NCBI RefSeq assembly: GCF_017310545.1
Contig: NZ_CP066203.1
Coordinates: 1 to 64,000, forward strand
Origin: Methylacidimicrobium sp. B4
GTDB lineage: Bacteria > Verrucomicrobiota > Verrucomicrobiia > Methylacidiphilales > Methylacidiphilaceae
Reading direction: 5' to 3'
DNA: 64,000 bases
The notes beneath the pieces are model-generated. The model ran no database searches, was not told the origin of the DNA, and saw only the letters and a program-made list of their open reading frames with translations. A program made the position numbers and the translations under genes. Positions 1 through 64,000 of the stretch are shown piece after piece (position 1 is the first letter of the stretch; each line of letters begins with the position of its first letter).

Positions 1-660
1 AACCTTGACCTGAATGACTTCACGGGCAACGTCAATAACGTTACCTCGCCGACCAACTATCTGGCCAACGGCTTCCACCTGTCCAACGGGTCATTTGGGA
101 ACACGAACATCACCATTAGCTTGCCGACGACGAGCCAGGGTGCGGTCGGGCGTCAGGTGGTCAACCTGAATGTGGCGGGCAACGCGAGGATCAACTCCGG
201 TATTACCTCGACCTTCCAAAGCGGAAGTGGGCCCATTGCAATGCTTCCGACCGAGGCGAACGTGGACAGCAACCTGCTCGTTCAGGCGAGCGGCAACCTG
301 ACCGTGAGCCCGAGCTCTCCTCCTGGGCCGGCGAACTATGCGTTCTCCAGCGGTGCGCTCCATACCGACGGCTTCGTCTTCCCAGGCGGGATTGTGCTGA
401 TTGCGGGGAGTACGCTGACTTTAAACACAGTGGTCGACAACGGCTATGCGCCTACGGTGGTCGCGGGCCAGGGGATCTTCTTCCAGGCCCCAACTATCAC
501 CGTGGCAAGTGGGGTTTCGGTGATCACCAATGGCAACGCCTGGGTGAACTTCTGCACCCCTCCTTCGACCGTGCCGACGATCTACGGGGTGGCTCGCGTG
601 TCGGCGACCACCTTCAAGATCGTGCTTGATCCGTCCGCCTTCCATATTCGCTGCTTCTAG
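1..660 (+). CDS. C-terminal end of a large beta-helix/filamentous-haemagglutinin-like surface protein (5' truncated)
   Basis: The reading frame is open from the first base and ends at the TAG at 658-660, so only the last 219 residues are seen. They are rich in Asn, Thr, Ser, Gly and Val, with short alternating hydrophobic strands and phrases such as NLLVQASGNLTV, GIVLIAGSTLTL and GQGIFFQAPTITV. This is typical of right-handed beta-helix repeats in FHA-like adhesins and autotransporter passengers. The end (DPSAFHIRCF) lacks an obvious autotransporter barrel, so this may be a two-partner-type or other exported protein. Surface or extracellular location is inferred from composition. Substrate and partner cannot be told from this fragment. 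Confidence 0.7.
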   Translation, partial: NLDLNDFTGNVNNVTSPTNYLANGFHLSNGSFGNTNITISLPTTSQGAVGRQVVNLNVAGNARINSGITSTFQSGSGPIAMLPTEANVDSNLLVQASGNLTVSPSSPPGPANYAFSSGALHTDGFVFPGGIVLIAGSTLTLNTVVDNGYAPTVVAGQGIFFQAPTITVASGVSVITNGNAWVNFCTPPSTVPTIYGVARVSATTFKIVLDPSAFHIRCF

Positions 661-1435
661 GCTTCAGGGTGTAGCGAAACGGGTCTGGGGACTCAGGAAA
701 GGGGGGCTCCGGGACCCCGGGCCGCGCTTTCTTGCGCGAAGCGGGCCAGGGCGCAAAAACCGATGATCCTAACGCGGCAGGGTGTAGTGCCAACCCGTCT
801 CATACGGGCTGAACAATTCGGGAGACTGACTGGACCCTTTGCAGGAGCGGCTCAAGCAAGCACAGGTCTCGGCGTACATCGCGAGACTGGGCTCGAGGAC
901 CCGGGGTCGGGGCAAAGCTTGCGAAATCGGCCTTCGAGCCAGTCGCGGCAGATCGCCTGGAATGGGGAAGGGCTTCCTCCCAGCGCAGTTCCACCCAGAG
1001 GGGAGCATCGCTGACCGCCATCGATGCTGGCCAACTAGGCGCGCATTCTTCGGGAGGCAAAATCCCTCCCGCGAAAGGGGGTGGCGAAGGCGGGGCTCCT
1101 CAGGGAGAGCATTTCGGCGATCGAGAGTCCCAAGCTCGCGTTCGCATGGAGAGAGATGAGAGCCGCCGAGGCAAGCAGAAGGCTGAGCATGCTGGGCCAT
1201 GGGTGAGTAGTCCGGAGTAAGAGGATGTCGGGTCTTGACGACGCTTCGATCCGGAGCTCTCCAAAGTAGCCTCGGTTGCGCTCCCCGGGGGTACGCATGC
1301 ACAATGGCAGCCGATCGGGGAGGGGCAGGCGCTTCGGTCGACCCGGAGAGCCAAAAGAGGGTCTGCCCCGGGAACGGCTCACAACCCGCGAGTCTTGGCT
1401 GGAAGCTCATCGCTCTGGCGGGTTGAGAGTCTCAC
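661..1435. other. Gene-poor stretch, no convincing gene
   Basis: These 775 bases separate the surface-protein gene from the DUF202 gene. Overlapping open frames on both strands exist, as expected in GC-rich DNA, but none has a recognisable domain, a convincing ribosome binding site or a sensible composition. One minus-strand frame (1035-1382) has a hydrophobic stretch near 1150-1200 and could be a relic of a small membrane protein. I cannot support it as a gene. No tRNA, repeat array or insertion-sequence end was recognised. Confidence 0.4.
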
Positions 1436-1810
1436 CTAGAGCGCGATCCCGAGAGCCAGATAGAGACCGAGCAGGATGCCGGCGCCGGCCAGGCAAGCCC
1501 CGAGGATCGTGTCGAGGAGAACGAAGCTGCTCTTTTCCAGCTCCGGGCTGTCGATCTGCCGGGCATAGAGGCGGTAGCGGAGCGCCGCCATCCCGATCAT
1601 GATGGCGCCGAGGGTCAGGAAGGCGAGCCCGATGAGCCGGGTCGCCGGCTCCTGGGCCGCCGCCGGCTGGTTGAGCGCGAGTCGGAGATAGCTCAGAAAG
1701 AGGGTAAACTTCTCGAGCAGGAACCCGAATGCCATGAGGCCGATGCTCGTCCGGACCCACGCGAGGAAGGTGCGTTCGTTGGCCGAGTGATCCCCGAAGT
1801 TCTTTCTCAT
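1436..1810 (-). CDS. DUF202 (YidH-type) small inner-membrane protein
   Basis: This 124-residue protein starts with the family signature [13 protein letters not shown] (residues 9-21), which marks the DUF202/YidH family. Three membrane segments follow, at about 20-42, 59-78 and 98-120. The family is widespread in bacterial inner membranes and its biochemical role is not settled. The ATG at 1810 was chosen because the signature lies right behind it; the frame stays open to 1882 but that extension is Pro/Arg-rich and unlike the family. It lies 77 bases downstream of the aspartate aminotransferase gene on the same strand. Confidence 0.85.
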
Positions 1811-1887
1811 CGGAAACCGCCTGTCGGACTGCTGAGGCCATCCCGCGGTCCATCCCGGAAACGGGCGGGGACCGCGCGGCACAGGAC

Positions 1888-3051
1888 CTACAAGCGCTTC
1901 AGGAAGCCGATCAACCGCTCAACGCCGCGTTGCAGGCTCTCCATGTCCGTGGCATAGGAGAGGCGCACCGTCCGGTCGTCACCGAAGGCGATCCCCGGGA
2001 TGGCCATGACCTTCTCTTCCTCGAGGAGACGCTCGGCGAACTGGGTAGAGGAGAGCTTGGTCTCCCCGATCTCGAGCAGGAGGTAGAAGGTGCCCTGAGG
2101 GCGAATGAAGTCGACCTTGGGGAGGGAGCCGAGCTGGGTCACCAGGTAATCCCGCCGGCGCTCGTACTCCTGGGTCATGGCCTGCACGCACTCCTGCGGT
2201 CCCCGGTAGGCGGCGAGCGCTCCCTTCTGCGCGAACGAGGTCACATTCGAGGTCGAATGGCTCTGGATCGCTTCCACGGCAGCCGCCGCCCAGGGAGGGG
2301 AGGCGACATAGCCGAGCCGCCAGCCAGTCATCGCGTAGGCCTTGCTGAAGCCGTTGACCGTGAAGGTCAGCGGATAGAAGGCGGCGTCCAGGGAGGCGAC
2401 GCTGCAGTGCTTCTGGTTGTCGAACAAGATCTTCTCGTAGATTTCGTCAGAGAGGATCAGGATATCCTCTTCGGCCGCAACGCGCGCCAGCGCCTCGATC
2501 TCTTCCCGCGTATAGACCGACCCGGTGGGATTTCCCGGGCTGTTGAGGATGATCATCCGAGTCTTGGGCGTCATTGCGTCGGCGAACTCCTCCGGGGTGA
2601 TCTTGAAGCCGTTTTCCAGCCGGGTGGGAACCACCACGGGCGCTCCATCGGCGATCTTGACCATTTCCGGATAGCTCAACCAGTAGGGGGCGGGGATGAT
2701 CACCTCGTCTCCAGCATCCAAGGTCGCCAGCAGGACATTGAGACAGGCGTGCTTGGCTCCGCAGCTGACCGTGATCTGCCCGGGCTCATAGGATAGACCG
2801 TTGTCCGTCTTGAGCTTGTCGGCGATCGCCTGCCGCAATTCGGGAATTCCCGACGAGGGAGTGTACTTGGTAAATCCGGCATCCAGAGACCCCATGGCCG
2901 CCGCCTTGATGAACTCCGGGGTGTCGAAGTCGGGCTCCCCCGATCCGAGGTTGATAATGTCTACGCCTTTTGCCTGCAGAGACTTCGCCTTGCTCCCCAA
3001 GGAAAGGGTGAGCGAGGGCGTAATGCGAGAGGCGCGGGAAGATGGTTCCAT
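1888..3051 (-). CDS. aspC: Aspartate aminotransferase (class I/II, PLP-dependent)
   Basis: This 387-residue fold-type I aminotransferase resembles the Ib (Bacillus/Thermus) aspartate aminotransferases, which exchange amino groups between aspartate and 2-oxoglutarate in the cytosol. Visible landmarks are [13 protein letters not shown] near 33-45, the cofactor Asn in SPGNPTG (N174), Asp202 and Tyr205 in SDEIYEKI, and the Schiff-base lysine K237 in [12 protein letters not shown]. An Arg follows in VRLSYATD near the end. Length is normal for the family. The ATG at 3051 follows an AAAGGG that can serve as a ribosome binding site. Close relatives include other Ib transaminases, so substrate breadth is open. 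Confidence 0.9.
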
Positions 3052-3087
3052 TGGACCCTTTCGGTTGATTGACGGATGGCGATGCGG

Positions 3088-4257
3088 TTATCCGCCGTAG
3101 TATTCGGCGACCAGGGAGGAAAAGTCGTTCTCTCCTGGACGCAGGATTTGCATTTCACGGGCGGCGCTCTCCGCCGAGTCGGAAGCGTGAGCGGCATTGA
3201 CCATGATGTTCTGGCCGAATTCGCGCCGGATCGATCCCGGCGGCGCCTTGGCAGGATCGGTCGGTCCGAGGACCTCGCGAATCCGCTGCACGGCATCGAT
3301 CCCCTCGTAGACCAGGATCAGGCATTTTTCCTTGCCAGGGAGCCGGCGCTCCGCCTCCGAGCAATCCTTGGGATGATGACCGGTCATGAACTGGACGATC
3401 AGGTCGAACTGGTGATCCGCCGACTTGGGTCCAAGGAGGCGTCCGAGCTGCTCCTTCAAGCTAGCATCCACGGTGATGCCCAGAGCGGACTCGAGCAGCT
3501 CCTTTGCCTTGTCTCCCGTGGCTCCGACCAGCTTCTCGCGCAGGACCGCCCGGACGGGTCCGTAGAATTCCTCGGCTTCGGCCACGCTCATCCGGTGAAT
3601 CTTGATTGCGGTGATGGCGAGCCCCGTCTTCGAGAACAGATCGATGACGTTGCCTGGTCGTCCCCCCGGAAACCGGATCGTGTCGGGCTTGAGGATCACG
3701 AGCGTGCGCTGGTGGCGCGGATCCTGCAAGGTGGGGAGCGCCGAGGAGACGAGCCCCGAGTCGGTCGGGGCATAGCGGCTCCAAAGGCGGAGCTTGGTCT
3801 TCGCTTCCTCCACGGTAGGAGCGGCCAGGACGGCCGGCTCGAAGTAGCGGACCGATCCATCCCGGGCGAAGACCAGATCGGCAAAGGTGTCGCGTACCGT
3901 TTCCCCGCCGCTGCTCATTCGGCTGATGTTGCCGACCGCTTCCCGCGTGCGGGCGACGGCGTCGTTCCCCGCGAAGAGGAGGACCATGACCCGGCGCCGG
4001 AGCTTCGTTGCCGGGTCGGGAGCGTAGTTTTCCAGGATATAGTCTTGAATCAGCTGTTGAATCTGCCGGTCCTGGGGATCGTTTTCGGTCACGATCATCT
4101 TGGCGTACTCCCGGATCAGCTCGTGGCTGGGGGCAAACATCGAGGCACCCACCAGGTCGAGGCTCGTTCGGGTCAGTAATCGGGAGATGATCGCCCCTGT
4201 ACGCGACTTATGCAGCGAATAGGGGTTAATAATAACGTAACTCAGTTCACGTGCCAT
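3088..4257 (-). CDS. Tandem nucleoside-diphosphate-kinase-like protein, N-terminal domain lacking the active-site histidine
   Basis: This 389-residue protein is built from two NDK-like domains. The C-terminal one (about 185-389) opens with RTLVILKPDTIR and ends with NAAHASDSAES, matching the NDK active site with the phosphorylated histidine at about H357. The N-terminal half (about 1-175) opens with a similar strand (ELSYVIINPYS) and has a matching late region, but no histidine at the corresponding place (RYFEPAVLAAP instead of xHxSDS). It is much longer than the usual 140-residue Ndk. Nucleoside diphosphate kinase activity would rest on the second domain only. The ATG at 4257 is preferred over an in-frame TTG six codons upstream. 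It lies 83 bases after tsaD on the same strand. Confidence 0.8.
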   Translation of the reverse strand: MARELSYVIINPYSLHKSRTGAIISRLLTRTSLDLVGASMFAPSHELIREYAKMIVTENDPQDRQIQQLIQDYILENYAPDPATKLRRRVMVLLFAGNDAVARTREAVGNISRMSSGGETVRDTFADLVFARDGSVRYFEPAVLAAPTVEEAKTKLRLWSRYAPTDSGLVSSALPTLQDPRHQRTLVILKPDTIRFPGGRPGNVIDLFSKTGLAITAIKIHRMSVAEAEEFYGPVRAVLREKLVGATGDKAKELLESALGITVDASLKEQLGRLLGPKSADHQFDLIVQFMTGHHPKDCSEAERRLPGKEKCLILVYEGIDAVQRIREVLGPTDPAKAPPGSIRREFGQNIMVNAAHASDSAESAAREMQILRPGENDFSSLVAEYYGG

Positions 4258-4340
4258 AAGAGAGGAAAAGGACAAACGATTGCGGCCTTCGGTCGGCAGG
4301 ACACCCTAAGCCGTTCTCCTTGGAGGCGTCAATGGGAATT

Positions 4341-5399
4341 TCATACCGCCAAGGGCAGGCCCGGGTCGATGTCTTGGCTGAGCGAGGGCGGGATTCCGGC
4401 GGCGCTCTTCAGGGCGGCTGCGGAGGCGATCATCACCGCATTGTCGGTGCAAAGCGCGGGAGGTGCGATCCGGCAGGAGAGACCAGCATCGGAGCATCCC
4501 GCCTCCAACATCTCCCGCAATCGCCGATTGGCGAGCACGCCCCCCGCCGCCGCCAAGGTCCGGAAGCCCCCCTTGCTCGCCGCCCAGAGCGCCTTTTCGC
4601 AAAGGGTCCGAACCACCGAATCCTGGAGCGAGGCGGCCACGCTGGAGAGAAAATGGGGGTCGGCCCGTCTTTCGGAATGTTGCTCGAGGAAGTAGCGGAC
4701 GGCGGTCTTGACTCCGCTGAAGCTGAAGCGGAGGTCGCCCGTTTCGGGAAAGCCGCGGGGAAAGCAAAACGCCTTGGGGTCGCCCTGGCTTGCCAACCGT
4801 TCGATCTCGGGCCCTCCGGGGTAGGGAAGGCCGAGCAGGCGGGCAATCTTGTCGAGAGCCTCCCCAGCCGCGTCATCCGAAGTGGAGGACAGGATCCGGT
4901 AGCGGTTCCATCCCTCCACCGCGGCCAGAAGCGTGTGGCCTCCACTGGCAACGAGCCCGAGGAAGGGAAAGGGGATCGGCTCCGAGCCCTCGAGGAAAGG
5001 GGAAAAGAGATGGCCTTCCAGATGGTTGACGCCGAAGACCGGCAGCCCGAGGGAGGCTCCCATCGCTCGTGCATAGGCGTTGCCGATCAGAAGGGACGAG
5101 GCGAGCCCCGGCCCCTCGGTAACGGCGATCCCGCCGAGATCCAGTGGAGAGAGGCCCAGCCTCGCGAGAAGCTGCGGCACGAGAAGAGGCAGGTTGCGTG
5201 CATGCTCGCGCACCGCGAGCTCCGGCACGATTCCTCCGAAGGGGCGATGGCGGTTGACCTGGCTCGTCAGCAGGGCGCCGATTCCCCGAATCCTGCCGGA
5301 CCGCTCCTCGACGACGGCAACCCCCGTCTCGTCGCAGGAGGTTTCGATGCCTAACCAGAGCAGCCTTTCGGCACGGTCGCTTGGAGGGGTGGCATTCAC
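4341..5399 (-). CDS. tsaD: tRNA N6-adenosine threonylcarbamoyltransferase TsaD
   Basis: This 352-residue protein matches TsaD/YgjD, which transfers the threonylcarbamoyl group from TC-AMP to A37 of ANN-decoding tRNAs, in complex with TsaB and TsaE. The metal-binding motif is HLEGH (H126, H130). The nucleotide-binding ASKH-fold elements LGIETSCDETGVAV (16-29), VASGGHTLL and the late CTDNA motif are all present. Length is normal. The start at 5399 is GTG; no ATG lies nearby and the family fold begins 13 residues later. No tsaB or tsaE is visible in the window. Confidence 0.95.
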   Translation of the reverse strand: MNATPPSDRAERLLWLGIETSCDETGVAVVEERSGRIRGIGALLTSQVNRHRPFGGIVPELAVREHARNLPLLVPQLLARLGLSPLDLGGIAVTEGPGLASSLLIGNAYARAMGASLGLPVFGVNHLEGHLFSPFLEGSEPIPFPFLGLVASGGHTLLAAVEGWNRYRILSSTSDDAAGEALDKIARLLGLPYPGGPEIERLASQGDPKAFCFPRGFPETGDLRFSFSGVKTAVRYFLEQHSERRADPHFLSSVAASLQDSVVRTLCEKALWAASKGGFRTLAAAGGVLANRRLREMLEAGCSDAGLSCRIAPPALCTDNAVMIASAAALKSAAGIPPSLSQDIDPGLPLAV

Positions 5400-5441
5400 G
5401 AAGAAGGGTAGGCCGAATCGACGCCTCGGATGGACGGCCGT

Positions 5442-6440
5442 CTAGGCCGAAGATCGTTCCGTGGTCCCCGAGGGAGAGGGTCTCCCCGCTTCCTCCCTTC
5501 TCGCGTCAGGCCGATGGGTCCGGAACCATTCGATCGTTTCCCGCAGCCCGGTCTCCAGATCGACCCTCGGGATCCATCCCAGCGCCTTTTCCGCGCGGGA
5601 GATGTCCGGACGGCGCTGCTTCGGGTCGTCGACGGGAAGCGGTTTGTGCTCTAGCCGTTCCGGGATGCCCGCCAGCCGGCAGATGAGCCGGGCGAACTCG
5701 AGAATGGAAAGCTCGGTCGGATTGCCGATGTTTACCGGATCGGCGGCCGCCGATTGCGAGAGAAGGAAGATCCCCTCGATCAAGTCGGTGCAGTAGCAGA
5801 AGCTGCGGGTCTGGGAGCCGTCGCCGAAAATGGTGAGTGGCTTTCCTTCCAGGGCTTGTCCGATGAAGGCCGGCACAACGCGGCCATCGTGCAGCCGCAT
5901 TCGCGGACCGTAGGTATTGAAGATGCGGACGATGTGGGTCCTCACCCCGTGACTCCGGTGGTAGGCCATCGTCAGCGCTTCGGCAAAGCGCTTCGCCTCG
6001 TCGTAGACGCCCCGGGGACCGATCGGGTTGACGTTGCCCCAATATTCCTCCTTCTGGGGGTGGACCAAGGGATCTCCGTAGATTTCCGAAGTGGAAGCCA
6101 GCAGGAATGACGCCCCCTTGGCCTTGGCTAGCCCCAAGGCGCGATAGGTGCCAAGCGCCCCCGCCTTCAGCGTCTGGATCGGAAGATGGAGATAGTCGAC
6201 CGGGCTCGCCGGAGAGGCGAGATGGAAGATCTGATCGACCTTTCCGGGAATGTCGAGGAATTCGGAGACGTCTTGGACCAGGAGGTCGAATTGGGACTCG
6301 TGCTCGAGATGAGCCAGATTCTTGGGGTTTCCGGTCACAAAGTTGTCGATCCCGAGGACCCGATACCCGGCGCGCAGGAGTCGATCGACGAGATGACTCC
6401 CCAAGAACCCTGCGGCTCCGGTGACGACGGCGAAGGCCAT
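5442..6440 (-). CDS. NAD-dependent UDP-glucuronate decarboxylase (UXS-like, SDR family)
   Basis: The 332 residues form an extended SDR sugar-nucleotide enzyme. The NAD motif GAAGFLG is at 8-14, the catalytic pair is Y146-xxx-K150 in VYDEAKR, and the active-site loop STSEIYGDP begins at about 117. The overall pattern ([33 protein letters not shown]) is that of UDP-xylose synthase, which converts UDP-glucuronate to UDP-xylose for polysaccharide or lipopolysaccharide building. Related dTDP-glucose dehydratases share the fold, but [11 protein letters not shown] is characteristic of UXS. The Pro/Arg-rich tail of about 25 residues is not part of the fold. No Shine-Dalgarno sequence is seen before the ATG. 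Confidence 0.85.
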
Positions 6441-6558
6441 GACTGGAGAGTCTAAGGAGCTGCCGAAGAAAGTGCAAACCAGTGCGTTCGCGGGGAGAGC
6501 TTTTTGTCGGAATTGCTCTCCCCCTCCGGCCGGCAGGAACGGCGCATGGGGGCAGAAC

Positions 6559-7638
6559 CTATTGCTGCGCTGCCCCTCGATCCTCTCCCGAGGCTAATCG
6601 GGCGAAGGCCTGCAATTCCGCATGGGTTCCCAGCGCGATCAGCTCCTTGCCGGCGTCGAGGACGGTCTCCGCGGTGGGCCGGACGGAGAGGGAGCCATCC
6701 GGCAACCGGCATCCGACGATCGTGACGTTGAAGCGGTTGCGCAGCTGGGCCTGCGCCAGCGTCTGGCCAACCAGGCATGAGCCCTCCCGGAGCGGAATCT
6801 GCTCCAGGAAGAGCTCGATTCCTCCCACGTGAGCGACTTCCCAGAGAAAATCGGCGACCGCCGGTCGAATGAGGCAGGTAGTCATCCGGAAAGCGGCAAT
6901 CTGATAGGGCAGGACGACACGGTCGGCCCCCGCCTTTTGGAGCTTCCGCTCCGAGGATTCGTCGATCGCGCGCGCAACGATCTGCAATCGCGGGTTCAGC
7001 AGGCGCGCAGTGAGGACGATGAGCAGGTTTTCCGCGTCGGAGCTGGCGCAAGCGACTAGCCCCTTTGCCTGCAGGATCCCCGCCGCCGTCAATACGGCTT
7101 CGTCCGAGGCCGTTCCCGTGATCGTCGAGATTTCCAAGCTCTTGAGACGCGAAAGGACCGCGGAGTCGGGGTCGATGACGACCACCCGCAGGCCCTGCTC
7201 GATCAACTCCTGGGTGACATGCCGCCCGACCCGGCCGAAGCCGCAGACCAGATAGTGACCCGTCATTCCCCTCAACATTCGCCTTTCCCGGCGCGCTTCA
7301 AGAAAATCCCGCCATTCGCCGGAGGAGAGGTATTCGATCGCCGTTCCCGCGGCGTAGGCCGCCAGCGCTCCCCCGCCGACAATCAGTCCAATCGTAAAGA
7401 GCCGGCCGTGGGGGGAAAGGGGCTGGACCTCTCCAAAGCCCACGGTGCTCAGGGTGATGACGGTCATGTAGAGCGCATTGAGGAGGGACATCCGCTCGAT
7501 CGTCCAGTAGCCGAGGGTGCCGACGACCACGAGCAGGAGCAAAACGCTCAGTGCGCCCAGAAAATGATGAAAGGGGTGACGAACGGTCGGATGCAGGGGT
7601 GCCTTTCCCGAGGGGGCGGAGATCCGAGGGGCGGGCAT
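6559..7638 (-). CDS. Potassium channel with cytoplasmic RCK/TrkA-N and TrkA-C domains
   Basis: This 359-residue protein resembles MthK/Kch-type channels. Two membrane helices (about 28-46 and 82-102) flank a pore helix and the selectivity filter TVGFG (65-69). An RCK domain follows, with the Rossmann motif GFGRVGRH (133-140) and an acidic strand end at VVIDPDS. A TrkA-C-like domain covers about 275-350. It should conduct K+ across the inner membrane under gating by a ligand bound to the RCK domain; the ligand cannot be told from sequence. The ATG at 7638 sits 77 bases past the end of rsfS on the same strand. Confidence 0.9.
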
Positions 7639-7715
7639 CGTCTATGGCGCCTCGCGGGCGGAAGGAGCCGCCGGAATCCGGCCGACCGAATCGAGGGTCA
7701 TGGGCGGTGGTGCGC

Positions 7716-8054
7716 TCAGAGTATGGGCGCATCTCCCCAAAGATGCTCGAGCTCGTAATGCGCCCGTTCCTTTTCCAGGAAGATGTGAACCAGGAGCGTC
7801 CCATAGTCGAGCACGACCCAGTGGCTGGCCGGAGAGCCTTGGAGCGATCGAGGATGGAGGCCGTGAGCCTTCTGGACCTCGCGTTCGAGAGAAGCGGCCA
7901 GCGCCTTCAGTTGGGGGGGGGAAGCAGCAGAGCAGACCAGGAAGAAATCGGTAAAGGCCGAAAGATTGCGAAGATCGAGAATGAGGGGCGAGATCGCCTT
8001 GCCATCCAGAGCGACATCGCGACAAAACCGCGCCAAGGCAAGCGAGTCTTCCAT
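7716..8054 (-). CDS. rsfS: Ribosomal silencing factor RsfS
   Basis: The 112 residues match RsfS (YbeB/Iojap), which binds ribosomal protein L14 and blocks subunit joining when nutrients are short. Landmarks are LILDLRNLSAFTDFFLVCS (24-42), SHWVVLDYGTLLVHIF (77-92) and the end YELEHLWGDAP. The frame is open much further upstream, but the ATG at 8054 gives the family length and overlaps the nadD stop as ATGA, implying translational coupling. The nadD-rsfS pairing is common in bacteria and supports both calls. Confidence 0.93.
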   Translation of the reverse strand: MEDSLALARFCRDVALDGKAISPLILDLRNLSAFTDFFLVCSAASPPQLKALAASLEREVQKAHGLHPRSLQGSPASHWVVLDYGTLLVHIFLEKERAHYELEHLWGDAPIL

Positions 8055-8677
8055 CACGCGGGGATCTTCTCGTAGAGATGCCGCTTGGCGATGTGAGTGG
8101 CCACCGGACGAGGCACAAGATGGCCGATCGGGAGACCGCTCTGCGCCCGGTCGCGGATCTCCGTCGAGGAGATGTCGACGAAATGAGGAGAGGGCAGCAG
8201 CGCCATCCCGTTCGCCAGAACGACCTGCCCATACCGGGGCCGCGGCACAATCAAGAAGGTCACGAGCTTGCCTAGCCGTGGGTAATCCCTCCACGAGCGA
8301 AGGCTTTTCACCTGGTCCGAACCGATGATCCAGAATAGTTCCGCCGTCGGGAACCGGCGGCGCATCTCTTCCGCGGTGTCTACGGAGTAGGACGGTCCCC
8401 CGCGCTCCAGCTCGCAATCCGAAAAGCAAAAGGAGGGCCACCCCCGGACGGCCCGGCGAATCATGGCAAGCCGTTCTTCTCCCGGGGCGACTGGGGGATC
8501 CGACTTATGAGGGGAGAGCGCGCAGGGAATGAAGACGACGCGGTCGAGGTGCATCTGCTCGAGAGCATCCCAGGAGCTGATGAGGTGGCCGTGGTGGATC
8601 GGGTCGAAGCTGCCGCCGAAGAGTCCGAGGCGGAGAGGGCACGGATGTTTTTGGGCCATGGAGTCGACGTTACGCAT
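8054..8677 (-). CDS. nadD: Nicotinate-nucleotide adenylyltransferase NadD
   Basis: This 207-residue nucleotidyltransferase joins ATP and nicotinate mononucleotide to form deamido-NAD in NAD synthesis. The signature GGSFDPIHHGH (21-31) and the late ISSTEIR motif are both present, with IIGSDQ between them. The ATG at 8677 is used; a second ATG six codons later is an alternative, and neither has a clear ribosome binding site. The stop overlaps the start of rsfS by ATGA. The start lies 56 bases from the divergently oriented tRNA-Pro gene. Confidence 0.93.
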   Translation of the reverse strand: MRNVDSMAQKHPCPLRLGLFGGSFDPIHHGHLISSWDALEQMHLDRVVFIPCALSPHKSDPPVAPGEERLAMIRRAVRGWPSFCFSDCELERGGPSYSVDTAEEMRRRFPTAELFWIIGSDQVKSLRSWRDYPRLGKLVTFLIVPRPRYGQVVLANGMALLPSPHFVDISSTEIRDRAQSGLPIGHLVPRPVATHIAKRHLYEKIPA

Positions 8678-8733
8678 CGGAACTTGCTCTTGTTTCCGGA
8701 AATCTGTTAGCTTTTTTGTTGGAATCCGTCAAA

Positions 8734-8807
<74 letters not shown>

Positions 8808-9137
8808 TTGATGCTTCGAGAGCTTTGGTTCTTGCGATCGCGACGTGATCCCTTGTCGGGCGAAAGGGAGGTTTCGATCGTCGAGCGCAAGGGGGAGCGG
8901 CTCGACCGGGGGGCTCCGGTCGGCCATGAGGTTCGGGGCACCGCGACTGGCCAGGGCCGAGGCGGAGCCGGTCGCCGCTTTGCCCGGACTTGTGCCGTTA
9001 CACATTTCCTGGTCGTGTGGGCGAAGAACCGGAGGATCGGCCGGCTCCGGGGCGATGGCGATCGTCGGGGAAGGAACGGCTTGCTTCGCAAGCGGACAAG
9101 AGCGGCCCCTTTCGGCCTGCGGGGGCGAGACCCGTCT
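8808..9137. other. Intergenic, nothing recognised
   Basis: These 330 bases lie between tRNA-Pro and the 3' end of the peroxiredoxin gene. A short perfect hairpin (GCTTGC-TTC-GCAAGC near 9079-9093) is present, but without a T run on either strand it is a weak terminator candidate. No gene with a supportable product was found; open frames here run antisense into the peroxiredoxin gene. Confidence 0.4.
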
Positions 9138-9608
9138 TCAAGGAGAGGAGCTTTCGATCTCCCGCAGCACTTCCTCCGCGTGGGTCTCCACGTTTACCTT
9201 TCCGCTGTGCCAGGTAATCTTGCCGTTTCGAATCAAAAAGGACTGCCGGGTGGCATGACCGTTCCGCTTCGCGACTCCGAAGGCGTCGACGATCTTCCCT
9301 TCCGGGTCGGCGAGCAGGGGGAAGGGGAGATGATACTTTTCGGCAAACCGCTTCTGGGCGGGCACCGCATCCATGCTCACCCCGAAGACGCGGACACCGA
9401 GGTCGACGAACTTTTGGTAGGCGTCGCGCAACCCGCAAGACTCCTTCGTGCATCCCGGCGTATCGGCCTTAGGGTAGAAGTAGAGAAGCACGGTCCCATT
9501 CCGGGAGACTTCTGCCAAGTCTACTTCCTTCCCGTCCTGGTCCGTTGCCAGCACGGCCGGCACGGCCGCGCCCACGGTGAGAGCCTCTGTCGCTAAGTTC
9601 GTATTCAC
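9138..9608 (-). CDS. bcp: Thiol peroxidase, Bcp/PrxQ-type peroxiredoxin
   Basis: The 156 residues match the Bcp/PrxQ family, which reduces hydrogen peroxide and organic hydroperoxides with thioredoxin as the usual donor. The peroxidatic centre is PKADTPGCTKESC (46-58), with T50 and peroxidatic C53. C58 gives the C-x4-C spacing of atypical two-cysteine PrxQ enzymes. The start at 9608 is GTG; no ATG precedes the conserved VGAAVPAVLATDQDGK segment. There is no signal peptide, so a cytosolic location is expected. It appears to be a single-gene unit. Confidence 0.92.
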   Translation of the reverse strand: MNTNLATEALTVGAAVPAVLATDQDGKEVDLAEVSRNGTVLLYFYPKADTPGCTKESCGLRDAYQKFVDLGVRVFGVSMDAVPAQKRFAEKYHLPFPLLADPEGKIVDAFGVAKRNGHATRQSFLIRNGKITWHSGKVNVETHAEEVLREIESSSP

Positions 9609-9806
9609 GAAAGAATAAAATGCGAAAAGAGTGATGACACCAAGGACTTTCTTTGGGAAAAGGCTCGCCGGCGCAGCACCAGCCGCGCGGGTGGTGGCGG
9701 CTTGAGCAGCCGGAGCCTGTTCTCGCCCTCCGCCTGTACGACGAGCCGGAGCGGCGGCTCAAAGAAGCGATTGACGAACGGTTTGCCGCTGGTTTCCAAT
9801 CGGAGC

Positions 9807-10253
9807 ATGAAGAAGATCGTGATGGTCCTTGTCCTGGCGCTCTTGTCGGGAGGTCGGCTTTTCTCGGCAACGGAGCCTGCGACCGGGGGCGATGCGCCCA
9901 CGCCCCCCCCGGAGACCCCCCCGAGCAGCTGGCAGGAACGGCTGGCGGATCTCCTGAAGCGAGATTCCGATCTGAACAGGAAGATCGATCAGATCGATCA
10001 GGCGATCCGGCAGAAGCATGACGATCTCGCCCGATCCCTGACCAAGGAATTGCAGAACGAACGCTCCGCGTTCCATCGGGATCTGCAGCAGATGAAAAGC
10101 TCGGTCCAATCGGGGATCCGCAACGCCGCCCAATCGCTGGGCAAGGGTGCCGGTCAGCTCAAGGACGAGGCGGCCAAGCTCCAAGAGGCTCTGGAGCGGG
10201 CGAGCAAGGAAGGGGCGCCCGCTCGCGCGCCGGCGGCTCCGGCCGAGCCGTGA
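9807..10253 (+). CDS. Small exported coiled-coil protein of unknown function
   Basis: This 148-residue protein begins MKKIVMVLVLALLSGGRLFSA, a clear Sec signal peptide with likely cleavage after about residue 21. A Pro/Thr-rich linker (about 22-40) precedes a long charged helix (about 45-135) with heptad-like spacing, and then an Ala/Pro tail. No known domain was recognised. A periplasmic coiled-coil or adaptor role is a guess from composition. The ATG at 9807 was chosen because the signal peptide starts there, although the frame is open further upstream. It converges with the minus-strand pair ending at 10276. Confidence 0.6.
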   Translation: MKKIVMVLVLALLSGGRLFSATEPATGGDAPTPPPETPPSSWQERLADLLKRDSDLNRKIDQIDQAIRQKHDDLARSLTKELQNERSAFHRDLQQMKSSVQSGIRNAAQSLGKGAGQLKDEAAKLQEALERASKEGAPARAPAAPAEP

Positions 10254-10275
10254 TCGAAGAAGAGCGCCGCGAACG

Positions 10276-11244
10276 CTACTCCGCGGGCCGCGTCGCGACG
10301 ATGCTGTCGAGCGGCCGGGGGATCTGGCCGACCTCCCAGAGAAGCCAGCTGTAGCTTTTTCGTGGGTTCTTGTCCTTGGGGAGCAGGATCGCTCTCTGCA
10401 CGAAATCGACGGCGCTGATCGTCCATGGCGACCAGGATAGCCGCCATCCCGCGCCTTGAAGGGCCTGAACTTGCGCCGCCGCATCCGGCGACTCATCGAG
10501 GAGTGCGTCGATGCCAGAGCCTAGGCCGGTGTCAGCGCGGGCCCGGATCGGTTTGCCCGGTCGACGGGCATCTGCGCTACCGGCGGCAGGGGAGATGGGT
10601 GTCTTCCGGTAGAGGCTGCACTGCTGCAAGCGCCGGGGGCCCTCCGAGCGAAAGCGAAGGAGGATCGTTTCGTCGGTGCTCTCCCAGAACAGAAAGTCGG
10701 GAGCGGCCAGTTCCCAATACTTCCCGATGGCTCGCCAACCGGGAGGAATCCGGGGGTTGAGTCCTACCCGGCCTCCGGGCCGGTAGCCCAGGGCGTCGGA
10801 GGGCAGGATTCCCACGAGAGCCGGATCGAGGTCGAGGATCAAAAAGGAGGACCAGCCTTGGTTCGCTCGCTCCGGCAGCCGCAATTCGACGCGTCGAACC
10901 CAAGGGCGAGTTGCGCCGGAGGTTTCATAGACAGCGACCCAATCGTTCCTCTCGATCCGGTGGAATGAGGCCCCTACGCTCGCTTCCAGTCGAGCGACGG
11001 TCGCCGGCTGAATCCGGAGCAGGTCCTCGATCCAGGAAAAGAGCTCTCGAGCGTCTGCTCGCTGGAGCGGACCTTCCTGAGCCACGGCGATGCCGGTGAG
11101 CTCCGCCGCCGAGGCCACGCTGCGCTGCATCGAGAGGTCGCCGTAGAAGACCAAAAGAATCAGCGCCGCTGCAGAGACGATTTGTGGCGCCGGGAAAAAG
11201 CGGCGCACGCGGCAGGGGACAAAGCCTCGCGGGCGATTCCTCAA
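10276..11244 (-). CDS. Membrane-anchored protein of unknown function, coupled to the Gly/His-rich protein gene
   Basis: This 322-residue protein has a basic N-terminus and one hydrophobic segment (about 20-37), then a soluble domain that would lie outside the cytoplasm. No family was recognised. The start is TTG, in TTGA at 11241-11244, which overlaps the stop of the upstream gene, so translation is probably coupled. The next Met is 39 codons in and would remove the membrane segment. Trp-rich strands (NDWVAVYE, RPWVRRVELRLPE, PPGWRAIGKYWEL) suggest a beta-rich fold. The coupling argues that the two products work together. Confidence 0.6.
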   Translation of the reverse strand: MRNRPRGFVPCRVRRFFPAPQIVSAAALILLVFYGDLSMQRSVASAAELTGIAVAQEGPLQRADARELFSWIEDLLRIQPATVARLEASVGASFHRIERNDWVAVYETSGATRPWVRRVELRLPERANQGWSSFLILDLDPALVGILPSDALGYRPGGRVGLNPRIPPGWRAIGKYWELAAPDFLFWESTDETILLRFRSEGPRRLQQCSLYRKTPISPAAGSADARRPGKPIRARADTGLGSGIDALLDESPDAAAQVQALQGAGWRLSWSPWTISAVDFVQRAILLPKDKNPRKSYSWLLWEVGQIPRPLDSIVATRPAE

Positions 11245-12812
11245 CGGTGTCCCCCTCCTCCCCCGTGAAATCCGCCGAAACCGCCGTGAAATCCGCCCAT
11301 GCCCCCCATTCCACCATGAAAGCCTCCCATTCCACCATGAAATCCCCCCGGCATCCCATGCAGGCCATGAATTCCGCCTGCGCCGATGGCCGCTCCATGG
11401 AAGAGGCTCGCGGATCCTCCGACTCCGTGGAACATGCCTCCATGGGAGAGTCCCGTGGCTCCGTGGAAGGCGCCGCCGTGAGCGAGGCCGGATGCTCCGT
11501 GGAAGGCGCCTGACGGAGAAAGGCCGCCGGCTCCATGAAAGGCTGCGGCCGACTGCGGCAAGCCCGCGTGGCCTGCGAAGCTACCCGCTCCGAAACCGCC
11601 TCTCCCGCCAAGGCCATGGGTGTAAGCCGCGGAGCCCAAGTTCGAGCCATGGAGAGCCGCGGAGGTGACCGACCGGCCGGCGATGTCGTGCACCCCCGGG
11701 CTAAAGAGATGCTGCGGGTGCACCGCGGTTTGGGAGGGGAAACCTCCGTGCGCGATCGCGGAAGCGGGGTGGCCTCCCGGTGCTCCCGGATGCAAAGAGC
11801 CCTGCCCGGGAGCGATCCCGCCCGCATGGGTCGCCCCGCCTGCCGGCGACCCGTGGCCGACCCCATGCTGCGTCAACCCATGGTGGGCGGCCGGGGCCGA
11901 GTGGCTCGGGTCGTGGGCTTGCGCCGCCGCCTGGTGGCTGGTCGCCGCCGCGCTGTGTTGCTGTTGTTGTTGCTGCTGCTTTTGCTGTTGTGCGGTGTTG
12001 TTTTGTTCCACGATCACCATGGGAAAGAAAAAGGGCCAGAAGCCCCAGCCCCACAGGCCCATTCCCCACATCCCCCACATGCCGAAGCCTCCCCATCCCC
12101 AGTAGGGGTAGCCTCCATAGCCTCCATACCCTCCGTAGGTGGTCGTTGCTTCCGTGTCGCCGACGAACGGGTAGGTGCTACCGGGGCCGATTCCGGAATC
12201 CGCCACTGGAGGGTTCGTTCCCGGAACGTCAGGAGGAGGCACCGAGAAATCTTCCGGGGAGAAGCCGGGCTGCTGGGCGGTGGGTGCCTGCTCCTGCGCG
12301 GCGAGCATGGTCCATCGCTCCTCGAGCAGTGCGATGCGTTGACGAGCCGATTCGTCCCACTGCCGGTCCTGGTTGATTTCAGTCAGGAAAGCCCTCCAGG
12401 AGGGGGCCGCGACAGCGGGGAAAAGAGAGTCGGAAGAGGGGAGGCCGAGGCGTGCCGCGGCTTGATCGGCCCCGGCCTGGATCTGGTTGGCGAGGGTCGA
12501 GGCCCGATCGAGCAGCTCTCGGAACCGGGCGCTCGCCACCTGGAGCAGGTCTGTGGGAATCCCTTGCGATTGGGTGGCGGCCTCTCCCTGCGCGAGCAGG
12601 CGTTCGAGCAGGAGCTTTTGCTGGACGAGCTCGCCGCGAAGCGCATCCAGCTGGGGAAGAGAACGGCTGAGAACGGTCTGAAAGTCCGATACGACCGCCT
12701 TGCGCTCCTGGGCATCCTTGACCGTTTTCGCCGCCCAGTTCCCGGCGGCTGCCAAGGCGCACACGACCAGCAGCAAGGCCGCCCAGCCCTTCCAGCCAGA
12801 CAACTGCTTCAT
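11241..12812 (-). CDS. Membrane-anchored protein with Gly/Trp/Tyr-rich, polyGln and Gly/His-repeat regions
   Basis: This 523-residue protein is of unknown function. A signal anchor (about 7-27) is followed by a charged, mostly helical region (about 30-185). Next come a Pro-rich linker, an aromatic Gly/Tyr/Trp/Phe stretch (about 226-264), a Gln run (275-285) and a 240-residue tail extremely rich in Gly, His and Ala. The tail holds 12-residue repeats of the form AFHGAxGLxHGG (about 425-470) and GGFHGGM-type repeats to the end. The ATG at 12812 has a strong GGGGAGGGAG ribosome binding site; the TTG nine codons upstream does not. The His density suggests metal binding or pH sensing, which is inference only. 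It overlaps the next gene by TTGA. Confidence 0.7.
   Translation of the reverse strand: MKQLSGWKGWAALLLVVCALAAAGNWAAKTVKDAQERKAVVSDFQTVLSRSLPQLDALRGELVQQKLLLERLLAQGEAATQSQGIPTDLLQVASARFRELLDRASTLANQIQAGADQAAARLGLPSSDSLFPAVAAPSWRAFLTEINQDRQWDESARQRIALLEERWTMLAAQEQAPTAQQPGFSPEDFSVPPPDVPGTNPPVADSGIGPGSTYPFVGDTEATTTYGGYGGYGGYPYWGWGGFGMWGMWGMGLWGWGFWPFFFPMVIVEQNNTAQQQKQQQQQQQHSAAATSHQAAAQAHDPSHSAPAAHHGLTQHGVGHGSPAGGATHAGGIAPGQGSLHPGAPGGHPASAIAHGGFPSQTAVHPQHLFSPGVHDIAGRSVTSAALHGSNLGSAAYTHGLGGRGGFGAGSFAGHAGLPQSAAAFHGAGGLSPSGAFHGASGLAHGGAFHGATGLSHGGMFHGVGGSASLFHGAAIGAGGIHGLHGMPGGFHGGMGGFHGGMGGMGGFHGGFGGFHGGGGGHR
11244..11540 (-). repeat. Tandem Gly/His-coding repeats
   Basis: Within the Gly/His-rich gene, the DNA repeats with two periods. 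Units of about 36 bases code for AFHGAxGLxHGG (roughly 11400-11540). Shorter units code for GGFHGGMG-like motifs (roughly 11253-11345). A separate Gln-codon run (CAG/CAA) lies at 11958-11990. Such coding repeats are prone to length change by slippage, so allele length may differ between strains. Confidence 0.7.
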
Positions 12813-12839
12813 GGGAAACTCCCTCCCCGACAGGAACAA

Positions 12840-13721
12840 TTAAGCACCTCCTGTGATCCGTGGCAAACACGGGGCATCGGACGCGAGGATCCGGGCTTGG
12901 CCCGCATAGATGTTAAAACGTTCTCCCCGAAGAAATCCTACCAGCGTGAGCGCAAATTCCCGGGCAAGGCGCACGGCCAGGCTACTCGGTGCAGAAACGG
13001 CGCAAAACACTGGAAGCCCTGCCGCAAGCGCCTTTTGCAAAAGCTCGTAGCTGGCACGCCCGCTCACCAGGACGAGGCAGTCCGAAAGGGGAAGCCGGTT
13101 TTGGAGAAGAGCCCATCCGATGAGCTTGTCCATCGCATTGTGACGGCCCACGTCCTCCCGCAAGGCGATCAGCTCTCCTTGCCTGGTAAAAAGGCCCGCC
13201 GCGTGGAGACCGCCGGTAGAGCGAAAGATCCCCTGCCGGGAGCCAAGCCTTCCCGGCAGAAGAGGCAGAAGGGCGGCCGGGACCGTCCACCGGAGGGACA
13301 GAGGCTGGCAGCCGCGGTCGCGAAGCGTCTCGAGCGAAGCGCGCCCGCAGACACCGCAGGCGCTCGTCGTCAAGAAATGGCGCTCGAGACCGCCAAAATC
13401 TGGCAGGCGGTCCGCGGCCAGATCGACCGTAACGATATTGTAGAGCTGTTCCTCCTCCCGCACCCGATCCACGCAGTAGGAGATCGAGCGGATGGAGCGG
13501 GCATCGCGGACGATTCCTTCTCCGTACAGAAACCCCGCGGCAAGCTCGAAATCCGAGCCCGGGGTGCGCATCGTGATGGCCACGACCCGCTCGTCGCGTC
13601 CGGCGCGAAGGCGAATCTCCAAGGGCTCCTCCACGGCGACCGAATCGGTGCGGCGGAGCAGGCTCGCTTTCTCCCAAGTCCAGAGATCGACGCTCGCTTT
13701 GCTCGTGGGCCGGATCCCCAT
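12840..13721 (-). CDS. fdhD: Formate dehydrogenase accessory sulfurtransferase FdhD
   Basis: The 293 residues match FdhD, which passes sulfur from IscS to the molybdenum/tungsten bis-MGD cofactor and so activates formate dehydrogenase. The sulfur-carrying pair is in TTSACGVCG (C122 and C125 counted from the ATG at 13721). Other family landmarks are EEPLEIRL, FELAAGFLYGEG, ALREDVGRHNAMDKLIG and VSGRASYELLQKA. An upstream ATG at 13820, with a GGGGAG before it, would add 33 basic residues and is a real alternative. No formate dehydrogenase gene is in the window, but its presence elsewhere is implied, fitting a C1 metabolism. Confidence 0.92.
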   Translation of the reverse strand: MGIRPTSKASVDLWTWEKASLLRRTDSVAVEEPLEIRLRAGRDERVVAITMRTPGSDFELAAGFLYGEGIVRDARSIRSISYCVDRVREEEQLYNIVTVDLAADRLPDFGGLERHFLTTSACGVCGRASLETLRDRGCQPLSLRWTVPAALLPLLPGRLGSRQGIFRSTGGLHAAGLFTRQGELIALREDVGRHNAMDKLIGWALLQNRLPLSDCLVLVSGRASYELLQKALAAGLPVFCAVSAPSSLAVRLAREFALTLVGFLRGERFNIYAGQARILASDAPCLPRITGGA

Positions 13722-14045
13722 TCGGCCACTATACGCCCCCCAGCGGAAGCGGAGCAATGGTGCGCGCCGGGCACACGAGCCTTTCCTCCCTGGGCGGGGG
13801 TTTCGGTGAGCCTTTGCCATCGGCTCCCCGGGGCATTTCGGGAAACCGGGGGTCGAACGGCATGTCGTTTGGCTCGTGCTTGGCGGCGGTTTCCCGTGGG
13901 TCGCCCGAGTCAATCGCGGAGCGGCCTCAGCGCGGGGCTGGCCATCGGCCACCCGCTCTGCGGTTGGTTGGAGCAAAGCCCATGCGATCGACTCGGCGTC
14001 CCGGTGAGTCGGCCGCCCACCGATCCCAAGAGAACAAAGGGAATC
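13722..14045. other. Intergenic between rnpB and fdhD
   Basis: These 324 bases lie downstream of the rnpB RNA and upstream of fdhD, both on the minus strand. The fdhD frame stays open to 13976, so part of this could be an N-terminal extension (see the alternative ATG at 13820). I see no terminator with a T run and no other gene. Confidence 0.4.
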
Positions 14046-14480
14046 GGCGCTGGAAGATAAGCCGGATTCTGTTCCTGGAAATTACCCCTTCCAGGCGACC
14101 GTCATTTCTCTACCCATCGCGCTACGGCGATCAGTCCGCGACGGCAAGCCGTCGCGGTGCGGCCCAACCCGAGGTGTGCCCGAATGCTCGGCGCGGTAGC
14201 GCCCGAGCTTTCGGGCGGCCAGGGAGCCGGCACCTCTGTTTGGCCTTGCGCCGCGGGGGGTTTATCGTGCCTCGGCCGTTGCCGGTGCCGAGCGGTGGGC
14301 TCTTACCCCGCCGTTTCACCCTTGCCGCATCCTGCGATGCGGCGGTCTTTTCTCTGTGACACTTTCCGTCCCGAACAGCTTTCGCCCGCTCGAGCCCGCG
14401 GTTTCCCACGGCCCGCTTCCCTGGTGGCGTCCGGACTTTCCTCTCCGCGAGAGCGCGGAGCGACAGTCTCTTCCAGCGCC
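14046..14480 (-). ncRNA. rnpB: RNase P RNA (bacterial type A)
   Basis: The RNA subunit of RNase P, which trims the 5' ends of precursor tRNAs. On the minus strand the 5' part reads GAGGAAAGTCCGGAC (CR I), followed later by a block complementary to the plus-strand GTGACACTTTC, and it ends with ACAGAATCCGGCTTATCTTC (CR V). The outer stem P1 is perfect over 12 bases: GGCGCTGGAAGA (14469-14480) pairs with TCTTCCAGCGCC (14046-14057), which sets the ends. About 435 nt is slightly long for a type A RNA. It lies 50 bases downstream of the HAD hydrolase gene and has its own promoter-like sequence. Confidence 0.95.
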
Positions 14481-14485
14481 AGGGA

Positions 14486-14515
14486 TAACTAATCCGCTGG
14501 GGAGGGCAGCGTCAA
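14486..14515 (-). promoter_or_regulatory. Sigma70-type promoter of rnpB
   Basis: On the minus strand TTGACG (14510-14515) and TAGTTA (14486-14491) are separated by 18 bases. Transcription from this pair would begin about 6 bases after the -10 box, at 14479-14480, exactly at the first base of RNase P stem P1. That agreement was reached independently of the promoter search and supports both calls. Confidence 0.6.
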
Positions 14516-14530
14516 TCGCGATGATCGACT

Positions 14531-15151
14531 TCAGTCCAAAGAGAGGGAAAGTCCCGCGAGCGCCGCTTTCGTCGTCGCATAGCCCCGATGACAGATCCCT
14601 TCGATTCCGAGCCTCCGGGCCACATCGACGAACATCGGACGGTCCTCGATATAGGCGCATTGCGGCGGGGGAGTCTGCGAGACGTCGAGCGCCAATCGAA
14701 AGATCTCCTCGTCGGGCTTCCGCAGATGAACGAAGGACGAGACGATGAAGTAGTCGATGAAGGAGGCCAGAGCGAAGGCTTGAATCCGGTGGACCTGAAG
14801 CTCCCTGCCTTCGTTGCTCAATACCGCCACCTTGAGCCCGTGCTTCGCCTTGAGCTTCTGCACAAGCTCGATCATCTCCGGAAAGGAGGAGGATTGAGCG
14901 AACATGAACTTCCGGAATTCCTGCATCGTGAAGGGCCGGCTCTGGTAGAAGACGATTCGTTCCAAGTAGCCGTCGAGGGTCAGCTTCCCGACTTCGTAGG
15001 TGTCGAAGGTCAGGTGATGCCGTTCTTCCATCTCTGCCGCATCCAAGCCGAATGCTTCCGCGGCCTTCCTCCGGCATGCGGTATCCCAGCCGTTGGAAAG
15101 GAGGACTCCCCCGAGATCCAAAAAAAGGGTGGTGATCGGAGCACTGCTCAT
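14531..15151 (-). CDS. HAD-superfamily hydrolase (YihX-like)
   Basis: This 206-residue HAD phosphatase-like enzyme carries motif I as LFLDLGGVL with nucleophile Asp12, motif II as VAVLSNEG, a motif III lysine in LRKPDEEIF, and motif IV as YIEDRP. The second Asp of the classical DxD is Gly, as in YihX-type and related family members that often act on sugar phosphates. The helical cap sits at about 20-90. It is a cytosolic enzyme and the substrate cannot be assigned. The ATG at 15151 gives a family-typical N-terminus. Confidence 0.85.
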   Translation of the reverse strand: MSSAPITTLFLDLGGVLLSNGWDTACRRKAAEAFGLDAAEMEERHHLTFDTYEVGKLTLDGYLERIVFYQSRPFTMQEFRKFMFAQSSSFPEMIELVQKLKAKHGLKVAVLSNEGRELQVHRIQAFALASFIDYFIVSSFVHLRKPDEEIFRLALDVSQTPPPQCAYIEDRPMFVDVARRLGIEGICHRGYATTKAALAGLSLSLD

Positions 15152-15244
15152 AGGTGATAGGCGTCACTCTTTCGACTTTCCGGCCGGTTGGCAAGCGGGA
15201 AGCCGCTTCTCCCGGCCCTGCTGGCGGAGGCCCGTTGCGCGGTC

Positions 15245-16453
15245 TCATCCGGCCCGCCGGGAGCTCCAAGCCGTGACCGCGAGGGTCCCGAAGGCGCAGA
15301 GGCCTGTGCCGAGCAAGATCGTGGCCGGAGCCCCCCAGAAGCGGGAGACGAGCGCGGCGAAGAGGCTCCCGATGGGGAAGAGGCCTTGGAAGAGAAATGT
15401 GGCGATTCCCACTACTCGTCCCCGCAGCTCTCGGACCGCATGCTCCTGGAGGAACGCATTCCCTGCCGAAAGGAAGACGACCAGTCCCAAGCCCGCTAGC
15501 CCGAGGAGTGCTGTCGAGACGAGGAAGGAGCGGGAGAGGGAAAAGCAGGCCGCCGAAAGGAGGAAGATCCCGAGGCCGCCCAAGACGAGCCGGGGGAGCG
15601 GAAGGGTGCGCACGAGGCTGGTCGCCGCCAGGCTGCCCAAGAGGGATCCGGCACCGCTTGCAGAAATCAGGATCCCCAGCCCCTTGGGGCCGCTGTGGAG
15701 AATGCTTTCGGCAAAGAAAGGGAGCAATACCGTGTAGGACCAGCCGAAGACCGTGACGAGGCCGATCAAGGAGGCCTGGCCGAGGAGGGGCTTCCTTGCC
15801 GCGATGTAGCGGACCCCCTCCCGAAGGGAGTGGAGGAAGGGCCTCCGGGAAGGGCATTGTGGCGAAGAGGACACCCAGAAGAGGCAGCCGAGGGAGAGGA
15901 GGTAGGAAAGAGCGTTGGTCCAGAAACAGGCGGCCACGCCGAGCGAGGGGATCAGGAAGGCGGCGACGGCCGGGCCGATCAAGCGCGCTCCGTTGAAGAG
16001 CACTGAGTTCCAGGCGACCGCAGCGCGAAGTTCCTCCTTCGGGGCAACGTCGAGGAAGAGGGCTTGCCGCGCAGGAAGCTCGAAGGAGCCGGCAAGGCCG
16101 AGGGCAAAGACGAGGAGGCCCAGAGCCCAAAGAGAGAGGAGATGGAGGAAGGCGAGGAGGCCCAGAGCCGAAGCGAGAAGGAGCGCCGCGATTTGCGCAA
16201 GGATCACGATCCTCCGCCGCGGGAACCGATCGGCCATGGCGCCGGCTGGAAGGGAAAAGAGGAGCAGGGGAAGGGAGCCGGCACAAGCGAAAAGGCCCAG
16301 CCAAAACGGCGATCCGGTCATCTGGTAGACGAGCCATCCTTGGCCTACGTTGTGGACCCAGCTGCCGAGGAAGGAGGAAGCCTGTCCCAGGAAGAGCATC
16401 CGGAAGGGGGCGGAGCGAAAAGGGGCCAGCTGGGGAAAAATCTTCATGGGCAT
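15245..16453 (-). CDS. Major facilitator superfamily exporter (EntS/MFS_3-like)
   Basis: This 402-residue membrane protein has about 12 hydrophobic segments. The MFS signature between TM2 and TM3 is visible as GAMADRFPRRRIVI. The pattern near the start (FRMLFLGQASSFLGSWVHNVGQGWLVYQMTGSP) is typical of the MFS_3/enterobactin-exporter-like group, proton-coupled efflux proteins of the inner membrane. The substrate is unknown. The frame stays open to 16699, but that extension is low-complexity and runs antisense into the divergent PQQ gene; the ATG at 16453 puts the first helix at the normal distance. Confidence 0.88.
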   Translation of the reverse strand: MPMKIFPQLAPFRSAPFRMLFLGQASSFLGSWVHNVGQGWLVYQMTGSPFWLGLFACAGSLPLLLFSLPAGAMADRFPRRRIVILAQIAALLLASALGLLAFLHLLSLWALGLLVFALGLAGSFELPARQALFLDVAPKEELRAAVAWNSVLFNGARLIGPAVAAFLIPSLGVAACFWTNALSYLLSLGCLFWVSSSPQCPSRRPFLHSLREGVRYIAARKPLLGQASLIGLVTVFGWSYTVLLPFFAESILHSGPKGLGILISASGAGSLLGSLAATSLVRTLPLPRLVLGGLGIFLLSAACFSLSRSFLVSTALLGLAGLGLVVFLSAGNAFLQEHAVRELRGRVVGIATFLFQGLFPIGSLFAALVSRFWGAPATILLGTGLCAFGTLAVTAWSSRRAG

Positions 16454-16623
16454 GTGCCTGCCACTCGATAAAATGCGCTGAGTTTTGTTCGAGGAAAGAG
16501 CGTCAGGCTCCGCGAGAAGATCGGAGCGACGGCCAGGCCACGCGAGCACTGTGTCGCGCCGCCGAGCAGGGGTTCCGATGTCCGGTGCGATTGGGGAAGA
16601 GGGGAAGGAGTGGAGGAGCAAGG

Positions 16624-18471
16624 ATGGGGATCGAACGGTGGACGAGGGGAAGGGAGAGAGACCATGGATGCGGCTTTCGGACGAGTTGGATATATCCACT
16701 AATCCTCCTGGTGGCCATGCCCTTCTCGTTGTGGGCCAACGAGGAGCTGCTGCGGCTGGGAGCCGATCCCGGTCAATGGCCGATGCAGGCCAAGAATTAC
16801 GCGGCGACGCGATACAGCGAGCTTGACCAGATCAACGCGAGGACGATCGAACGGCTGCACGTGGTCTGGAGCTTCTCTACCGGCGCCCTTCGAGGCCATG
16901 AAGGGGGACCGCTGGTCGTCGGCGGCGTCATGTACGTTCACTCTCCTTTCCCGAACACGGTCTATGCTCTCGATCTGGCAAAAAAGCCCTACGCGATCCT
17001 GTGGAAGTATACGCCGGAGCAAAAGCCGACGGCGATTACGGAGGCTTGTTATGATACCGTCAACCGGGGCGTCGCTTATGGGATGGGGAAGATCTTTCTC
17101 GGAACCCTGGATGGACAGCTGATCGCCTTGGACGCCCACACCGGCGGGGAAGTATGGAAGGTGAAGCAGGGCGAGATCGGGCGTGGGGAGACGATTACCG
17201 GAGCCCCCATCGTGGTCAAGGACATGGTCTTGGTCGGAATCTCCGGGGGTGAGTTCGGAGTCCGGGGGCGGGTCAACGCGTACGACGCGAACACCGGCAA
17301 GCCGCGCTGGGTGGCGTACAGTCAGGGGCCGGACGACGATGTCTTGCTCGAGGGCGATTTCAACAAGGAATGTCCGCGCCATGGCGGAGAAGGGGAGGGG
17401 ACGCGCTCCTGGCCCGGGGAGCAGTGGAAGCTGGGCGGAGGCACTACCTGGGGCTGGTTCAGCTACGATCCGGAACTCGACCTCTTCCACTATGGGTCCG
17501 GCAACCCGGGCTCCTGGAACCCCGACGAGAGAAAGGGAGGAGACAACAAGTGGGCCTGCACGCTCTGGGGGCGGCGGCCGGCGACGGGAATGGCCCGCTG
17601 GGCCTACCAGATGACTCCCTGGGACGCCTGGGGCTACGACGGGACGAGCGAGCTTGTCCTGGTCGATCTGCGGATTGGAGGGACGGCGCGCAAATGCGCC
17701 GTTCATTTCGACAAGAACGGTTATGCCTACACGCTCGACCGGGGAACCGGGGAGGTTCTCTCGGCGTCCCCCTTCGTCTACGTGAACTGGGCCAAGGGAA
17801 TCAGCCGCGGGGATGACCGCCCGATTGAAATCCCGGAGAAGAGAGCGAAGGCAGGCGTGGATATCAAGGGAGTCTGCCCGTCGGCCATGGGGGGAAAGAA
17901 TCAGCAGCCGGCGGCCTACGACCCGCAGACTCATCTTTTCTACGTCGGGACCAACAATCTCTGCATGGATATCCAGGCCACGGAAGTCCGCTACATTTCG
18001 GGCAGCCCCTACATCGGAGCCGACCTGAAGATCTACTCCGGTCATGAGGGCCAGGACAAATACTACGGCGAGTTCATTGCCTGGGACCCGGTAAAAGGCA
18101 GGCGGGCTTGGGAAATCCAGGAGAGGTTCCCGGTCTGTAGCGGCGCGCTGGCGACCTCCGGCGGCCTGGTCTTCTATGGGACGCTCGACGGCTGGTTCAA
18201 GGCCGTCGATGCCCGGACCGGGGTCGTTTTGTGGCAGCAGAAGCTCGGCTCGGGGATCGTCGGCAGCCCGATCGCCTTCCTCGGACCGGACAACAAGGAA
18301 TACGTAGCCGTCTATTCGGGGATCGGCGGCTGGTTTGGCTTGCCGGTTGCGCTCGATCTGCCCAAGGGCGATCCGCAAGCGGCCATGGGTGCCGCGGGAG
18401 CGGCCTACGACTCCCACCTTCCGGAATCGACGACGCCGGGAGGGGAGCTGGTCGTCTTCGGCTTGGACTAG
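16624..18471 (+). CDS. Divergent XoxF/methanol-dehydrogenase-like PQQ-dependent dehydrogenase
   Basis: This 615-residue protein follows the eight-bladed MDH large-subunit pattern from QWPMQAKNYAATRYSELDQI to GGELVVFGLD. An N-terminal hydrophobic signal (about 22-38) predicts a periplasmic location. Aligned to SolV XoxF with a constant offset of 38, the metal ligands Glu (E210, in GGEFGVRG) and Asn (N294, in GSGNPGSWN) are kept, and the extra Asp typical of lanthanide enzymes is kept (D339). The catalytic Asp between them is Gly (G337, in DAWGYDG). The vicinal Cys-Cys near PQQ is Cys-Tyr (C142-Y143). The ATG at 16624 has a strong GGAGGAG. No cytochrome cL, xoxJ or PQQ genes are adjacent. Function as a methanol dehydrogenase is doubtful. 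Confidence 0.88.
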   Translation: MGIERWTRGRERDHGCGFRTSWIYPLILLVAMPFSLWANEELLRLGADPGQWPMQAKNYAATRYSELDQINARTIERLHVVWSFSTGALRGHEGGPLVVGGVMYVHSPFPNTVYALDLAKKPYAILWKYTPEQKPTAITEACYDTVNRGVAYGMGKIFLGTLDGQLIALDAHTGGEVWKVKQGEIGRGETITGAPIVVKDMVLVGISGGEFGVRGRVNAYDANTGKPRWVAYSQGPDDDVLLEGDFNKECPRHGGEGEGTRSWPGEQWKLGGGTTWGWFSYDPELDLFHYGSGNPGSWNPDERKGGDNKWACTLWGRRPATGMARWAYQMTPWDAWGYDGTSELVLVDLRIGGTARKCAVHFDKNGYAYTLDRGTGEVLSASPFVYVNWAKGISRGDDRPIEIPEKRAKAGVDIKGVCPSAMGGKNQQPAAYDPQTHLFYVGTNNLCMDIQATEVRYISGSPYIGADLKIYSGHEGQDKYYGEFIAWDPVKGRRAWEIQERFPVCSGALATSGGLVFYGTLDGWFKAVDARTGVVLWQQKLGSGIVGSPIAFLGPDNKEYVAVYSGIGGWFGLPVALDLPKGDPQAAMGAAGAAYDSHLPESTTPGGELVVFGLD

Positions 18472-18561
18472 GCGGTCGATCGGCGGCAGAGGGGACGACG
18501 GAGCTGCGGCCCGCTCTCCGGAGCTCGTTGCGAAGCGCACCAGCCGGAGTAGGTTGCTTCT

Positions 18562-18933
18562 ATGAAGACGACCCTGACGAATGAGCGCTGCACCGCCTGC
18601 CGGAAGGATGCTCCCCGGCTGACGGAGGCCGAGGTGGAGGAGCTGCGGCACCAGGTGCCTGAGTGGAAGGTCGAGCAGAGGGGGGAGATGCCGATCCTGG
18701 AAAGAGTCTTTTCCTTTCCCGACTTCGCCCAAGCGCTGCGCTTCAGCCAGTTGGTCGGCGAGCTCGCCGAGCAAGAGGGGCACCACCCGGCCATCCTGAC
18801 CGAGTGGGGGAAGGTGACGGTGAGCTGGTGGACCCACAAGATTCGCGGATTGCACCGGAATGACTTTGTCATGGCGGCAAAGACAGGTGCCCTCTACGAG
18901 GCCGAGGCGGGGCGCTCCTCCCGGAAGGAATGA
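18562..18933 (+). CDS. phhB: Pterin-4a-carbinolamine dehydratase (PCD/DCoH)
   Basis: The 123 residues match PCD, which dehydrates 4a-hydroxy-tetrahydropterin so that pterin cofactor can be recycled. The family signature is complete: EGHHP (H74, H75, P76), W84-GKVTVSWWTHK with H92, and D101 in HRNDFVMAAK. Two extra cysteines (C10, C13) sit in the N-terminal extension. It lies 90 bases after the PQQ dehydrogenase on the same strand, with no obvious functional tie. No aromatic amino acid hydroxylase is in the window. Confidence 0.92.
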   Translation: MKTTLTNERCTACRKDAPRLTEAEVEELRHQVPEWKVEQRGEMPILERVFSFPDFAQALRFSQLVGELAEQEGHHPAILTEWGKVTVSWWTHKIRGLHRNDFVMAAKTGALYEAEAGRSSRKE

Positions 18934-18945
18934 GACGGAACGGAG

Positions 18946-18979
18946 AGAGCAAAAGAGCCTTCCCGAGCGGGAAGGCTCT
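18946..18979 (-). terminator. Rho-independent terminator, possibly bidirectional
   Basis: A perfect 12-base inverted repeat, AGAGCCTTCCCG (18954-18965) and CGGGAAGGCTCT (18968-18979), lies between two convergent genes. Read on the minus strand, the stem is followed by TTTTGCTCTC, so it should end transcription of the dehydrogenase gene that stops at 19007. It may also stop plus-strand transcripts from the PCD gene, though there the T run is poor. Confidence 0.8.
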
Positions 18980-19006
18980 CTTGCCGGGAAACCTTGTTGT
19001 CCTGAG

Positions 19007-19909
19007 CTACGCGGGAATCTCGCGGGCTCTCCGATCGAGGAAGGTCAGCTCGGAGATGGCCGACTTGTCGAGCTGACCGGCGCCGAGCTTGACCAGTCGG
19101 TCGTACTGACACTTCGTGGCATCGGCGAGCGCGAGATGGAGACCCAGCTCGCGTGCGAGCCCCAAGGCGATTCCCGAATCCTTGGCGGCGTGCTCCGCCG
19201 AGAAGAAGCAGCTGTGCTCCCGGTTTTGCATGTCCTCGCCATCAGTCTGCAGCACCCGCGAAGCCGCTCCGGTCTGGCCAAAGACGTTGCGGATCATATC
19301 GAGATCGAGCCCGAGCGCATGCGCCAGGCCCAACCCTTCGGCTAGCCCGAGGGTGTTGATGTTCATGACCATGTTCACCAAGGCCTTGACCTGGGCGGCC
19401 TTGCCGGCGCTTCCGACGTAGGTGAGGGCCGTGCTCAGCGCATCGAGGACCGGCTTGACCTTCTGAAAGACGGCTTCCTTGCCGCCGACCATGAGGTAAA
19501 GCTTTCCTTCCCGGGCTTGCGGAATGCTCGAGGCCAGACAGCCTTCCAGGCTTGAGGCGCCGACCTTTTCGACGATCTCTTCGACCTCGACATGCACCTT
19601 CGGGCTGACGGTCGCGCAGTTGATGAAGATCTTTCCGGCAGCCTTGCTTTTCAGCAGATTGTCTTCGGGGGATTCGAAAATGCCCAGCTGGGCCTTATCA
19701 TCGGTAACGACCGTGAAGATGATGTCGGCAAGCTCAGAGACCTGAGCAAGGGTCGAGCAGGCGGTTGCGCCGATTTCAGGCGCGAGCTCCTTGGCCGACT
19801 CCGCTCGCACGTCATAGACCGCGGTGACAGGGAATTTCTTATCGTGCAGGCAGCGGGCCATGTTGGCTCCCATCCGCCCGACTCCAACAAAACCGATCTT
19901 ATCGCTCAT
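19007..19909 (-). CDS. NAD(P)-dependent beta-hydroxyacid dehydrogenase (HIBADH/GarR/glyoxylate reductase family)
   Basis: This 300-residue cytosolic oxidoreductase has the dinucleotide motif GFVGVGRMG (6-14), the substrate-binding stretch GCLASSIPQAREGKLYLMVGG and the catalytic lysine K175 with N179 in KAAQVKALVN. This places it in the 6-phosphogluconate/3-hydroxyisobutyrate dehydrogenase superfamily. Members reduce tartronate semialdehyde, succinic semialdehyde or glyoxylate, or oxidise 3-hydroxyisobutyrate; sequence alone does not decide. The ATG at 19909 is preceded by GGAGGAAGCA, a strong ribosome binding site. A clear terminator follows the gene. Confidence 0.88.
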   Translation of the reverse strand: MSDKIGFVGVGRMGANMARCLHDKKFPVTAVYDVRAESAKELAPEIGATACSTLAQVSELADIIFTVVTDDKAQLGIFESPEDNLLKSKAAGKIFINCATVSPKVHVEVEEIVEKVGASSLEGCLASSIPQAREGKLYLMVGGKEAVFQKVKPVLDALSTALTYVGSAGKAAQVKALVNMVMNINTLGLAEGLGLAHALGLDLDMIRNVFGQTGAASRVLQTDGEDMQNREHSCFFSAEHAAKDSGIALGLARELGLHLALADATKCQYDRLVKLGAGQLDKSAISELTFLDRRAREIPA

Positions 19910-20277
19910 TGCTTCCTCCAATTTCCAAGAAGTTTCGCTCTTCGATTCGTCTCCGGGCGAAAGCCAAGCTCACGCTCGAAAGACCATTGACCACTCACTC
20001 CACTCGCTCAGGAGCGCTCCTCCGACCTGTCCGCGCCGCCCTCCCGAACCCAGGACACGATCCCACTCTTCCACCGCGATCCTCGGTCCGTCCGGTCGAA
20101 GCGTTCTCGCAGACCCGCTTTCGGCCGCCGAGCGCCGGAGCGAGATGCCATTTAGACAGCACTGCTGCTGAGAATCAAGCTTCTCTCCAAGGTGGCTCAG
20201 AGGAATTTCTGCGGAGCCGAGGGCGTCGGGCGCCCGATCGGGGAAGGATGGGAGCGCCCGCCCGCATCCCCTGCCCG
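19910..20277. other. Intergenic, no gene seen
   Basis: These 368 bases lie between the end of lpdA and the start of the beta-hydroxyacid dehydrogenase, both on the minus strand. A 12-base palindrome (TCGGGCGCCCGA, near 20227-20238) sits about 40 bases after the lpdA stop and might act in termination, but there is no T run. The part next to 19909 should hold the dehydrogenase promoter; no clear -35/-10 pair was identified. Confidence 0.35.
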
Positions 20278-21666
20278 TTAAATGTGCAGAGGCCGGTTTT
20301 CGGCGACCAGGGCGGCTTCCCCGATCATTTCGGAAAGGGTCGGGTGCGGATGAATCGCCTCGTGGAGCTCCGCGGAGCTGCCCTCGCAGGCTATCGTCAC
20401 GGAGAGCTCCGCGAGGAGCTCGCTCGCATCCGCGCCGAGGATGTGCGCCCCAAGAATTTCGCCATGGGGCTCGGAGAAGAGGATCTTGACGAACCCGACC
20501 GAATCACCGGAAGCCATCGCCTTGCCGTTTGCCGCATAGGGGTAGCGGCCGATGCGAAAGGCCAATTTTTGCTCCCGTGCCTGCTCCTCGGTCAGGCCGA
20601 GCATGGCGACCTGGGGCTGGGAATAGACGCACGAAGGAAAGATCCCGACCCGGGAGGGAACCTTTCCGGGAACGAAGATGCCCTCGATCGCTTCGAGGCC
20701 CTCCCGGAAGGCGACGTGGGCCAGGAGGGGAGGGCCGATGAGATCGCCCGCGGCAAAGACGCCGGGGTAGGAGGTCTCGTAGCGCGCATCAACCTGGACG
20801 AAGCCTCCTTCGCGCTCCAGGTTGACCCCGGGGCCGAGGCAGGAGTCGATGTTGGGCTCCACACCGATGGCTACAAGGACTGAGGAGACTTCGAGCTGCT
20901 GCCGGGTCTTGCCGGCAATTTCCAGGACGACGCTCCTCTCTCCGACCCGGGCGGATTCCACCCTGGCGGAGGTCAGGATCTGGATGCCCCGCTTGGAGAG
21001 ATCGCGGGCCAATGCCTTGGCCACCTCCCCGTCGCAGCCGGGCAGGAGCCCGGGCAAGAGCTCGACAAGGGTGACCCGGCTTCCGAAGACCGAGTAGAAG
21101 TAGGCGAACTCGACCCCGATTGCTCCCCCGCCGATGATGGCGATCGATTCGGGGCGCTCGGTCGAGGCCAGCGCTTGCCGGCTGGTCAGGACCCGCTCGC
21201 CCTGTACGGGCAGGAAGGGCAGGGTTTTCGGACGGCAGCCGGTGGCAAGCAGGATCTGCTTTGCCGCGAGCACCTTTTCCTCGCCCCCGTGGACGAGCCG
21301 GATCTTTCGATCGGGAAGGAGCGTCCCCCTCCCCCGAAAGAGCATTACGCCGCGGGCTTCGAAGAGATGATCAACCCCCCTGGCCATCCGATCCGCCACC
21401 GAGCGGCTTCGGGCGATGACGGCAGGGAAGTTGAAATCGTGCCCGCTCGACCGGAGCCCGAACTCCTCGGCTCTCCGGAAGAGGTCGAAGACTTCCGCAC
21501 TCTTGAGGAGCGCCTTGCTGGGGATGCACCCCCAGTTGCCGCACGTGCCACCGAGCTTTTCCTGCTCGACGCAGGCGACCCTTCGTCCGAGCTGCGCTGC
21601 CCGAAGAGCGGCCACATAGCCCGCAGGCCCTCCTCCGAGGACGATGAGATCGTACGATTCCGGCAT
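20278..21666 (-). CDS. lpdA: Dihydrolipoyl dehydrogenase (E3)
   Basis: The 462-residue flavoprotein reoxidises dihydrolipoyl groups of E2 with NAD+. Visible elements are the FAD motif LGGGPAGYVAALRA (10-23), the redox-active disulfide GGTCGNWGCIPSK (C42, C47), an NAD motif IIGGGAIGVEFA, the FAD-binding AAGDLIGPPLLAH, and the C-terminal HPHPTLSE with the active-site base. The residues between the two cysteines (GNWG) differ from the common LNVG/LNRG. The start lies 3 bases after the E2 stop, so the two are one transcription unit and this E3 likely serves pyruvate dehydrogenase. Confidence 0.95.
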   Translation of the reverse strand: MPESYDLIVLGGGPAGYVAALRAAQLGRRVACVEQEKLGGTCGNWGCIPSKALLKSAEVFDLFRRAEEFGLRSSGHDFNFPAVIARSRSVADRMARGVDHLFEARGVMLFRGRGTLLPDRKIRLVHGGEEKVLAAKQILLATGCRPKTLPFLPVQGERVLTSRQALASTERPESIAIIGGGAIGVEFAYFYSVFGSRVTLVELLPGLLPGCDGEVAKALARDLSKRGIQILTSARVESARVGERSVVLEIAGKTRQQLEVSSVLVAIGVEPNIDSCLGPGVNLEREGGFVQVDARYETSYPGVFAAGDLIGPPLLAHVAFREGLEAIEGIFVPGKVPSRVGIFPSCVYSQPQVAMLGLTEEQAREQKLAFRIGRYPYAANGKAMASGDSVGFVKILFSEPHGEILGAHILGADASELLAELSVTIACEGSSAELHEAIHPHPTLSEMIGEAALVAENRPLHI

Positions 21667-21669
21667 GGC

Positions 21670-22917
21670 TTACAGCAAGAGGCTGAGCGGTCGTTCGAGC
21701 AGCCCTTGGATCTCCCGAAGAAAGCGGGCGCCCAGCGCTCCATCGACGATGCGGTGGTCGCACGAAGCGACCAGGCGGACGCGATGCCCCACGACGATCC
21801 GGTCTTGGTCGTCGACCACGGGCTTTCTGGTTAACGCTCCGACCGCCAGAATCAAGGCTTGGGGAGGGTTGATGATCGCGGCGAAGGATTCAATGCCATA
21901 CATGCCCAAATTCGACAGGGTCAGGGTCCCTCCCGAATATTCCTCTGGCTTGAGCTTTCGCTCCCGTGCCCGTGCGGCCAGCTCCTTTCCCACGCGAGCG
22001 AGCTCGCGAAGCGACTTGTCTTGCGCGCTCCGGATGACGGGAGTGATGAGCCCGTCGGGCACGGCGACGGCCACCGCGAGATGAACGGCCGAGAACTGGC
22101 GAATTCCCTTTCCTTCCCAGGAGGCGTTTACTTCCGGCACCCGCCGGGCCGCTTCGGCCGTCGCCTTGAGGAAGAAGTCGTTGATGCTCAGCTTTTCCTC
22201 CGAGGGCAGGGCCGCCAGGGCTTCGTTCATCTCGGCTCGGAGGGCGAGCAGGGGGGAGGCATTGATCTCGATCTCCAAATAATAATGGGGAATCGAGGTC
22301 TTGCTGGCCAGGAGACGAGCGCCGATCTGCTCCCGCATGAGGGAGAGCGGCAGGAGCCGTTCTTCCCCCAAGGAAGCTGGCGCGGGGGTGGCGGGTGCCG
22401 CGAGGGAGGAAGCAGCGAGGGCCTGAAGAACGTCGCGCTTGACGATGCGCCCTCCCGGTCCACTCCCCGAGAGCGTCGAGAGCGGCAACGCTCCCTCGGC
22501 TGCGATCTTCTTGGCCAGGGGAGAGGCCTTGATGCGGCTTCCGTCCTCTGCGCGTGCAGTGGCGTCCGAGGCTGGGCCGGCCTTCTCCGGAGGGCGGGAC
22601 TCAGGACCGTCGGTGGGAAGAGGTGGTGTCGAGAGAGCGGAGGCCGGCGAGGACGGGAGAAGGCTTTCGATCGGTTCTCCGGCGGAACCGACGATCGCGA
22701 TGGGGGCGTTCACCGGGGCCCGATCGCCTTCATGGATCAGGATCTTCCGCAACACCCCCGACTCGAAGGCTTCCAGATCCATCACCGCCTTGTCCGTTTC
22801 CACCTCGGCGATGACCTCGCCCTCCTCGATCGGATCGCCTTCCTTCTTCCGCCACGCGACCAGGCGGCCCTCCGCCATCGATGGACTCAACTGCGGCATC
22901 GTGAGTTGCTTTGCCAT
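21670..22917 (-). CDS. pdhC: Pyruvate dehydrogenase E2, dihydrolipoamide acetyltransferase
   Basis: This 415-residue protein forms the E2 core of pyruvate dehydrogenase, moving acetyl groups from E1 to CoA. It has one lipoyl domain (about 1-80, lipoyl lysine K43 in ETDKAVMDLEA), an Ala/Pro linker, a peripheral subunit-binding domain (about 128-165, SPLAKKIAAEG and SGPGGRIVKRDV) and a catalytic domain ending with DHRIVDG (His388). The ATG at 22917 follows AGGAG and begins right at the lipoyl domain (MAKQLTMPQLSPSM); the open frame upstream is not used. The E1 genes lie about 8 kb away. The KQLTMPQLSPSM start is typical of PDH rather than OGDH E2. Confidence 0.92.
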   Translation of the reverse strand: MAKQLTMPQLSPSMAEGRLVAWRKKEGDPIEEGEVIAEVETDKAVMDLEAFESGVLRKILIHEGDRAPVNAPIAIVGSAGEPIESLLPSSPASALSTPPLPTDGPESRPPEKAGPASDATARAEDGSRIKASPLAKKIAAEGALPLSTLSGSGPGGRIVKRDVLQALAASSLAAPATPAPASLGEERLLPLSLMREQIGARLLASKTSIPHYYLEIEINASPLLALRAEMNEALAALPSEEKLSINDFFLKATAEAARRVPEVNASWEGKGIRQFSAVHLAVAVAVPDGLITPVIRSAQDKSLRELARVGKELAARARERKLKPEEYSGGTLTLSNLGMYGIESFAAIINPPQALILAVGALTRKPVVDDQDRIVVGHRVRLVASCDHRIVDGALGARFLREIQGLLERPLSLLL

Positions 22918-23177
22918 ATCTCCTACGGACGAATCGGGTTCCGCGCCGGGCACCGCGTTCTTCGTCTGCGCACCGTAGGGATAGCCGAGACGGAGGGTCA
23001 AGTACTTTTCGGTGGCTCTCGTCTTCTGACCAAAAGGAGTGGTTGCGGCGCCAGGGGGGAGCAGAATGGTTGCGAGGGGAGCGGAGTCGAGGTGAAATCC
23101 AAGGAAGGCGGCGTGTCGAGGCGGCCGCGTCCCGGCGCGGGCGATTCGTCCGCGAGCCGGAGGAGAAATGAAAGATC

Positions 23178-24341
23178 ATGCTGACTAGGGTGGAATTGGG
23201 GCAACGGCTCCGGCGGAGCCGCGAAAGCGCCGGGTTGAGCCAGAAGGAAGCGGCAACCGAGCTGGGGCTGCCCCGCCCGGCCATTTCGCAGATCGAAGCG
23301 GGGAAGCGCGGGCTCGATAGCCTGGAGCTGGTGCGGTTGGCTCGGATCTACGGCAAGCCGGTCTCCTGGTTCCTGGAGCCGGGTACGAGTGCCCATCCGC
23401 TCGAGATCGCCGCGAATCTCGATCACTTCTCCAGGGTGGACCAGGACGTCCTCTCCCGCTTCGTGCGTTTCTGCGAGGAGTACGGCTGGATCGAGGCGGA
23501 GCTGGAGACCTCTCCCGCCTCCCCACTGCCGGATTATGGAGCCGCGGGCGACCCGGCGGACGAGGGAGAGGCGGTTCGTCAAGGGGAAGCGGTGGCGGAG
23601 GCCGAACGGAGGAGGCTCGGGATCGGAGGGATCTGCGGAGAAGGGGTCGTCGCCTTGCTCGACCGGTTGGGCATTCGGCTTTCCATTCCGCATCTGCCCG
23701 CTTGCCGGGTGCAAAGCGCCTTTCTCTTCCACCCGAGAGTGGGTGCGGCCATCTTCGGCAACACGGGCTGCGGCAACAACTGGCTGCCGCTGATCCTGGC
23801 CGAGGAATATGGCCACCTCCTCTTTGATCGGCGATTGGGCGGGTCGATTCATGGCGTTGCTTCGGACGACCCGAAGGCGCTCCTCGATTTGCGATCGATC
23901 CGCGCGCGCCGCTTTGCCTTTGCGTTCGTTCTTCCGGCGCCCGAGCTGCGAAAGGCGCTCCCCTTCGACCCCGGGATGCGGCTGGAGGCTGGTCATCGCC
24001 TGGGCGTTCCCGACCTTTTGCTCCTGCAGCAGCTCTTCCGCTGCCCGGCAGAGGCGCTGGGCGAACGGTCAGAGCAGTTGGGCTGGGTCCGTCCGGGGCT
24101 GCGGGAGCGCCTCGGCTCTGTCCGCTGGAGCGAATGGAGCCGGAAGTGGGACGGAAGGAGGAAGGAGCCGGAGAGGCTCGATCAGCCCTATCCCAGCCGC
24201 TTCCTGCGCCTGGTCCTCGAGGGCTACAAGAAAGGGGTTGTGACGCGGGAGCGGCTGGCGAGCCTGCTCGACTGGGAGCGGGTTCAGGCGGGACGATTCC
24301 TGTCTTGGCTGGATCGGTGCGCGCGGCTCGACCTCTGCTGA
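23178..24341 (+). CDS. XRE-family regulator fused to a degenerate ImmA/IrrE-like zincin domain
   Basis: This 387-residue protein has an N-terminal helix-turn-helix (about 5-62; LSQKEAATELGLPRPAISQIEAG holds the recognition helix) and a downstream domain laid out like IrrE/ImmA metallopeptidases. The zincin helix reads LAEEYGHLLFD (207-217): the first His of HExxH is Glu (E209), while E210 and H213 remain. A following RARRFAFAFVLP resembles the conserved E-A-xx-FAxxLLMP helix. The fusion is common in stress and phage-immunity regulators, but loss of the first metal ligand suggests an inactive peptidase kept as a sensor. The ATG at 23178 follows GGAGGAG 13 bases upstream. It diverges from the E2-E3 operon, which it might regulate. 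Confidence 0.8.
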   Translation: MLTRVELGQRLRRSRESAGLSQKEAATELGLPRPAISQIEAGKRGLDSLELVRLARIYGKPVSWFLEPGTSAHPLEIAANLDHFSRVDQDVLSRFVRFCEEYGWIEAELETSPASPLPDYGAAGDPADEGEAVRQGEAVAEAERRRLGIGGICGEGVVALLDRLGIRLSIPHLPACRVQSAFLFHPRVGAAIFGNTGCGNNWLPLILAEEYGHLLFDRRLGGSIHGVASDDPKALLDLRSIRARRFAFAFVLPAPELRKALPFDPGMRLEAGHRLGVPDLLLLQQLFRCPAEALGERSEQLGWVRPGLRERLGSVRWSEWSRKWDGRRKEPERLDQPYPSRFLRLVLEGYKKGVVTRERLASLLDWERVQAGRFLSWLDRCARLDLC

Positions 24342-24414
24342 GCGCATCCTTGCCTATCGAGCGGACGGGAGCGTATCGTGGGGCCGGGGAGCGTCGATCC
24401 TCGGCGCGCAAACG

Positions 24415-25965
24415 ATGAGGAAGGTTGGCGGCTTGGCTCTCGTCGGGATGGCTGCGGGAATAGGGATGCTCGTCACGTCGGCCCTGCTGCCGGCGGACGC
24501 GAGAGCGGCCCAGGCTTCCCCGCAGGATCGTTTCCTGGAAGCCTACGTGGCGCTACGGGAGGCCGATCGGCTGGCCGCCGCCAAAGATTATGCCGGAGCG
24601 AGTCGCGGGTATCAGCAAGCGCTTTCGCAGCTCTCCGAAATCCGTCGTTATTACCCGGATTGGGAGCCGGCGGTGATTCGTTACCGGCTCCGTTACGCAA
24701 CCGAACGGCTGAGTGTTGTCGGGAAAAAGGCAACCCTGGCCCAGCAGGGCTCGCCGCCCCTCCCTACGGAAGGAGGTTCGGGACGGGCGCCCGCAGACCT
24801 CCGGGAACTGGTCACGCTCAAGACGAGAATCGCCGATCTCCAGGCGGCACTCACACGCTCCCAGGAGCAGAGGGATCAGCTCTTCGCCGACCTCTCCCGC
24901 TTGCGAAAGGCCGTGCCGGGCCGAGGGCCGGGTCCCGAAGGCACGCGCGGGACGGAACGGGAGGAGGTAGAGCAACTGGCCGATCGCTTGGAGAAAAGTG
25001 TGAGCCAGTCGCTCGACACCCTGGGCGACCTCCAGAAGGAAAACCGCTCTCTCCAAGGCGTTCTCGCCCGGCTGCGGCAACAGATCGCCAATCTTCCGGC
25101 CACCCCCAAGCTGTCGCCCCGCCCGCTCGAGTCGAGCGACCAGGCAGCGTTGCGGCAAGAAAACCTTCTTCTCCGCGCGGCGCTGGCCGACCTCTCCGAT
25201 CAGGCCAAGCGGCTGGAAGCCGAAAAGCGGCAGATTTTGACTGAGTTTCGCCGGGAATTCCGGCAGAGCACCGAAACGGAGACGATGGGGCCGCGCGTGC
25301 GGTCCGAAGCCGCGTCGGCGGTGGGACGAAACCGGAGCTCGGCCGCGCCCCGGGCTTCGGCGGCTTCCGCCTCCTTGCGGGAGACGGTTGCCGCCGCGGG
25401 CTCCCTCCCCGTCGAGGAGCTCCGCCGGCTGCTGAGCGAGGCGGCGCGGCGCTATAGCGAAGGCCGCCTTTCCGAGGCGGCCGATCTTTACGAAGAGATC
25501 CTGGACACGGAAGTGCGCAACGCCACGGCCTGGTGCAATCTCGGAGTGGTCCGGTTTGCGCAAAAGCAGTATGCCCAGGCGGTAGAGGCGCTGCGCAAAG
25601 CGATCGAGCTCCATCCGGCGGATCCCTATCCCTATGCGGTGCTCGGCATGGCCTATTACCGGACCGGATCCTATCTGCTCGCGGCCAACGTCTTGGAGCG
25701 GGCGGCGGCGATCGACGGAAATAATGCTCGCATCCGTCGAGAGCTCGGCTTGGCCTACGCGGCGAGCGGGAAAAACCTCGCCGCGAAGCGGGAGCTGCTC
25801 AAGGCCTTGACCCTCAACCCGTCCGACGGGGAGAGCCACTTCAACCTGGCCCTCCTCTACGCTTCCGAGGTCCCTCCGGAAAAGAAAAAGGCCCGCTCGC
25901 ACTATCGCTCGGCGCTGGCGCTGGGCATGGCCAAGGATGTCGCCCTGGAGAGTGCCCTCCACTAA
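24415..25965 (+). CDS. Exported TPR protein with central coiled coil
   Basis: This 516-residue protein begins with a signal peptide (about 1-32, ending ADARA) and an N-terminal helical domain with TPR character (about 38-100). Long charged coiled-coil stretches cover about 125-290. A low-complexity Ala/Ser/Arg linker follows, then three or four tetratricopeptide repeats at about 345-510, with phrases such as ATAWCNLGVVRFAQKQYAQA and PYPYAVLGMAYYRTGSYLLA. A periplasmic or envelope scaffold role is inferred. No enzymatic motif is seen. It converges with the indolepyruvate oxidoreductase gene, 28 bases apart. Confidence 0.82.
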   Translation: MRKVGGLALVGMAAGIGMLVTSALLPADARAAQASPQDRFLEAYVALREADRLAAAKDYAGASRGYQQALSQLSEIRRYYPDWEPAVIRYRLRYATERLSVVGKKATLAQQGSPPLPTEGGSGRAPADLRELVTLKTRIADLQAALTRSQEQRDQLFADLSRLRKAVPGRGPGPEGTRGTEREEVEQLADRLEKSVSQSLDTLGDLQKENRSLQGVLARLRQQIANLPATPKLSPRPLESSDQAALRQENLLLRAALADLSDQAKRLEAEKRQILTEFRREFRQSTETETMGPRVRSEAASAVGRNRSSAAPRASAASASLRETVAAAGSLPVEELRRLLSEAARRYSEGRLSEAADLYEEILDTEVRNATAWCNLGVVRFAQKQYAQAVEALRKAIELHPADPYPYAVLGMAYYRTGSYLLAANVLERAAAIDGNNARIRRELGLAYAASGKNLAAKRELLKALTLNPSDGESHFNLALLYASEVPPEKKKARSHYRSALALGMAKDVALESALH

Positions 25966-25993
25966 CCGACATCGACTGCGCAGGCGCTACCGC

Positions 25994-28900
25994 CTATCCG
26001 GCGGCCGATCGACCGGAAGTTGACGATTCGGCCAAGAGCCGGTCCGCCTGTGCGCGCGCCTCCTCCATCTTGCCATACCGGAGCTCGCGGTATCCCCGGA
26101 CCGATTCGGGCAGCCGCAGGATCGCAAGCCATCGGTGATACTCGGCAGGCGAGGAGAAGCGGAAGCGTTCAAGGAGCCCGCAATACCAGTCGCGAAAGCC
26201 GCGCTCCTTCTGGTGCCATCCGACCAGGATCCGGCGCAGGAACTTGGCTTGCCGCATCAGCCGGAGCATCCAGTCCCGCGACTCCATCCGGAAGCGGAGG
26301 CGGAGCGGTCCGAGGATGAACTCCGGCCGGGTCATGTGTCGATAGACGAGGCGATCGCCCCGCGCGGGGTCGACCCGAAAATGCTCCCGGTCTCTCTCTT
26401 GCTTTGCTTTCGAGGTCAAGAGGCGAGCGACCTCGACTTCATCCTTGATCGCCATCACGCGGTGCGCGTTCCAGATCGCCGCCTTGGTGGCCGCCATTCC
26501 GAATTGAGCGGAATCCTTCGCGGCGACCGCTCGAACGAGCGCGACGTACCGTTCGGCATAAGCGGCGTTCTCATAGTGGAAGAGATCCCGAATGCGAACG
26601 ATGAAGTCGCGCAGGTCCGATTCCTCGAGCGGAAGGCCGGCGATCCCCCGGGTAATGCACTGCCAGAGGCGTTGGCCGAGCTCCTTGCCGGGCGGGCCGC
26701 CTTCTTCCAGGTCCTCCAGGCTCTTGGCAATCTCCTGCTGAGGGGTGGCGGGCTCGGAAGGACGCGAGAACTCTTCCGGGTGCTGGGCCAGGTAGCGGCC
26801 GAAGAGAAAGGCCCTCCAATTGGTGGCGGCGGAGCCCCCCATCGTCTGCTGGATGGCCCATTCCAAGCTTTCCTGCGAGAGAGGAAGCTCTCCCCGCTGG
26901 AAGGCGATCCCGACGAGGATGATGTTCGCGTAAAGCTTGGTGCCGAAGATCCGTTCGGCGAACGCGGAAACCTCGCAGGGGAAAAAGCGGCGCGGGTCGG
27001 TCGTCTGCCGGATCCGTTCTTCCAGCTCTCGCACGCAAAAATCGTCCCGGCCGAGCAAGCCCAGCACGGTCGGCGTCTTGGAGGAGTTCAGGATGACGCC
27101 CGTCCGATCGGGCGTCCCGACCCGCAGCCGACCAGAGCCATCGAGGGCTCGGGCGGTTTCGAGTGGATCGAGGCCCAAGATCAGGTCGACATCGCCATAG
27201 AGGGGAATCGCTGTGGTGGGCGGCGCTCCCTCGCTCCGGTAGACGATATGCGAGTAGACGGCTCCGTTTCGAATCGCCAGGCCGTTCCGATCGCAAAAGA
27301 GGACCTGATACCCTTCGCGATGTCCGGCGCGAACGAGCACGGCAGCCGTGCTGGCGATGCCCATCCCGCCTACCCCCGTCAGGAAAAGACGGTGGGTTCC
27401 GGCGAACCCTCGGGGGGAGGGAGCCGGAAGGGTGTCGAAGGCAAGGGAGTCGAGGACCGAGCTCGGCCGGCTCCCGCGCACCACCGTGACCTCCTCGAAG
27501 GCGGGGCAGGCGTAGAGCTTCGTGCAGGCCCCGTCCGCGACGCACCAGGAAAGATCGGTTTGCACCTTCCGGCCGAAGTCGGTCTCGGTGAAGGTCAGTC
27601 CCGGGCAGCCGGTGCTCGTCGTGCAGGCCAGGCAGTATTCGCAGACTTCCGGGGTGATGTGGATGTAGCGTTTCTGGGGCAGGAAGCCCTTCTTCCGAAT
27701 CTCCTCACGCTCCTGGCGGGTTTCCCGGCGATGGGTCAGGATCCCACACTCCTTGTCCGCGATGATGACCTTTACCCCATCCCGGAGCACCGACTCTTCC
27801 AGCAGCGCCCGATACTGGTCGCGCAAGCCCGGGTTGACGCGGATGACCTCGCAGCGCCCTTCGGTGGTGATCGCTTCCACGACCTTGTCGATGTTCTGCG
27901 TGAAGGTCGAGTTTCCCAGCAGATCCCTTTCCAGGCCCGGGGTCGTCTGGTGGCCCGTCATCGCCGTGGTGCGATTGTCGAGAATGATGTAGGCGAGATC
28001 CTGCCCATTCTTGATCGAATTGGAGATCGCAATCTGACCCGAGTGGAAGAAGGTCGAGTCCCCCATGAAGACGATCTGCTTGTTGCGAATGAACGGGTCG
28101 ATGCCGAGGCCGGTCCCTCCGCCCAGGCCCATCCCGCTGTAGTTGTGCATCAGCGACTTGGTCGGCTCGAACATCAACATCGTGTAGCAGCCGGTGTCTC
28201 CGTGAAAGACGAGATCGACCGGCTCCCGCCGATGCCGGCGCCGCATGTAGTCCGGATCGCGGAAATCGCGCTGGATCTCCAGGAAGACCGAGGCCGAATC
28301 CCGATGGGGGCATCCCGGGCAGAAGGTCGGAGTCCTTGCGGGAAGCTGCCAGGAAGGCCCCGAGGCCTTCTGGAGACGGTCGAGGCAGTCGCGCACCGCC
28401 TTTTGCCGGGAGGGGTCCCCCACAGGAGTCAACAGAGGGCCGATCCGCTCGATGAGGAGGGAGGGATGGAGTCCGCCGTGGGTGGGAATGCCCGGCAGAT
28501 TCCTGGGAAGGGTCTTTCCCCACACCTTCTGGAGGACGCCGGCCTGTTGCAGCGCGAGGCAGATCGCCTCCTCCAGGAACGGACGGCGTTCCTCCACGAC
28601 GACGAGCTCTTCTACTTCGCTGGCGAAGCGGAGAAGGACCTGCGGGTTGATCGGGTAGGTGAGCCCGAGCTTGAGAACGGGAACCTCGCCCAAGAGTCCC
28701 AGCTCCTGCAGGGCCTGCTCGAGATAGGCGGCGGCCATCCCGGAGCTGACGAGGCCGAATCGGTGCCGATTCTGCGAATGGCGGAAAGGGAGAACTCGGT
28801 CGACCTCCCATTCCTCGGCCGCGGCCCAGAGACGCCGGTACCGGGCTGCGAGGTCTTCCTCTCGTCGGCCCGTCCTCGGCGGAAGGAGGACTCGCGACTC

Positions 28901-29566
28901 GTAGTCGATCGTTGCCGTGTCGAGCGCCACGGGGCTGAGCGCGTTGATGCGGGGAAAGTGGTTGCGCCGGACTTGGACCGAGCCGCCCCCGTCCGCCTGG
29001 TTGGTCGTCACCAGGTAGGTCACATAGAGGCCGGCTCTCCGGGAGAGGTGGAAGCCGATGTCGATCCAATCCTTGAGCTCTTGGAGCGTGGCCGGCTCGA
29101 GCACGGGCATATGCAGATGCTGCGAAAGGTAACGGGAGTCGGCCGGAACCTGGGTGGAGTCGTTCCAGGGATCGTCTCCGACGATGACGAGGCAGCCGCC
29201 TTCTGGATGCGCCCCGCTCAGGTTCCCCAAGGCCAGCGCGTCGGCGGCCACATGGAGCCCGACACTCTTCATGACGGCCACGGCGCGCAGGCCGAGCATC
29301 TGCGAGCCGTTGAGCATCGCGGCGGCCAGGGCCTCGTTGTTGGCGAGGGTGGCCTGCATGCCATGGGCCTGAAAAAGGCCCGCAATGGCCTCGACCGTAT
29401 CGAAGATGCCGGAGACCGGGGAGCCGGGATAGCCGGTCCACAGGTGCGTGCCTCCCTCGGTTTCCAGAAGCCCTTTCACCATCGCCTCGTTTCCGGTGAA
29501 GACTTCGCAGCCGTCTTCCTGAAGGAAACGGGGATCGGCGGCGGAAACCACGCTTTTAGTCGCCAT
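25994..29566 (-). CDS. Fused indolepyruvate ferredoxin oxidoreductase (IorA-IorB type)
   Basis: This 1190-residue protein fuses the parts of a 2-ketoacid:ferredoxin oxidoreductase that oxidatively decarboxylates indolepyruvate and other aryl-pyruvates to acyl-CoA. A pyrimidine-binding POR_N domain (about 15-200, TGYPGSPVSGIFD) is followed by a TPP-binding domain with FCPGCPH (415-421), GDTGC (456-460) and GDST. The iron-sulfur region has C642-x2-C645-x2-C648-x5-C654 and C675, C681, C687. A POR-gamma domain (about 715-900, GVGGMGIAS) and a C-terminal DUF6537-like region complete it. The ATG at 29566 has GGAGGA. Such fused forms occur in aerobes, where they serve amino-acid degradation. Confidence 0.92.
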   Translation of the reverse strand: MATKSVVSAADPRFLQEDGCEVFTGNEAMVKGLLETEGGTHLWTGYPGSPVSGIFDTVEAIAGLFQAHGMQATLANNEALAAAMLNGSQMLGLRAVAVMKSVGLHVAADALALGNLSGAHPEGGCLVIVGDDPWNDSTQVPADSRYLSQHLHMPVLEPATLQELKDWIDIGFHLSRRAGLYVTYLVTTNQADGGGSVQVRRNHFPRINALSPVALDTATIDYESRVLLPPRTGRREEDLAARYRRLWAAAEEWEVDRVLPFRHSQNRHRFGLVSSGMAAAYLEQALQELGLLGEVPVLKLGLTYPINPQVLLRFASEVEELVVVEERRPFLEEAICLALQQAGVLQKVWGKTLPRNLPGIPTHGGLHPSLLIERIGPLLTPVGDPSRQKAVRDCLDRLQKASGPSWQLPARTPTFCPGCPHRDSASVFLEIQRDFRDPDYMRRRHRREPVDLVFHGDTGCYTMLMFEPTKSLMHNYSGMGLGGGTGLGIDPFIRNKQIVFMGDSTFFHSGQIAISNSIKNGQDLAYIILDNRTTAMTGHQTTPGLERDLLGNSTFTQNIDKVVEAITTEGRCEVIRVNPGLRDQYRALLEESVLRDGVKVIIADKECGILTHRRETRQEREEIRKKGFLPQKRYIHITPEVCEYCLACTTSTGCPGLTFTETDFGRKVQTDLSWCVADGACTKLYACPAFEEVTVVRGSRPSSVLDSLAFDTLPAPSPRGFAGTHRLFLTGVGGMGIASTAAVLVRAGHREGYQVLFCDRNGLAIRNGAVYSHIVYRSEGAPPTTAIPLYGDVDLILGLDPLETARALDGSGRLRVGTPDRTGVILNSSKTPTVLGLLGRDDFCVRELEERIRQTTDPRRFFPCEVSAFAERIFGTKLYANIILVGIAFQRGELPLSQESLEWAIQQTMGGSAATNWRAFLFGRYLAQHPEEFSRPSEPATPQQEIAKSLEDLEEGGPPGKELGQRLWQCITRGIAGLPLEESDLRDFIVRIRDLFHYENAAYAERYVALVRAVAAKDSAQFGMAATKAAIWNAHRVMAIKDEVEVARLLTSKAKQERDREHFRVDPARGDRLVYRHMTRPEFILGPLRLRFRMESRDWMLRLMRQAKFLRRILVGWHQKERGFRDWYCGLLERFRFSSPAEYHRWLAILRLPESVRGYRELRYGKMEEARAQADRLLAESSTSGRSAAG

Positions 29567-29729
29567 CGAGTCCTCCATTCCATAGAGAGAGTTGGGCCTT
29601 CTGTAAACGCTGAAGTTCCGGCCATGAGGAGCCGGCATTCCCCTTGGGGAGGTGGGAGCCAGGAGCGGTTCGGCGAAACGGGGGAAGAAGCGAGGTGCGC
29701 ATTCTGGTCCCGGCCGGTAGAATGGAGGC

Positions 29730-30077
29730 ATGAACGATCTCCTCTTCCTCCTTGCTCCGGGATTCCAGGACGGGGAAGGAGCGCCCTACTACTGTCCCCA
29801 CTGCGCGATCTTCGAGGGGCTTCTCGCCCTCTACCCGAAGCTTGGGGAGGCTCTCGCCGTCCGCCGCGTGGGCTATCCCCGTCCCCGGCCCGAAATTGTC
29901 GAGCGGCTCGGAGAAGCGCATCAGTCTTGCCCGGTCCTGATCCTCCAGCGGGAGCTTCCCCTCGCCTGCTCGGACCTCCCTTGGCAAGAAGCCAAGGGCC
30001 GCCTCTTCCTGGACGATCCCCAAGCGATCGGGAACTACCTTTCGCGAGCCTACGGAATTCCTCGTCCGCACCGTTGA
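29730..30077 (+). CDS. DUF3088 family protein with thioredoxin-like CPHC motif
   Basis: The 115 residues match the DUF3088 family, with phrases LLAPGFQDG (8-16), YYCPHCAIFEGLLALYPKL (20-38), RVGYPRPRPEIV and HQSCPVLIL. The C22-x2-C25 pair in CPHC and a later C67 sit where a thioredoxin-like fold would have its redox centre. The function of the family is unknown and a redox role is inference. It starts 163 bases from, and divergent to, the indolepyruvate oxidoreductase, and ends tail to tail with nth. Confidence 0.85.
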   Translation: MNDLLFLLAPGFQDGEGAPYYCPHCAIFEGLLALYPKLGEALAVRRVGYPRPRPEIVERLGEAHQSCPVLILQRELPLACSDLPWQEAKGRLFLDDPQAIGNYLSRAYGIPRPHR

Positions 30078-30123
30078 GCGCTGCTGGGGACAAGGAGGAG
30101 GTCGACCCGAGAAACGGGCGAAC

Positions 30124-30819
30124 CTACGATGCCGTAGCGCGCTGCGGATAGGGGCAGAGGTCCCGCAGCTCGCAATGGGGGCACCTGGGGTTGCGCGCGA
30201 GGCAGACCGCCCGGCCGTGGGCCTGCAGGAGGTGGCAAAAGGCGACCCGGTCCGAGGTGGGCACGAGTGCGAGGAGATCGGCCTCGATCTTGTCGGGGTC
30301 GGTCTGATCGGTGAGCCCGAGCCTTCCCGAGACCCGTCCGACATGGGCATCGACGCCGATCGCGGGTTGGCCGAAGGCATTGCCAAGAACGATGTTCGCT
30401 GTCTTCCGCCCGACACCGGGGAGGGTGAGAAGATCCTCGAGCCGGTCGGGAACCTCTCCTCCGAACCGCTCGATGAGCGCACGGCATGCCTTTTGGATCG
30501 CACGGGTCTTGTTGCGATAGAAGTTGATCTTTCTGAGCTCTTCCTGGAGCCGCTCCTCGGGCAGGGCAGCCCAGTCGGCAGCGCTCCGATACTTGCGGAA
30601 GAGGGGAGCCGCGACCACATTCACGAGCTCGTCCCGGGCCTGAGCCGCCAAGATCAGCGCCACCAGGAGCTCGAGTGGATTGGAAAAGGCGAGGGCGAGC
30701 CGGGCGTCCGGGTAGAGGCGGCGGAGGATGGAGAGAATCTCGGTGACCCGGCGGCGTTTTCCTTCGGTGGATTCCATTCCCATTCCCGTGGCCCGCCCGG
30801 GCCGATCCCCACCCGTCAC
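30124..30819 (-). CDS. nth: Endonuclease III (DNA glycosylase/AP lyase)
   Basis: The 231-residue enzyme removes oxidised pyrimidines from DNA and cuts the abasic site. The helix-hairpin-helix is LPGVGRKTANIVLG (133-146) with catalytic K139, and the catalytic Asp is D157 in GVDAHVGRV. The iron-sulfur cluster follows the pattern C-x6-C-x2-C-x5-C near the end. The start at 30819 is GTG, overlapping the pdhB stop as GTGA. ATGs at 30783 and 30777 would give a more usual length and are alternatives. It is the third gene of the pdhA-pdhB-nth unit, an odd metabolic/repair pairing probably due to read-through. Confidence 0.93.
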   Translation of the reverse strand: MTGGDRPGRATGMGMESTEGKRRRVTEILSILRRLYPDARLALAFSNPLELLVALILAAQARDELVNVVAAPLFRKYRSAADWAALPEERLQEELRKINFYRNKTRAIQKACRALIERFGGEVPDRLEDLLTLPGVGRKTANIVLGNAFGQPAIGVDAHVGRVSGRLGLTDQTDPDKIEADLLALVPTSDRVAFCHLLQAHGRAVCLARNPRCPHCELRDLCPYPQRATAS

Positions 30820-31790
30820 CGCAGGACCTGGCGTGCCGCGGCGAGGATCCTCTCGACATTCGGAAGGACTTTGGCCTCGAGCGCCCCGTTGTAGGGCTGC
30901 GGGAGATCGAGCCCTGTCACCCGGAGGATCGGAGCATCGAGCCAGTCGAAGAGGCGGTGTTGGACATCGTAGGCGACCTGAGCGCCCCAGCCGGAGAACG
31001 GCTTGTTCTCCTCGACGATCACGAGCCGATTGGTCTTCCGGACCGATTGCGCGATCCGGTCGAAATCGTAGGGCTTGATCGTCCTCAGATCGAGCAGATC
31101 GGCTTCCCTGCCTTCTGCGCCGAGCACCTCCGCCGCCGAAAGGGCGGTGTGCGTCACGTAGCCCGCGCTGACGATCGTCAGGTCGGAGCCTTCCCGGCAG
31201 ATCCGCGCTTGTCCGATCGGGGTGAGGTACTCTTCGTCGGGAACCTCGCCTTCGATCCCGTATAGACGCTCTCCCTCGAAAAAGAAGACGGGGTTGTTCG
31301 AGCGGATCGAGCTCTTGAGCAGCCCTTTGGCGTCATCGGGAAAGGCCGGGCTCACGACCGTGAGGGCCGGGACTCCGGCAAACCAGCTCTCAGGGCAGTG
31401 GGAGTGGGTCGCGCCAATCTGCGTGCCTCCGCCGCTCGGCCCGCGGAAGACCATGGGAAGGTCGAACTGCCCACCGGACATGAATCGAAGGGAGCCGACA
31501 TTGTTGACCAGCTGGTCGAAGGCAACGAAGGAGAAGCTCCAGTTCATGAACTCGACGATGGGACGCAGGCCGTAAAGGGCTGCCCCCACCGCAAGCCCCG
31601 AGAAGGCGGCTTCGCTGATGGGCGTGTCGAGAACGCGCTTGGCGCCGAAGCGCTGCAGAAGCCCTTGGGAGACCTTGAAGGCGCCCTGGTACTCCGCGAC
31701 CTCCTCTCCAATCAGGAAGACCGAGGGATCCCGCTCCATCTCCTCAGCCATGGCTTGGTTGAGGGCTTGGCGATAGGTGATCTTAGCCAT
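30816..31790 (-). CDS. pdhB: Pyruvate dehydrogenase E1 component, beta subunit
   Basis: The 324 residues match the E1 beta subunit of the alpha2-beta2 type 2-oxoacid dehydrogenase. Landmarks are ITYRQALNQAMAEEMERD (4-21), IGEEVAEYQGAFKVSQGL, DTPISEAAFSGLAVGAA, GPSGGGTQIGATHSH with the active-site histidines, and the transketolase C-terminal domain (DLLDLRTIKPYD, VIVEENKPFSGWGAQVA). With E1 alpha it decarboxylates pyruvate using thiamine diphosphate and acetylates the E2 lipoyl group. The start lies 8 bases past the pdhA stop. Confidence 0.95.
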   Translation of the reverse strand: MAKITYRQALNQAMAEEMERDPSVFLIGEEVAEYQGAFKVSQGLLQRFGAKRVLDTPISEAAFSGLAVGAALYGLRPIVEFMNWSFSFVAFDQLVNNVGSLRFMSGGQFDLPMVFRGPSGGGTQIGATHSHCPESWFAGVPALTVVSPAFPDDAKGLLKSSIRSNNPVFFFEGERLYGIEGEVPDEEYLTPIGQARICREGSDLTIVSAGYVTHTALSAAEVLGAEGREADLLDLRTIKPYDFDRIAQSVRKTNRLVIVEENKPFSGWGAQVAYDVQHRLFDWLDAPILRVTGLDLPQPYNGALEAKVLPNVERILAAARQVLR

Positions 31791-31798
31791 GGCAGGAT

Positions 31799-32857
31799 TC
31801 AGAGGTCGCTATAGCGCGGCCGCGGGATCGGGTCAATCTGGTCTTCGGGAGAAAATGGGAGGGAGAAGGCAAGATCAAGATCGGGTTCCGGGCTCTCCTC
31901 CGCGAAGGTGAGCGCGTCCTGAGCTTCGGCCCGAGCCTCCCCATCAATCTGCTTGGCCAGAGACTCCGAGAGGACCTGGCGCTCCTCGAGCCGTTGCCGA
32001 TAGAGGAGGATCGGATCGCGCTTTTTCCACTCCTCGATCTCCTGCTTGGTCCGATAGGTATCGGGATCGGACATCGAGTGCCCCCGATACCGGTAGGTAG
32101 CGACTTCCAGCAGGGTCGGCAGATGCTCGGTTCGCGCCAGGCTTACCGCTTCGGCCACCTTCTCGCGCACATCTTCGACATCCATGCCGTTGGCCGTCCG
32201 CCCGGCCAGGTCGAAAGCCGATCCCCGGTTGACCAAGGGCAGCCCGGCCGAGGAGCGTGAAACGCTCGTCCCCATCGCGTAGTCGTTGTTTTCGATCAGG
32301 AAGACGATCGGGAGCTTCCACAAGGAAACCAAGTTGAGCGTCTCCGAAAAGACCCCTTGGTTCACGGCTCCTTCGCCAAGGAGGCAGAGGGTGATCCCCC
32401 CGGTGCTCTCATATTGCTGGGCGAAGGCGAGGCCCGCTGCCAGGGCGGTATGAGCCCCCACGATCGCGTGCCCTCCGTAGAAATGGTTCGCCCGGTCGAA
32501 GAGGTGCATCGACCCGCCCATCCCCCGCGAGCAGCCGGTCTTTTTTCCGAGCAGCTCCGCCATGCAGGCTCGCGCGGGGGTCCCGCGGGCCAGGGCGACC
32601 CCGTGGTCTCGGTAAGCGGTGATCACGGCATCGCGCGGTTCGAGAGCCGAGAGGGCGCCCACGGCGACCGCCTCCTGCCCGATGTAGAGGTGGCAGAATC
32701 CCTTGATCTCGGCTCGCATGAAGGCCTGAGCCGATTTTTCTTCGAAGCGGCGGATGCGAACCATCTGGCGGTAGAGATCGACCTGGATCTCGGCGCTCAG
32801 GGACGACGCGGGCGCTTTTAGCTCCGCAACGGCTACACCAGGACCTTCCGCTACCAT
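31799..32857 (-). CDS. pdhA: Pyruvate dehydrogenase E1 component, alpha subunit
   Basis: The 352 residues match E1 alpha. The region GQEAVAVGALSAL and YRDHG is followed by GMGGSMHLFD and GAHTALAAGLAFA. The thiamine-diphosphate motif runs from GEGAVNQG to ENNDYAMG (about 160-195). The phosphorylation-loop-like YRYRGHSMSDPDTYRT indicates a pyruvate rather than branched-chain enzyme. The ATG at 32857 follows AGGAGAG, a good ribosome binding site, and begins the pdhA-pdhB-nth unit. Its E2 and E3 partners are presumably those at 20.3-22.9 kb. Confidence 0.95.
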   Translation of the reverse strand: MVAEGPGVAVAELKAPASSLSAEIQVDLYRQMVRIRRFEEKSAQAFMRAEIKGFCHLYIGQEAVAVGALSALEPRDAVITAYRDHGVALARGTPARACMAELLGKKTGCSRGMGGSMHLFDRANHFYGGHAIVGAHTALAAGLAFAQQYESTGGITLCLLGEGAVNQGVFSETLNLVSLWKLPIVFLIENNDYAMGTSVSRSSAGLPLVNRGSAFDLAGRTANGMDVEDVREKVAEAVSLARTEHLPTLLEVATYRYRGHSMSDPDTYRTKQEIEEWKKRDPILLYRQRLEERQVLSESLAKQIDGEARAEAQDALTFAEESPEPDLDLAFSLPFSPEDQIDPIPRPRYSDL

Positions 32858-32987
32858 AATCTCTCCTGCCTCCTTGTTTCGAATGGCGATTGGGCGGCGC
32901 CTTCCGCCTGCGCCCGTCCGTCGCCGCGCCTCTTGCGCTTTCCCCCTCTACAAAGCATATTTCGGACCCATTGGCAATGAGCCGGCC

Positions 32988-34388
32988 ATGATTCCCGCAC
33001 AAAAGACGCAGATCCCGGGGCCCCGCTCCTCCGAGCTTTGCACCCGGCTGCGTCGGTGGGAGTCCCGGAACGTGACCTTTCTTTCTGCGGACTTTCCGAT
33101 CTTCTGGGAGCGTGCGGAAGGGGTGAACGTCTGGGACGTCGACGGAAACCGCTATCTCGACCTGACGGCGGGATTCGGCGTGGCGGCCCTGGGATACTCC
33201 GTTCCCGGGATCGCCCTCGCCGGCAGGACGCAACTGGAGCGGCTTGCCATCGGCATGGGGGACGTCCATCCCTCTGCGGAAAAGGCCAGGCTTTTGGAGG
33301 CCCTTTCCCGGGTCACCTTCGAGGCCTGGGGCCGGGGGGAGGCCAAGTCGATCCTCGGCTGCTCGGGCAGCGATGCCGTGGAGGCGGCGATGAAGACCGC
33401 ATGCCTGGCGACGGGGCGCCCGCAACTGATCGCTTTCCGGGGGAGCTATCATGGGTTGGCCTACGGGGCAATGGAGGCGACCGAGCTGGGCGATTTCCGC
33501 AAGCCTTTCTTGGAGCAGATGGCTGGGCGGGTCCGCTTCTTGCCCTTCCCGAACTGCTGGCGGTGTCCCTGGGGCAGGGGCGAGCGTCCTTCGTCGGAAT
33601 GCGATCCGGGTTGCCGTTCCGCTCTGGCCGCGGAGCTGAAGGCGGCCTTGGCGACCCGGGCTGCGGGAGCCATTCTCGTCGAGCCGATGCTTGGGCGGGG
33701 AGGCATGGTCCCGCCTCCCGATTGGTTCCTGCCGCTCCTGCGCGAGGTGGCGGATGAGGAGGGTGCGCTTCTCATTCTCGATGAGATCTTTACTGGATTT
33801 TTTCGTACCGGGCCCCGGTTTGCTTGCGAACGGTGGAAGGTGGTGCCCGATCTGCTCTGCGTCGGGAAGCCGCTCGGAGGCGGTTTCCCGATCTCGGCCT
33901 GCATCGGCCCGAGGGAAGTGATGGACGTCTGGCCGGAGTCCGATGGAGAGGCGCTTCACACGAGCACCTTCCTCGGAAGTCCTCTCGGCTGCCGGATGGC
34001 CTGCGCTTTTTTAGAGGAGATCGAGGAGCGGTGCCCGGGGTTGGCCGTGGAAGAAAAAGGCGGACGGCTGCTGGCCGGGCTGCGCGATCTGACCTTTCCG
34101 GGATCCCCCCTGCGGCACGCACGGGGATCCGGGCTCTTTGCGGGCGTGGAGGTGACGGACGAAGGGGGCAGGCCGAATCCCGCGTTAGCCGGAAGGTGGA
34201 GCACCGCGCTGTTGCAAGCGGGCGTGATTCTGCTGGCGGGTGGCCCCGATCGTCATGTGCTCTCCTTTACTCCCCCGCTGGTCGTCACCGGGGAGGAGCT
34301 GGACTGGTCGATCGCCGCCCTGCGCTCCGTCCTGGAACGCCTGATCGCTCAGCCGGGCTCCTTGCCGCTGTCCATGTCGAAGCTGTAG
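32988..34388 (+). CDS. Class III aminotransferase with four-cysteine insert
   Basis: This 466-residue PLP enzyme is of the class III group (4-aminobutyrate, acetylornithine and related transaminases). The PLP-binding landmarks are GCSGSDAVEAAMK, FRGSYHGLAYG, ILDEIFTGFFRTG and the Schiff-base lysine K294 in CVGKPLGGGFP. An insert at about 188-210 has cysteines C190, C193, C205 and C209 (NCWRC, then CDPGC), a cluster known from some GABA-transaminase-like enzymes and possibly holding a metal. The substrate is uncertain. The ATG at 32988 gives a normal N-terminus. The 3' end overlaps the convergent Dabb gene by 40 bases. Confidence 0.88.
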   Translation: MIPAQKTQIPGPRSSELCTRLRRWESRNVTFLSADFPIFWERAEGVNVWDVDGNRYLDLTAGFGVAALGYSVPGIALAGRTQLERLAIGMGDVHPSAEKARLLEALSRVTFEAWGRGEAKSILGCSGSDAVEAAMKTACLATGRPQLIAFRGSYHGLAYGAMEATELGDFRKPFLEQMAGRVRFLPFPNCWRCPWGRGERPSSECDPGCRSALAAELKAALATRAAGAILVEPMLGRGGMVPPPDWFLPLLREVADEEGALLILDEIFTGFFRTGPRFACERWKVVPDLLCVGKPLGGGFPISACIGPREVMDVWPESDGEALHTSTFLGSPLGCRMACAFLEEIEERCPGLAVEEKGGRLLAGLRDLTFPGSPLRHARGSGLFAGVEVTDEGGRPNPALAGRWSTALLQAGVILLAGGPDRHVLSFTPPLVVTGEELDWSIAALRSVLERLIAQPGSLPLSMSKL

Positions 34389-34660
34389 CGGATGACCCGC
34401 TTGGCATGCGCATCGAGGATCTGCCGTTCGAACTGATAGTAGATTGCGTTGCGCTGCACGAACGCGAGCTTCTCGAGCGAGTCGATGTCGAAGGAGAGGA
34501 AAAGGGAGAAGGGATCGGCGGGATCGAGGTTTCGGCCTACGCGCAGGTTGTGGATATCCGGAAGCTTGAGCAGCAGGATCCGAATCTCGATCAGGAGCTG
34601 ATCTTGCTCGGCCGCAGTGGTGGAAGGGAGCGTTTCTAGAAAGCAGATGTGATGAATCAT
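34349..34660 (-). CDS. Stress-responsive A/B-barrel (Dabb) domain protein
   Basis: The 103 residues form a single Dabb domain: IHHICFLETLP at the start, a helix, RVGRNLDPADPFSLFLSFDIDSLEKLAFVQ in the middle, and HAKRVIRYSFDMD at the end. Dabb proteins are small dimeric ferredoxin-fold barrels whose role is mostly unknown, some linked to stress. The gene overlaps the 3' end of the aminotransferase on the other strand by 40 bases. Confidence 0.8.
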   Translation of the reverse strand: MIHHICFLETLPSTTAAEQDQLLIEIRILLLKLPDIHNLRVGRNLDPADPFSLFLSFDIDSLEKLAFVQRNAIYYQFERQILDAHAKRVIRYSFDMDSGKEPG

Positions 34661-34750
34661 GACGGGCTCGCTTATTGGTGGTGCCGCAACAATCGAATGC
34701 TCCCCTTAGCATAGGGGAAGGGCAAAGGCAAATTTCCTCGACAGGGTCGC

Positions 34751-35416
34751 ATGGCGGCGGCAAAGCTTTCCTCGATGCTCGGCAAGCTCTTGAAAAAAGC
34801 GGAGCTGGCGAAAAAAGCATCCGCCGCCCCTCGTCCCGAGGATTCCTCCCTGCTCGCGAGTGTCTCTCCTCACGAGAAGCCTTCCTCATCCCGGGCCTTG
34901 CCTCTTGCTGCTTCGCCGCGACCCGCGCGAGCGAACCCGGAGTTGCTCCTGGCCGGTGCCGGCCGGGTCGTTGCGTCAACCGCCCCGATGCCGGAATCGT
35001 CGACACGCGGGCAGGAGGCGAGCTTCCTTGGGGCTGGGGTGCAGCTCCGGGGAGCGCTTGCTTCTTCCGGCGGGCTCGTCCTCAACTGCCGCTTCTTGGG
35101 CACGGTTTACGCCCCGGAGGGGATCGTCTGGATCGGTCCCGAAGCGGACGTACGGGCGGACATCAGAACCATGGACCTACAAGTGGAAGGGAAGGTCCGA
35201 GGCAGCCTTTCGGTCCAAAATTCGCTCGACTTGCGGAAAGGAGCCGACGTGCAAGGGAGCATTCGATGCCTGCGCCTGCAGATCGCGGAAGAAGCCGTCT
35301 TTCGAGGCCCATGCGAATGCTTCCCTCCGGAGCCGAGCCGGCCGGGGAAGACACCCCGTGGACCGGATCTGTACGGCTTCTTTATGACCGCGCGGATCGC
35401 CTCGGTGCGGATCTAA
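34751..35416 (+). CDS. Bactofilin-family polymer-forming protein
   Basis: The 221 residues have a basic, Ala/Ser/Pro-rich N-terminus (about 1-90) and a bactofilin domain (about 90-190) of short beta-helix turns: GVQLRGALASSGGLVLNCRF, VWIGPEADVRADIRTMDLQVEG, GSLSVQNSLDLRKGADVQGS. Bactofilins assemble into filaments at the inner membrane and guide cell shape or polar placement of other proteins. The C-terminal tail (about 190-221) is unusual in being Cys- and aromatic-containing. No partner peptidase is adjacent. Confidence 0.85.
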   Translation: MAAAKLSSMLGKLLKKAELAKKASAAPRPEDSSLLASVSPHEKPSSSRALPLAASPRPARANPELLLAGAGRVVASTAPMPESSTRGQEASFLGAGVQLRGALASSGGLVLNCRFLGTVYAPEGIVWIGPEADVRADIRTMDLQVEGKVRGSLSVQNSLDLRKGADVQGSIRCLRLQIAEEAVFRGPCECFPPEPSRPGKTPRGPDLYGFFMTARIASVRI

Positions 35417-35463
35417 GACGCGGGGACACGAGCCGCATGGCTGCGCAATCCCGCAGAAGCTCC

Positions 35464-36354
35464 TCAACGGCTGGGCGTGCAGAGAGGGCGTCCCACGATG
35501 TCCTCCAGCACGGTGAGCGGGGATAGCTCGGGATGCCGCAGGGCCGCCCGCGGCAGGTGAAAGGTCTGTTCCAGCAAGTACTGGCCGGAATCCACCGCGT
35601 GGAGCGCCTGGTCGGTAAAGCACATCCAGGTCGTGTGCGGAGGAAAGGCGAACGGCTCCTGCGGGCTCTGCCGCTGATACTCCATGTCGAGCTTGCCCTG
35701 ATCATGGAGACCGAGCATGTAGTGGTCGTAGAGGCTGCGGTATCCCTTGGTGACTCCAGTGAGGGAGAGCAGGAAGCGCGAGGCCGGAATCGGTGAAGCG
35801 ACGCGGGGGGCAAACCGCTGGGCGTACTCTCGAAACCCTTCCCCGATTCGCCAACAGCGGGGCTTGCCCTCCGGGTTGACATTGCTGAACACCCGCAGGA
35901 TCCGCCGGCCCCCCGTCGGACGAGAAGGGAAGGCGTCGACATGAAGACGGGTGTCATCCTTCCGGTAGGAGGAAGCTCGGCCGGCGATCTCGATCGGCCG
36001 AAAGCTCGTCCTCGCCTGCATCAGAGAGGCCGCGTAGGTCGGGAAGAGGTTCAAAAGAAGATCGCGGGTGCTGTCCGCGTATCGGCGAAGCATCCGCGAA
36101 AGAGCGGTCTTCTCGGTTTCGCTCCCGCTGACTCCCCAAATCTTGCCGGTTTCCCGCTCAAAGCCGATGTTCTTTGCCCCACCCGAGCTCCATGTGGGCC
36201 GAAGAAACGCCTCTTCCTCCGGCAAGAGCGCGAAGGCGAGGTGAGGGAAGTAGAGGACCCGTCCCTCTTCCAGGTTGTCGATCGCCCGGGCTTGTACCTC
36301 CGCGGGAACGGCCTGCGTCCAGGAGTCTCCGGGCAGCTCAAGGATCGAGCTCAT
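35464..36354 (-). CDS. kdoO: Kdo 3-hydroxylase (Fe(II)/2-oxoglutarate-dependent KdoO type)
   Basis: The 296 residues match the KdoO family, which hydroxylates the Kdo sugar of lipid A inner core to Ko using O2 and 2-oxoglutarate. The iron-binding facial triad is H138-x-D140 in TRLHVDAFPSRPTGG, with the distal His at H252 in QALHAVDSG. RVFSNVNPEGKPR and the Trp/Phe-rich region SSGGAKNIGFE are also typical. Presence of this gene implies a Kdo-containing lipopolysaccharide. It is the last gene of a minus-strand series with the 67-aa protein, rpmB, rpsR and the DksA-like gene, with 60 bases to the preceding gene. Confidence 0.88.
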   Translation of the reverse strand: MSSILELPGDSWTQAVPAEVQARAIDNLEEGRVLYFPHLAFALLPEEEAFLRPTWSSGGAKNIGFERETGKIWGVSGSETEKTALSRMLRRYADSTRDLLLNLFPTYAASLMQARTSFRPIEIAGRASSYRKDDTRLHVDAFPSRPTGGRRILRVFSNVNPEGKPRCWRIGEGFREYAQRFAPRVASPIPASRFLLSLTGVTKGYRSLYDHYMLGLHDQGKLDMEYQRQSPQEPFAFPPHTTWMCFTDQALHAVDSGQYLLEQTFHLPRAALRHPELSPLTVLEDIVGRPLCTPSR

Positions 36355-36414
36355 GGTCGTATCGACGGCGATTCACGGGAACGCGGCCAGGTAGACTTCG
36401 CGCAGGCCGAGCGG

Positions 36415-36618
36415 CTACCGGCTCTTTTTGAGGATCGGCAGGCCCGTTCGATCGCTCTCGGATACCACGTATCCTTTGGGAAGAGCATCGATGGCCCCGT
36501 CACGCGGCTGAGTGGAGAAGAAATAGAGAGTGACTTTGTGGCCGTTGCGCAGGGTCTGCTCGCGGGCATGCAGGTAATAGGTTTTTCCGGACTTTTTGCT
36601 AACGACATGGAACGGCAT
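36415..36618 (-). CDS. Conserved 67-residue protein of unknown function
   Basis: This short basic protein has phrases GKTYYLHAREQTLRNGHKV and GAIDALPKGYVV and the ending RTGLPILKK, found in small conserved proteins of several phyla without a known role. A GGAGGAAG ribosome binding site sits 6 bases before the ATG at 36618, which is strong evidence that it is translated. It follows rpmB by 34 bases and is probably cotranscribed with the ribosomal protein genes. A nucleic-acid-binding role would fit the basic composition but is not shown. Confidence 0.8.
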   Translation of the reverse strand: MPFHVVSKKSGKTYYLHAREQTLRNGHKVTLYFFSTQPRDGAIDALPKGYVVSESDRTGLPILKKSR

Positions 36619-36652
36619 GAATCTTCCTCCTCGGCATTATCCCCTCATTCGC

Positions 36653-36919
36653 TTACTCTAAAATCCCCGCTTCCCGGAGGGTCGCATAGGCTCCCTTTTT
36701 GCTGAGCGTCTTGAGCCCTCGAGCCGAAAGCCGCAGGGAAACCCATCGGCCGAGCTCCGGGATAAAGAGCTTCTTTCTGCGCAGGTTGGGAAAAAAGGTT
36801 CGGGGTGTGTTTGCGGTGACGTGGGTGCCGATGCCCCCTTCCTTCTTCGGCTTACCCTTGCGCCGGATCGCGTGACCGCGAGTCGGACGCTGACCTAGGA
36901 TGCAACATCTGCGGGCCAT
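36653..36919 (-). CDS. rpmB: 50S ribosomal protein L28
   Basis: The 88 residues match L28: MARRCCILGQRPTRGHAI at the start, then VTANTPRTFFPNLRRKKLFI, and SARGLKTLSKKGAYATL near the end. L28 sits near the E site of the large ribosomal subunit. Cysteines C5 and C6 are present, but the full zinc ribbon of C+ L28 forms is not. It lies 16 bases after rpsR on the same strand. Confidence 0.95.
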   Translation of the reverse strand: MARRCCILGQRPTRGHAIRRKGKPKKEGGIGTHVTANTPRTFFPNLRRKKLFIPELGRWVSLRLSARGLKTLSKKGAYATLREAGILE

Positions 36920-36935
36920 GAAAAACCTTTCTGAG

Positions 36936-37163
36936 CTACTTCAGGAGCAGCACGTTGCGCGCTCTTTTAATTTCCTGCGTTAGCTTTCTGTGAAGCTTAG
37001 CAGGCATCCCCGTGATCCGTCGAGGAAGAATGCGCCCGCTTTCTGTCGTGAACTTGCGCAGGAGATCGGTGTTGCGAAAGTCAATGGCTTCCGCATTGAT
37101 GTCGACTCTTCGCCGGCTTTCCGTACTCGAACGACGGCTGCGGCCTTTTCTCTTTTTCTTCAT
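36936..37163 (-). CDS. rpsR: 30S ribosomal protein S18
   Basis: The 75 residues match S18: the core [43 protein letters not shown] is nearly canonical. S18 binds S6 on the platform of the small subunit. The ATG at 37163 (MKKKRKGRS) has a GGAG 9 bases upstream; a GTG three codons earlier is the alternative. The usual partner rpsF is not adjacent; instead S18 is sandwiched between a DksA-like gene and rpmB. Confidence 0.95.
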
Positions 37164-37197
37164 TGCGTCCACTCCAACCTGTGACCTGACCTCTGAG

Positions 37198-37878
37198 TCA
37201 ATCTCCGGGAGACTCTCGTTCCTCCGACGATTCTTCCTCTTCCTCGGTCGTGGCTTCCGCGCCTTCGCCGAACTGAGGAACCGATTCCCACCGGCGCTCG
37301 AACCGGCTCTGCAGCTCTACCTGACGCTGACACTCCACGGTAAAGCGTGCGTGGGGGACCGCCTCCAGCCGCTGCAGCGGGATCGGTTTGCTCGACATTT
37401 CGCAAACGCCGTACCTTCCCGTTTCAATCCGCTTGATCGCTTCCTCGACTTCGTAAAGTGCATCTTGTTCCTGCGAAAGCAAGCTCAAGGCAAAATCCTT
37501 GTCGTAAGCTTCGGTCCCCGCATCCGCCTGATGCATTCCGAACCCGCTCGCCTCGCTGCCTTCCGGACGAACGCGCAGGGAGTCCTGAGCGATGCCCTGC
37601 ATCTGCCCGAGAATGTCATCGCGCAACTCGACCAGCCGCTGCCGCTGCTTTTCCAGGAAAGCTTGGCGACGCTTCGGCGGAAGATCGGCGAGCGTAAGCG
37701 TGGACGGCGCCTCGAAAGCTTCTTCTTTTGCTTTCCCGCCGGCGGGTGGCTCCCCATGCTCGCCCTTCTTCGAGTTCGCTTTCTTCGCAAGAGGAGCGGC
37801 CGCGGGTGACCCTGCGCCCGTTTCTTCGAGCTTCTCCGTCGTCTCCTTCGCGGTCTTCTTGCTGCTTTTCCCAGGCAT
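37198..37878 (-). CDS. DksA/TraR-like protein with incomplete zinc finger
   Basis: This 226-residue protein has a Lys/Glu/Ala-rich N-terminal half (about 1-75) and a DksA/TraR-like C-terminal domain. A coiled coil with [16 protein letters not shown] (about 122-137) is followed by the finger region [32 protein letters not shown]. Of the four zinc ligands only C159 and C183 remain; the partners are S162 and Q186. In DksA the coiled coil enters the RNA polymerase secondary channel and works with ppGpp. The ATG at 37878 is the only Met that keeps the domain. It heads the rpsR-rpmB group, so it could couple growth signals with ribosome supply (inference). Confidence 0.82.
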
Positions 37879-37888
37879 CGCGCCGGAC

Positions 37889-37917
37889 AATATGCGAAGG
37901 AGTGCTGTCTTTGCCAA
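37889..37917 (-). promoter_or_regulatory. Candidate promoter of the DksA-like/rpsR/rpmB group
   Basis: On the minus strand TTGGCA (37912-37917) and CATATT (37889-37894) are spaced by 17 bases, a five-of-six and a four-of-six match to sigma70 boxes. Transcription from it would begin only a few bases before the ATG at 37878, giving an almost leaderless mRNA. This agrees with the absence of a ribosome binding site there, but the match could be chance. Confidence 0.35.
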
Positions 37918-38128
37918 GGACTTTTTCCTCGATTCCAGCTCTTGCCGCGCTTTTTCCCGTCTCGCTGCAGCGAGCGCCCCAAGGGGGGGCTCTGGTCCCC
38001 CGGCGATTCCTGTGAATCGGCGGCATGGCAGAAGGCGCCCGTGCTTCCTGCCCATGGGCTCGGCCGGGTTCGAAGGCTCCGGGCTCGTTTTCCTGGGATG
38101 GAGGATCCAAAACGAGTAGATTGACCCG

Positions 38129-40876
38129 ATGCGTCCGGAGAGGAGCTTTCTCGGGTGGGACCGCCCTCTTGCGGACCAGGTTGCCGAGTGGCTTTTCCAG
38201 AGATGCAAGAGGGGCCCGTGGGCCGATCTGTCCCGCTGGCTCCTGATCGTTCCCACGCGGGAGTCGGGAAGGATGCTGAGAGGGGCGCTCTGCCTGCGCA
38301 GGCCGGAAGGATTCCTCGCCCCTCGCGTTGTCACTCCCATGGAGCTCTATGGGCGGAACCGAGGCGTGCCTGAACGGTGGGCGGGTCCCACGGCGCGGCT
38401 GTTGGCATGGACGCAGCTGCTTCTTTCGGAGCAGGCCGCAGATCGCTCTCTCTTTCCCGGCGGGCCTGCGGAGTCGAATTTTGCCTGGGCCCTGGGCATC
38501 TCCCGAAGCCTCTGCCAGGCGCAGGACCTGCTTTCCGAAGGTGGCTTGACCTTTTCCACCGCCCGGGAGGCGGCTGGGCATTTCGAGCCGGAACTTTGGC
38601 TCCGGTTGGCGCAATGGGAGGAGCGGTATCGAGCGATCTTGGCAGGCTCGGGCTTGCGGGATCCCATGGAAGGCCGGCTCGAAGCGCTCAAGAAGGGTTG
38701 CTGGGATTTCGAGAGCGATTCGGTAATTCTCGTCGGCTGCCCCGATCCCCATCCGCTCGCCTTGCGCCTGCTCCAGGCGGTCTTGCCCGAGCGAGCCTGT
38801 TCGGTGTTGATCCATGCCCCCGAAGCGGTCGCCTGCGGCTTCGACGCATGGGGCGTGCCCGATCCGGCCTTTTGGCAGAGCAGGCGCTTGCCGTTTTTGC
38901 CCGCCACCCGGATCTATGCGGAGGAGGGGGAGATTGCCCGCCGAACGGCGGATCTGGTGCGCGCCCATCGGTCGCGGGAGGCGGTCACGATCGGCGTCTG
39001 TGACCCCCGACTGCTTCCCGATCTGCGCCTCTCTCTGGAGGAAAGCGGAATTCCCGCATTCGATCCAGGCGGCGCTCCCGCCCGTGGGTCGGCCTGGCCT
39101 TCCTTGCTCGCCGATCTCCGCGAGCTCCTGCGGGAGAAAAGCATCGGGGCGTTTCGCCGGCTGCTTTGCCACCCCGCGGCAGCTGCCTGGATGGGTCTAC
39201 CGGAAAACGGAGCTCCCCGTGCGTTCCTGCTCGAAAGGCTCGACCGGGCGGCATCGCGGACGCTGGCGAGGGATTTCGAGGGGGTGGCGCGGCGGGAGCC
39301 GGCCCTCGCGCCTTTTGCCGAGAAGGTGAAGCGCTTTCTCTCCGAGGCGCGGGAGGAGCCTCTTGCCACGCTCCGGGTGCTTTTAGAAGAGCTGCTTCGT
39401 CAGCAAGGAGGTGGAGAGGGTCTCCGAGCCCTTTCGGACGAGCTGGCGGCCGCGCTAGAGGAGATGGATGCTCTCGGCGGATCGGCGCTACGGCCCTTGG
39501 ACGCTGCGGAAGCGCTCGATCTTCTCACCGACCGGCTCGCGCGGCCGTCGCTGCCGGAGGAGCGCCCCCAGGAGGCGGTCGAGCTCCGGGGCTGGCTCGA
39601 GCTGCTCTGGGACAATGCGCCTCACCTCATCCTGGCCGGCTTTCACGAAGGATCGGTTCCCGAGTCGGTCACCCACGACTTTTTGCTCCCGGCTACTCTG
39701 CGCGAGCGGCTCGGCCTGCGAACCAATGCCCAGAGGGAGGCAAGGGATGCCTATCTCTTCGAGGCGCTCGTCGCGCAGCGGAGAGAACGGGGCCGGGTCG
39801 ATCTGCTGGCCTGCCGCTTCCGCCGGGAGGGGGAGCCTCTTTTCCCCTCGCGCCTTCTCTTCCGCTCTTCTCCCGAGGAGCTGCCCGGCCGCGTGCGGCG
39901 TGTGCTGGAGGTGCGCGATTCGCCGCCGCGCGCTCAGCCTGCGGCAAGCGACTCGTTTCGGCTGCAGATCGGCCCATTGCGCTGGGAGGGAGAGAAGAGG
40001 CTCTCGATCACGGCCTTGCGGGATTACCTGGCTTGTCCCTTCTTCTTCTTCCTTCGTCGGGTCCGGAGATGGGAAGCGGTCGAGGCGCTACGCGAGGAGC
40101 TCGACGCGCGGGAGTTTGGCGCCCTGCTGCACGATGTCCTCTCCGATTTCGGACGCGAGGAAGCCAGGAAGCGGTGCGATCGGAGCGAGGAGATCGAGGA
40201 GTGCTTGCGTACTCTTCTCTCCTGCCGCCTTCGGGAGCGCTTCCCCGAGGGATTTCCTTCGGCGGTCGCACTGCAAGCCAAGGCCCTCGAGGGAAGGTTA
40301 GCGGGATTCGCGCGTGCGCAGGCCGCCGAGGTGAGGCGAGGGTGGACGATCGTCTCGGTCGAAGAGCCGATTTCGCTTGCGATCGAGGGTTGGGAGATCG
40401 AGGGGAGGATCGACCGGGTCGATCGAGATGCGGAGGGGAGAGTGCGCCTCCTCGACTTCAAGAGTGCGGAGCGAGCCCTGAGCCCGAGGCTGGCCCATCT
40501 GTGTGCGGCCGCCGGCAGCGACGGCCCGGCACAGGCCCTCTTTGATTGGCGGGGCAAGAGGCTTCGGTGGAGAGATTTGCAGCTCCCCCTCTATGCGGCG
40601 GCCTGGCGTCGGAAGAATTCCGGCCTTTCCGATCTCGAGGTCGCCTACTTCGTCCTTCCGAAGGATCGGGCGCAGGCGGGCGTTCGGGAGTGGAAGGAGT
40701 GGAGCCGGGAGCTGGAAACCGAAGCGCTCTTGTGTGCTGCCCGGATCTTGCGGGCCATCGAGGAGGGGCGATTCTGGCCGCCGGCCGATTCGCTCGAATG
40801 GGAGCGGGAGCCGTGGCGAAGCTGGTTTGACGGTCGTCCCGGGGAGCTGGTCTCCCCACTCCTTGCGTCTGCCTAG
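38129..40876 (+). CDS. addB: AddB-like nuclease/inactivated-helicase subunit with PD-(D/E)XK domain
   Basis: This 915-residue protein resembles the AddB side of AddAB/AdnAB-type recombination enzymes. The N-terminal part is helicase-like without a good Walker A (LLIVPTRESGRMLR at about 38-51). The C-terminal part holds a RecB-type nuclease: IEGRIDRVDR with catalytic Asp, LLDFKSAER (D776, K778), and QLPLY (Q818). The start of the nuclease domain (TALRDYLACPFFFFLRRV) is typical, but only one of the four AddB iron-sulfur cysteines is obvious. It is followed 7 bases later by the AddA-like gene, supporting a two-subunit enzyme for double-strand-break resection. Confidence 0.85.
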   Translation: MRPERSFLGWDRPLADQVAEWLFQRCKRGPWADLSRWLLIVPTRESGRMLRGALCLRRPEGFLAPRVVTPMELYGRNRGVPERWAGPTARLLAWTQLLLSEQAADRSLFPGGPAESNFAWALGISRSLCQAQDLLSEGGLTFSTAREAAGHFEPELWLRLAQWEERYRAILAGSGLRDPMEGRLEALKKGCWDFESDSVILVGCPDPHPLALRLLQAVLPERACSVLIHAPEAVACGFDAWGVPDPAFWQSRRLPFLPATRIYAEEGEIARRTADLVRAHRSREAVTIGVCDPRLLPDLRLSLEESGIPAFDPGGAPARGSAWPSLLADLRELLREKSIGAFRRLLCHPAAAAWMGLPENGAPRAFLLERLDRAASRTLARDFEGVARREPALAPFAEKVKRFLSEAREEPLATLRVLLEELLRQQGGGEGLRALSDELAAALEEMDALGGSALRPLDAAEALDLLTDRLARPSLPEERPQEAVELRGWLELLWDNAPHLILAGFHEGSVPESVTHDFLLPATLRERLGLRTNAQREARDAYLFEALVAQRRERGRVDLLACRFRREGEPLFPSRLLFRSSPEELPGRVRRVLEVRDSPPRAQPAASDSFRLQIGPLRWEGEKRLSITALRDYLACPFFFFLRRVRRWEAVEALREELDAREFGALLHDVLSDFGREEARKRCDRSEEIEECLRTLLSCRLRERFPEGFPSAVALQAKALEGRLAGFARAQAAEVRRGWTIVSVEEPISLAIEGWEIEGRIDRVDRDAEGRVRLLDFKSAERALSPRLAHLCAAAGSDGPAQALFDWRGKRLRWRDLQLPLYAAAWRRKNSGLSDLEVAYFVLPKDRAQAGVREWKEWSRELETEALLCAARILRAIEEGRFWPPADSLEWEREPWRSWFDGRPGELVSPLLASA

Positions 40877-40883
40877 GGGGGAT

Positions 40884-43800
40884 GTGACTGGGAACCTTCC
40901 GATCGCCCGATGCTGCCTGATTCGCGCTTCCGCCGGAACGGGGAAGACCGAAGCTCTGGCAAGGAGGATCGTCGATCTGCTCCGCGCTGGCGTCGATCCG
41001 CACCGGATCGTTGCGGTCACCTTCACGAGAAGGGCCGCTGCCGAAATCCTCGATCGGGTCTTGCTCAAGCTCGTCGAGCAGGCCGAAGCCGACGCGGCAG
41101 GCCGGGGGGCAGAGTCCGGTGGCCCCTTCCGCAATGCGCTCGCTTCGCTCCAGGCCTTTCTCACCGATCTGCCCCGGCTGCATCTGCGGACGATCGACAG
41201 CCTCTTCCAGCGGATTGTCCGCGTCTGCCCGATGGAGCTGGGGCTGCCCGAAAACTTCACCCTCATGGACGAGCTCGAAGCGGGGGAGTTGCGACGCTCG
41301 CTGCTCGCGCAAATGCTCCGGGAGGATGGGAAGGCGGCGGCGACGCTCGCCGAGGCGATCGGCCTGGTCGCCGAGGGAGAGGAGGGGAAGAGCGTCTGGG
41401 CCGTTCTCGACCTGTGGATCTCCCGCTTTGGCGATGCATACGCGGAGAGGCCGGAGCGGGAGCGATGGGGGGGAGAGGCGCTCTGCCTGTCGCTCCTTGC
41501 CGGCTGCCGGGAGACGGAGGGCGAGCGCCTTTGGGAGGAGCTCGGCCGAAAGCTCGAGATTCTCGACTCTCGGAGGGCTGAGGAATGGGAGAAGCTCCGG
41601 CCTCTCCTTTTGGCCTATCGAGGGAGCGGGACGGGGGATCGGGTGATCCAGAACATCTTGGAGAGCTACGATCCCGAATCGGGCTGTGGCGCGGAGTTCT
41701 ACTTTCAGAGGAAGAAGATCGTCCCGGACCCGGAGATGAGCCGGTTGCTCGGCCGGCTGGCCCGGTTCTGGCTCCAGAACGGCCTGGAAGCCGCCTGCCG
41801 ACGGACACGCGGGCTCGCCTCGTTCCTGGCCGAGTTCGACGCCCGGTACCAGAGCGCTCTTCGGCGCCAGGGGCGCATCGCCTTCAGCGACGCGCCGAGG
41901 CTGCTTCGGGAGCTGGGAGCGACGGGCGGAGGCATGGATCGGGATGCCTGGCTGCGGATCGCCTTTCGGCTCGACTCGCAGTGGGACCATTGGCTCCTCG
42001 ACGAATTCCAGGACACCAGCCGCGCGCAGTGGCAGGCCCTGCAGCTCTTGGTGGAGGAGACGATTCAGGCCACGGAAGGCGCGAGGACGTTTTTTTGCGT
42101 CGGGGACGCGAAGCAGTCGATCTACGGATGGCGGGGAGGGGACCGGAAGCTCTTCGAGGAGATCGCTTCCCGGTATGCCGGCGGCGTCGAGATCGGACGA
42201 TTGGCGGTTTCCTATCGCTCGCGGCCCGCCGTGATCGACCTGGTCAACCGGGTGTTTGGCGATCCGGCGGTTCTCGAAGAGCTCTACGGAAAGGCGGGGG
42301 CTGCTTGGGCGAAGGAGTGGGAGCCCCACGCCTCGGTCTTCGAGGGCGACACCGGCTACAGCGGCTATCTCGAGGCGGGGGCGGGTCCCGAAGAGTCGTT
42401 GACGAGCGAGGAAGGGGCCGGGGAGAGCGAGCTGGAGGACGAAGAAGCGCCCGCTTCGCCCGTAGACCGGGCGCTGGCTCGCTTGATGCGCGAAATCATC
42501 CGCCCGGCCGAGCGGGGGCTTTCCTGCGCGGTCCTCGTCCAGACCAACGGGTGGGCGCGCCGCCTGGCGAACCGGTTGCGGAAGGAGCGGATCGGCTCGG
42601 TCTTCCTGGAAGGGGAAATTTTCCCCGGCGCCGATAATCAACTCGGACGGCTTGTGGCGGCGGCCCTACAGGGCCTCGTCCATCCCGGGGACACGCTCGC
42701 CCGAGGGTGGCTGGATTCCTCCCCTCTGGGCGAGCGCTTCCGCCGGGAATGGGAAGAGACCGGTTGGCGCCTCCTCCACGAGAAGGGGTTTGCGGGCGTG
42801 GTTGCCGAGGTCCTCGGGCGATTGCCCGCAATTTCAGATGAGTTTGCGAAGGAACGGGCGAGCCTGCTTCGGGAGATGGCGTGCCGGTTCGACCAGTCGG
42901 GCTCCCGCGACGTCGAGCGCTTTCTGCGCTTTTGGCGGGAAGAGCCGGTCCGCCTTCCCGAGACGACCGGCAGCGTCCAGGTCATGACGGTCCACAAGGC
43001 GAAAGGGTTGGGGTTCGACGTCGTGGTCGTCGCCGAGCTCGATCGTCCCGTCCGCCGGCAGAGTGGCCTTCTCGAGGTGGAGGGTGCGGAAGGGGAGTCG
43101 GGGCTGCTCCTGGCTCCCGGGAAGGCGATCGTGGGCAAAATCCCGAAGCTCGCAGAGGCGAGGGCGAAGGCGTGGGAGGAGGAGCTCTTCGAGCGGCTCT
43201 GCGTACTCTACGTCGCCTTGACTCGCGCGCGTCGGGAGCTCTATGTCCTCGCAGAGGCTCCGCGGCCCGCACGTCGGGCGGGCTCGGCCGCTCCCACCCA
43301 CCGGGATCTCTTGCGTCGCGCGCTTGCGGGTGGGGAGCCCCGTCCTCTTTGGGAAAAGAGCGGAATCGACCTCTGGTTCGAGTCCGGCACCCGCGCTGCC
43401 CCCGAGCGGGTCGAGTGCCCGCTCCCGGAGGAAGAGTGCGAGGGCCCCGGGTCACTCTCGTTTCCGCCGCGCGCCCTCCGCTCGATCCCGATGGCACCAT
43501 CGCGGTTCGGGGACGAGGGGGCGGGGGGAGCGTTGAGCCCCGCTCGGGCGGCGGCGCGGGAATGGGGCCGTCGCGTTCATGAGTGGCTCGCCCGGATCGA
43601 GAGGGCCGACGAAGTCACTCGAGAGTCCCTGAGGGATGCCGCCGCCTCCGCCCCCGAGGGAGCGGCCCGGGATGCGATTCGGGCAGCACTCGCTTGCCTC
43701 GAAAGCGAACCGTGGGAAGAAATTTTTGCTCCGCCGGCCGGCACGGTCATCTGGCGGGAGAAGCCGTTCGATGCCCTCGTGTCGGGCCGCTGGATCAGCG

Positions 43801-44063
43801 GGATCTTCGACCGGGTCCACCTCTTTTCCGGACCGGACGGCTCGCCCGCGTCCGCAATTCTGTACGACTTCAAGACCGACCGGGAGTCGGGCGAGCGGAG
43901 CGAGGAGCGGCTCATCGCCCGCTATCGAGAGCAGATCGGGCTCTATCGGGCGGCGCTGGCCCAGATGACCTCGCTTCCCATCGACCGGGTTCGCGCGATC
44001 CTGGTCTGGATCGGGCCGCAGCGCTGGATCGAACTCTCCGATTTGCCGGCCAGGACGGCCTGA
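40884..44063 (+). CDS. addA: AddA-like UvrD-family helicase/nuclease
   Basis: This 1059-residue SF1 helicase carries Walker A ASAGTGKT (15-22), motif II LLDEFQDTSRAQW (about 371-383), motif III GDAKQSIYGWRGG, motif V near VMTVHKAKGLGFDVVVV and motif VI LYVALTRARRELYV. A C-terminal nuclease domain has GIFDRVHLF, YDFKTD (D995) and EQIGLY. It would unwind and cut DNA ends with AddB, feeding RecA. The start is GTG at 40884, seven bases past the addB stop and preceded by a purine run (AGGGGGGAT). The open frame further upstream lies inside addB and is not used. Confidence 0.9.
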   Translation: MTGNLPIARCCLIRASAGTGKTEALARRIVDLLRAGVDPHRIVAVTFTRRAAAEILDRVLLKLVEQAEADAAGRGAESGGPFRNALASLQAFLTDLPRLHLRTIDSLFQRIVRVCPMELGLPENFTLMDELEAGELRRSLLAQMLREDGKAAATLAEAIGLVAEGEEGKSVWAVLDLWISRFGDAYAERPERERWGGEALCLSLLAGCRETEGERLWEELGRKLEILDSRRAEEWEKLRPLLLAYRGSGTGDRVIQNILESYDPESGCGAEFYFQRKKIVPDPEMSRLLGRLARFWLQNGLEAACRRTRGLASFLAEFDARYQSALRRQGRIAFSDAPRLLRELGATGGGMDRDAWLRIAFRLDSQWDHWLLDEFQDTSRAQWQALQLLVEETIQATEGARTFFCVGDAKQSIYGWRGGDRKLFEEIASRYAGGVEIGRLAVSYRSRPAVIDLVNRVFGDPAVLEELYGKAGAAWAKEWEPHASVFEGDTGYSGYLEAGAGPEESLTSEEGAGESELEDEEAPASPVDRALARLMREIIRPAERGLSCAVLVQTNGWARRLANRLRKERIGSVFLEGEIFPGADNQLGRLVAAALQGLVHPGDTLARGWLDSSPLGERFRREWEETGWRLLHEKGFAGVVAEVLGRLPAISDEFAKERASLLREMACRFDQSGSRDVERFLRFWREEPVRLPETTGSVQVMTVHKAKGLGFDVVVVAELDRPVRRQSGLLEVEGAEGESGLLLAPGKAIVGKIPKLAEARAKAWEEELFERLCVLYVALTRARRELYVLAEAPRPARRAGSAAPTHRDLLRRALAGGEPRPLWEKSGIDLWFESGTRAAPERVECPLPEEECEGPGSLSFPPRALRSIPMAPSRFGDEGAGGALSPARAAAREWGRRVHEWLARIERADEVTRESLRDAAASAPEGAARDAIRAALACLESEPWEEIFAPPAGTVIWREKPFDALVSGRWISGIFDRVHLFSGPDGSPASAILYDFKTDRESGERSEERLIARYREQIGLYRAALAQMTSLPIDRVRAILVWIGPQRWIELSDLPARTA

Positions 44064-44081
44064 AACGCATCCGGCCTCCCC

Positions 44082-44897
44082 TCACCGATACCAGGCTTGC
44101 CAGACGACCCGAAGCGTTCCCAGCAGGGGCGCGGAGGTCGCCTCTCCGAGATTGTGGTAGTACCACCAGATTTTGTTCCCCTCGATCCGATATCCCTTCG
44201 GCGTCACCTGAAGGATCTTGTTGGCAAGAAACTGCGGGAAAGCGGTAGAAGGGGGAGATCCGGGCCCGGCCTGGGGAGAGAGCCCGAACGCCGGGCTATT
44301 CCCCTCGTGGACCAGGTAGGCGCTGAAAAGGCGGCCCAGGTCGACGACGATCCAGTAGTTGATGACCGGCGGCTTCCAGCCGGTGGGTTGGATCAGGTCC
44401 TCGAACGAATCGATCTTCTCTTTCGGATCGACGGGAAGCACCTGCTGCAGAGACTCGATTTCCACGCGAACCCTCTGCCCGCTAGGGAAATGGAGGGGGA
44501 CCCAGTAGCGGTTCTCCCGCTTCTCCACCGGAATCGGGACGCCGTTGGCCTTCGCGCGGAAATCGAGGTAGGGAAGGTGGGCCGGCTCCTGCTGAAAGAG
44601 GGAGATCTCCCCCGCCGGACCCCAGTTGACACATTCCCAGACGCCTTGATAACGGATCTGGGGATGAACCGCCTCGCCGGGACGGGTCGGTGCGGAGAGG
44701 AGGAGGGAGTAGTAGCGCCGGACGCTGACGAGCTGCACCGGGGGATTGGCCGCCGGGGCCGAGGCGCCCGAGAGCCCCAAGAAGAGGACGGTGGACAGGA
44801 GGAGAAGTCGACCGGCAAAGGAACCCGCCCGCTGGGAGGCCGTTGTGGCTCGCTGGGGAATCTTTCGCCCGTTTTTCCCCAAGATGGGTGTTTTCAA
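44082..44897 (-). CDS. Exported protein of unknown function
   Basis: The 271 residues begin with a basic stretch and a hydrophobic segment (about 28-48, ending SGASAPAA), a likely signal peptide. The mature part is rich in Trp, Tyr and Pro (GVWECVNWGPAGEISLF, GWKPPVINYWIVVDLGRLF, NKIWWYYHNLGE), suggesting a beta-rich periplasmic protein. No family was recognised. The start at 44897 is TTG, since there is no in-frame ATG before the hydrophobic segment. It starts 9 bases after the malic enzyme stop and may be cotranscribed. Confidence 0.65.
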   Translation of the reverse strand: MKTPILGKNGRKIPQRATTASQRAGSFAGRLLLLSTVLFLGLSGASAPAANPPVQLVSVRRYYSLLLSAPTRPGEAVHPQIRYQGVWECVNWGPAGEISLFQQEPAHLPYLDFRAKANGVPIPVEKRENRYWVPLHFPSGQRVRVEIESLQQVLPVDPKEKIDSFEDLIQPTGWKPPVINYWIVVDLGRLFSAYLVHEGNSPAFGLSPQAGPGSPPSTAFPQFLANKILQVTPKGYRIEGNKIWWYYHNLGEATSAPLLGTLRVVWQAWYR

Positions 44898-44906
44898 TCC
44901 AGGATC

Positions 44907-46319
44907 TCAGGCGCGAGCGACTCCGTCCTTCTCCGCTGCCTGCGCTACCGCCTGGGCCACCTGCTTCGTCACGTCTCGATTGAACACGCTCGGGATGATG
45001 TATTCGGGGGCGGCAGCCGATGGGGGAATGCACGAGGCGATCGCTTCGGCCGCCGCAAGCTTCATCCCTTCCGTGATCCGGGAGGCGCGCACGGAGAGGG
45101 CACCCTGAAAGATCCCGGGGAAGGCCAGGACGTTGTTGATCTGGTTGGGATAATCGCTTCGCCCCGTGGCCACGATCTGCGCATATTGAGCGGCTTCCTC
45201 CGGCATGACCTCGGGAGTCGGGTTGGCCAGGGCGAAGACGGTTCGCGGCTCGGTCATTCCCCGCAGGTCCTCGCCGGAGATGCGGCCGCCGGCGGAGACG
45301 CCGATGAAGACATCGGCTCCATGGAGGGCGTCTCGCACCGTCCCCGGAATGCCGTCCGGATTGGTGTGCGCCACCAGCCACTGTTTGATGGGCGTGAGAT
45401 TCGATCGGCCAGAATGAAGGGTTCCGCTCCGATCGCAAACGACGATCTTCCGGCAGCCAACCTTGAGAAGCATCTTGGCCACTGCGACGCCGGCCGCCCC
45501 CGCACCCAGGATGACGTAGCGTTGTGCGGGCAACTCCCGTCCGAGCAGGCGGGCGCTGTTGATCAGCGCGGCGAGCACCACGATGGCCGTGCCATGCTGA
45601 TCGTCATGGAAGACGGGGATATCTACCCGCTCCTGGAGCTTCTCCTCGATTTCGAAGCAGCGGGGCGCGGAGATGTCCTCCAGGTTGATGCCTCCGAAGC
45701 CGACGGCGATGCGGGCGATGGTGTCGACGATCTCCTCCGTCTCCCGCGCGCCGAGGCAGATGGGGTAGGCGTGGACCTGGCCGAATTCGCGGAAGAGCAT
45801 CGCCTTCCCCTCCATGACCGGCATGGCGGCTGCGGGCCCGATATCCCCAAGGCCGAGGACCGCGGAACCATCGCTCACCACGGCCACCGAGCTGCTCTTG
45901 ATCGTCAGCTCGTAGACGAGCTCGGGGCGGGCGGCAATCGCTTCGCACACGCGGGCGACCCCGGGCGTGTAGGCCATCGACAAGGTATCGCGGTTGGTCA
46001 GGGGGATCTTGTTCTCGACAAGGATCTTGCCGCCTTGGTGAAGCAAGAAGACACGGTCAGATGCGGCCAGGACCGTGACCTGCGGCAGCTGGGCGACTTT
46101 CTCCTCGAGCTCCTTCGCATGCTCCTCGCTCCTCGCATTGACGGTGATCTCCCGGATCATCTGGCCCGATTGGACCGAGACGATGTCCATCGCTCCGAGA
46201 TCCCCCCCATTGTCACTGAGCACGCGAACGACGGCCGCCAACATCCCGATCTTGTTGGGATAGGAAAGGCGCAGAAGGAAGCTGTGGCTGGCGGATGGAT
46301 TAAGGGATTCCGGCTTCAT
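44907..46319 (-). CDS. NAD(P)-dependent malic enzyme with N-terminal ACT domain
   Basis: The 470-residue enzyme oxidatively decarboxylates malate to pyruvate. An ACT regulatory domain (about 12-90, [21 protein letters not shown]) precedes the catalytic domain: [16 protein letters not shown], the lysine in [11 protein letters not shown], the metal site [12 protein letters not shown], and the nucleotide fold [16 protein letters not shown]. This short bacterial type lacks the PTA domain. The ACT domain implies allosteric control by a small ligand, perhaps an amino acid. The start overlaps the end of the DUF123 gene by 20 bases. It may feed pyruvate to the pyruvate dehydrogenase encoded in the window. 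Confidence 0.93.
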
Positions 46320-46875
46320 GAGGCAAGGTCTCCAAGAGGAACAAAATAGCCTCTTTTACGGCTTGCCGTTCTTTGGCGCACGTTCTTTCTTGCTCCGGGC
46401 TTGCCGGCGGGAGAGACGGGCGGGGCCTGGTCGAGAGCAAGACCAAGTGGGCGGGGCAGTTGCGCCGGCAGTCCGAGGCACCGAATCCGGGTACCGGGAA
46501 GGAGGCGTTCGGCAGCTGGCCGAGCCGCTGGCTCCAGCCACATTCCCGAGGGGGGTCTCCGATTGCGAAGGCGAGGGCCATCGGTCGCGCGTAGCGGAGC
46601 AGGAAGTCGACATGCCAGCGCAGCGTGGTACTTGCGCGTAGATGGCGGGTGAGGCGCCCGCGAATCCCTCCCGGTCCGCAGGCCGACCCGCAGTAGGCAT
46701 AGATGCCCCGGCTCAGGGCAAAGGAGCCGAGGCCGCCGACCGGCAGCCTCCTCTGGCTGCGGAGCAGAGCGAGCACGAGCAGGTAACTTCCGGGATCGCG
46801 TGGAAGGCTTGTTCTGTCTCCAAGCCGGCCCGCTGCGTCGAGCCAGATCCAGGTCAGGGTCGGGGAGGCTGCCAT
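46300..46875 (-). CDS. DUF123/GIY-YIG-like protein
   Basis: The 191 residues contain the DUF123 core: DPGSYLLVLALLRSQRRLPVG, FALSRGIYAYCGSACGPGGIRGRLTRHLR, and RWHVDFLLRYARP. The GIYAYCGSA motif relates the family to GIY-YIG nucleases, although catalytic capacity is unproven. In archaea similar domains occur fused to endonuclease III. The C-terminal SDCRRNCPAHLV motif is also typical. The ATG at 46875 is used; an earlier ATG at 46929 overlaps the divergent ROK start and would add 18 residues. The stop lies 20 bases inside the malic enzyme gene. Confidence 0.75.
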   Translation of the reverse strand: MAASPTLTWIWLDAAGRLGDRTSLPRDPGSYLLVLALLRSQRRLPVGGLGSFALSRGIYAYCGSACGPGGIRGRLTRHLRASTTLRWHVDFLLRYARPMALAFAIGDPPRECGWSQRLGQLPNASFPVPGFGASDCRRNCPAHLVLLSTRPRPSLPPASPEQERTCAKERQAVKEAILFLLETLPHEAGIP

Positions 46876-46927
46876 CGAGGCAAAGCTTGGAAGCGATCGG
46901 GGAAAGTCGCAAGATCCGACTCCGGCC

Positions 46928-47866
46928 ATGAGCAATCCACCGCGGGTTCGTGTGGGCGTCGACCTGGGGGGGACCAAGATCGAGATCCTCGCCCTGGATC
47001 GGGAAGAAAGAGAGCGGGTTCGCCGGCGGATTCCCACCCCGACGGGAGGATACGAGGCGATTCTCGAAGCGGTGCGTTGGCTCGTGAAAGGAGTCGAAGA
47101 AGAGCTGGGCCTGGCGGGAGTGCCCATCGGGGTCGCTTCGCCCGGGACGTTGTCGGAACCTGGCGGCCTGCTCAAGAACTCCAACACCGTCTGCCTGTGC
47201 GGCCGGGCGCTCCGAGCCGACCTGGAGCGGTGCCTGGCCCGGCCCGTCCGTGTCGCCAACGATGCCAACTGCTTTGCCCTCTCCGAGGCCTCCGACGGCG
47301 CGGCGAAGGGGGAGGCCGTCGTCTTCGGCGTCATTTTAGGCACGGGGGTGGGGGGGGGTGTCGTGATCGAGGGCAAGATTCTTTCCGGCGCCAACGGGAT
47401 CGCGGGAGAGTGGGGGCACAACCCGCTGCCTTGGCCCCAGGCCGAAGAGCTTCCCGGTCCGGAATGCTACTGTGGGAAGCGAGGATGCCTCGAAACCTTC
47501 CTTTCCGGTCCCGGATTGGCGTCGGATTACCAGAGGGTGGCCGGGTTGCGGCTCAAGCCAGAAGAGATCGTCGGGCGCGCCGCCGCCGGGGACCCGAGCT
47601 GCGAGGCGGCGCTCCAGCGCTACGAGGATCGACTGGCTCGGGGGCTCGCCCACGTGATCAATCTGCTCGATCCGGGAGTGATCGTCCTGGGAGGGGGGCT
47701 TTCGAACGTCGAGCGGCTCTATCGCCGCATTCCCCGTCTCTGGAGCCGATGGGTCTTCTCGGACCGGGTCCTGACGAAGCTTGCCGCCCCGCGTCACGGC
47801 GACTCGAGCGGGGTACGGGGCGCGGCCCGGTTGTGGGAGGCGGGCGATCCCTCGTCCCCGAGATAG
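46928..47866 (+). CDS. ROK-family sugar kinase (fructokinase/glucokinase type)
   Basis: The 312-residue cytosolic kinase has the phosphate-binding VDLGGTKIEI (11-20), a catalytic Asp in VANDANCFAL (D112), the ROK glycine-rich GVILGTGVGGGVVI, and the zinc site with H164 in GHNPLP and cysteines C180, C182 and C187 (CYCGKRGC). The pattern is closest to Mak-type fructokinases and ROK glucokinases; substrate choice is not settled. It converges with pgi, only 9 bases apart, and both act on hexose phosphates, which fits a glucose/fructose role beside the trehalose and glycogen genes. Confidence 0.9.
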   Translation: MSNPPRVRVGVDLGGTKIEILALDREERERVRRRIPTPTGGYEAILEAVRWLVKGVEEELGLAGVPIGVASPGTLSEPGGLLKNSNTVCLCGRALRADLERCLARPVRVANDANCFALSEASDGAAKGEAVVFGVILGTGVGGGVVIEGKILSGANGIAGEWGHNPLPWPQAEELPGPECYCGKRGCLETFLSGPGLASDYQRVAGLRLKPEEIVGRAAAGDPSCEAALQRYEDRLARGLAHVINLLDPGVIVLGGGLSNVERLYRRIPRLWSRWVFSDRVLTKLAAPRHGDSSGVRGAARLWEAGDPSSPR

Positions 47867-47875
47867 CGCCACGGC

Positions 47876-49522
47876 TCAGAGCCGGGCGCGCACGAGGCGG
47901 AGGAGACGCTCGGTCGACGAATCGTGAGGCTTGCGGGCGGGCTCCCCGCTCAGCTCGGGCAGGAGGATCTGGGCGAGCTGCTTGCCGAGCTCGACCCCCC
48001 ACTGGTCGAAGGAGTCGATGTTCCAGATCGTCCCCTGGACGAAGATCTTGTGTTCGTAGAGAGCGATCAGGCTGCCGAGCGTGCGGGGGGTCAGCTGGCG
48101 AAAGAGGAAGGTGTTGGAAGGCCGGTTGCCTTCGAACGTCCGGTGGGGGATGAGCCGGGCGATATCGTCGGCGGCCAGTCCGGCCGCCTCCATCTCCTCG
48201 CGCACCTCGTCCGCGGTCTTTCCCCGAAGGAGCGCCTCGGTTTGCGCCAGGCAGTTGGCCAGCAGCATCCGGTGGTGCTCGTCGGAGGGTCCCAGGGGGT
48301 TGTGGCTCCGGGCGGGCACGAGGAAATCGGCGGGGACGAGCTTGGTCCCCTGGTGGAGGAGCTGGAAAAAGGCGTGCTGCCCGTTGGTTCCCGGAGCGCC
48401 CCAGAGGATCGGACCCGTGGTTGTGGCCACGGGCGAGCCATCCTTCTGGACGTGCTTCCCGTTGCTCTCCATGTCGGCCTGCTGCAGGTAGGCCGGGAGA
48501 AAGGCGAGGTACTGGTCGTAGGGAAAGACCGCGTGGGTCGATGCCTGGAAAAAGTTGTTATACCAGAGGCCCAGAAGGCCCATGAGGACCGGGATGTTCT
48601 CTTCCAGAGGCGCGGTGCGGAAGTGCTCGTCCACGACGTGCGCTCCGGCCAGGAGCTCCTCGAAATGGTCCATGCCGATGGCGAGCACGATCGAGAGGCC
48701 GATTGCGGACCAGAGGGAGTAGCGACCACCGACCCAATCCCAGAAGGGGAACATGTTCCTCTTGTCGATCCCGAACGCGACGACCGCCTTTTCGTTGGTC
48801 GAGATCGCGACGAAATGCTTGGCCACCGCTGCGGGATCCTTCGCCCGCTCAAGGAACCAGGCGCGGGCCGACCGGGCGTTGGTGAGCGTCTCGAGCGTTC
48901 CGAAGGTCTTCGAGGAGATGAGAAAGAGCGTCGTCTCCGGATTGAGGCCCCGAAGGGCTTCGACCAGGTGCGTTCCGTCGATGTTGGAGACAAAGTGGAG
49001 CCGAAGCGAGGAGTGGTAGGGTCGAAGAGCCTCGGTCACCATGACCGGCCCCAGGTCGGATCCGCCGATGCCGATGTTCACGACGTCGCGGATCGGCTCT
49101 CCGGTGTAGCCGCGCCAACGTCCCCCGCGGACGGCTTCGCTGAACTCCCTCATCTGGTCAAGGACGGCATGCACCTCGGGCATCACATCCTTCCCGTCGA
49201 CGAGGAGCGAGCTTCCCCGAGGCTTGCGGAGGGCGGTATGGAGAACCGCGCGCCGCTCGGACACATTGATCTTCTCGCCTGCAAACATCTTCTCGATCCA
49301 GAGGGGCAGCTCCGCCTCTCGGGCGAGCTCCAGCAGAAGGGCGAGGGTTTCCCTCGTGATCCGATTCTTGGAATAGTCGAAGACGATCTCCTCCAGGGAA
49401 AGGGAGAACCTTTCGGATCGCCCGGGATCTTCCCGGAAGAGATCGCGCAGATGGAGCGGACGGATCCTGGCGTAGTGTTCCTCTAGCTTGCGCCAGGCGG
49501 GCAAGGTGGTGGGAGAGCTCAT
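47876..49522 (-). CDS. pgi: Glucose-6-phosphate isomerase
   Basis: The 548-residue enzyme interconverts glucose 6-phosphate and fructose 6-phosphate. Landmarks are [14 protein letters not shown], the family signature near [29 protein letters not shown] with its catalytic Glu/His region, and the C-terminal [15 protein letters not shown] with the active-site lysine. The ATG at 49522 matches the usual start ([13 protein letters not shown]). An in-frame ATG at 49588, 22 codons upstream and preceded by GGAGA, is a real alternative. Confidence 0.95.
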
Positions 49523-49588
49523 AGGGTGTGCGTAGTGGAAGGAGCCGGACAGGTTTTCCGATTCGCAGATGGGGCGGGCTCGAACCAT

Positions 49589-49932
49589 TCTCTCCGAGCC
49601 GGTCGACTCTCGTATAAAGGAGCCGATAAGACCTCTCAGTAACAGGCCGAGTCGGCCGGGCGCAAGCCGATTCGGTCGGGGCGCTGGGACAAAAACGGGG
49701 GGCCTTGCTTTCGGGGAGCGGCTTTGCCATGCTTTCGGGTGAGTGGACGGGCGAGGAGGAGGAACGGTTCTTTGGCTTGGCCCGGCCGGCCTTCTGCGGG
49801 CGCCTGCGGTCGTCTTCCCGGCTCTGTCATCGTCAAAGGCGGCGAAACCCTTGGCCGAGAGGGGCGGGAGTGCGGATCCGCCAGAACGCGAGCCTGGTTG
49901 CTTTGGGATGAGTTAGGCCCGAGTGGCACGAG
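49589..49932. other. Divergent intergenic region between pgi and treY
   Basis: About 340 bases separate the divergent pgi and treY genes and must hold their promoters. On the minus strand a TTTATAC at about 49616-49622 could be a pgi -10 element, but I see no matching -35. No gene, repeat or operator with dyad symmetry was clear. Confidence 0.35.
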
Positions 49933-52725
49933 ATGCGCATTCCTGTATCCACTTACCGCGTTCAGCTACGGAAAGAGCTAGGATTTGGCTCGCTCGAGCC
50001 GGTCATCGCCTACCTCGACAAGCTCGGCATCGGGGATATCTACGCTTCGCCGATCACGCGGGCGCGGACCGGCAGCAGCCATGGCTACGATGTCGTCGAC
50101 CCTGGGGAGCTCAATCCGGAGCTGGGCTCCGCCGAATCCTTTGCCCGCCTCATGGAGAACGTCCACGGCCGGGGGATGGGATGGCTCCAGGACGTAGTTC
50201 CCAACCACATGGCCTACGACAAGGAAAACCGCTTCTTGATGGACGTCTTCGAGAACGGCCCTCATTCCGAGTTTTACGAATTCTTCGACATCGAGTGGAA
50301 CCATCCCTATCCGACGCTGCGGGGCCGGGTGCTCGCCCCGTTTCTCGGGCCCCACTACGGCGAGGCGCTCCAAAAGGGGGAGATCCGCTTGTCCTTCGAG
50401 CGAGGCACCTTCTGGGTCTCCTATTTCGATCACCGCTTCCCCCTCCGCATCGAAAGCTACGAGACGGTGCTGGCGCAAGTGCAGCAGCAGATCCGCAACC
50501 GCCTGGAGCGCCGGGATCCCGACTATCTCAAGCTTCTCGGAGTGATCTACACCGTGCGCAACCTCGACTCGGCGGAGAGTCGAGAGGAGAGAGCCGATCA
50601 GGTGACCTTCGTCAAAGGGGTCCTGGAAGAGCTCTATCAAAAGAACGGCTTCATTCGGAGCTCGGTCGATCGGAGCCTGGCCCGGATCTCCCCTGCGGTG
50701 CCAACCGAGCAGTCGCTGGCACTTCTGGATCAGCTGCTCTCCGAGCAGCACTTCCGCTTCGCCCACTGGCGAGTGGCTTCCGAGGAGATCAACTACCGGC
50801 GATTCTTCACGGTCAACGATCTCATCTCGGTCCGCATCGAGCGGGAGGAGGTCTTTGCCCGAGTCCATCGCCTGATTCGGCGCCTGGTCGCCGAAGGGAA
50901 GATTACCGGGCTTCGCATCGATCACATCGACGGGCTCTACCGTCCTCGCGCCTACCTCGAAACCCTGCGGAAAGCGCTCCCCGAGACCTATACGGTGGTG
51001 GAGAAGATCCTCGGGTTTGGCCGAGAAGAGCTGCCGAAGGATTGGCCGGTGGAAGGCACGACCGGATACGACTTCCTGGCGATGGTGACGCAGCTCTTCT
51101 GCCCGACGAGGAGCGCCGCCGCATGGACACGCTGCTACGAGGATTTCCTCCGGCTCGAGCAGAATTACGACCGGCTCTTGCGCGAAAAGAAGCGGTTTGT
51201 GATCGGCCGCCGCTTGGCGGGGGATCTCGAACGAATCGCCCTGATGATGCACTCCCTCTGCGCCCGTCTCTGGTTTGGCCCGGACGTGACGATCTATGCG
51301 GTTCGCAGGGCTCTGGTCGAAGTGCTTTCCTGCTTTCCGGTCTACCGCTCGTATGTCGATGCGGAGGGAGCGGGCGCGGAGGATCGGAAGTGGATCGACG
51401 AGGCGATCCAGACCGCGGAAGAGAACCTGCCGCAGCTCACGACCGAGCTCGAGTTCATCCGTCGCTTCCTCCTCGGCGAGATGCCTCACGAGCTCGCCGA
51501 GGAGGATCGGAAGCAGGCGCTCGACTTCGTCCTCCGTTTTCAGCAGCTGAGCGGTCCTCTGATGGCGAAGGGATTGGAGGATTGCCAGTTCTACGTCTTC
51601 AACCGGCTCCTTTCCCTCAACGAGGTCGGCAGCGACCCCTCGCGCTTCGGGATCGAAGCGGAGGAGCTGCACCGCTTTCTCCAAGGGCGCTGGCTCCGCT
51701 GGCCCCACACCCTCAACGCGACCATGACGCATGACGCGAAGCGCGGAGAGGATGCGCGCGCCCGCTTGAACGTGCTGGCTGAGCTTCCCGAGGAGTGGGA
51801 GACCCTTCTCTTGCGTTGGAGCAAGATCAATGCGGGAAGGAAGACGAGGATTGGCGATCTTCCCGTTCCCGACGCCAATGCGGAGTATCTCATCTACCAG
51901 GCACTCCTCGGAGGTTGGCCGTGGAAGAGCGAGGAGAGGGAGGAGTTCCGCGAGCGCTTCAAAGCCTACTTCATCAAGGCGAGCCGGGAGGCGCGGAGCT
52001 TCTCGGGTTGGCAGAAGCCAAACCGGCTCTACGAGGAGCAGTGCTGCGCCTTCATCGATCGGATTCTCGATGGGAAGGAGGGAAGGGAGTTCCTTGCGGC
52101 CTTTCTCCCGTTTCAGCAGAGGATCGCCCGCTATGGCGTGTGCAACGCGCTTTCGCAGGTCGTCCTCAAAGTGGCGGCACCCGGCGTTCCCGACTTTTAC
52201 CAAGGAACGGAGCTGTGGGATCTCTCCTTCGTCGATCCCGACAACCGCAGGCCGGTCGACTTCGAGCTGCGGCGCTCGATGCTGGCCGAGATCGAGCGGG
52301 AAGCGCATCGGCCGGATTACCGGGGAGCGCTTCTGGCGCAGCCGGAAGACGGGAAGATCAAGCTCTTCGTCACCCACAAGGCGCTTCAGGCCCGTCGGCT
52401 CGCTCCGGAGCTCTTTCGCTCCGGGAGCTACGAGCCGCTCTCCTTTTCGGGAACGAAGGCCGAGCATGCCTTCGGCTTTCGCCGCTCCTGGGGGACGCAG
52501 CACCTGATTGCGATCGTTCCTCGCTTCGTTACGGCGCTCTCCTCTCCCCACGAGGCGCCGGTCGGCCCGGCGATCTGGGAGGACACCTCGGCCTTGCTTC
52601 CCGAGTCACTCACCGCTTCCTGGCGCTGCGCCTTCACCGGAAGCCCTCGCCATTGGGAGGGACGGGTGCCGCTCTCCGAGGCGATGGCCGAGCTTCCCGT
52701 TGCGCTCTGGATTTCGGAGGCCTGA
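49933..52725 (+). CDS. treY: Malto-oligosyltrehalose synthase TreY
   Basis: The 930-residue GH13 enzyme turns the reducing end of a malto-oligosaccharide into a terminal trehalose unit. TreY features are the start IPVSTYRVQLRKELGFGSL, SPITRARTGSSHGYDVVDP (about 39-57), DVVPNHMAYDKEN, GLRIDHIDGLYRP with the nucleophile Asp, VVEKILGFGREELP with the acid/base Glu, and TMTHDAKRGEDARAR. Length is slightly above most TreY proteins. It converges with treZ, 78 bases apart, so the two steps of the TreY/TreZ pathway face each other rather than forming an operon. Confidence 0.95.
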   Translation: MRIPVSTYRVQLRKELGFGSLEPVIAYLDKLGIGDIYASPITRARTGSSHGYDVVDPGELNPELGSAESFARLMENVHGRGMGWLQDVVPNHMAYDKENRFLMDVFENGPHSEFYEFFDIEWNHPYPTLRGRVLAPFLGPHYGEALQKGEIRLSFERGTFWVSYFDHRFPLRIESYETVLAQVQQQIRNRLERRDPDYLKLLGVIYTVRNLDSAESREERADQVTFVKGVLEELYQKNGFIRSSVDRSLARISPAVPTEQSLALLDQLLSEQHFRFAHWRVASEEINYRRFFTVNDLISVRIEREEVFARVHRLIRRLVAEGKITGLRIDHIDGLYRPRAYLETLRKALPETYTVVEKILGFGREELPKDWPVEGTTGYDFLAMVTQLFCPTRSAAAWTRCYEDFLRLEQNYDRLLREKKRFVIGRRLAGDLERIALMMHSLCARLWFGPDVTIYAVRRALVEVLSCFPVYRSYVDAEGAGAEDRKWIDEAIQTAEENLPQLTTELEFIRRFLLGEMPHELAEEDRKQALDFVLRFQQLSGPLMAKGLEDCQFYVFNRLLSLNEVGSDPSRFGIEAEELHRFLQGRWLRWPHTLNATMTHDAKRGEDARARLNVLAELPEEWETLLLRWSKINAGRKTRIGDLPVPDANAEYLIYQALLGGWPWKSEEREEFRERFKAYFIKASREARSFSGWQKPNRLYEEQCCAFIDRILDGKEGREFLAAFLPFQQRIARYGVCNALSQVVLKVAAPGVPDFYQGTELWDLSFVDPDNRRPVDFELRRSMLAEIEREAHRPDYRGALLAQPEDGKIKLFVTHKALQARRLAPELFRSGSYEPLSFSGTKAEHAFGFRRSWGTQHLIAIVPRFVTALSSPHEAPVGPAIWEDTSALLPESLTASWRCAFTGSPRHWEGRVPLSEAMAELPVALWISEA

Positions 52726-52803
52726 TCGCTCGGGCCTCATTGCGTCGGGGCAGGCGCAGTGGAAACAATGGATAGATCTTGGAAAAGACCGGGTTCCAAA
52801 GCG

Positions 52804-54624
52804 TCATTCCGTCGCGTAGAGCACGACGCTGCGAGGGGCGAGGATGAGGCGGCTTCCGGGCTCCAGGTGACTCGGAGCGATCGTGGCCGTCCCGAGCCAG
52901 CGCGCTTCCTCGCTGTCAAAACGCTTTTCAGCGGGGAGGAACTCGTCTTCGATCCCGACCGGCTGCGCCGCGGGAGAAAAGTTGAAGAACAGATCGGCGC
53001 GCGCCGCGGAGCTCCGGCGCCGGAAGCGGAGGAGGCCCGTCGCTTCGTCGGCCTCGGCGGTGACCTCGACCGATTCCCGGGGCTGGAGGATGGGAAAACG
53101 CCCGCGCAGGGCGAGAAGCTCCCGGTGGAGCTCCCAGAGCACACCGTGGCTCTCGGCGTGACGGCGCTCCCATTCGAGGATGGCCGAGGAAAAGGTCGTC
53201 TCCGCTGCGGGGTCGGGGATCTCCACCCCCGTCACGTCGTGGAAGGCGGCAAACTCCCGCCTGCGACCGCTCCGCACGGCTTCCCGAAGCTCTGGATCTT
53301 CGTGGTCGACGAAGTAAGGGAAGGGGCGGCGCTCTCCGTACTCCTCGCCCATGAAGAGGAGGGGGAGGAAGCCCGAAAGCAGGAGGGCGGCAGCAGCGAT
53401 CTTTTGGGAAGGGAAATCGACCAGATTCGAGAGCCGATCCCCATGCGCCCGATTGCCGACCTGGTCGTGATTTTGGGCAAAGACCACGAGCTGATGCCGC
53501 TCGATCCCTTCGGGAGGGGCGCCATGGCGTCGCTGCCGGTAGGCGGAGAATCGTCCATCGAGCACATATCCTTGGGACAAGGATTGGGCGAGATCGCTCA
53601 CACCCTGGAAGTCGACATAGTAGGCGTGCTTCTCTCCGGTCAGCAGGCTGTGGAGCGCATGGTGGAAGTCGTCACACCACTGCGCGGGCAGGCCTAGGCC
53701 TGCCGGACGGGGTCGAACCAGGCGCGGGTCGTTGCGGTCGGTCTCGGCGAAGAGGACGAGCGGCCTGCCAAGCTCTCTCTCCCATTCGCGTGTCCGCAGA
53801 GCGAGCTCCTCGAGGAACGGGAAGGCCGATTCGTCATGAATGGCGTGCACCGCATCGAGCCGGAGGGCGTCGATGTGGAATTCGGCAAACCAGCGACGCG
53901 CATTCTCGAGAAAGTAGCTCCGGACCTCGTCGCTCCCGGCTCCGTCGAAGTTGATCGCAGCTCCCCAGGGTGTGCGGTAGCTGTCGGTGAAATAGGGGCC
54001 AAACTGGGCGAGATAGTTGCCCTCGGGCCCCAGATGGTTGTAGACCACATCGAGGACCACCGCGAGCCCGGCCTCGTGGCAGCCGTTGACCAGTGTCTTG
54101 AGGCCGCGGATGCCGCCGTAGGAGGCCTGCACCGCGAAGGGGTAGACGCCGTCATAGCCCCAGTTGCGCCTGCCGGGGAACTGGGCGAGGGGCATGAGCT
54201 CGATCGCGCGAATCCCCAGCTCGCGCAGTTCCGGAAGCCTGGGAAGAATGGCGGCAAAGCTCCCTTCCGGCGTAAAGGTGCCGACATGGAGCTCGTAGAG
54301 GACGTAGTCGGGCAGCTCGAGCCCTCGCCAGGAGGAATCGTTCCAGGGAAAGGCCTCGTCCACGACCTCCGAAGGGCCGTGTACCCCTTGGGGTTGGCAC
54401 CGGCTCGCGGGATCCGGAAATTCGCGCTCGCCCTCGAGCCGATAGCGGTAGAGCCACCCGGGCCCAGCTTCGGGCAGGGTGACCGTCCAGTAGCCGGCGC
54501 TCTCCTTCTCCATCGGGTGGAGGCGTTGGACCGGCTCGACGAGGGAAAGCTCGCAGCGAGAAGGGTTAGGCGCCCAGACGCAGAAATGGCATCCGTCCCG
54601 GGTGAGAAAGGCTCCTGGCTTCAT
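52804..54624 (-). CDS. treZ: Malto-oligosyltrehalose trehalohydrolase TreZ
   Basis: The 606-residue GH13 enzyme releases free trehalose from the TreY product. An N-terminal CBM48-like domain (about 1-100, FCVWAPNPSRCELSLVE) precedes the barrel: LPDYVLYELHVGTFTPEG, RNWGYDGVYPFAVQASYGG, VVLDVVYNHLGPEGNYL, ALRLDAVHAIHDES with the nucleophile Asp, FAETDRNDPRL with the acid/base Glu, and FAQNHDQVGNRAHGDR. The FLPLLFMGEEYGERRPF region is characteristic of TreZ. It follows glgX by 62 bases on the same strand. Confidence 0.95.
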   Translation of the reverse strand: MKPGAFLTRDGCHFCVWAPNPSRCELSLVEPVQRLHPMEKESAGYWTVTLPEAGPGWLYRYRLEGEREFPDPASRCQPQGVHGPSEVVDEAFPWNDSSWRGLELPDYVLYELHVGTFTPEGSFAAILPRLPELRELGIRAIELMPLAQFPGRRNWGYDGVYPFAVQASYGGIRGLKTLVNGCHEAGLAVVLDVVYNHLGPEGNYLAQFGPYFTDSYRTPWGAAINFDGAGSDEVRSYFLENARRWFAEFHIDALRLDAVHAIHDESAFPFLEELALRTREWERELGRPLVLFAETDRNDPRLVRPRPAGLGLPAQWCDDFHHALHSLLTGEKHAYYVDFQGVSDLAQSLSQGYVLDGRFSAYRQRRHGAPPEGIERHQLVVFAQNHDQVGNRAHGDRLSNLVDFPSQKIAAAALLLSGFLPLLFMGEEYGERRPFPYFVDHEDPELREAVRSGRRREFAAFHDVTGVEIPDPAAETTFSSAILEWERRHAESHGVLWELHRELLALRGRFPILQPRESVEVTAEADEATGLLRFRRRSSAARADLFFNFSPAAQPVGIEDEFLPAEKRFDSEEARWLGTATIAPSHLEPGSRLILAPRSVVLYATE

Positions 54625-54686
54625 GCGTCCTGCTGTGGTTGGGGTGCCCTCTTCCCTGTCCCGGCGGGGTCTCTCGACGCCGGACC

Positions 54687-56858
54687 TTAGTCGCCGGCGA
54701 TGGGTTCCAGAAACTCTCCGGGCGGCAGCGGCTCTGCCGGACGCTCCCCTCGGAAGAGGGCGCTGCTATGCCCTTCGAGCGTGTACTCGAGCCCGGCATC
54801 CAGCGGATCCGGCGCCAAGATTGGCCGGGCGGTGTCGAGCATTCGCTCCCAGCGCAGCCCCTCGCGCCGCTTGGGGAGCACGAAGCGAACCGGGGTCTCG
54901 GAGGCGTTGAAGAGCGCGAGCATCGAGCTCCCCTCGACCGGGTTGCCGAACTCGTCGACCACCCCGGTCAAGTCTCCGGAAAGGCGTACTCCCAGGAACT
55001 TGACCGAAGGGGCGGTCCACTCCGATTCGTCCATGGGCTTCCCGGAGGGTCCCAGCCAGACCACGTCGCGGATCTCCATGCCGTGGATCGATCTTCCTTG
55101 AAAGAAGTGGCGCCGGTGAAAGACCGGCTCCTTGCGCCGCAGCCAGATGAGCTTCTGGACCAGCTGGATGAAAAAGAGCTTCTCCTTCGTCGGCTCCCAG
55201 TCGAGCCAGGAAAGTTCGTTGTCCTGACAATAGGCGTTGTTGTTGCCCGACTGGCTCTGACAGAGCTCATCGCCCGCCCGGACCATCGGCACTCCTTGCG
55301 AGGTGAGGAGGGTGAGCCAGAAGTTGAGCTTCTGCTTGGTGCGGAGGGCCAGGACCCCAGGATCCTCCGTTGGCCCTTCCACCCCGCAGTTCCAGCTCCA
55401 GTTGGCGTCGGTGCCGTCACGGTTTCCCTCCCCGTTGGCCTCGTTGTGCTTCTGCTCGTAGGCAACCAGGTCCTGGAGGGTAAAGCCATCGTGGCAGGTG
55501 AGGAAGTTGATGCTCGCGTAGGGGCGCTTTCCGCTCGCCTCGTAGAGGTCGCTCGACCCGGCCAGCCGAGTCGCGAACTCCGAGACGAGCCCGCCCTCCC
55601 CCTTCCAGAACCGGCGAATGCAGTCCCGATATTGCCCGTTCCATTCCGCCCAGCCGACGGGAAAGTTCCCGACCTGGTAGCCGCCCGGCCCAAGATCCCA
55701 AGGCTCGGCGATCAGCTTGACGCGGGAGAGGACCGGATCCTGGTGAATGAGATCGAAGAAGGCGGAGAGCCGATCGACCTCGAAGAACTCCCGGGCCAGG
55801 CTGCTGGCCAGATCGAAGCGGAAGCCATCGACGTGCATCTCGGTCACCCAGTAGCGGAGGCTGTCCATGATGAGCTGGAGCACCCGCGGATGGCGCATGT
55901 TGAGGGTGTTGCCGGTACCCGTGAAATCGACGTAGTAGCGGAGCTCTTCCGGGGAAAGCCGGTAGTAGGAGAGATTGTCGATGCCCCGGAACGAGAGGGT
56001 GGGTCCGAGGTGGTTCCCTTCCGCCGTATGGTTGTAGACGACGTCGAGGATGACCTCGATCCCGTGAAGATGGAGGGATCGGACCATCGACTGGAACTGC
56101 TCGGTGTGGGTGAGGCTGCAGTCTCGGACCGCGTAGCGGGAATCGGGGGCGAAGAAGGCGATCGTGTTGTAGCCCCAGTAGTTGGAGAGCCCCCTTTCGA
56201 CCAGCACCCGTTCATCGACGTGATGATGGACCGGGAGGAGCTCGATCGCCGTGATGCCAAGCTCCAGGAAGTAGCGGATCATCTCGTCGTGAGCCAGGCC
56301 GAGGTAGGTGCCCCGGAGCTCGGGCGGGATCTTCGGATGGCGCTGGGTCAGCCCTTTGACGTGGGCTTCATAAATGATCGTCTTGTGCCAGGGCACCCGT
56401 GGAAGGCGATCCTCTCCCCAGGGAAAGACGGTGTGGGCGACGCGGGCCAAGGGGACGAAGGAGGCATCGTCCCGGGAATCGAGCGCGAGATCCTGGTCTG
56501 GATGGCCGATCGGATAGCCGAAAAGGGTGTCGTCCCACCGCAGATCCGCACCGATCTCTCGGGCATAGGGATCGAGGAGGACCTTGCTCGGATTGAATCG
56601 ATGACCGTGCGAAGGCTCGTAGGGGCCAGAGATCCGGTAGCCGTAGAGCTGACCCGGCAGCATTCCGGGAACGTAGACGTGCCAGACCTCGCCGGTCCAT
56701 TCTTCCACGGGGATCCGTTGGGCTTCGCGCCGGTCTTCGGAATAGAGGCAGAGCTCGACCTTGCTTGCGGCCGCAGAGAAGAGGGCGAAGTTGACTCCTC
56801 GGCCGTCCCAAGAGGCTCCCAAGGGGTAGGGGTTCCCCGGCAAGAATCGCTCAAACAT
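54687..56858 (-). CDS. glgX: Glycogen debranching enzyme GlgX
   Basis: This 723-residue GH13 isoamylase-type enzyme cleaves alpha-1,6 branches. An N-terminal CBM48 domain (FLPGNPYPLGASWDGRGVNFALFS) leads to IIYEAHVKGLTQRHP, NYWGYNTIAFFAPDSRYA, VILDVVYNHTAEGNHLGPT, DGFRFDLASSLAR with the nucleophile Asp, LIAEPWDLGPGGYQVG with the acid/base Glu, and NFLTCHDGFTLQDLV. The ATG at 56858 overlaps the end of treS by 8 bases, so translation is coupled. Debranched glucan would feed the TreY/TreZ route. Confidence 0.95.
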   Translation of the reverse strand: MFERFLPGNPYPLGASWDGRGVNFALFSAAASKVELCLYSEDRREAQRIPVEEWTGEVWHVYVPGMLPGQLYGYRISGPYEPSHGHRFNPSKVLLDPYAREIGADLRWDDTLFGYPIGHPDQDLALDSRDDASFVPLARVAHTVFPWGEDRLPRVPWHKTIIYEAHVKGLTQRHPKIPPELRGTYLGLAHDEMIRYFLELGITAIELLPVHHHVDERVLVERGLSNYWGYNTIAFFAPDSRYAVRDCSLTHTEQFQSMVRSLHLHGIEVILDVVYNHTAEGNHLGPTLSFRGIDNLSYYRLSPEELRYYVDFTGTGNTLNMRHPRVLQLIMDSLRYWVTEMHVDGFRFDLASSLAREFFEVDRLSAFFDLIHQDPVLSRVKLIAEPWDLGPGGYQVGNFPVGWAEWNGQYRDCIRRFWKGEGGLVSEFATRLAGSSDLYEASGKRPYASINFLTCHDGFTLQDLVAYEQKHNEANGEGNRDGTDANWSWNCGVEGPTEDPGVLALRTKQKLNFWLTLLTSQGVPMVRAGDELCQSQSGNNNAYCQDNELSWLDWEPTKEKLFFIQLVQKLIWLRRKEPVFHRRHFFQGRSIHGMEIRDVVWLGPSGKPMDESEWTAPSVKFLGVRLSGDLTGVVDEFGNPVEGSSMLALFNASETPVRFVLPKRREGLRWERMLDTARPILAPDPLDAGLEYTLEGHSSALFRGERPAEPLPPGEFLEPIAGD

Positions 56859-59800
56859 AGATCTGGTGCTCCAACACCGTGTTGAGGAAGCGGAGCCGGG
56901 CGGTCGTCGCCTCGGGCTCCCAATGGAGCGCAAAGTCTAGCTCGGAGAGACCGCGCTCCACAAGGCAGAACCCAAGGAGCCGAGCCGACTCCTCCGGGGA
57001 AGCGGGGCAGCAGGGAGCCTCGCCCATCGCTTCGCGGTAGCTCCGCCAGAGCACATGGCTCGCGTAGAACCACCAGCCTTCGGCTGCCGCTTGCATCCAG
57101 GGATGATCGGTCTCGGGAAGGCTGCCGTTCCGGTTGAGCGCGGCGAAAGCCGCAGCGTAGAGGGAGGTGATGAGGCTGGCGACATCCCGGTGTGCGGGAC
57201 GCTTGAGCCGCCGCTCCGAGAGGGGCCGGTAGAACTCCCCCTCGAAGTCGGCGATCACGAAGTCCTTCCCGGTGAAGCGGAGCCGCCCGAGATGATAGTC
57301 TCCATGAACGCGGATCTTGGTGGCGCGGATCACGGGTCCGAGGAAGGAAGCCAGAGCCTTTTCCAGCGGGTCCGAGATCGCCTGCCATTCCCGCCGCTCG
57401 GACTCTTCCGGACGGAGGTCAAACCAGCGGCCGACGCGCCGGTGGGTTTCGAGCGCCACCTGGAAGAGGGAACGCTGGGACCAGGGGGTGAACGCTTCCG
57501 GGGAAAATGCCGGGTCGGTCGTTTCGCTTGCGAGGGCTCGATGCATCTCCGCGGTTCGTCCGCCCAGAAGACGGAGCTGCTCGCAGAAGACGCCTTCGAT
57601 CAGGTGAACCGTCTCTTGCGGCCAGCTTTCCGGTGCTGAGCGCAAGAGTGGGGAAAAATCGGCCAGGACCGATCGCTGACCCAAGGCTCTCTCCAGGAAC
57701 CGGCTCGCCGCATCGAGCGCCAGGCACCAGCCATCGGCTTCAATGGGCGGGAATTCCTGGAGGAGCGCCAGGGCGATGACGCCCCCCTGCCGCCGTTGAA
57801 GGTCGAGTGTTCCCGCATAGCGTGGCACGAAAGGAGGGGAAAGCCGATGCTCTCCCAGGTAGCGGGCCATCTCGACATCCGGATTCGGGCCCTCCTCGAG
57901 CTTCGCGTAGCATCGCAGGGCGAGCCTCTTCTCGTAGAGCACCGTGCGGCTCTGTCGGGCTGGGGGGAGAAGCTCCGATTCGGTGGGAAGGTCTCCCTTC
58001 CGGCGGAGATCCTCCAGGAAAGCTGCGGGCCGTGCCTGGATGACACCGGTCTGCAAGGAGAGGCGCCTGCGGGAAGCCAGCCAGTCGAGCACCCAGGCGC
58101 GGAAGGCGGGGTCCAAGAAGGCATCGATCAAAACACCGGTCTTTCCGTCGCGCGCATACCGGGCGAAGACCTTCTGCGGCTCCTTCGCGAGGAGGCGTTC
58201 GGCCTCCTCCCCCTCGACGGGAAGCCAGCCGCAGAACGCAAGCCCGGCTTCTCCCTCAGAGTAGGAGAGGCGAAAGAGGACCGCTTGCACCGGCTCCCCC
58301 AAGGAGCGGAGGGTTTCGACCTCGAGGGCATCCTCCGCGACCGCTTGGGTGAGCCTCCGAGGGGACCGTGTGGACCAGCGCTCGTGGGCGAGATAGTCGG
58401 GCAAGGCTTCCCCCGCAAAGGCTCGTCCCCGGTCCGAAAGCCAAAATTCGATGCTCGGCGGTTCTGGGAGCACTGCGATCCGTTCTCGGGAGCTCGAAGG
58501 AGTTGCCGTCGGAGGATGGAGCTCGAACCAGAAGTGGCCGTAGGGACCGAGCGTAAAGGTGTAGGGTTGGTCGGTGATCTCGGGAAAGCGCATGCGCCCG
58601 AAGACCTCCTCGGGAGCCGAACCCAGGAAGCTTGCGAGCGGAAGTTGCGCCACCTGGCTGAACCGGGAGAGGTTGATGACTACGAGGATGTGCTGCTCTC
58701 CGTCGGAGCGGAGGAAGGAGAGCACCTTCGGGTTCTGGGAATGGACGAACTGGAGGGTTCCTCGGCGGAAGGCCGAGAAGCGCTGGCGCATCGCGATGAC
58801 CCGCCGTGTCCACCAGAGCAGGGAGGAGAGGTTGTTCTCCTCGAGCTCCGCGTTGATCGTCTCATAGTGATATTCCGGATCGATGATGACCGGAAGATAG
58901 AGCTTTTGCGGGTTGGCTCGGGAAAAGCCGGCGTTCTTGTCCGCGCTCCATTGCATCGGCGTGCGCACGCCGTCGCGATCCCCAAGGTAGATGTTGTCGC
59001 CCATGCCGAGCTCATCCCCGTAATAGAGGATCGGCGTGCCAGGCAGGGAGAAGAGGAGGACCATGAGCAGCTCGATCTTCCTCCGGTTGTTTTGCAGGAG
59101 CGGAGCGAGCCGCCGGCGGATGCCGAGGTTGAGGCGGGCGCGCCGATCCTTGGCATAGACCCGGAACATGTAGTCGCGCTCCTCGTCGGTCACCATCTCG
59201 AGGGTCAGCTCGTCGTGATTCCGGAGAAAGGTCGCCCAACGGCAGCCCGCCGGGATTTGCGGCGTCTGCTCCAGGATGTCGACGATCGGGTAGCGCTCCT
59301 CCATATGCATCGCCATGAAGAGGCGAGGCATGACGGGGAAATGAAAGGCCATGTGGCATTCGTCGCCCTGGCCGAAGTAGGCCGCCGCATCCTCCGGCCA
59401 TTGATTGGCCTCCGCCAGCAGCATCCGGTTGGCATAGCGGCTGTCGATGTAGCGGCGCAGCTCCTTTAAGAAGGCGTGACTTTCGGGGAGGTTTTCGCAA
59501 TTGGTTCCCTCGCGCTCGAAAAGATAGGGCACCGCGTCGAGCCGGAGGCCGTCGACGCCCAAGCCGAGCCAGAAATCGATCACCGCCAGGACTTCCTTCT
59601 GAACCTCGGGATTATCGTAGTTCAAGTCGGGCTGATGGGAGTAGAAGCGGTGCCAGAAGTAGGCGCGGGCCGTCGCATCCCAGGTCCAATTCGAGCTCTC
59701 GAAGTCCTGGAAGATGATCCGGGCCTGGGTGTAGCGATTCGGGGTGTCGCTCCAGACGTAGTAGTTCCGCCAGCGGCTCTTGGCGGGAGCGCGTCGCGCC

Positions 59801-60219
59801 CGCTGGAACCAGGGGTGCTGGTCGGAGGTGTGATTGAGGACGAGCTCGGTGATCACGCGGATCTTCCGGCGATGGGCCTCTTCCAGGAAGCGGACGAATT
59901 CCTTCAGGGTTCCATAGTTTGGATGGACGCCGTAGTAGTCGGCGATGTCATATCCGTCGTCGCGCAGCGGCGAGGGGTAGAAGGGGAGGAGCCAGATGGC
60001 GGTGATCCCCAGCTTGTTCAGGTAATCGAGCCGATCGACCAGGCCCACGAAGTCACCGATGCCATCGCCGTTTCCATCGGCGAAGGCCTTCACATGCACC
60101 TCGTAGATGACGGCGTCGAGCCACCAGTGAGGGGGAGGCTCAACCAGGGGTGCCGCCAAGACGCCATGGCGCTTGCGCCTTCGCGGCGGAGCTGGAAGCG
60201 CGGGTCTTGCTATTTCCAT
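56851..60219 (-). CDS. treS: Trehalose synthase fused to maltokinase (TreS-Pep2)
   Basis: The 1122-residue protein joins two activities. Residues about 30-560 are a GH13 trehalose synthase that isomerises maltose and trehalose: WWLDAVIYEVHVKAFADGNGDG, LLPFYPSPLRDDGYDIADYY, DGLRLDAVPYL, LLAEANQWPEDA, FLRNHDELTLEMV. Residues about 640-1110 resemble maltokinase, with VHGDYHLGRLRF and IADFEGEFYRPLSERR as the phosphotransferase motifs, making maltose 1-phosphate from maltose and ATP. The product is the substrate of GlgE, which is not in the window. There is a basic Pro-rich N-terminal extension of about 28 residues. No ribosome binding site is obvious before the ATG at 60219. Confidence 0.94.
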   Translation of the reverse strand: MEIARPALPAPPRRRKRHGVLAAPLVEPPPHWWLDAVIYEVHVKAFADGNGDGIGDFVGLVDRLDYLNKLGITAIWLLPFYPSPLRDDGYDIADYYGVHPNYGTLKEFVRFLEEAHRRKIRVITELVLNHTSDQHPWFQRARRAPAKSRWRNYYVWSDTPNRYTQARIIFQDFESSNWTWDATARAYFWHRFYSHQPDLNYDNPEVQKEVLAVIDFWLGLGVDGLRLDAVPYLFEREGTNCENLPESHAFLKELRRYIDSRYANRMLLAEANQWPEDAAAYFGQGDECHMAFHFPVMPRLFMAMHMEERYPIVDILEQTPQIPAGCRWATFLRNHDELTLEMVTDEERDYMFRVYAKDRRARLNLGIRRRLAPLLQNNRRKIELLMVLLFSLPGTPILYYGDELGMGDNIYLGDRDGVRTPMQWSADKNAGFSRANPQKLYLPVIIDPEYHYETINAELEENNLSSLLWWTRRVIAMRQRFSAFRRGTLQFVHSQNPKVLSFLRSDGEQHILVVINLSRFSQVAQLPLASFLGSAPEEVFGRMRFPEITDQPYTFTLGPYGHFWFELHPPTATPSSSRERIAVLPEPPSIEFWLSDRGRAFAGEALPDYLAHERWSTRSPRRLTQAVAEDALEVETLRSLGEPVQAVLFRLSYSEGEAGLAFCGWLPVEGEEAERLLAKEPQKVFARYARDGKTGVLIDAFLDPAFRAWVLDWLASRRRLSLQTGVIQARPAAFLEDLRRKGDLPTESELLPPARQSRTVLYEKRLALRCYAKLEEGPNPDVEMARYLGEHRLSPPFVPRYAGTLDLQRRQGGVIALALLQEFPPIEADGWCLALDAASRFLERALGQRSVLADFSPLLRSAPESWPQETVHLIEGVFCEQLRLLGGRTAEMHRALASETTDPAFSPEAFTPWSQRSLFQVALETHRRVGRWFDLRPEESERREWQAISDPLEKALASFLGPVIRATKIRVHGDYHLGRLRFTGKDFVIADFEGEFYRPLSERRLKRPAHRDVASLITSLYAAAFAALNRNGSLPETDHPWMQAAAEGWWFYASHVLWRSYREAMGEAPCCPASPEESARLLGFCLVERGLSELDFALHWEPEATTARLRFLNTVLEHQIYV

Positions 60220-60420
60220 ACGACATTCATGGCTCAGCCGGCGCTTTCATCGCCTGACCGTCCTCAGATTGGTGCTTCATTTTGTGGCAAAGGGCAAGCG
60301 GTTCGCTCGGCCTCGGAGCGGACCCTGGCTGGAAAACCAGACCCGGGACGCGCTGCCGCGAAGGCCGCGCGATTGGATCGGCAAGCCGATTCGAGCCGTC
60401 GGCATCATGCGACCTTCCCC

Positions 60421-62319
60421 TCACAAATCATGGAGGATTCGTGGAGGTAGGGCGGCGCGAAGCGCGTTCCCGATGGCGAGGATGTCGATCAGCTCCTGGG
60501 CGATTGCGCCTTCGACGGGGGTTAGCCGGCCGCCCGCCGCGACCAGCATGCCGCCCAGGCTCAGCAACATGCCGCCGATGGCGCTCTGCAGCGCAATCCT
60601 CCGCATGCGCCGGCTGATGTGGAGGAACTCGTCGACCTTTCGCAGTGAGTTCTCCAAGGAGACCACGTCGGCGGCTTCGGCGGTGACGTCGGCATGCTGC
60701 CCGATTGCCATACCGACCGTGGCCGCCATCATGGCCGGGGCATCGTTGATCCCATCGCCGACGTAGAGCGTCTTGGCTCGCGTCGTCTCCTTCCGCACGA
60801 GCGCCAGCTTTTCTTCCGGCGTCTGACCGGCGTGGAGCTCCCGGATGCCCACTTCCTCGGCGAGATAGCGGACCTCGGATTCGCGGTCCCCGGAGACGAG
60901 AATCGTCCGGTGGAGCTGGTGCTTGGGCCCCAGATGGGCCACGAAGGAACGGCTCTCGCGGCGCGGCGTGTCCCGGAAGCGGCACGCGGCGGCATAGCGG
61001 CCCCCGATCCAGACGATGCACTCAAGGCCGCCGGAAGAAGGTGGGAGCTCAGCTTCCTCGATCTCTGCCGCGGTGAGCCGGGAGCGTCCGATAATCCGTA
61101 CCCGGCGCCCAGCGACCACTCCGGTGAGCCCCTGACCGGGCGGCTCGCTCACCTCCGAAGCCTCGGGCGGGGCGACTCCCTCTTCCCGGGCGGCGGCGAG
61201 GATCGCGCGCGCGAGTGGATGCTTCGAATAGCGTTCGACGCCCGCTGCGGCCTCCAGCACCTCCCTTCGGCAAAAACCCTCCCCGATAGCGAGGTCGGTT
61301 AGTCGAGGCTCGCCATAGGTGAGCGTACCGGTCTTGTCGAAAAGGGCGGTTCGGCATTGAGTCACCTGCTCGAGCGCCGCCGGAGCCTTGACGATGATCG
61401 ATCGGCGGGCACAGAGGGAGATCGCGCCGATGATGGCCACGGGAATAGCAAGGATGAGCGGGCAGGGAGTCGCGATCACGAGCACGGCCAGAAAGCGGAC
61501 CGGCTGGCCGGTGAAGAGCCAAGTCGCCCCGGCGAGGGCGACCGCTGCGGGAGTGTAGTAGACGGCGAGGGTGTCCGCGAGACGGCGAAGCCTTGGGCGC
61601 TCCTGTTCGGCCCGAGCCATCACGGCCATGATTTTCGCGTAGCGGGAATCCTCGGCCAGGCGAGTCGCCCGCACGGTCAGCGCCGATTCCCCGTTGACCG
61701 CGCCCGAGAGGACTGCGGCACCCGAGGTCTTCCGGATCCGAAAAGGTTCGCCCGTCAGGTAGGCCTCGTCCATCTCTCCCTGCCCTTCGATGACGATGCC
61801 ATCCACTGGGCAGGTCTCATGGGGAAAAACGACGAGCCGATCGCCGATGCGAACCGTCGAGAGGGGGGCCTCCTCGAGCCCGGAGGGCCCCTTCCGATGG
61901 ACGGTCGAAGGCATCCGCCTGGCCAGGGCGCGCAATACCGAGGAGGCCTCTCCCGCAGCGAAGCTTTCCAAGAGCTCTCCCCCCGAGAGCATGAGCACGA
62001 TGATCGCCCCGGCGAGGTATTCCCCAAGGAAGAGCGAGGCAACGATGGAGAGGCCGGCGAGGAGATCCGATCCGAGCTCGCGTCGGAGCGCTTTCTTCCC
62101 TAGCTCATACACGAGCGGAAGCCCGCCCGCTCCCAGTGCGAGCAGAAGTGGAGCGTCGTAGAGGCTCGTTTGTGATCGGAACCCGAAGCGGAGCGCCAGA
62201 TGGAGAGCGATGGCGATCAGGGTCAAGGTGGCAACCAGCCCGTTTCGGTGGCGGAGCAGCCGGAATGCCGGCCGGCGCGCATCGGACCTGCCTGCAGAAG
62301 GAGGAAGGACTGGCTTCAC
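60421..62319 (-). CDS. Heavy-metal P1B-type ATPase with TPC motif
   Basis: The 632-residue inner-membrane pump has the P-type landmarks TGEP (189-192), phosphorylation site DKTGTLT (D328) and the hinge GDGINDAPAM. The metal site in the sixth helix reads TPCPL (284-288) instead of CPC, placing it in the TPC-type group rather than with ordinary Cu or Zn pumps. There is no N-terminal HMA domain and only a short basic leader. The exported metal is not known. The start is GTG at 62319, overlapping the stop of the RND gene as GTGA, so the two transporters are probably made together. Confidence 0.9.
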   Translation of the reverse strand: MKPVLPPSAGRSDARRPAFRLLRHRNGLVATLTLIAIALHLALRFGFRSQTSLYDAPLLLALGAGGLPLVYELGKKALRRELGSDLLAGLSIVASLFLGEYLAGAIIVLMLSGGELLESFAAGEASSVLRALARRMPSTVHRKGPSGLEEAPLSTVRIGDRLVVFPHETCPVDGIVIEGQGEMDEAYLTGEPFRIRKTSGAAVLSGAVNGESALTVRATRLAEDSRYAKIMAVMARAEQERPRLRRLADTLAVYYTPAAVALAGATWLFTGQPVRFLAVLVIATPCPLILAIPVAIIGAISLCARRSIIVKAPAALEQVTQCRTALFDKTGTLTYGEPRLTDLAIGEGFCRREVLEAAAGVERYSKHPLARAILAAAREEGVAPPEASEVSEPPGQGLTGVVAGRRVRIIGRSRLTAAEIEEAELPPSSGGLECIVWIGGRYAAACRFRDTPRRESRSFVAHLGPKHQLHRTILVSGDRESEVRYLAEEVGIRELHAGQTPEEKLALVRKETTRAKTLYVGDGINDAPAMMAATVGMAIGQHADVTAEAADVVSLENSLRKVDEFLHISRRMRRIALQSAIGGMLLSLGGMLVAAGGRLTPVEGAIAQELIDILAIGNALRAALPPRILHDL

Positions 62320-64000
62320 GAAGGCTCTTCCGCCGGGGCGATGCGTGGCTCTTGAGAATCGGAGGCGGAGATCCCATCTCCTGCCGTCGGGCGCCCCGGA
62401 GGTGCCACCTTTCTGCGGTCCCGCTCCGTCCAGGAGTAGAGGGCTGGCAGGAGGAGGAGGGAGAGGAGGGTCGAAGAGAGGACGCCCCCGATGACCACGA
62501 GGGCGAGGGGGCGCTGGACTTCGGCCCCGGCACCCTGCGCCAGCGCCATGGGAAGGAAGCCGAGGCTTGCGACGGCGGCGGTCATGAGCACGGGGCGCAA
62601 GCGGATCTGGCAGCCTTCCCAGACCGACTCGCGCACGGTCTTGCCTTCGCTCCGCAGCTGGTTGAAGAAGGAGATCAGGACGAGCGAGGCGAGGGTGGCG
62701 ATGCCCGAAAGGGCGATGAAGCCGACGGCGGCCGAGAGGCTGAAGGGCAGGTTCATGAGCCGGAGGGAAAAGATCCCTCCGGTTGCCGCAACGGGGACGC
62801 TGACGAGCACGAGCAGGGTCTGCCGCACGCTGCCGAGGGCCGTATAGAGAAGGAAAGCGATGAGCAGGAGGCCCGCAGGGACGATGACGGCCAGCCGGGC
62901 CTGCGCATGCACCAGGTTCTGGTACTGACCGCCGAACTCGAGGAAGTATCCCGCCGGAGGATGCACGGTGCGGAGAATGCGTGCCTTCGCTTCGCGCACG
63001 AAGCCTTCCAGGTCCCGGCTGCCGAGGGTCACCTCCAGCACTTGGTAGCGGATTCCGCTCCCTCGGTGGATCATCCGAACCCGGTCCCGCACCGCGTAGT
63101 CGGCGACTTCACCGAGCGGAAGCAGGCCCCCGCTTTCGCTGCGGACCGGAAGCCGGAGAACCCGCTCGGGATCGCTCCTTTCCGCTTCCGGGAGGCGGAT
63201 GACGATCGGGTAGCGGCGCTCCCCGTCGATGATGGTCCCGACCGTCTCTCCCCCGACGCCCGAGCCGATCGCGCTGTTGATTTCCGCGGACTCGACGATG
63301 TATCGCTCCATCGCTGCACGGTCGGGAACGTATTCTAAGGAGGGACAGCGGCCCGCCGATTGAAACTCGACCTCGAGGGCGCCCGGGATCGTCCGGAGAA
63401 TTTCCTGGGTGCGCCTCGCCAGGCCTTCCAGCACATCATAATCGGGTCCGAACCACTTGACGGCCAGCTCCGCGCGCTGGCCCTCGAGCATGTCGTTGAA
63501 GCGCATCTCGATCGGCTGGACGAAGAGCATGGTCTGTCCAGGGACGCGCATCTCCACCTCCTGGGAGATGATCTCGATCAATCTCTCCCGGTCGATCGGG
63601 CGTCCGTTCTCCTTGCGCCATTGCGAGCGGGGCCGGAGCATCATGTAGAGGTCGTTCTCATTGGGAGGCATGGGATCGGTCGCGATCTCGGAGGTGCCGG
63701 TCCGCGAAAAGAGAAGGTCCGCCTCCGGGATGCGGGAGAGGAGCATCTGCTCGGTTGCCTTTTCGATGGCGACCGAAGCTTCCAGGCTGACCGAGGGCGC
63801 CTTGTAGAATTCGATCGTGAAGGCTCCCTCGTCGAGACGCGGGACGAAGACCGATCCCATGCGGCTCAGCGTCCAGAGAGCGAGGGCGAAGGCCGCAAAG
63901 GAGCCGCCGACCACCAGAATTCCACCCCGCCCGAGGGTCCATCGCAGGATGGGAAGATAGGCGCTCCGAGCGAGACGGATGAGCCAGGTCTCCCGGCCGG
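62316..64000 (-). CDS. CzcA/CusA-type heavy-metal RND efflux pump, C-terminal half (truncated by the window)
   Basis: The frame runs to the window end without a start codon of the right kind, giving about 560 of an expected 1030-1060 residues. FVPRLDEGAFTIEFYKAPSVSL marks the start of the second periplasmic loop of HME-RND transporters. TM segments and DGERRYPIVIRLPE follow, then FGGQYQNLVHAQARLAVIVP and the final membrane bundle. In a CBA system this inner-membrane subunit drives metal cations through a membrane-fusion protein and outer-membrane channel, which should lie beyond the window. It is coupled to the P1B ATPase by GTGA. Confidence 0.9.
   Translation of the reverse strand, partial: GRETWLIRLARSAYLPILRWTLGRGGILVVGGSFAAFALALWTLSRMGSVFVPRLDEGAFTIEFYKAPSVSLEASVAIEKATEQMLLSRIPEADLLFSRTGTSEIATDPMPPNENDLYMMLRPRSQWRKENGRPIDRERLIEIISQEVEMRVPGQTMLFVQPIEMRFNDMLEGQRAELAVKWFGPDYDVLEGLARRTQEILRTIPGALEVEFQSAGRCPSLEYVPDRAAMERYIVESAEINSAIGSGVGGETVGTIIDGERRYPIVIRLPEAERSDPERVLRLPVRSESGGLLPLGEVADYAVRDRVRMIHRGSGIRYQVLEVTLGSRDLEGFVREAKARILRTVHPPAGYFLEFGGQYQNLVHAQARLAVIVPAGLLLIAFLLYTALGSVRQTLLVLVSVPVAATGGIFSLRLMNLPFSLSAAVGFIALSGIATLASLVLISFFNQLRSEGKTVRESVWEGCQIRLRPVLMTAAVASLGFLPMALAQGAGAEVQRPLALVVIGGVLSSTLLSLLLLPALYSWTERDRRKVAPPGRPTAGDGISASDSQEPRIAPAEEPS

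Follow-up and report, generated by a model that had tools for sequence, protein, structure and literature searches.

The window, a stretch of 64,000 nucleotides from the single 2.37 Mb contig of Methylacidimicrobium sp. B4, contains an intact open reading frame (16624-18471, +) whose 615 amino acid product is an XoxF2-type member of the PQQ-dependent methanol/ethanol dehydrogenase family, scoring 639 bits with TIGR03075 against a cut-off of 480. The frame opens with an ATG at 16624 that is preceded by a ribosome-binding site, GGAGGA (16612-16617, +), and both are kept in all seven Methylacidimicrobium orthologues; an upstream GTG at 16585 is thus a less likely start. Residues 1-38 (16624-16737, +) form a signal peptide with its cleavage site placed by alignment, in that the mature protein begins with NEEL, opposite residue 1 of SolV XoxF2 (PDB 4mae, 6fkw), which also has a signal peptide, and in 7/7 orthologues the mature start follows a hydrophobic leader whose last residues are A-N. 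Residues 39-615 align with residues 1-577 of 4mae without a gap and at 66% identity, so that the offset of 38 residues given in the initial annotation is exact, as is the pairing of Glu210, Asn294 and Asp339 with Glu172, Asn256 and Asp301 that was built on it. When the protein is modelled with AlphaFold2 (mean pLDDT 84.5), it and 4mae superpose over 573 residues with 1.6 A rmsd and a Z of 59; the XoxF fold is kept in this model, with low confidence in the loop around Gly337 (block 331-340 at 58). Relatives named PQQ-empty, the acido-empty-quinoprotein group A of TIGR04528, provide a precedent for catalytically empty members, but they are a separate group to which the window protein, at 291 bits and far under the curated cut-off of 650, does not belong.

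The genes around xoxF2 are those found in the sister genus. A HAD hydrolase (14531-15151, -) and a divergent MFS transporter (15245-16450, -, start approximate) lie on one side, and a pterin-4a-carbinolamine dehydratase (18562-18933, +) and a 3-hydroxyisobutyrate-dehydrogenase-like gene (19007-19921, -) on the other. In Methylacidiphilum the order runs HAD, MFS, xoxF2, xoxJ (a family 3 binding protein), a cytochrome-c/XoxJ-like fusion, pterin dehydratase, hydroxyisobutyrate-dehydrogenase-like, E3 and E2; in the window a gap of 90 bases (18472-18561) takes the place of xoxJ and of the xoxG(J) cytochrome gene. The same order minus this pair is present in G000 (the genome of the window), G001 and G005, and in G004 up to the contig limit, while G006 has different genes 3' of xoxF2 and is likewise without xoxJ and xoxG. 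By tblastn, no xoxG/xoxJ-like pair was found in the whole 64 kb window, in about 8.7 kb downstream of xoxF2 in G006, or in stretches of about 19 kb from G001 and G005, and a Methylacidiphilum cytochrome query had its sole match in the B4 genome adjoining xoxF1 (C1:88786-89106). Electron-acceptor genes therefore do not adjoin xoxF2. Both genes are present in G008, a third genus that branches off basally in the tree, and xoxJ adjoins xoxF in the acidobacterial relative L031; the stem of Methylacidimicrobium is therefore the most likely place for the loss of the pair. A horizontal origin of xoxF2 was rejected, given flanks as in Methylacidiphilum and a sister position in the tree; a plasmid search returned relatives of less than 60% identity only. 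Also near xoxF2 are an FdhD-like ORF (formate dehydrogenase accessory, assigned by eye; 12840-13976, -), syntenic in Methylacidiphilum, and a low-complexity Gly/His/Phe-rich protein with repeated GxFHG units (11241-12839, -), and in G006 a Cas10-like ORF with a GGDD motif, again by eye, lies 3' of xoxF2 (L108:7830-10811, +).

Substitutions in the active site

Residue roles were taken from PMC8546591 and PMC11845868 and from general knowledge of MxaF. In XoxF, Asp299 and Asp301 are both reported to coordinate lanthanide (PMC8546591), and coordination of the metal requires Asp301 (Good 2020, as cited in PMC8546591). The window protein keeps the metal ligands Glu210 (17251-17253, +), Asn294 (17503-17505, +) and the lanthanide-diagnostic Asp339 (17638-17640, +), the last at a position where MxaF has Ala. 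In the tree it groups within XoxF2. Asp299 and the vicinal disulfide, however, are lost. The catalytic Asp is Gly337 (GGC, 17632-17634, +) and Cys104-Cys105 is Cys142-Tyr143 (17047-17052, +; Tyr143 is TAT), both as first read from the letters and now confirmed by alignment and by re-reading of the codons. As Asp299 is itself a metal ligand, its replacement takes away a ligand as well as the base, and the metal affinity of the protein should drop.

Further changes, beyond those first annotated, include Lys364 for Arg326 (17713-17715, +) and Asn426 for Asp388 (17899-17901, +), which are fixed in the Methylacidimicrobium clade, and Cys505 for Trp467 (18136-18138, +), the Trp being lost only in the subclade of the window genome, G001 and G005 (3/7 orthologues). 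We take Arg326 and Asp388 to be equivalent to Arg331 and Asn394 of MxaF, the latter also on alignment with 4tqo. Together with C105Y, R326K and D388N, the W467C change may mean that PQQ is no longer bound in the proteins that carry it. At Gly316 (Ala278; 17569-17571, +) the protein has the residue of MxaF 4tqo, where 88/88 other XoxF-like sequences have Ala.

Comparison with known proteins places these changes in context. MxaF shares the fold, the Gly at the Ala278 position and the Asn at the Asp388 position, but it keeps the catalytic Asp and the Cys-Cys pair, has no Asp301 equivalent and works with MxaI. The D303E mutant of M. extorquens MxaF (PDB 1h4j) has Glu at the catalytic position, against Gly here. 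Quinoproteins of unknown function that are without Cys-Cys, mentioned in PMC11845868, share the disulfide loss but retain DYD and thus the catalytic Asp.

The substitutions are a property of the genus. All seven Methylacidimicrobium genomes have an intact orthologue at 84-95% identity, and WGYDG and Cys-Tyr are present in every one of these proteins. Among them is the AP8 XoxF2 of M. thermophilum (MTHMO_v1_1756, in G005; 88%), published as a second methanol dehydrogenase, which differs from the window protein in nothing essential. Gly337 with Tyr143 occurs in 7/7 genus members and in 0/88 other XoxF-like sequences, among which Asp299, Cys104 and Cys105 are invariant; five Methylacidiphilum genomes and G008 have WDYDG and Cys-Cys. 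Taking all columns that are invariant in the 88, the clade departs at three only, namely C105Y, A278G and D299G, while R326K is also seen in 8/88. Glu210, Asn294 and Asp339, and in addition Glu93, Arg148, Trp276 and Trp570, are kept in 7/7 orthologues. That the two codons are artefacts of sequencing or assembly, a concern at the outset, is excluded, since seven separate assemblies agree on the residues but not on the synonymous codons used for them (Gly337 GGC/GGA, Tyr143 TAT/TAC, with Asp339 GAC/GAT); the residues themselves have been maintained through codon drift.

Selection on xoxF2

In the tree, the Methylacidimicrobium XoxF2 clade (support 100/100) is sister to Methylacidiphilum XoxF2 (95/92), and its stem is fast, with a branch of 0.42 versus 0.18 for Methylacidiphilum. 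Asp299 and Cys105 were lost on this stem, before the genus radiated, and strong purifying selection has acted since. Pairwise omega (Nei-Gojobori) for xoxF2 within the genus is 0.05-0.11, compared with 0.03-0.12 for xoxF1 of the same genomes, and in most of these pairs xoxF2 has about double the dN of xoxF1 and also a larger dS. In three close pairs 17-36 amino acid changes were observed against 51-111 expected under a neutral simulation. These results, together with the intact ORFs, establish that despite its fast stem xoxF2 is functional at the protein level, and the loss of catalytic residues under purifying selection is the pattern of a conserved pseudoenzyme.

It is thus very improbable that the gene is a decaying, silenced relic of the ancestral xoxF2. 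The lost catalytic residues and partner genes, the W467C change in one subclade and the low expression in AP8 (PMC7907005) are what such a relic would display, but omega, the 7/7 intact ORFs and the rejected neutral simulation speak against it, as does the fact that the losses are older than the genus radiation. Neutral decay was accordingly rejected, with room left only for very recent relaxation in single strains. The initial annotation had proposed, from the retained lanthanide-type Asp and the lost base, a possible non-dehydrogenase that binds PQQ or metal; that proposal fits the evidence, with the amendment that the gene is no relic and the case not an isolated one, the loss being genus-wide and under selection.

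Purifying selection would also be expected of a remodelled but active PQQ enzyme, in which Asp339, Glu210, Tyr143 or a metal-bound hydroxide would serve as base, acting on another substrate or with another metal and passing electrons to XoxG from the xoxF1 locus. The remaining ligand set of Glu, Asn and one Asp resembles the Ca site of MxaF, A278G and D388N match 4tqo, R326K has its counterparts elsewhere in the family, and the rest of the pocket is nearly invariant within the clade (1/20 pocket positions vary, versus 126/557 others; p 0.04). Differences fixed relative to the sister group are found at 4/20 pocket positions versus 36/557 others (Fisher p 0.04, one-sided), an enrichment that is suggestive only, as the 20 positions were chosen from what we take to be the pocket of MxaF. 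Against an active enzyme are the invariance of Asp299 and both Cys in the 88 homologues and their presence in the aligned MxaF, the absence of the partner cytochrome gene from the locus, and the reported need for Asp301 in metal coordination (cited in PMC8546591). On balance such an enzyme is unlikely, although it is the main rival to a non-catalytic role.

A probable non-catalytic role

In the AP8 studies all Methylacidimicrobium strains are stated to have XoxF1 and XoxF2 (Schmitz 2021 and Picone 2021; PMC8546591, PMC7907005), and the presence of two lanthanide methanol dehydrogenases in the genus has been cited, up to a 2025 survey, as suggesting functional specialisation (PMC12482762, PMC8498564). 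The AP8 work found xoxF2 expression 85-fold below that of xoxF1, or "barely expressed", and proposed testing heavier lanthanides as a means of switching it on (PMC7907005). The gene has therefore been known, but as a second methanol dehydrogenase; what would be new is a conserved pseudoenzyme with a genus-wide loss of catalytic residues. Searches of the open-access literature, in the text available there, returned no mention of the lost Asp or Cys of Methylacidimicrobium XoxF2 and nothing on an inactive XoxF.

Loss of the catalytic acid and the disulfide, combined with strict preservation by selection, suggests that Methylacidimicrobium XoxF2 is probably not a spare enzyme but a protein that binds metal or cofactor without catalysing a reaction. 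We would put at about one half the probability that it is an exported pseudoenzyme kept for a non-catalytic job, most likely as a sensor or buffer that binds lanthanide, either alone or together with PQQ. In this genus, which has a second system (xoxF1-xoxJ-xoxG), xoxJ and the cytochrome gene are missing from the ancestral xoxF2 locus. From what is known of PQQ dehydrogenases, a protein without general base, disulfide and adjacent electron acceptor would oxidise methanol very slowly or not at all. Less certainly, Glu210, Asn294 and Asp339 could still hold a lanthanide in the periplasm, perhaps with PQQ, and the protein would then most likely either inform a sensor kinase in the membrane of the lanthanide/PQQ status or act as a lanthanide/PQQ buffer. 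Its low expression in AP8 is hard to reconcile with buffering in bulk.

The second system is present as the initial annotation had asked: the B4 genome has a canonical XoxF1 with DYD and Cys-Cys (G000, C1:90986-92713), 51% identical to the window protein. XoxF1 co-occurs with XoxF2 in 6/7 genus genomes, the exception (G003) being an 83%-complete MAG. The AP8 XoxF1 (PDB 7o6z), an active enzyme, shares the fold and the lanthanide-type Asp with the window XoxF2, from which it differs in having DYD, Cys-Cys and adjoining XoxJ and XoxG. The co-occurrence of XoxF1 and XoxF2 and the fold conserved in the model would be in keeping with a protein that partners XoxF1 in a structural or regulatory way, forming mixed dimers or acting as an assembly factor through the XoxF surface and not the active site. 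Identity to XoxF1 is only about 50%, however, the AP8 genes are expressed at very different levels, and the AP8 crystal contains an ordinary XoxF1 dimer (PMC8546591), so that a partner of this kind is distinctly unlikely.

For a non-catalytic lanthanide binder, the genes next to xoxF1 are of interest. Directly upstream of it are a TonB receptor, a HAMP histidine kinase and a sigma54-type response regulator (L112:11131-16456, -), and the xoxF1-linked kinase is present in 7/7 genus genomes at 74-100% identity. Published accounts describe related arrangements: in Methylorubrum XoxF seems to serve as a periplasmic signal sensed by MxcQ (PMC11845868; also PMC9291206), and in Methylobacterium aquaticum a lanthanide TonB receptor gene lies just upstream of mxcQE (PMC9260416). 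With this precedent and the kinase/TonB module at xoxF1, a sensor role for a dead XoxF2 becomes testable. A narrower proposal, that XoxF2 is a dedicated periplasmic lanthanide/PQQ sensor with metal in the old active site, informing this module and so setting lanthanide uptake and xoxF1 expression, is in itself unlikely. No sensor gene adjoins xoxF2. A simple pattern search found no sigma54-type site 5' of xoxF2.

If XoxF2 cannot oxidise methanol, both the reading of functional specialisation and gene counts based on xoxF2 would be wrong for the genus. Moreover, with a natural D299G/C105Y variant that is maintained by selection, catalysis by XoxF could be told apart from its roles in metal binding, structure or signalling, a distinction that is hard to draw for the regulatory role proposed in Methylorubrum, where the same protein is also the enzyme.

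Some features of the xoxF1 loci may also be recorded. The XoxJ homologue adjoining xoxF1 (L112:7295-8911, -; G000:C1 about 89.3-90.9 kb, outside the window) has a C-terminal ankyrin-repeat domain that is also found in AP8 (L113) and is absent from Methylacidiphilum XoxJ. Strain LP2A (G001) has two xoxF1 copies (L021, L023), and in xoxF1 of L021 and L020 WDYDA takes the place of WDYDG.
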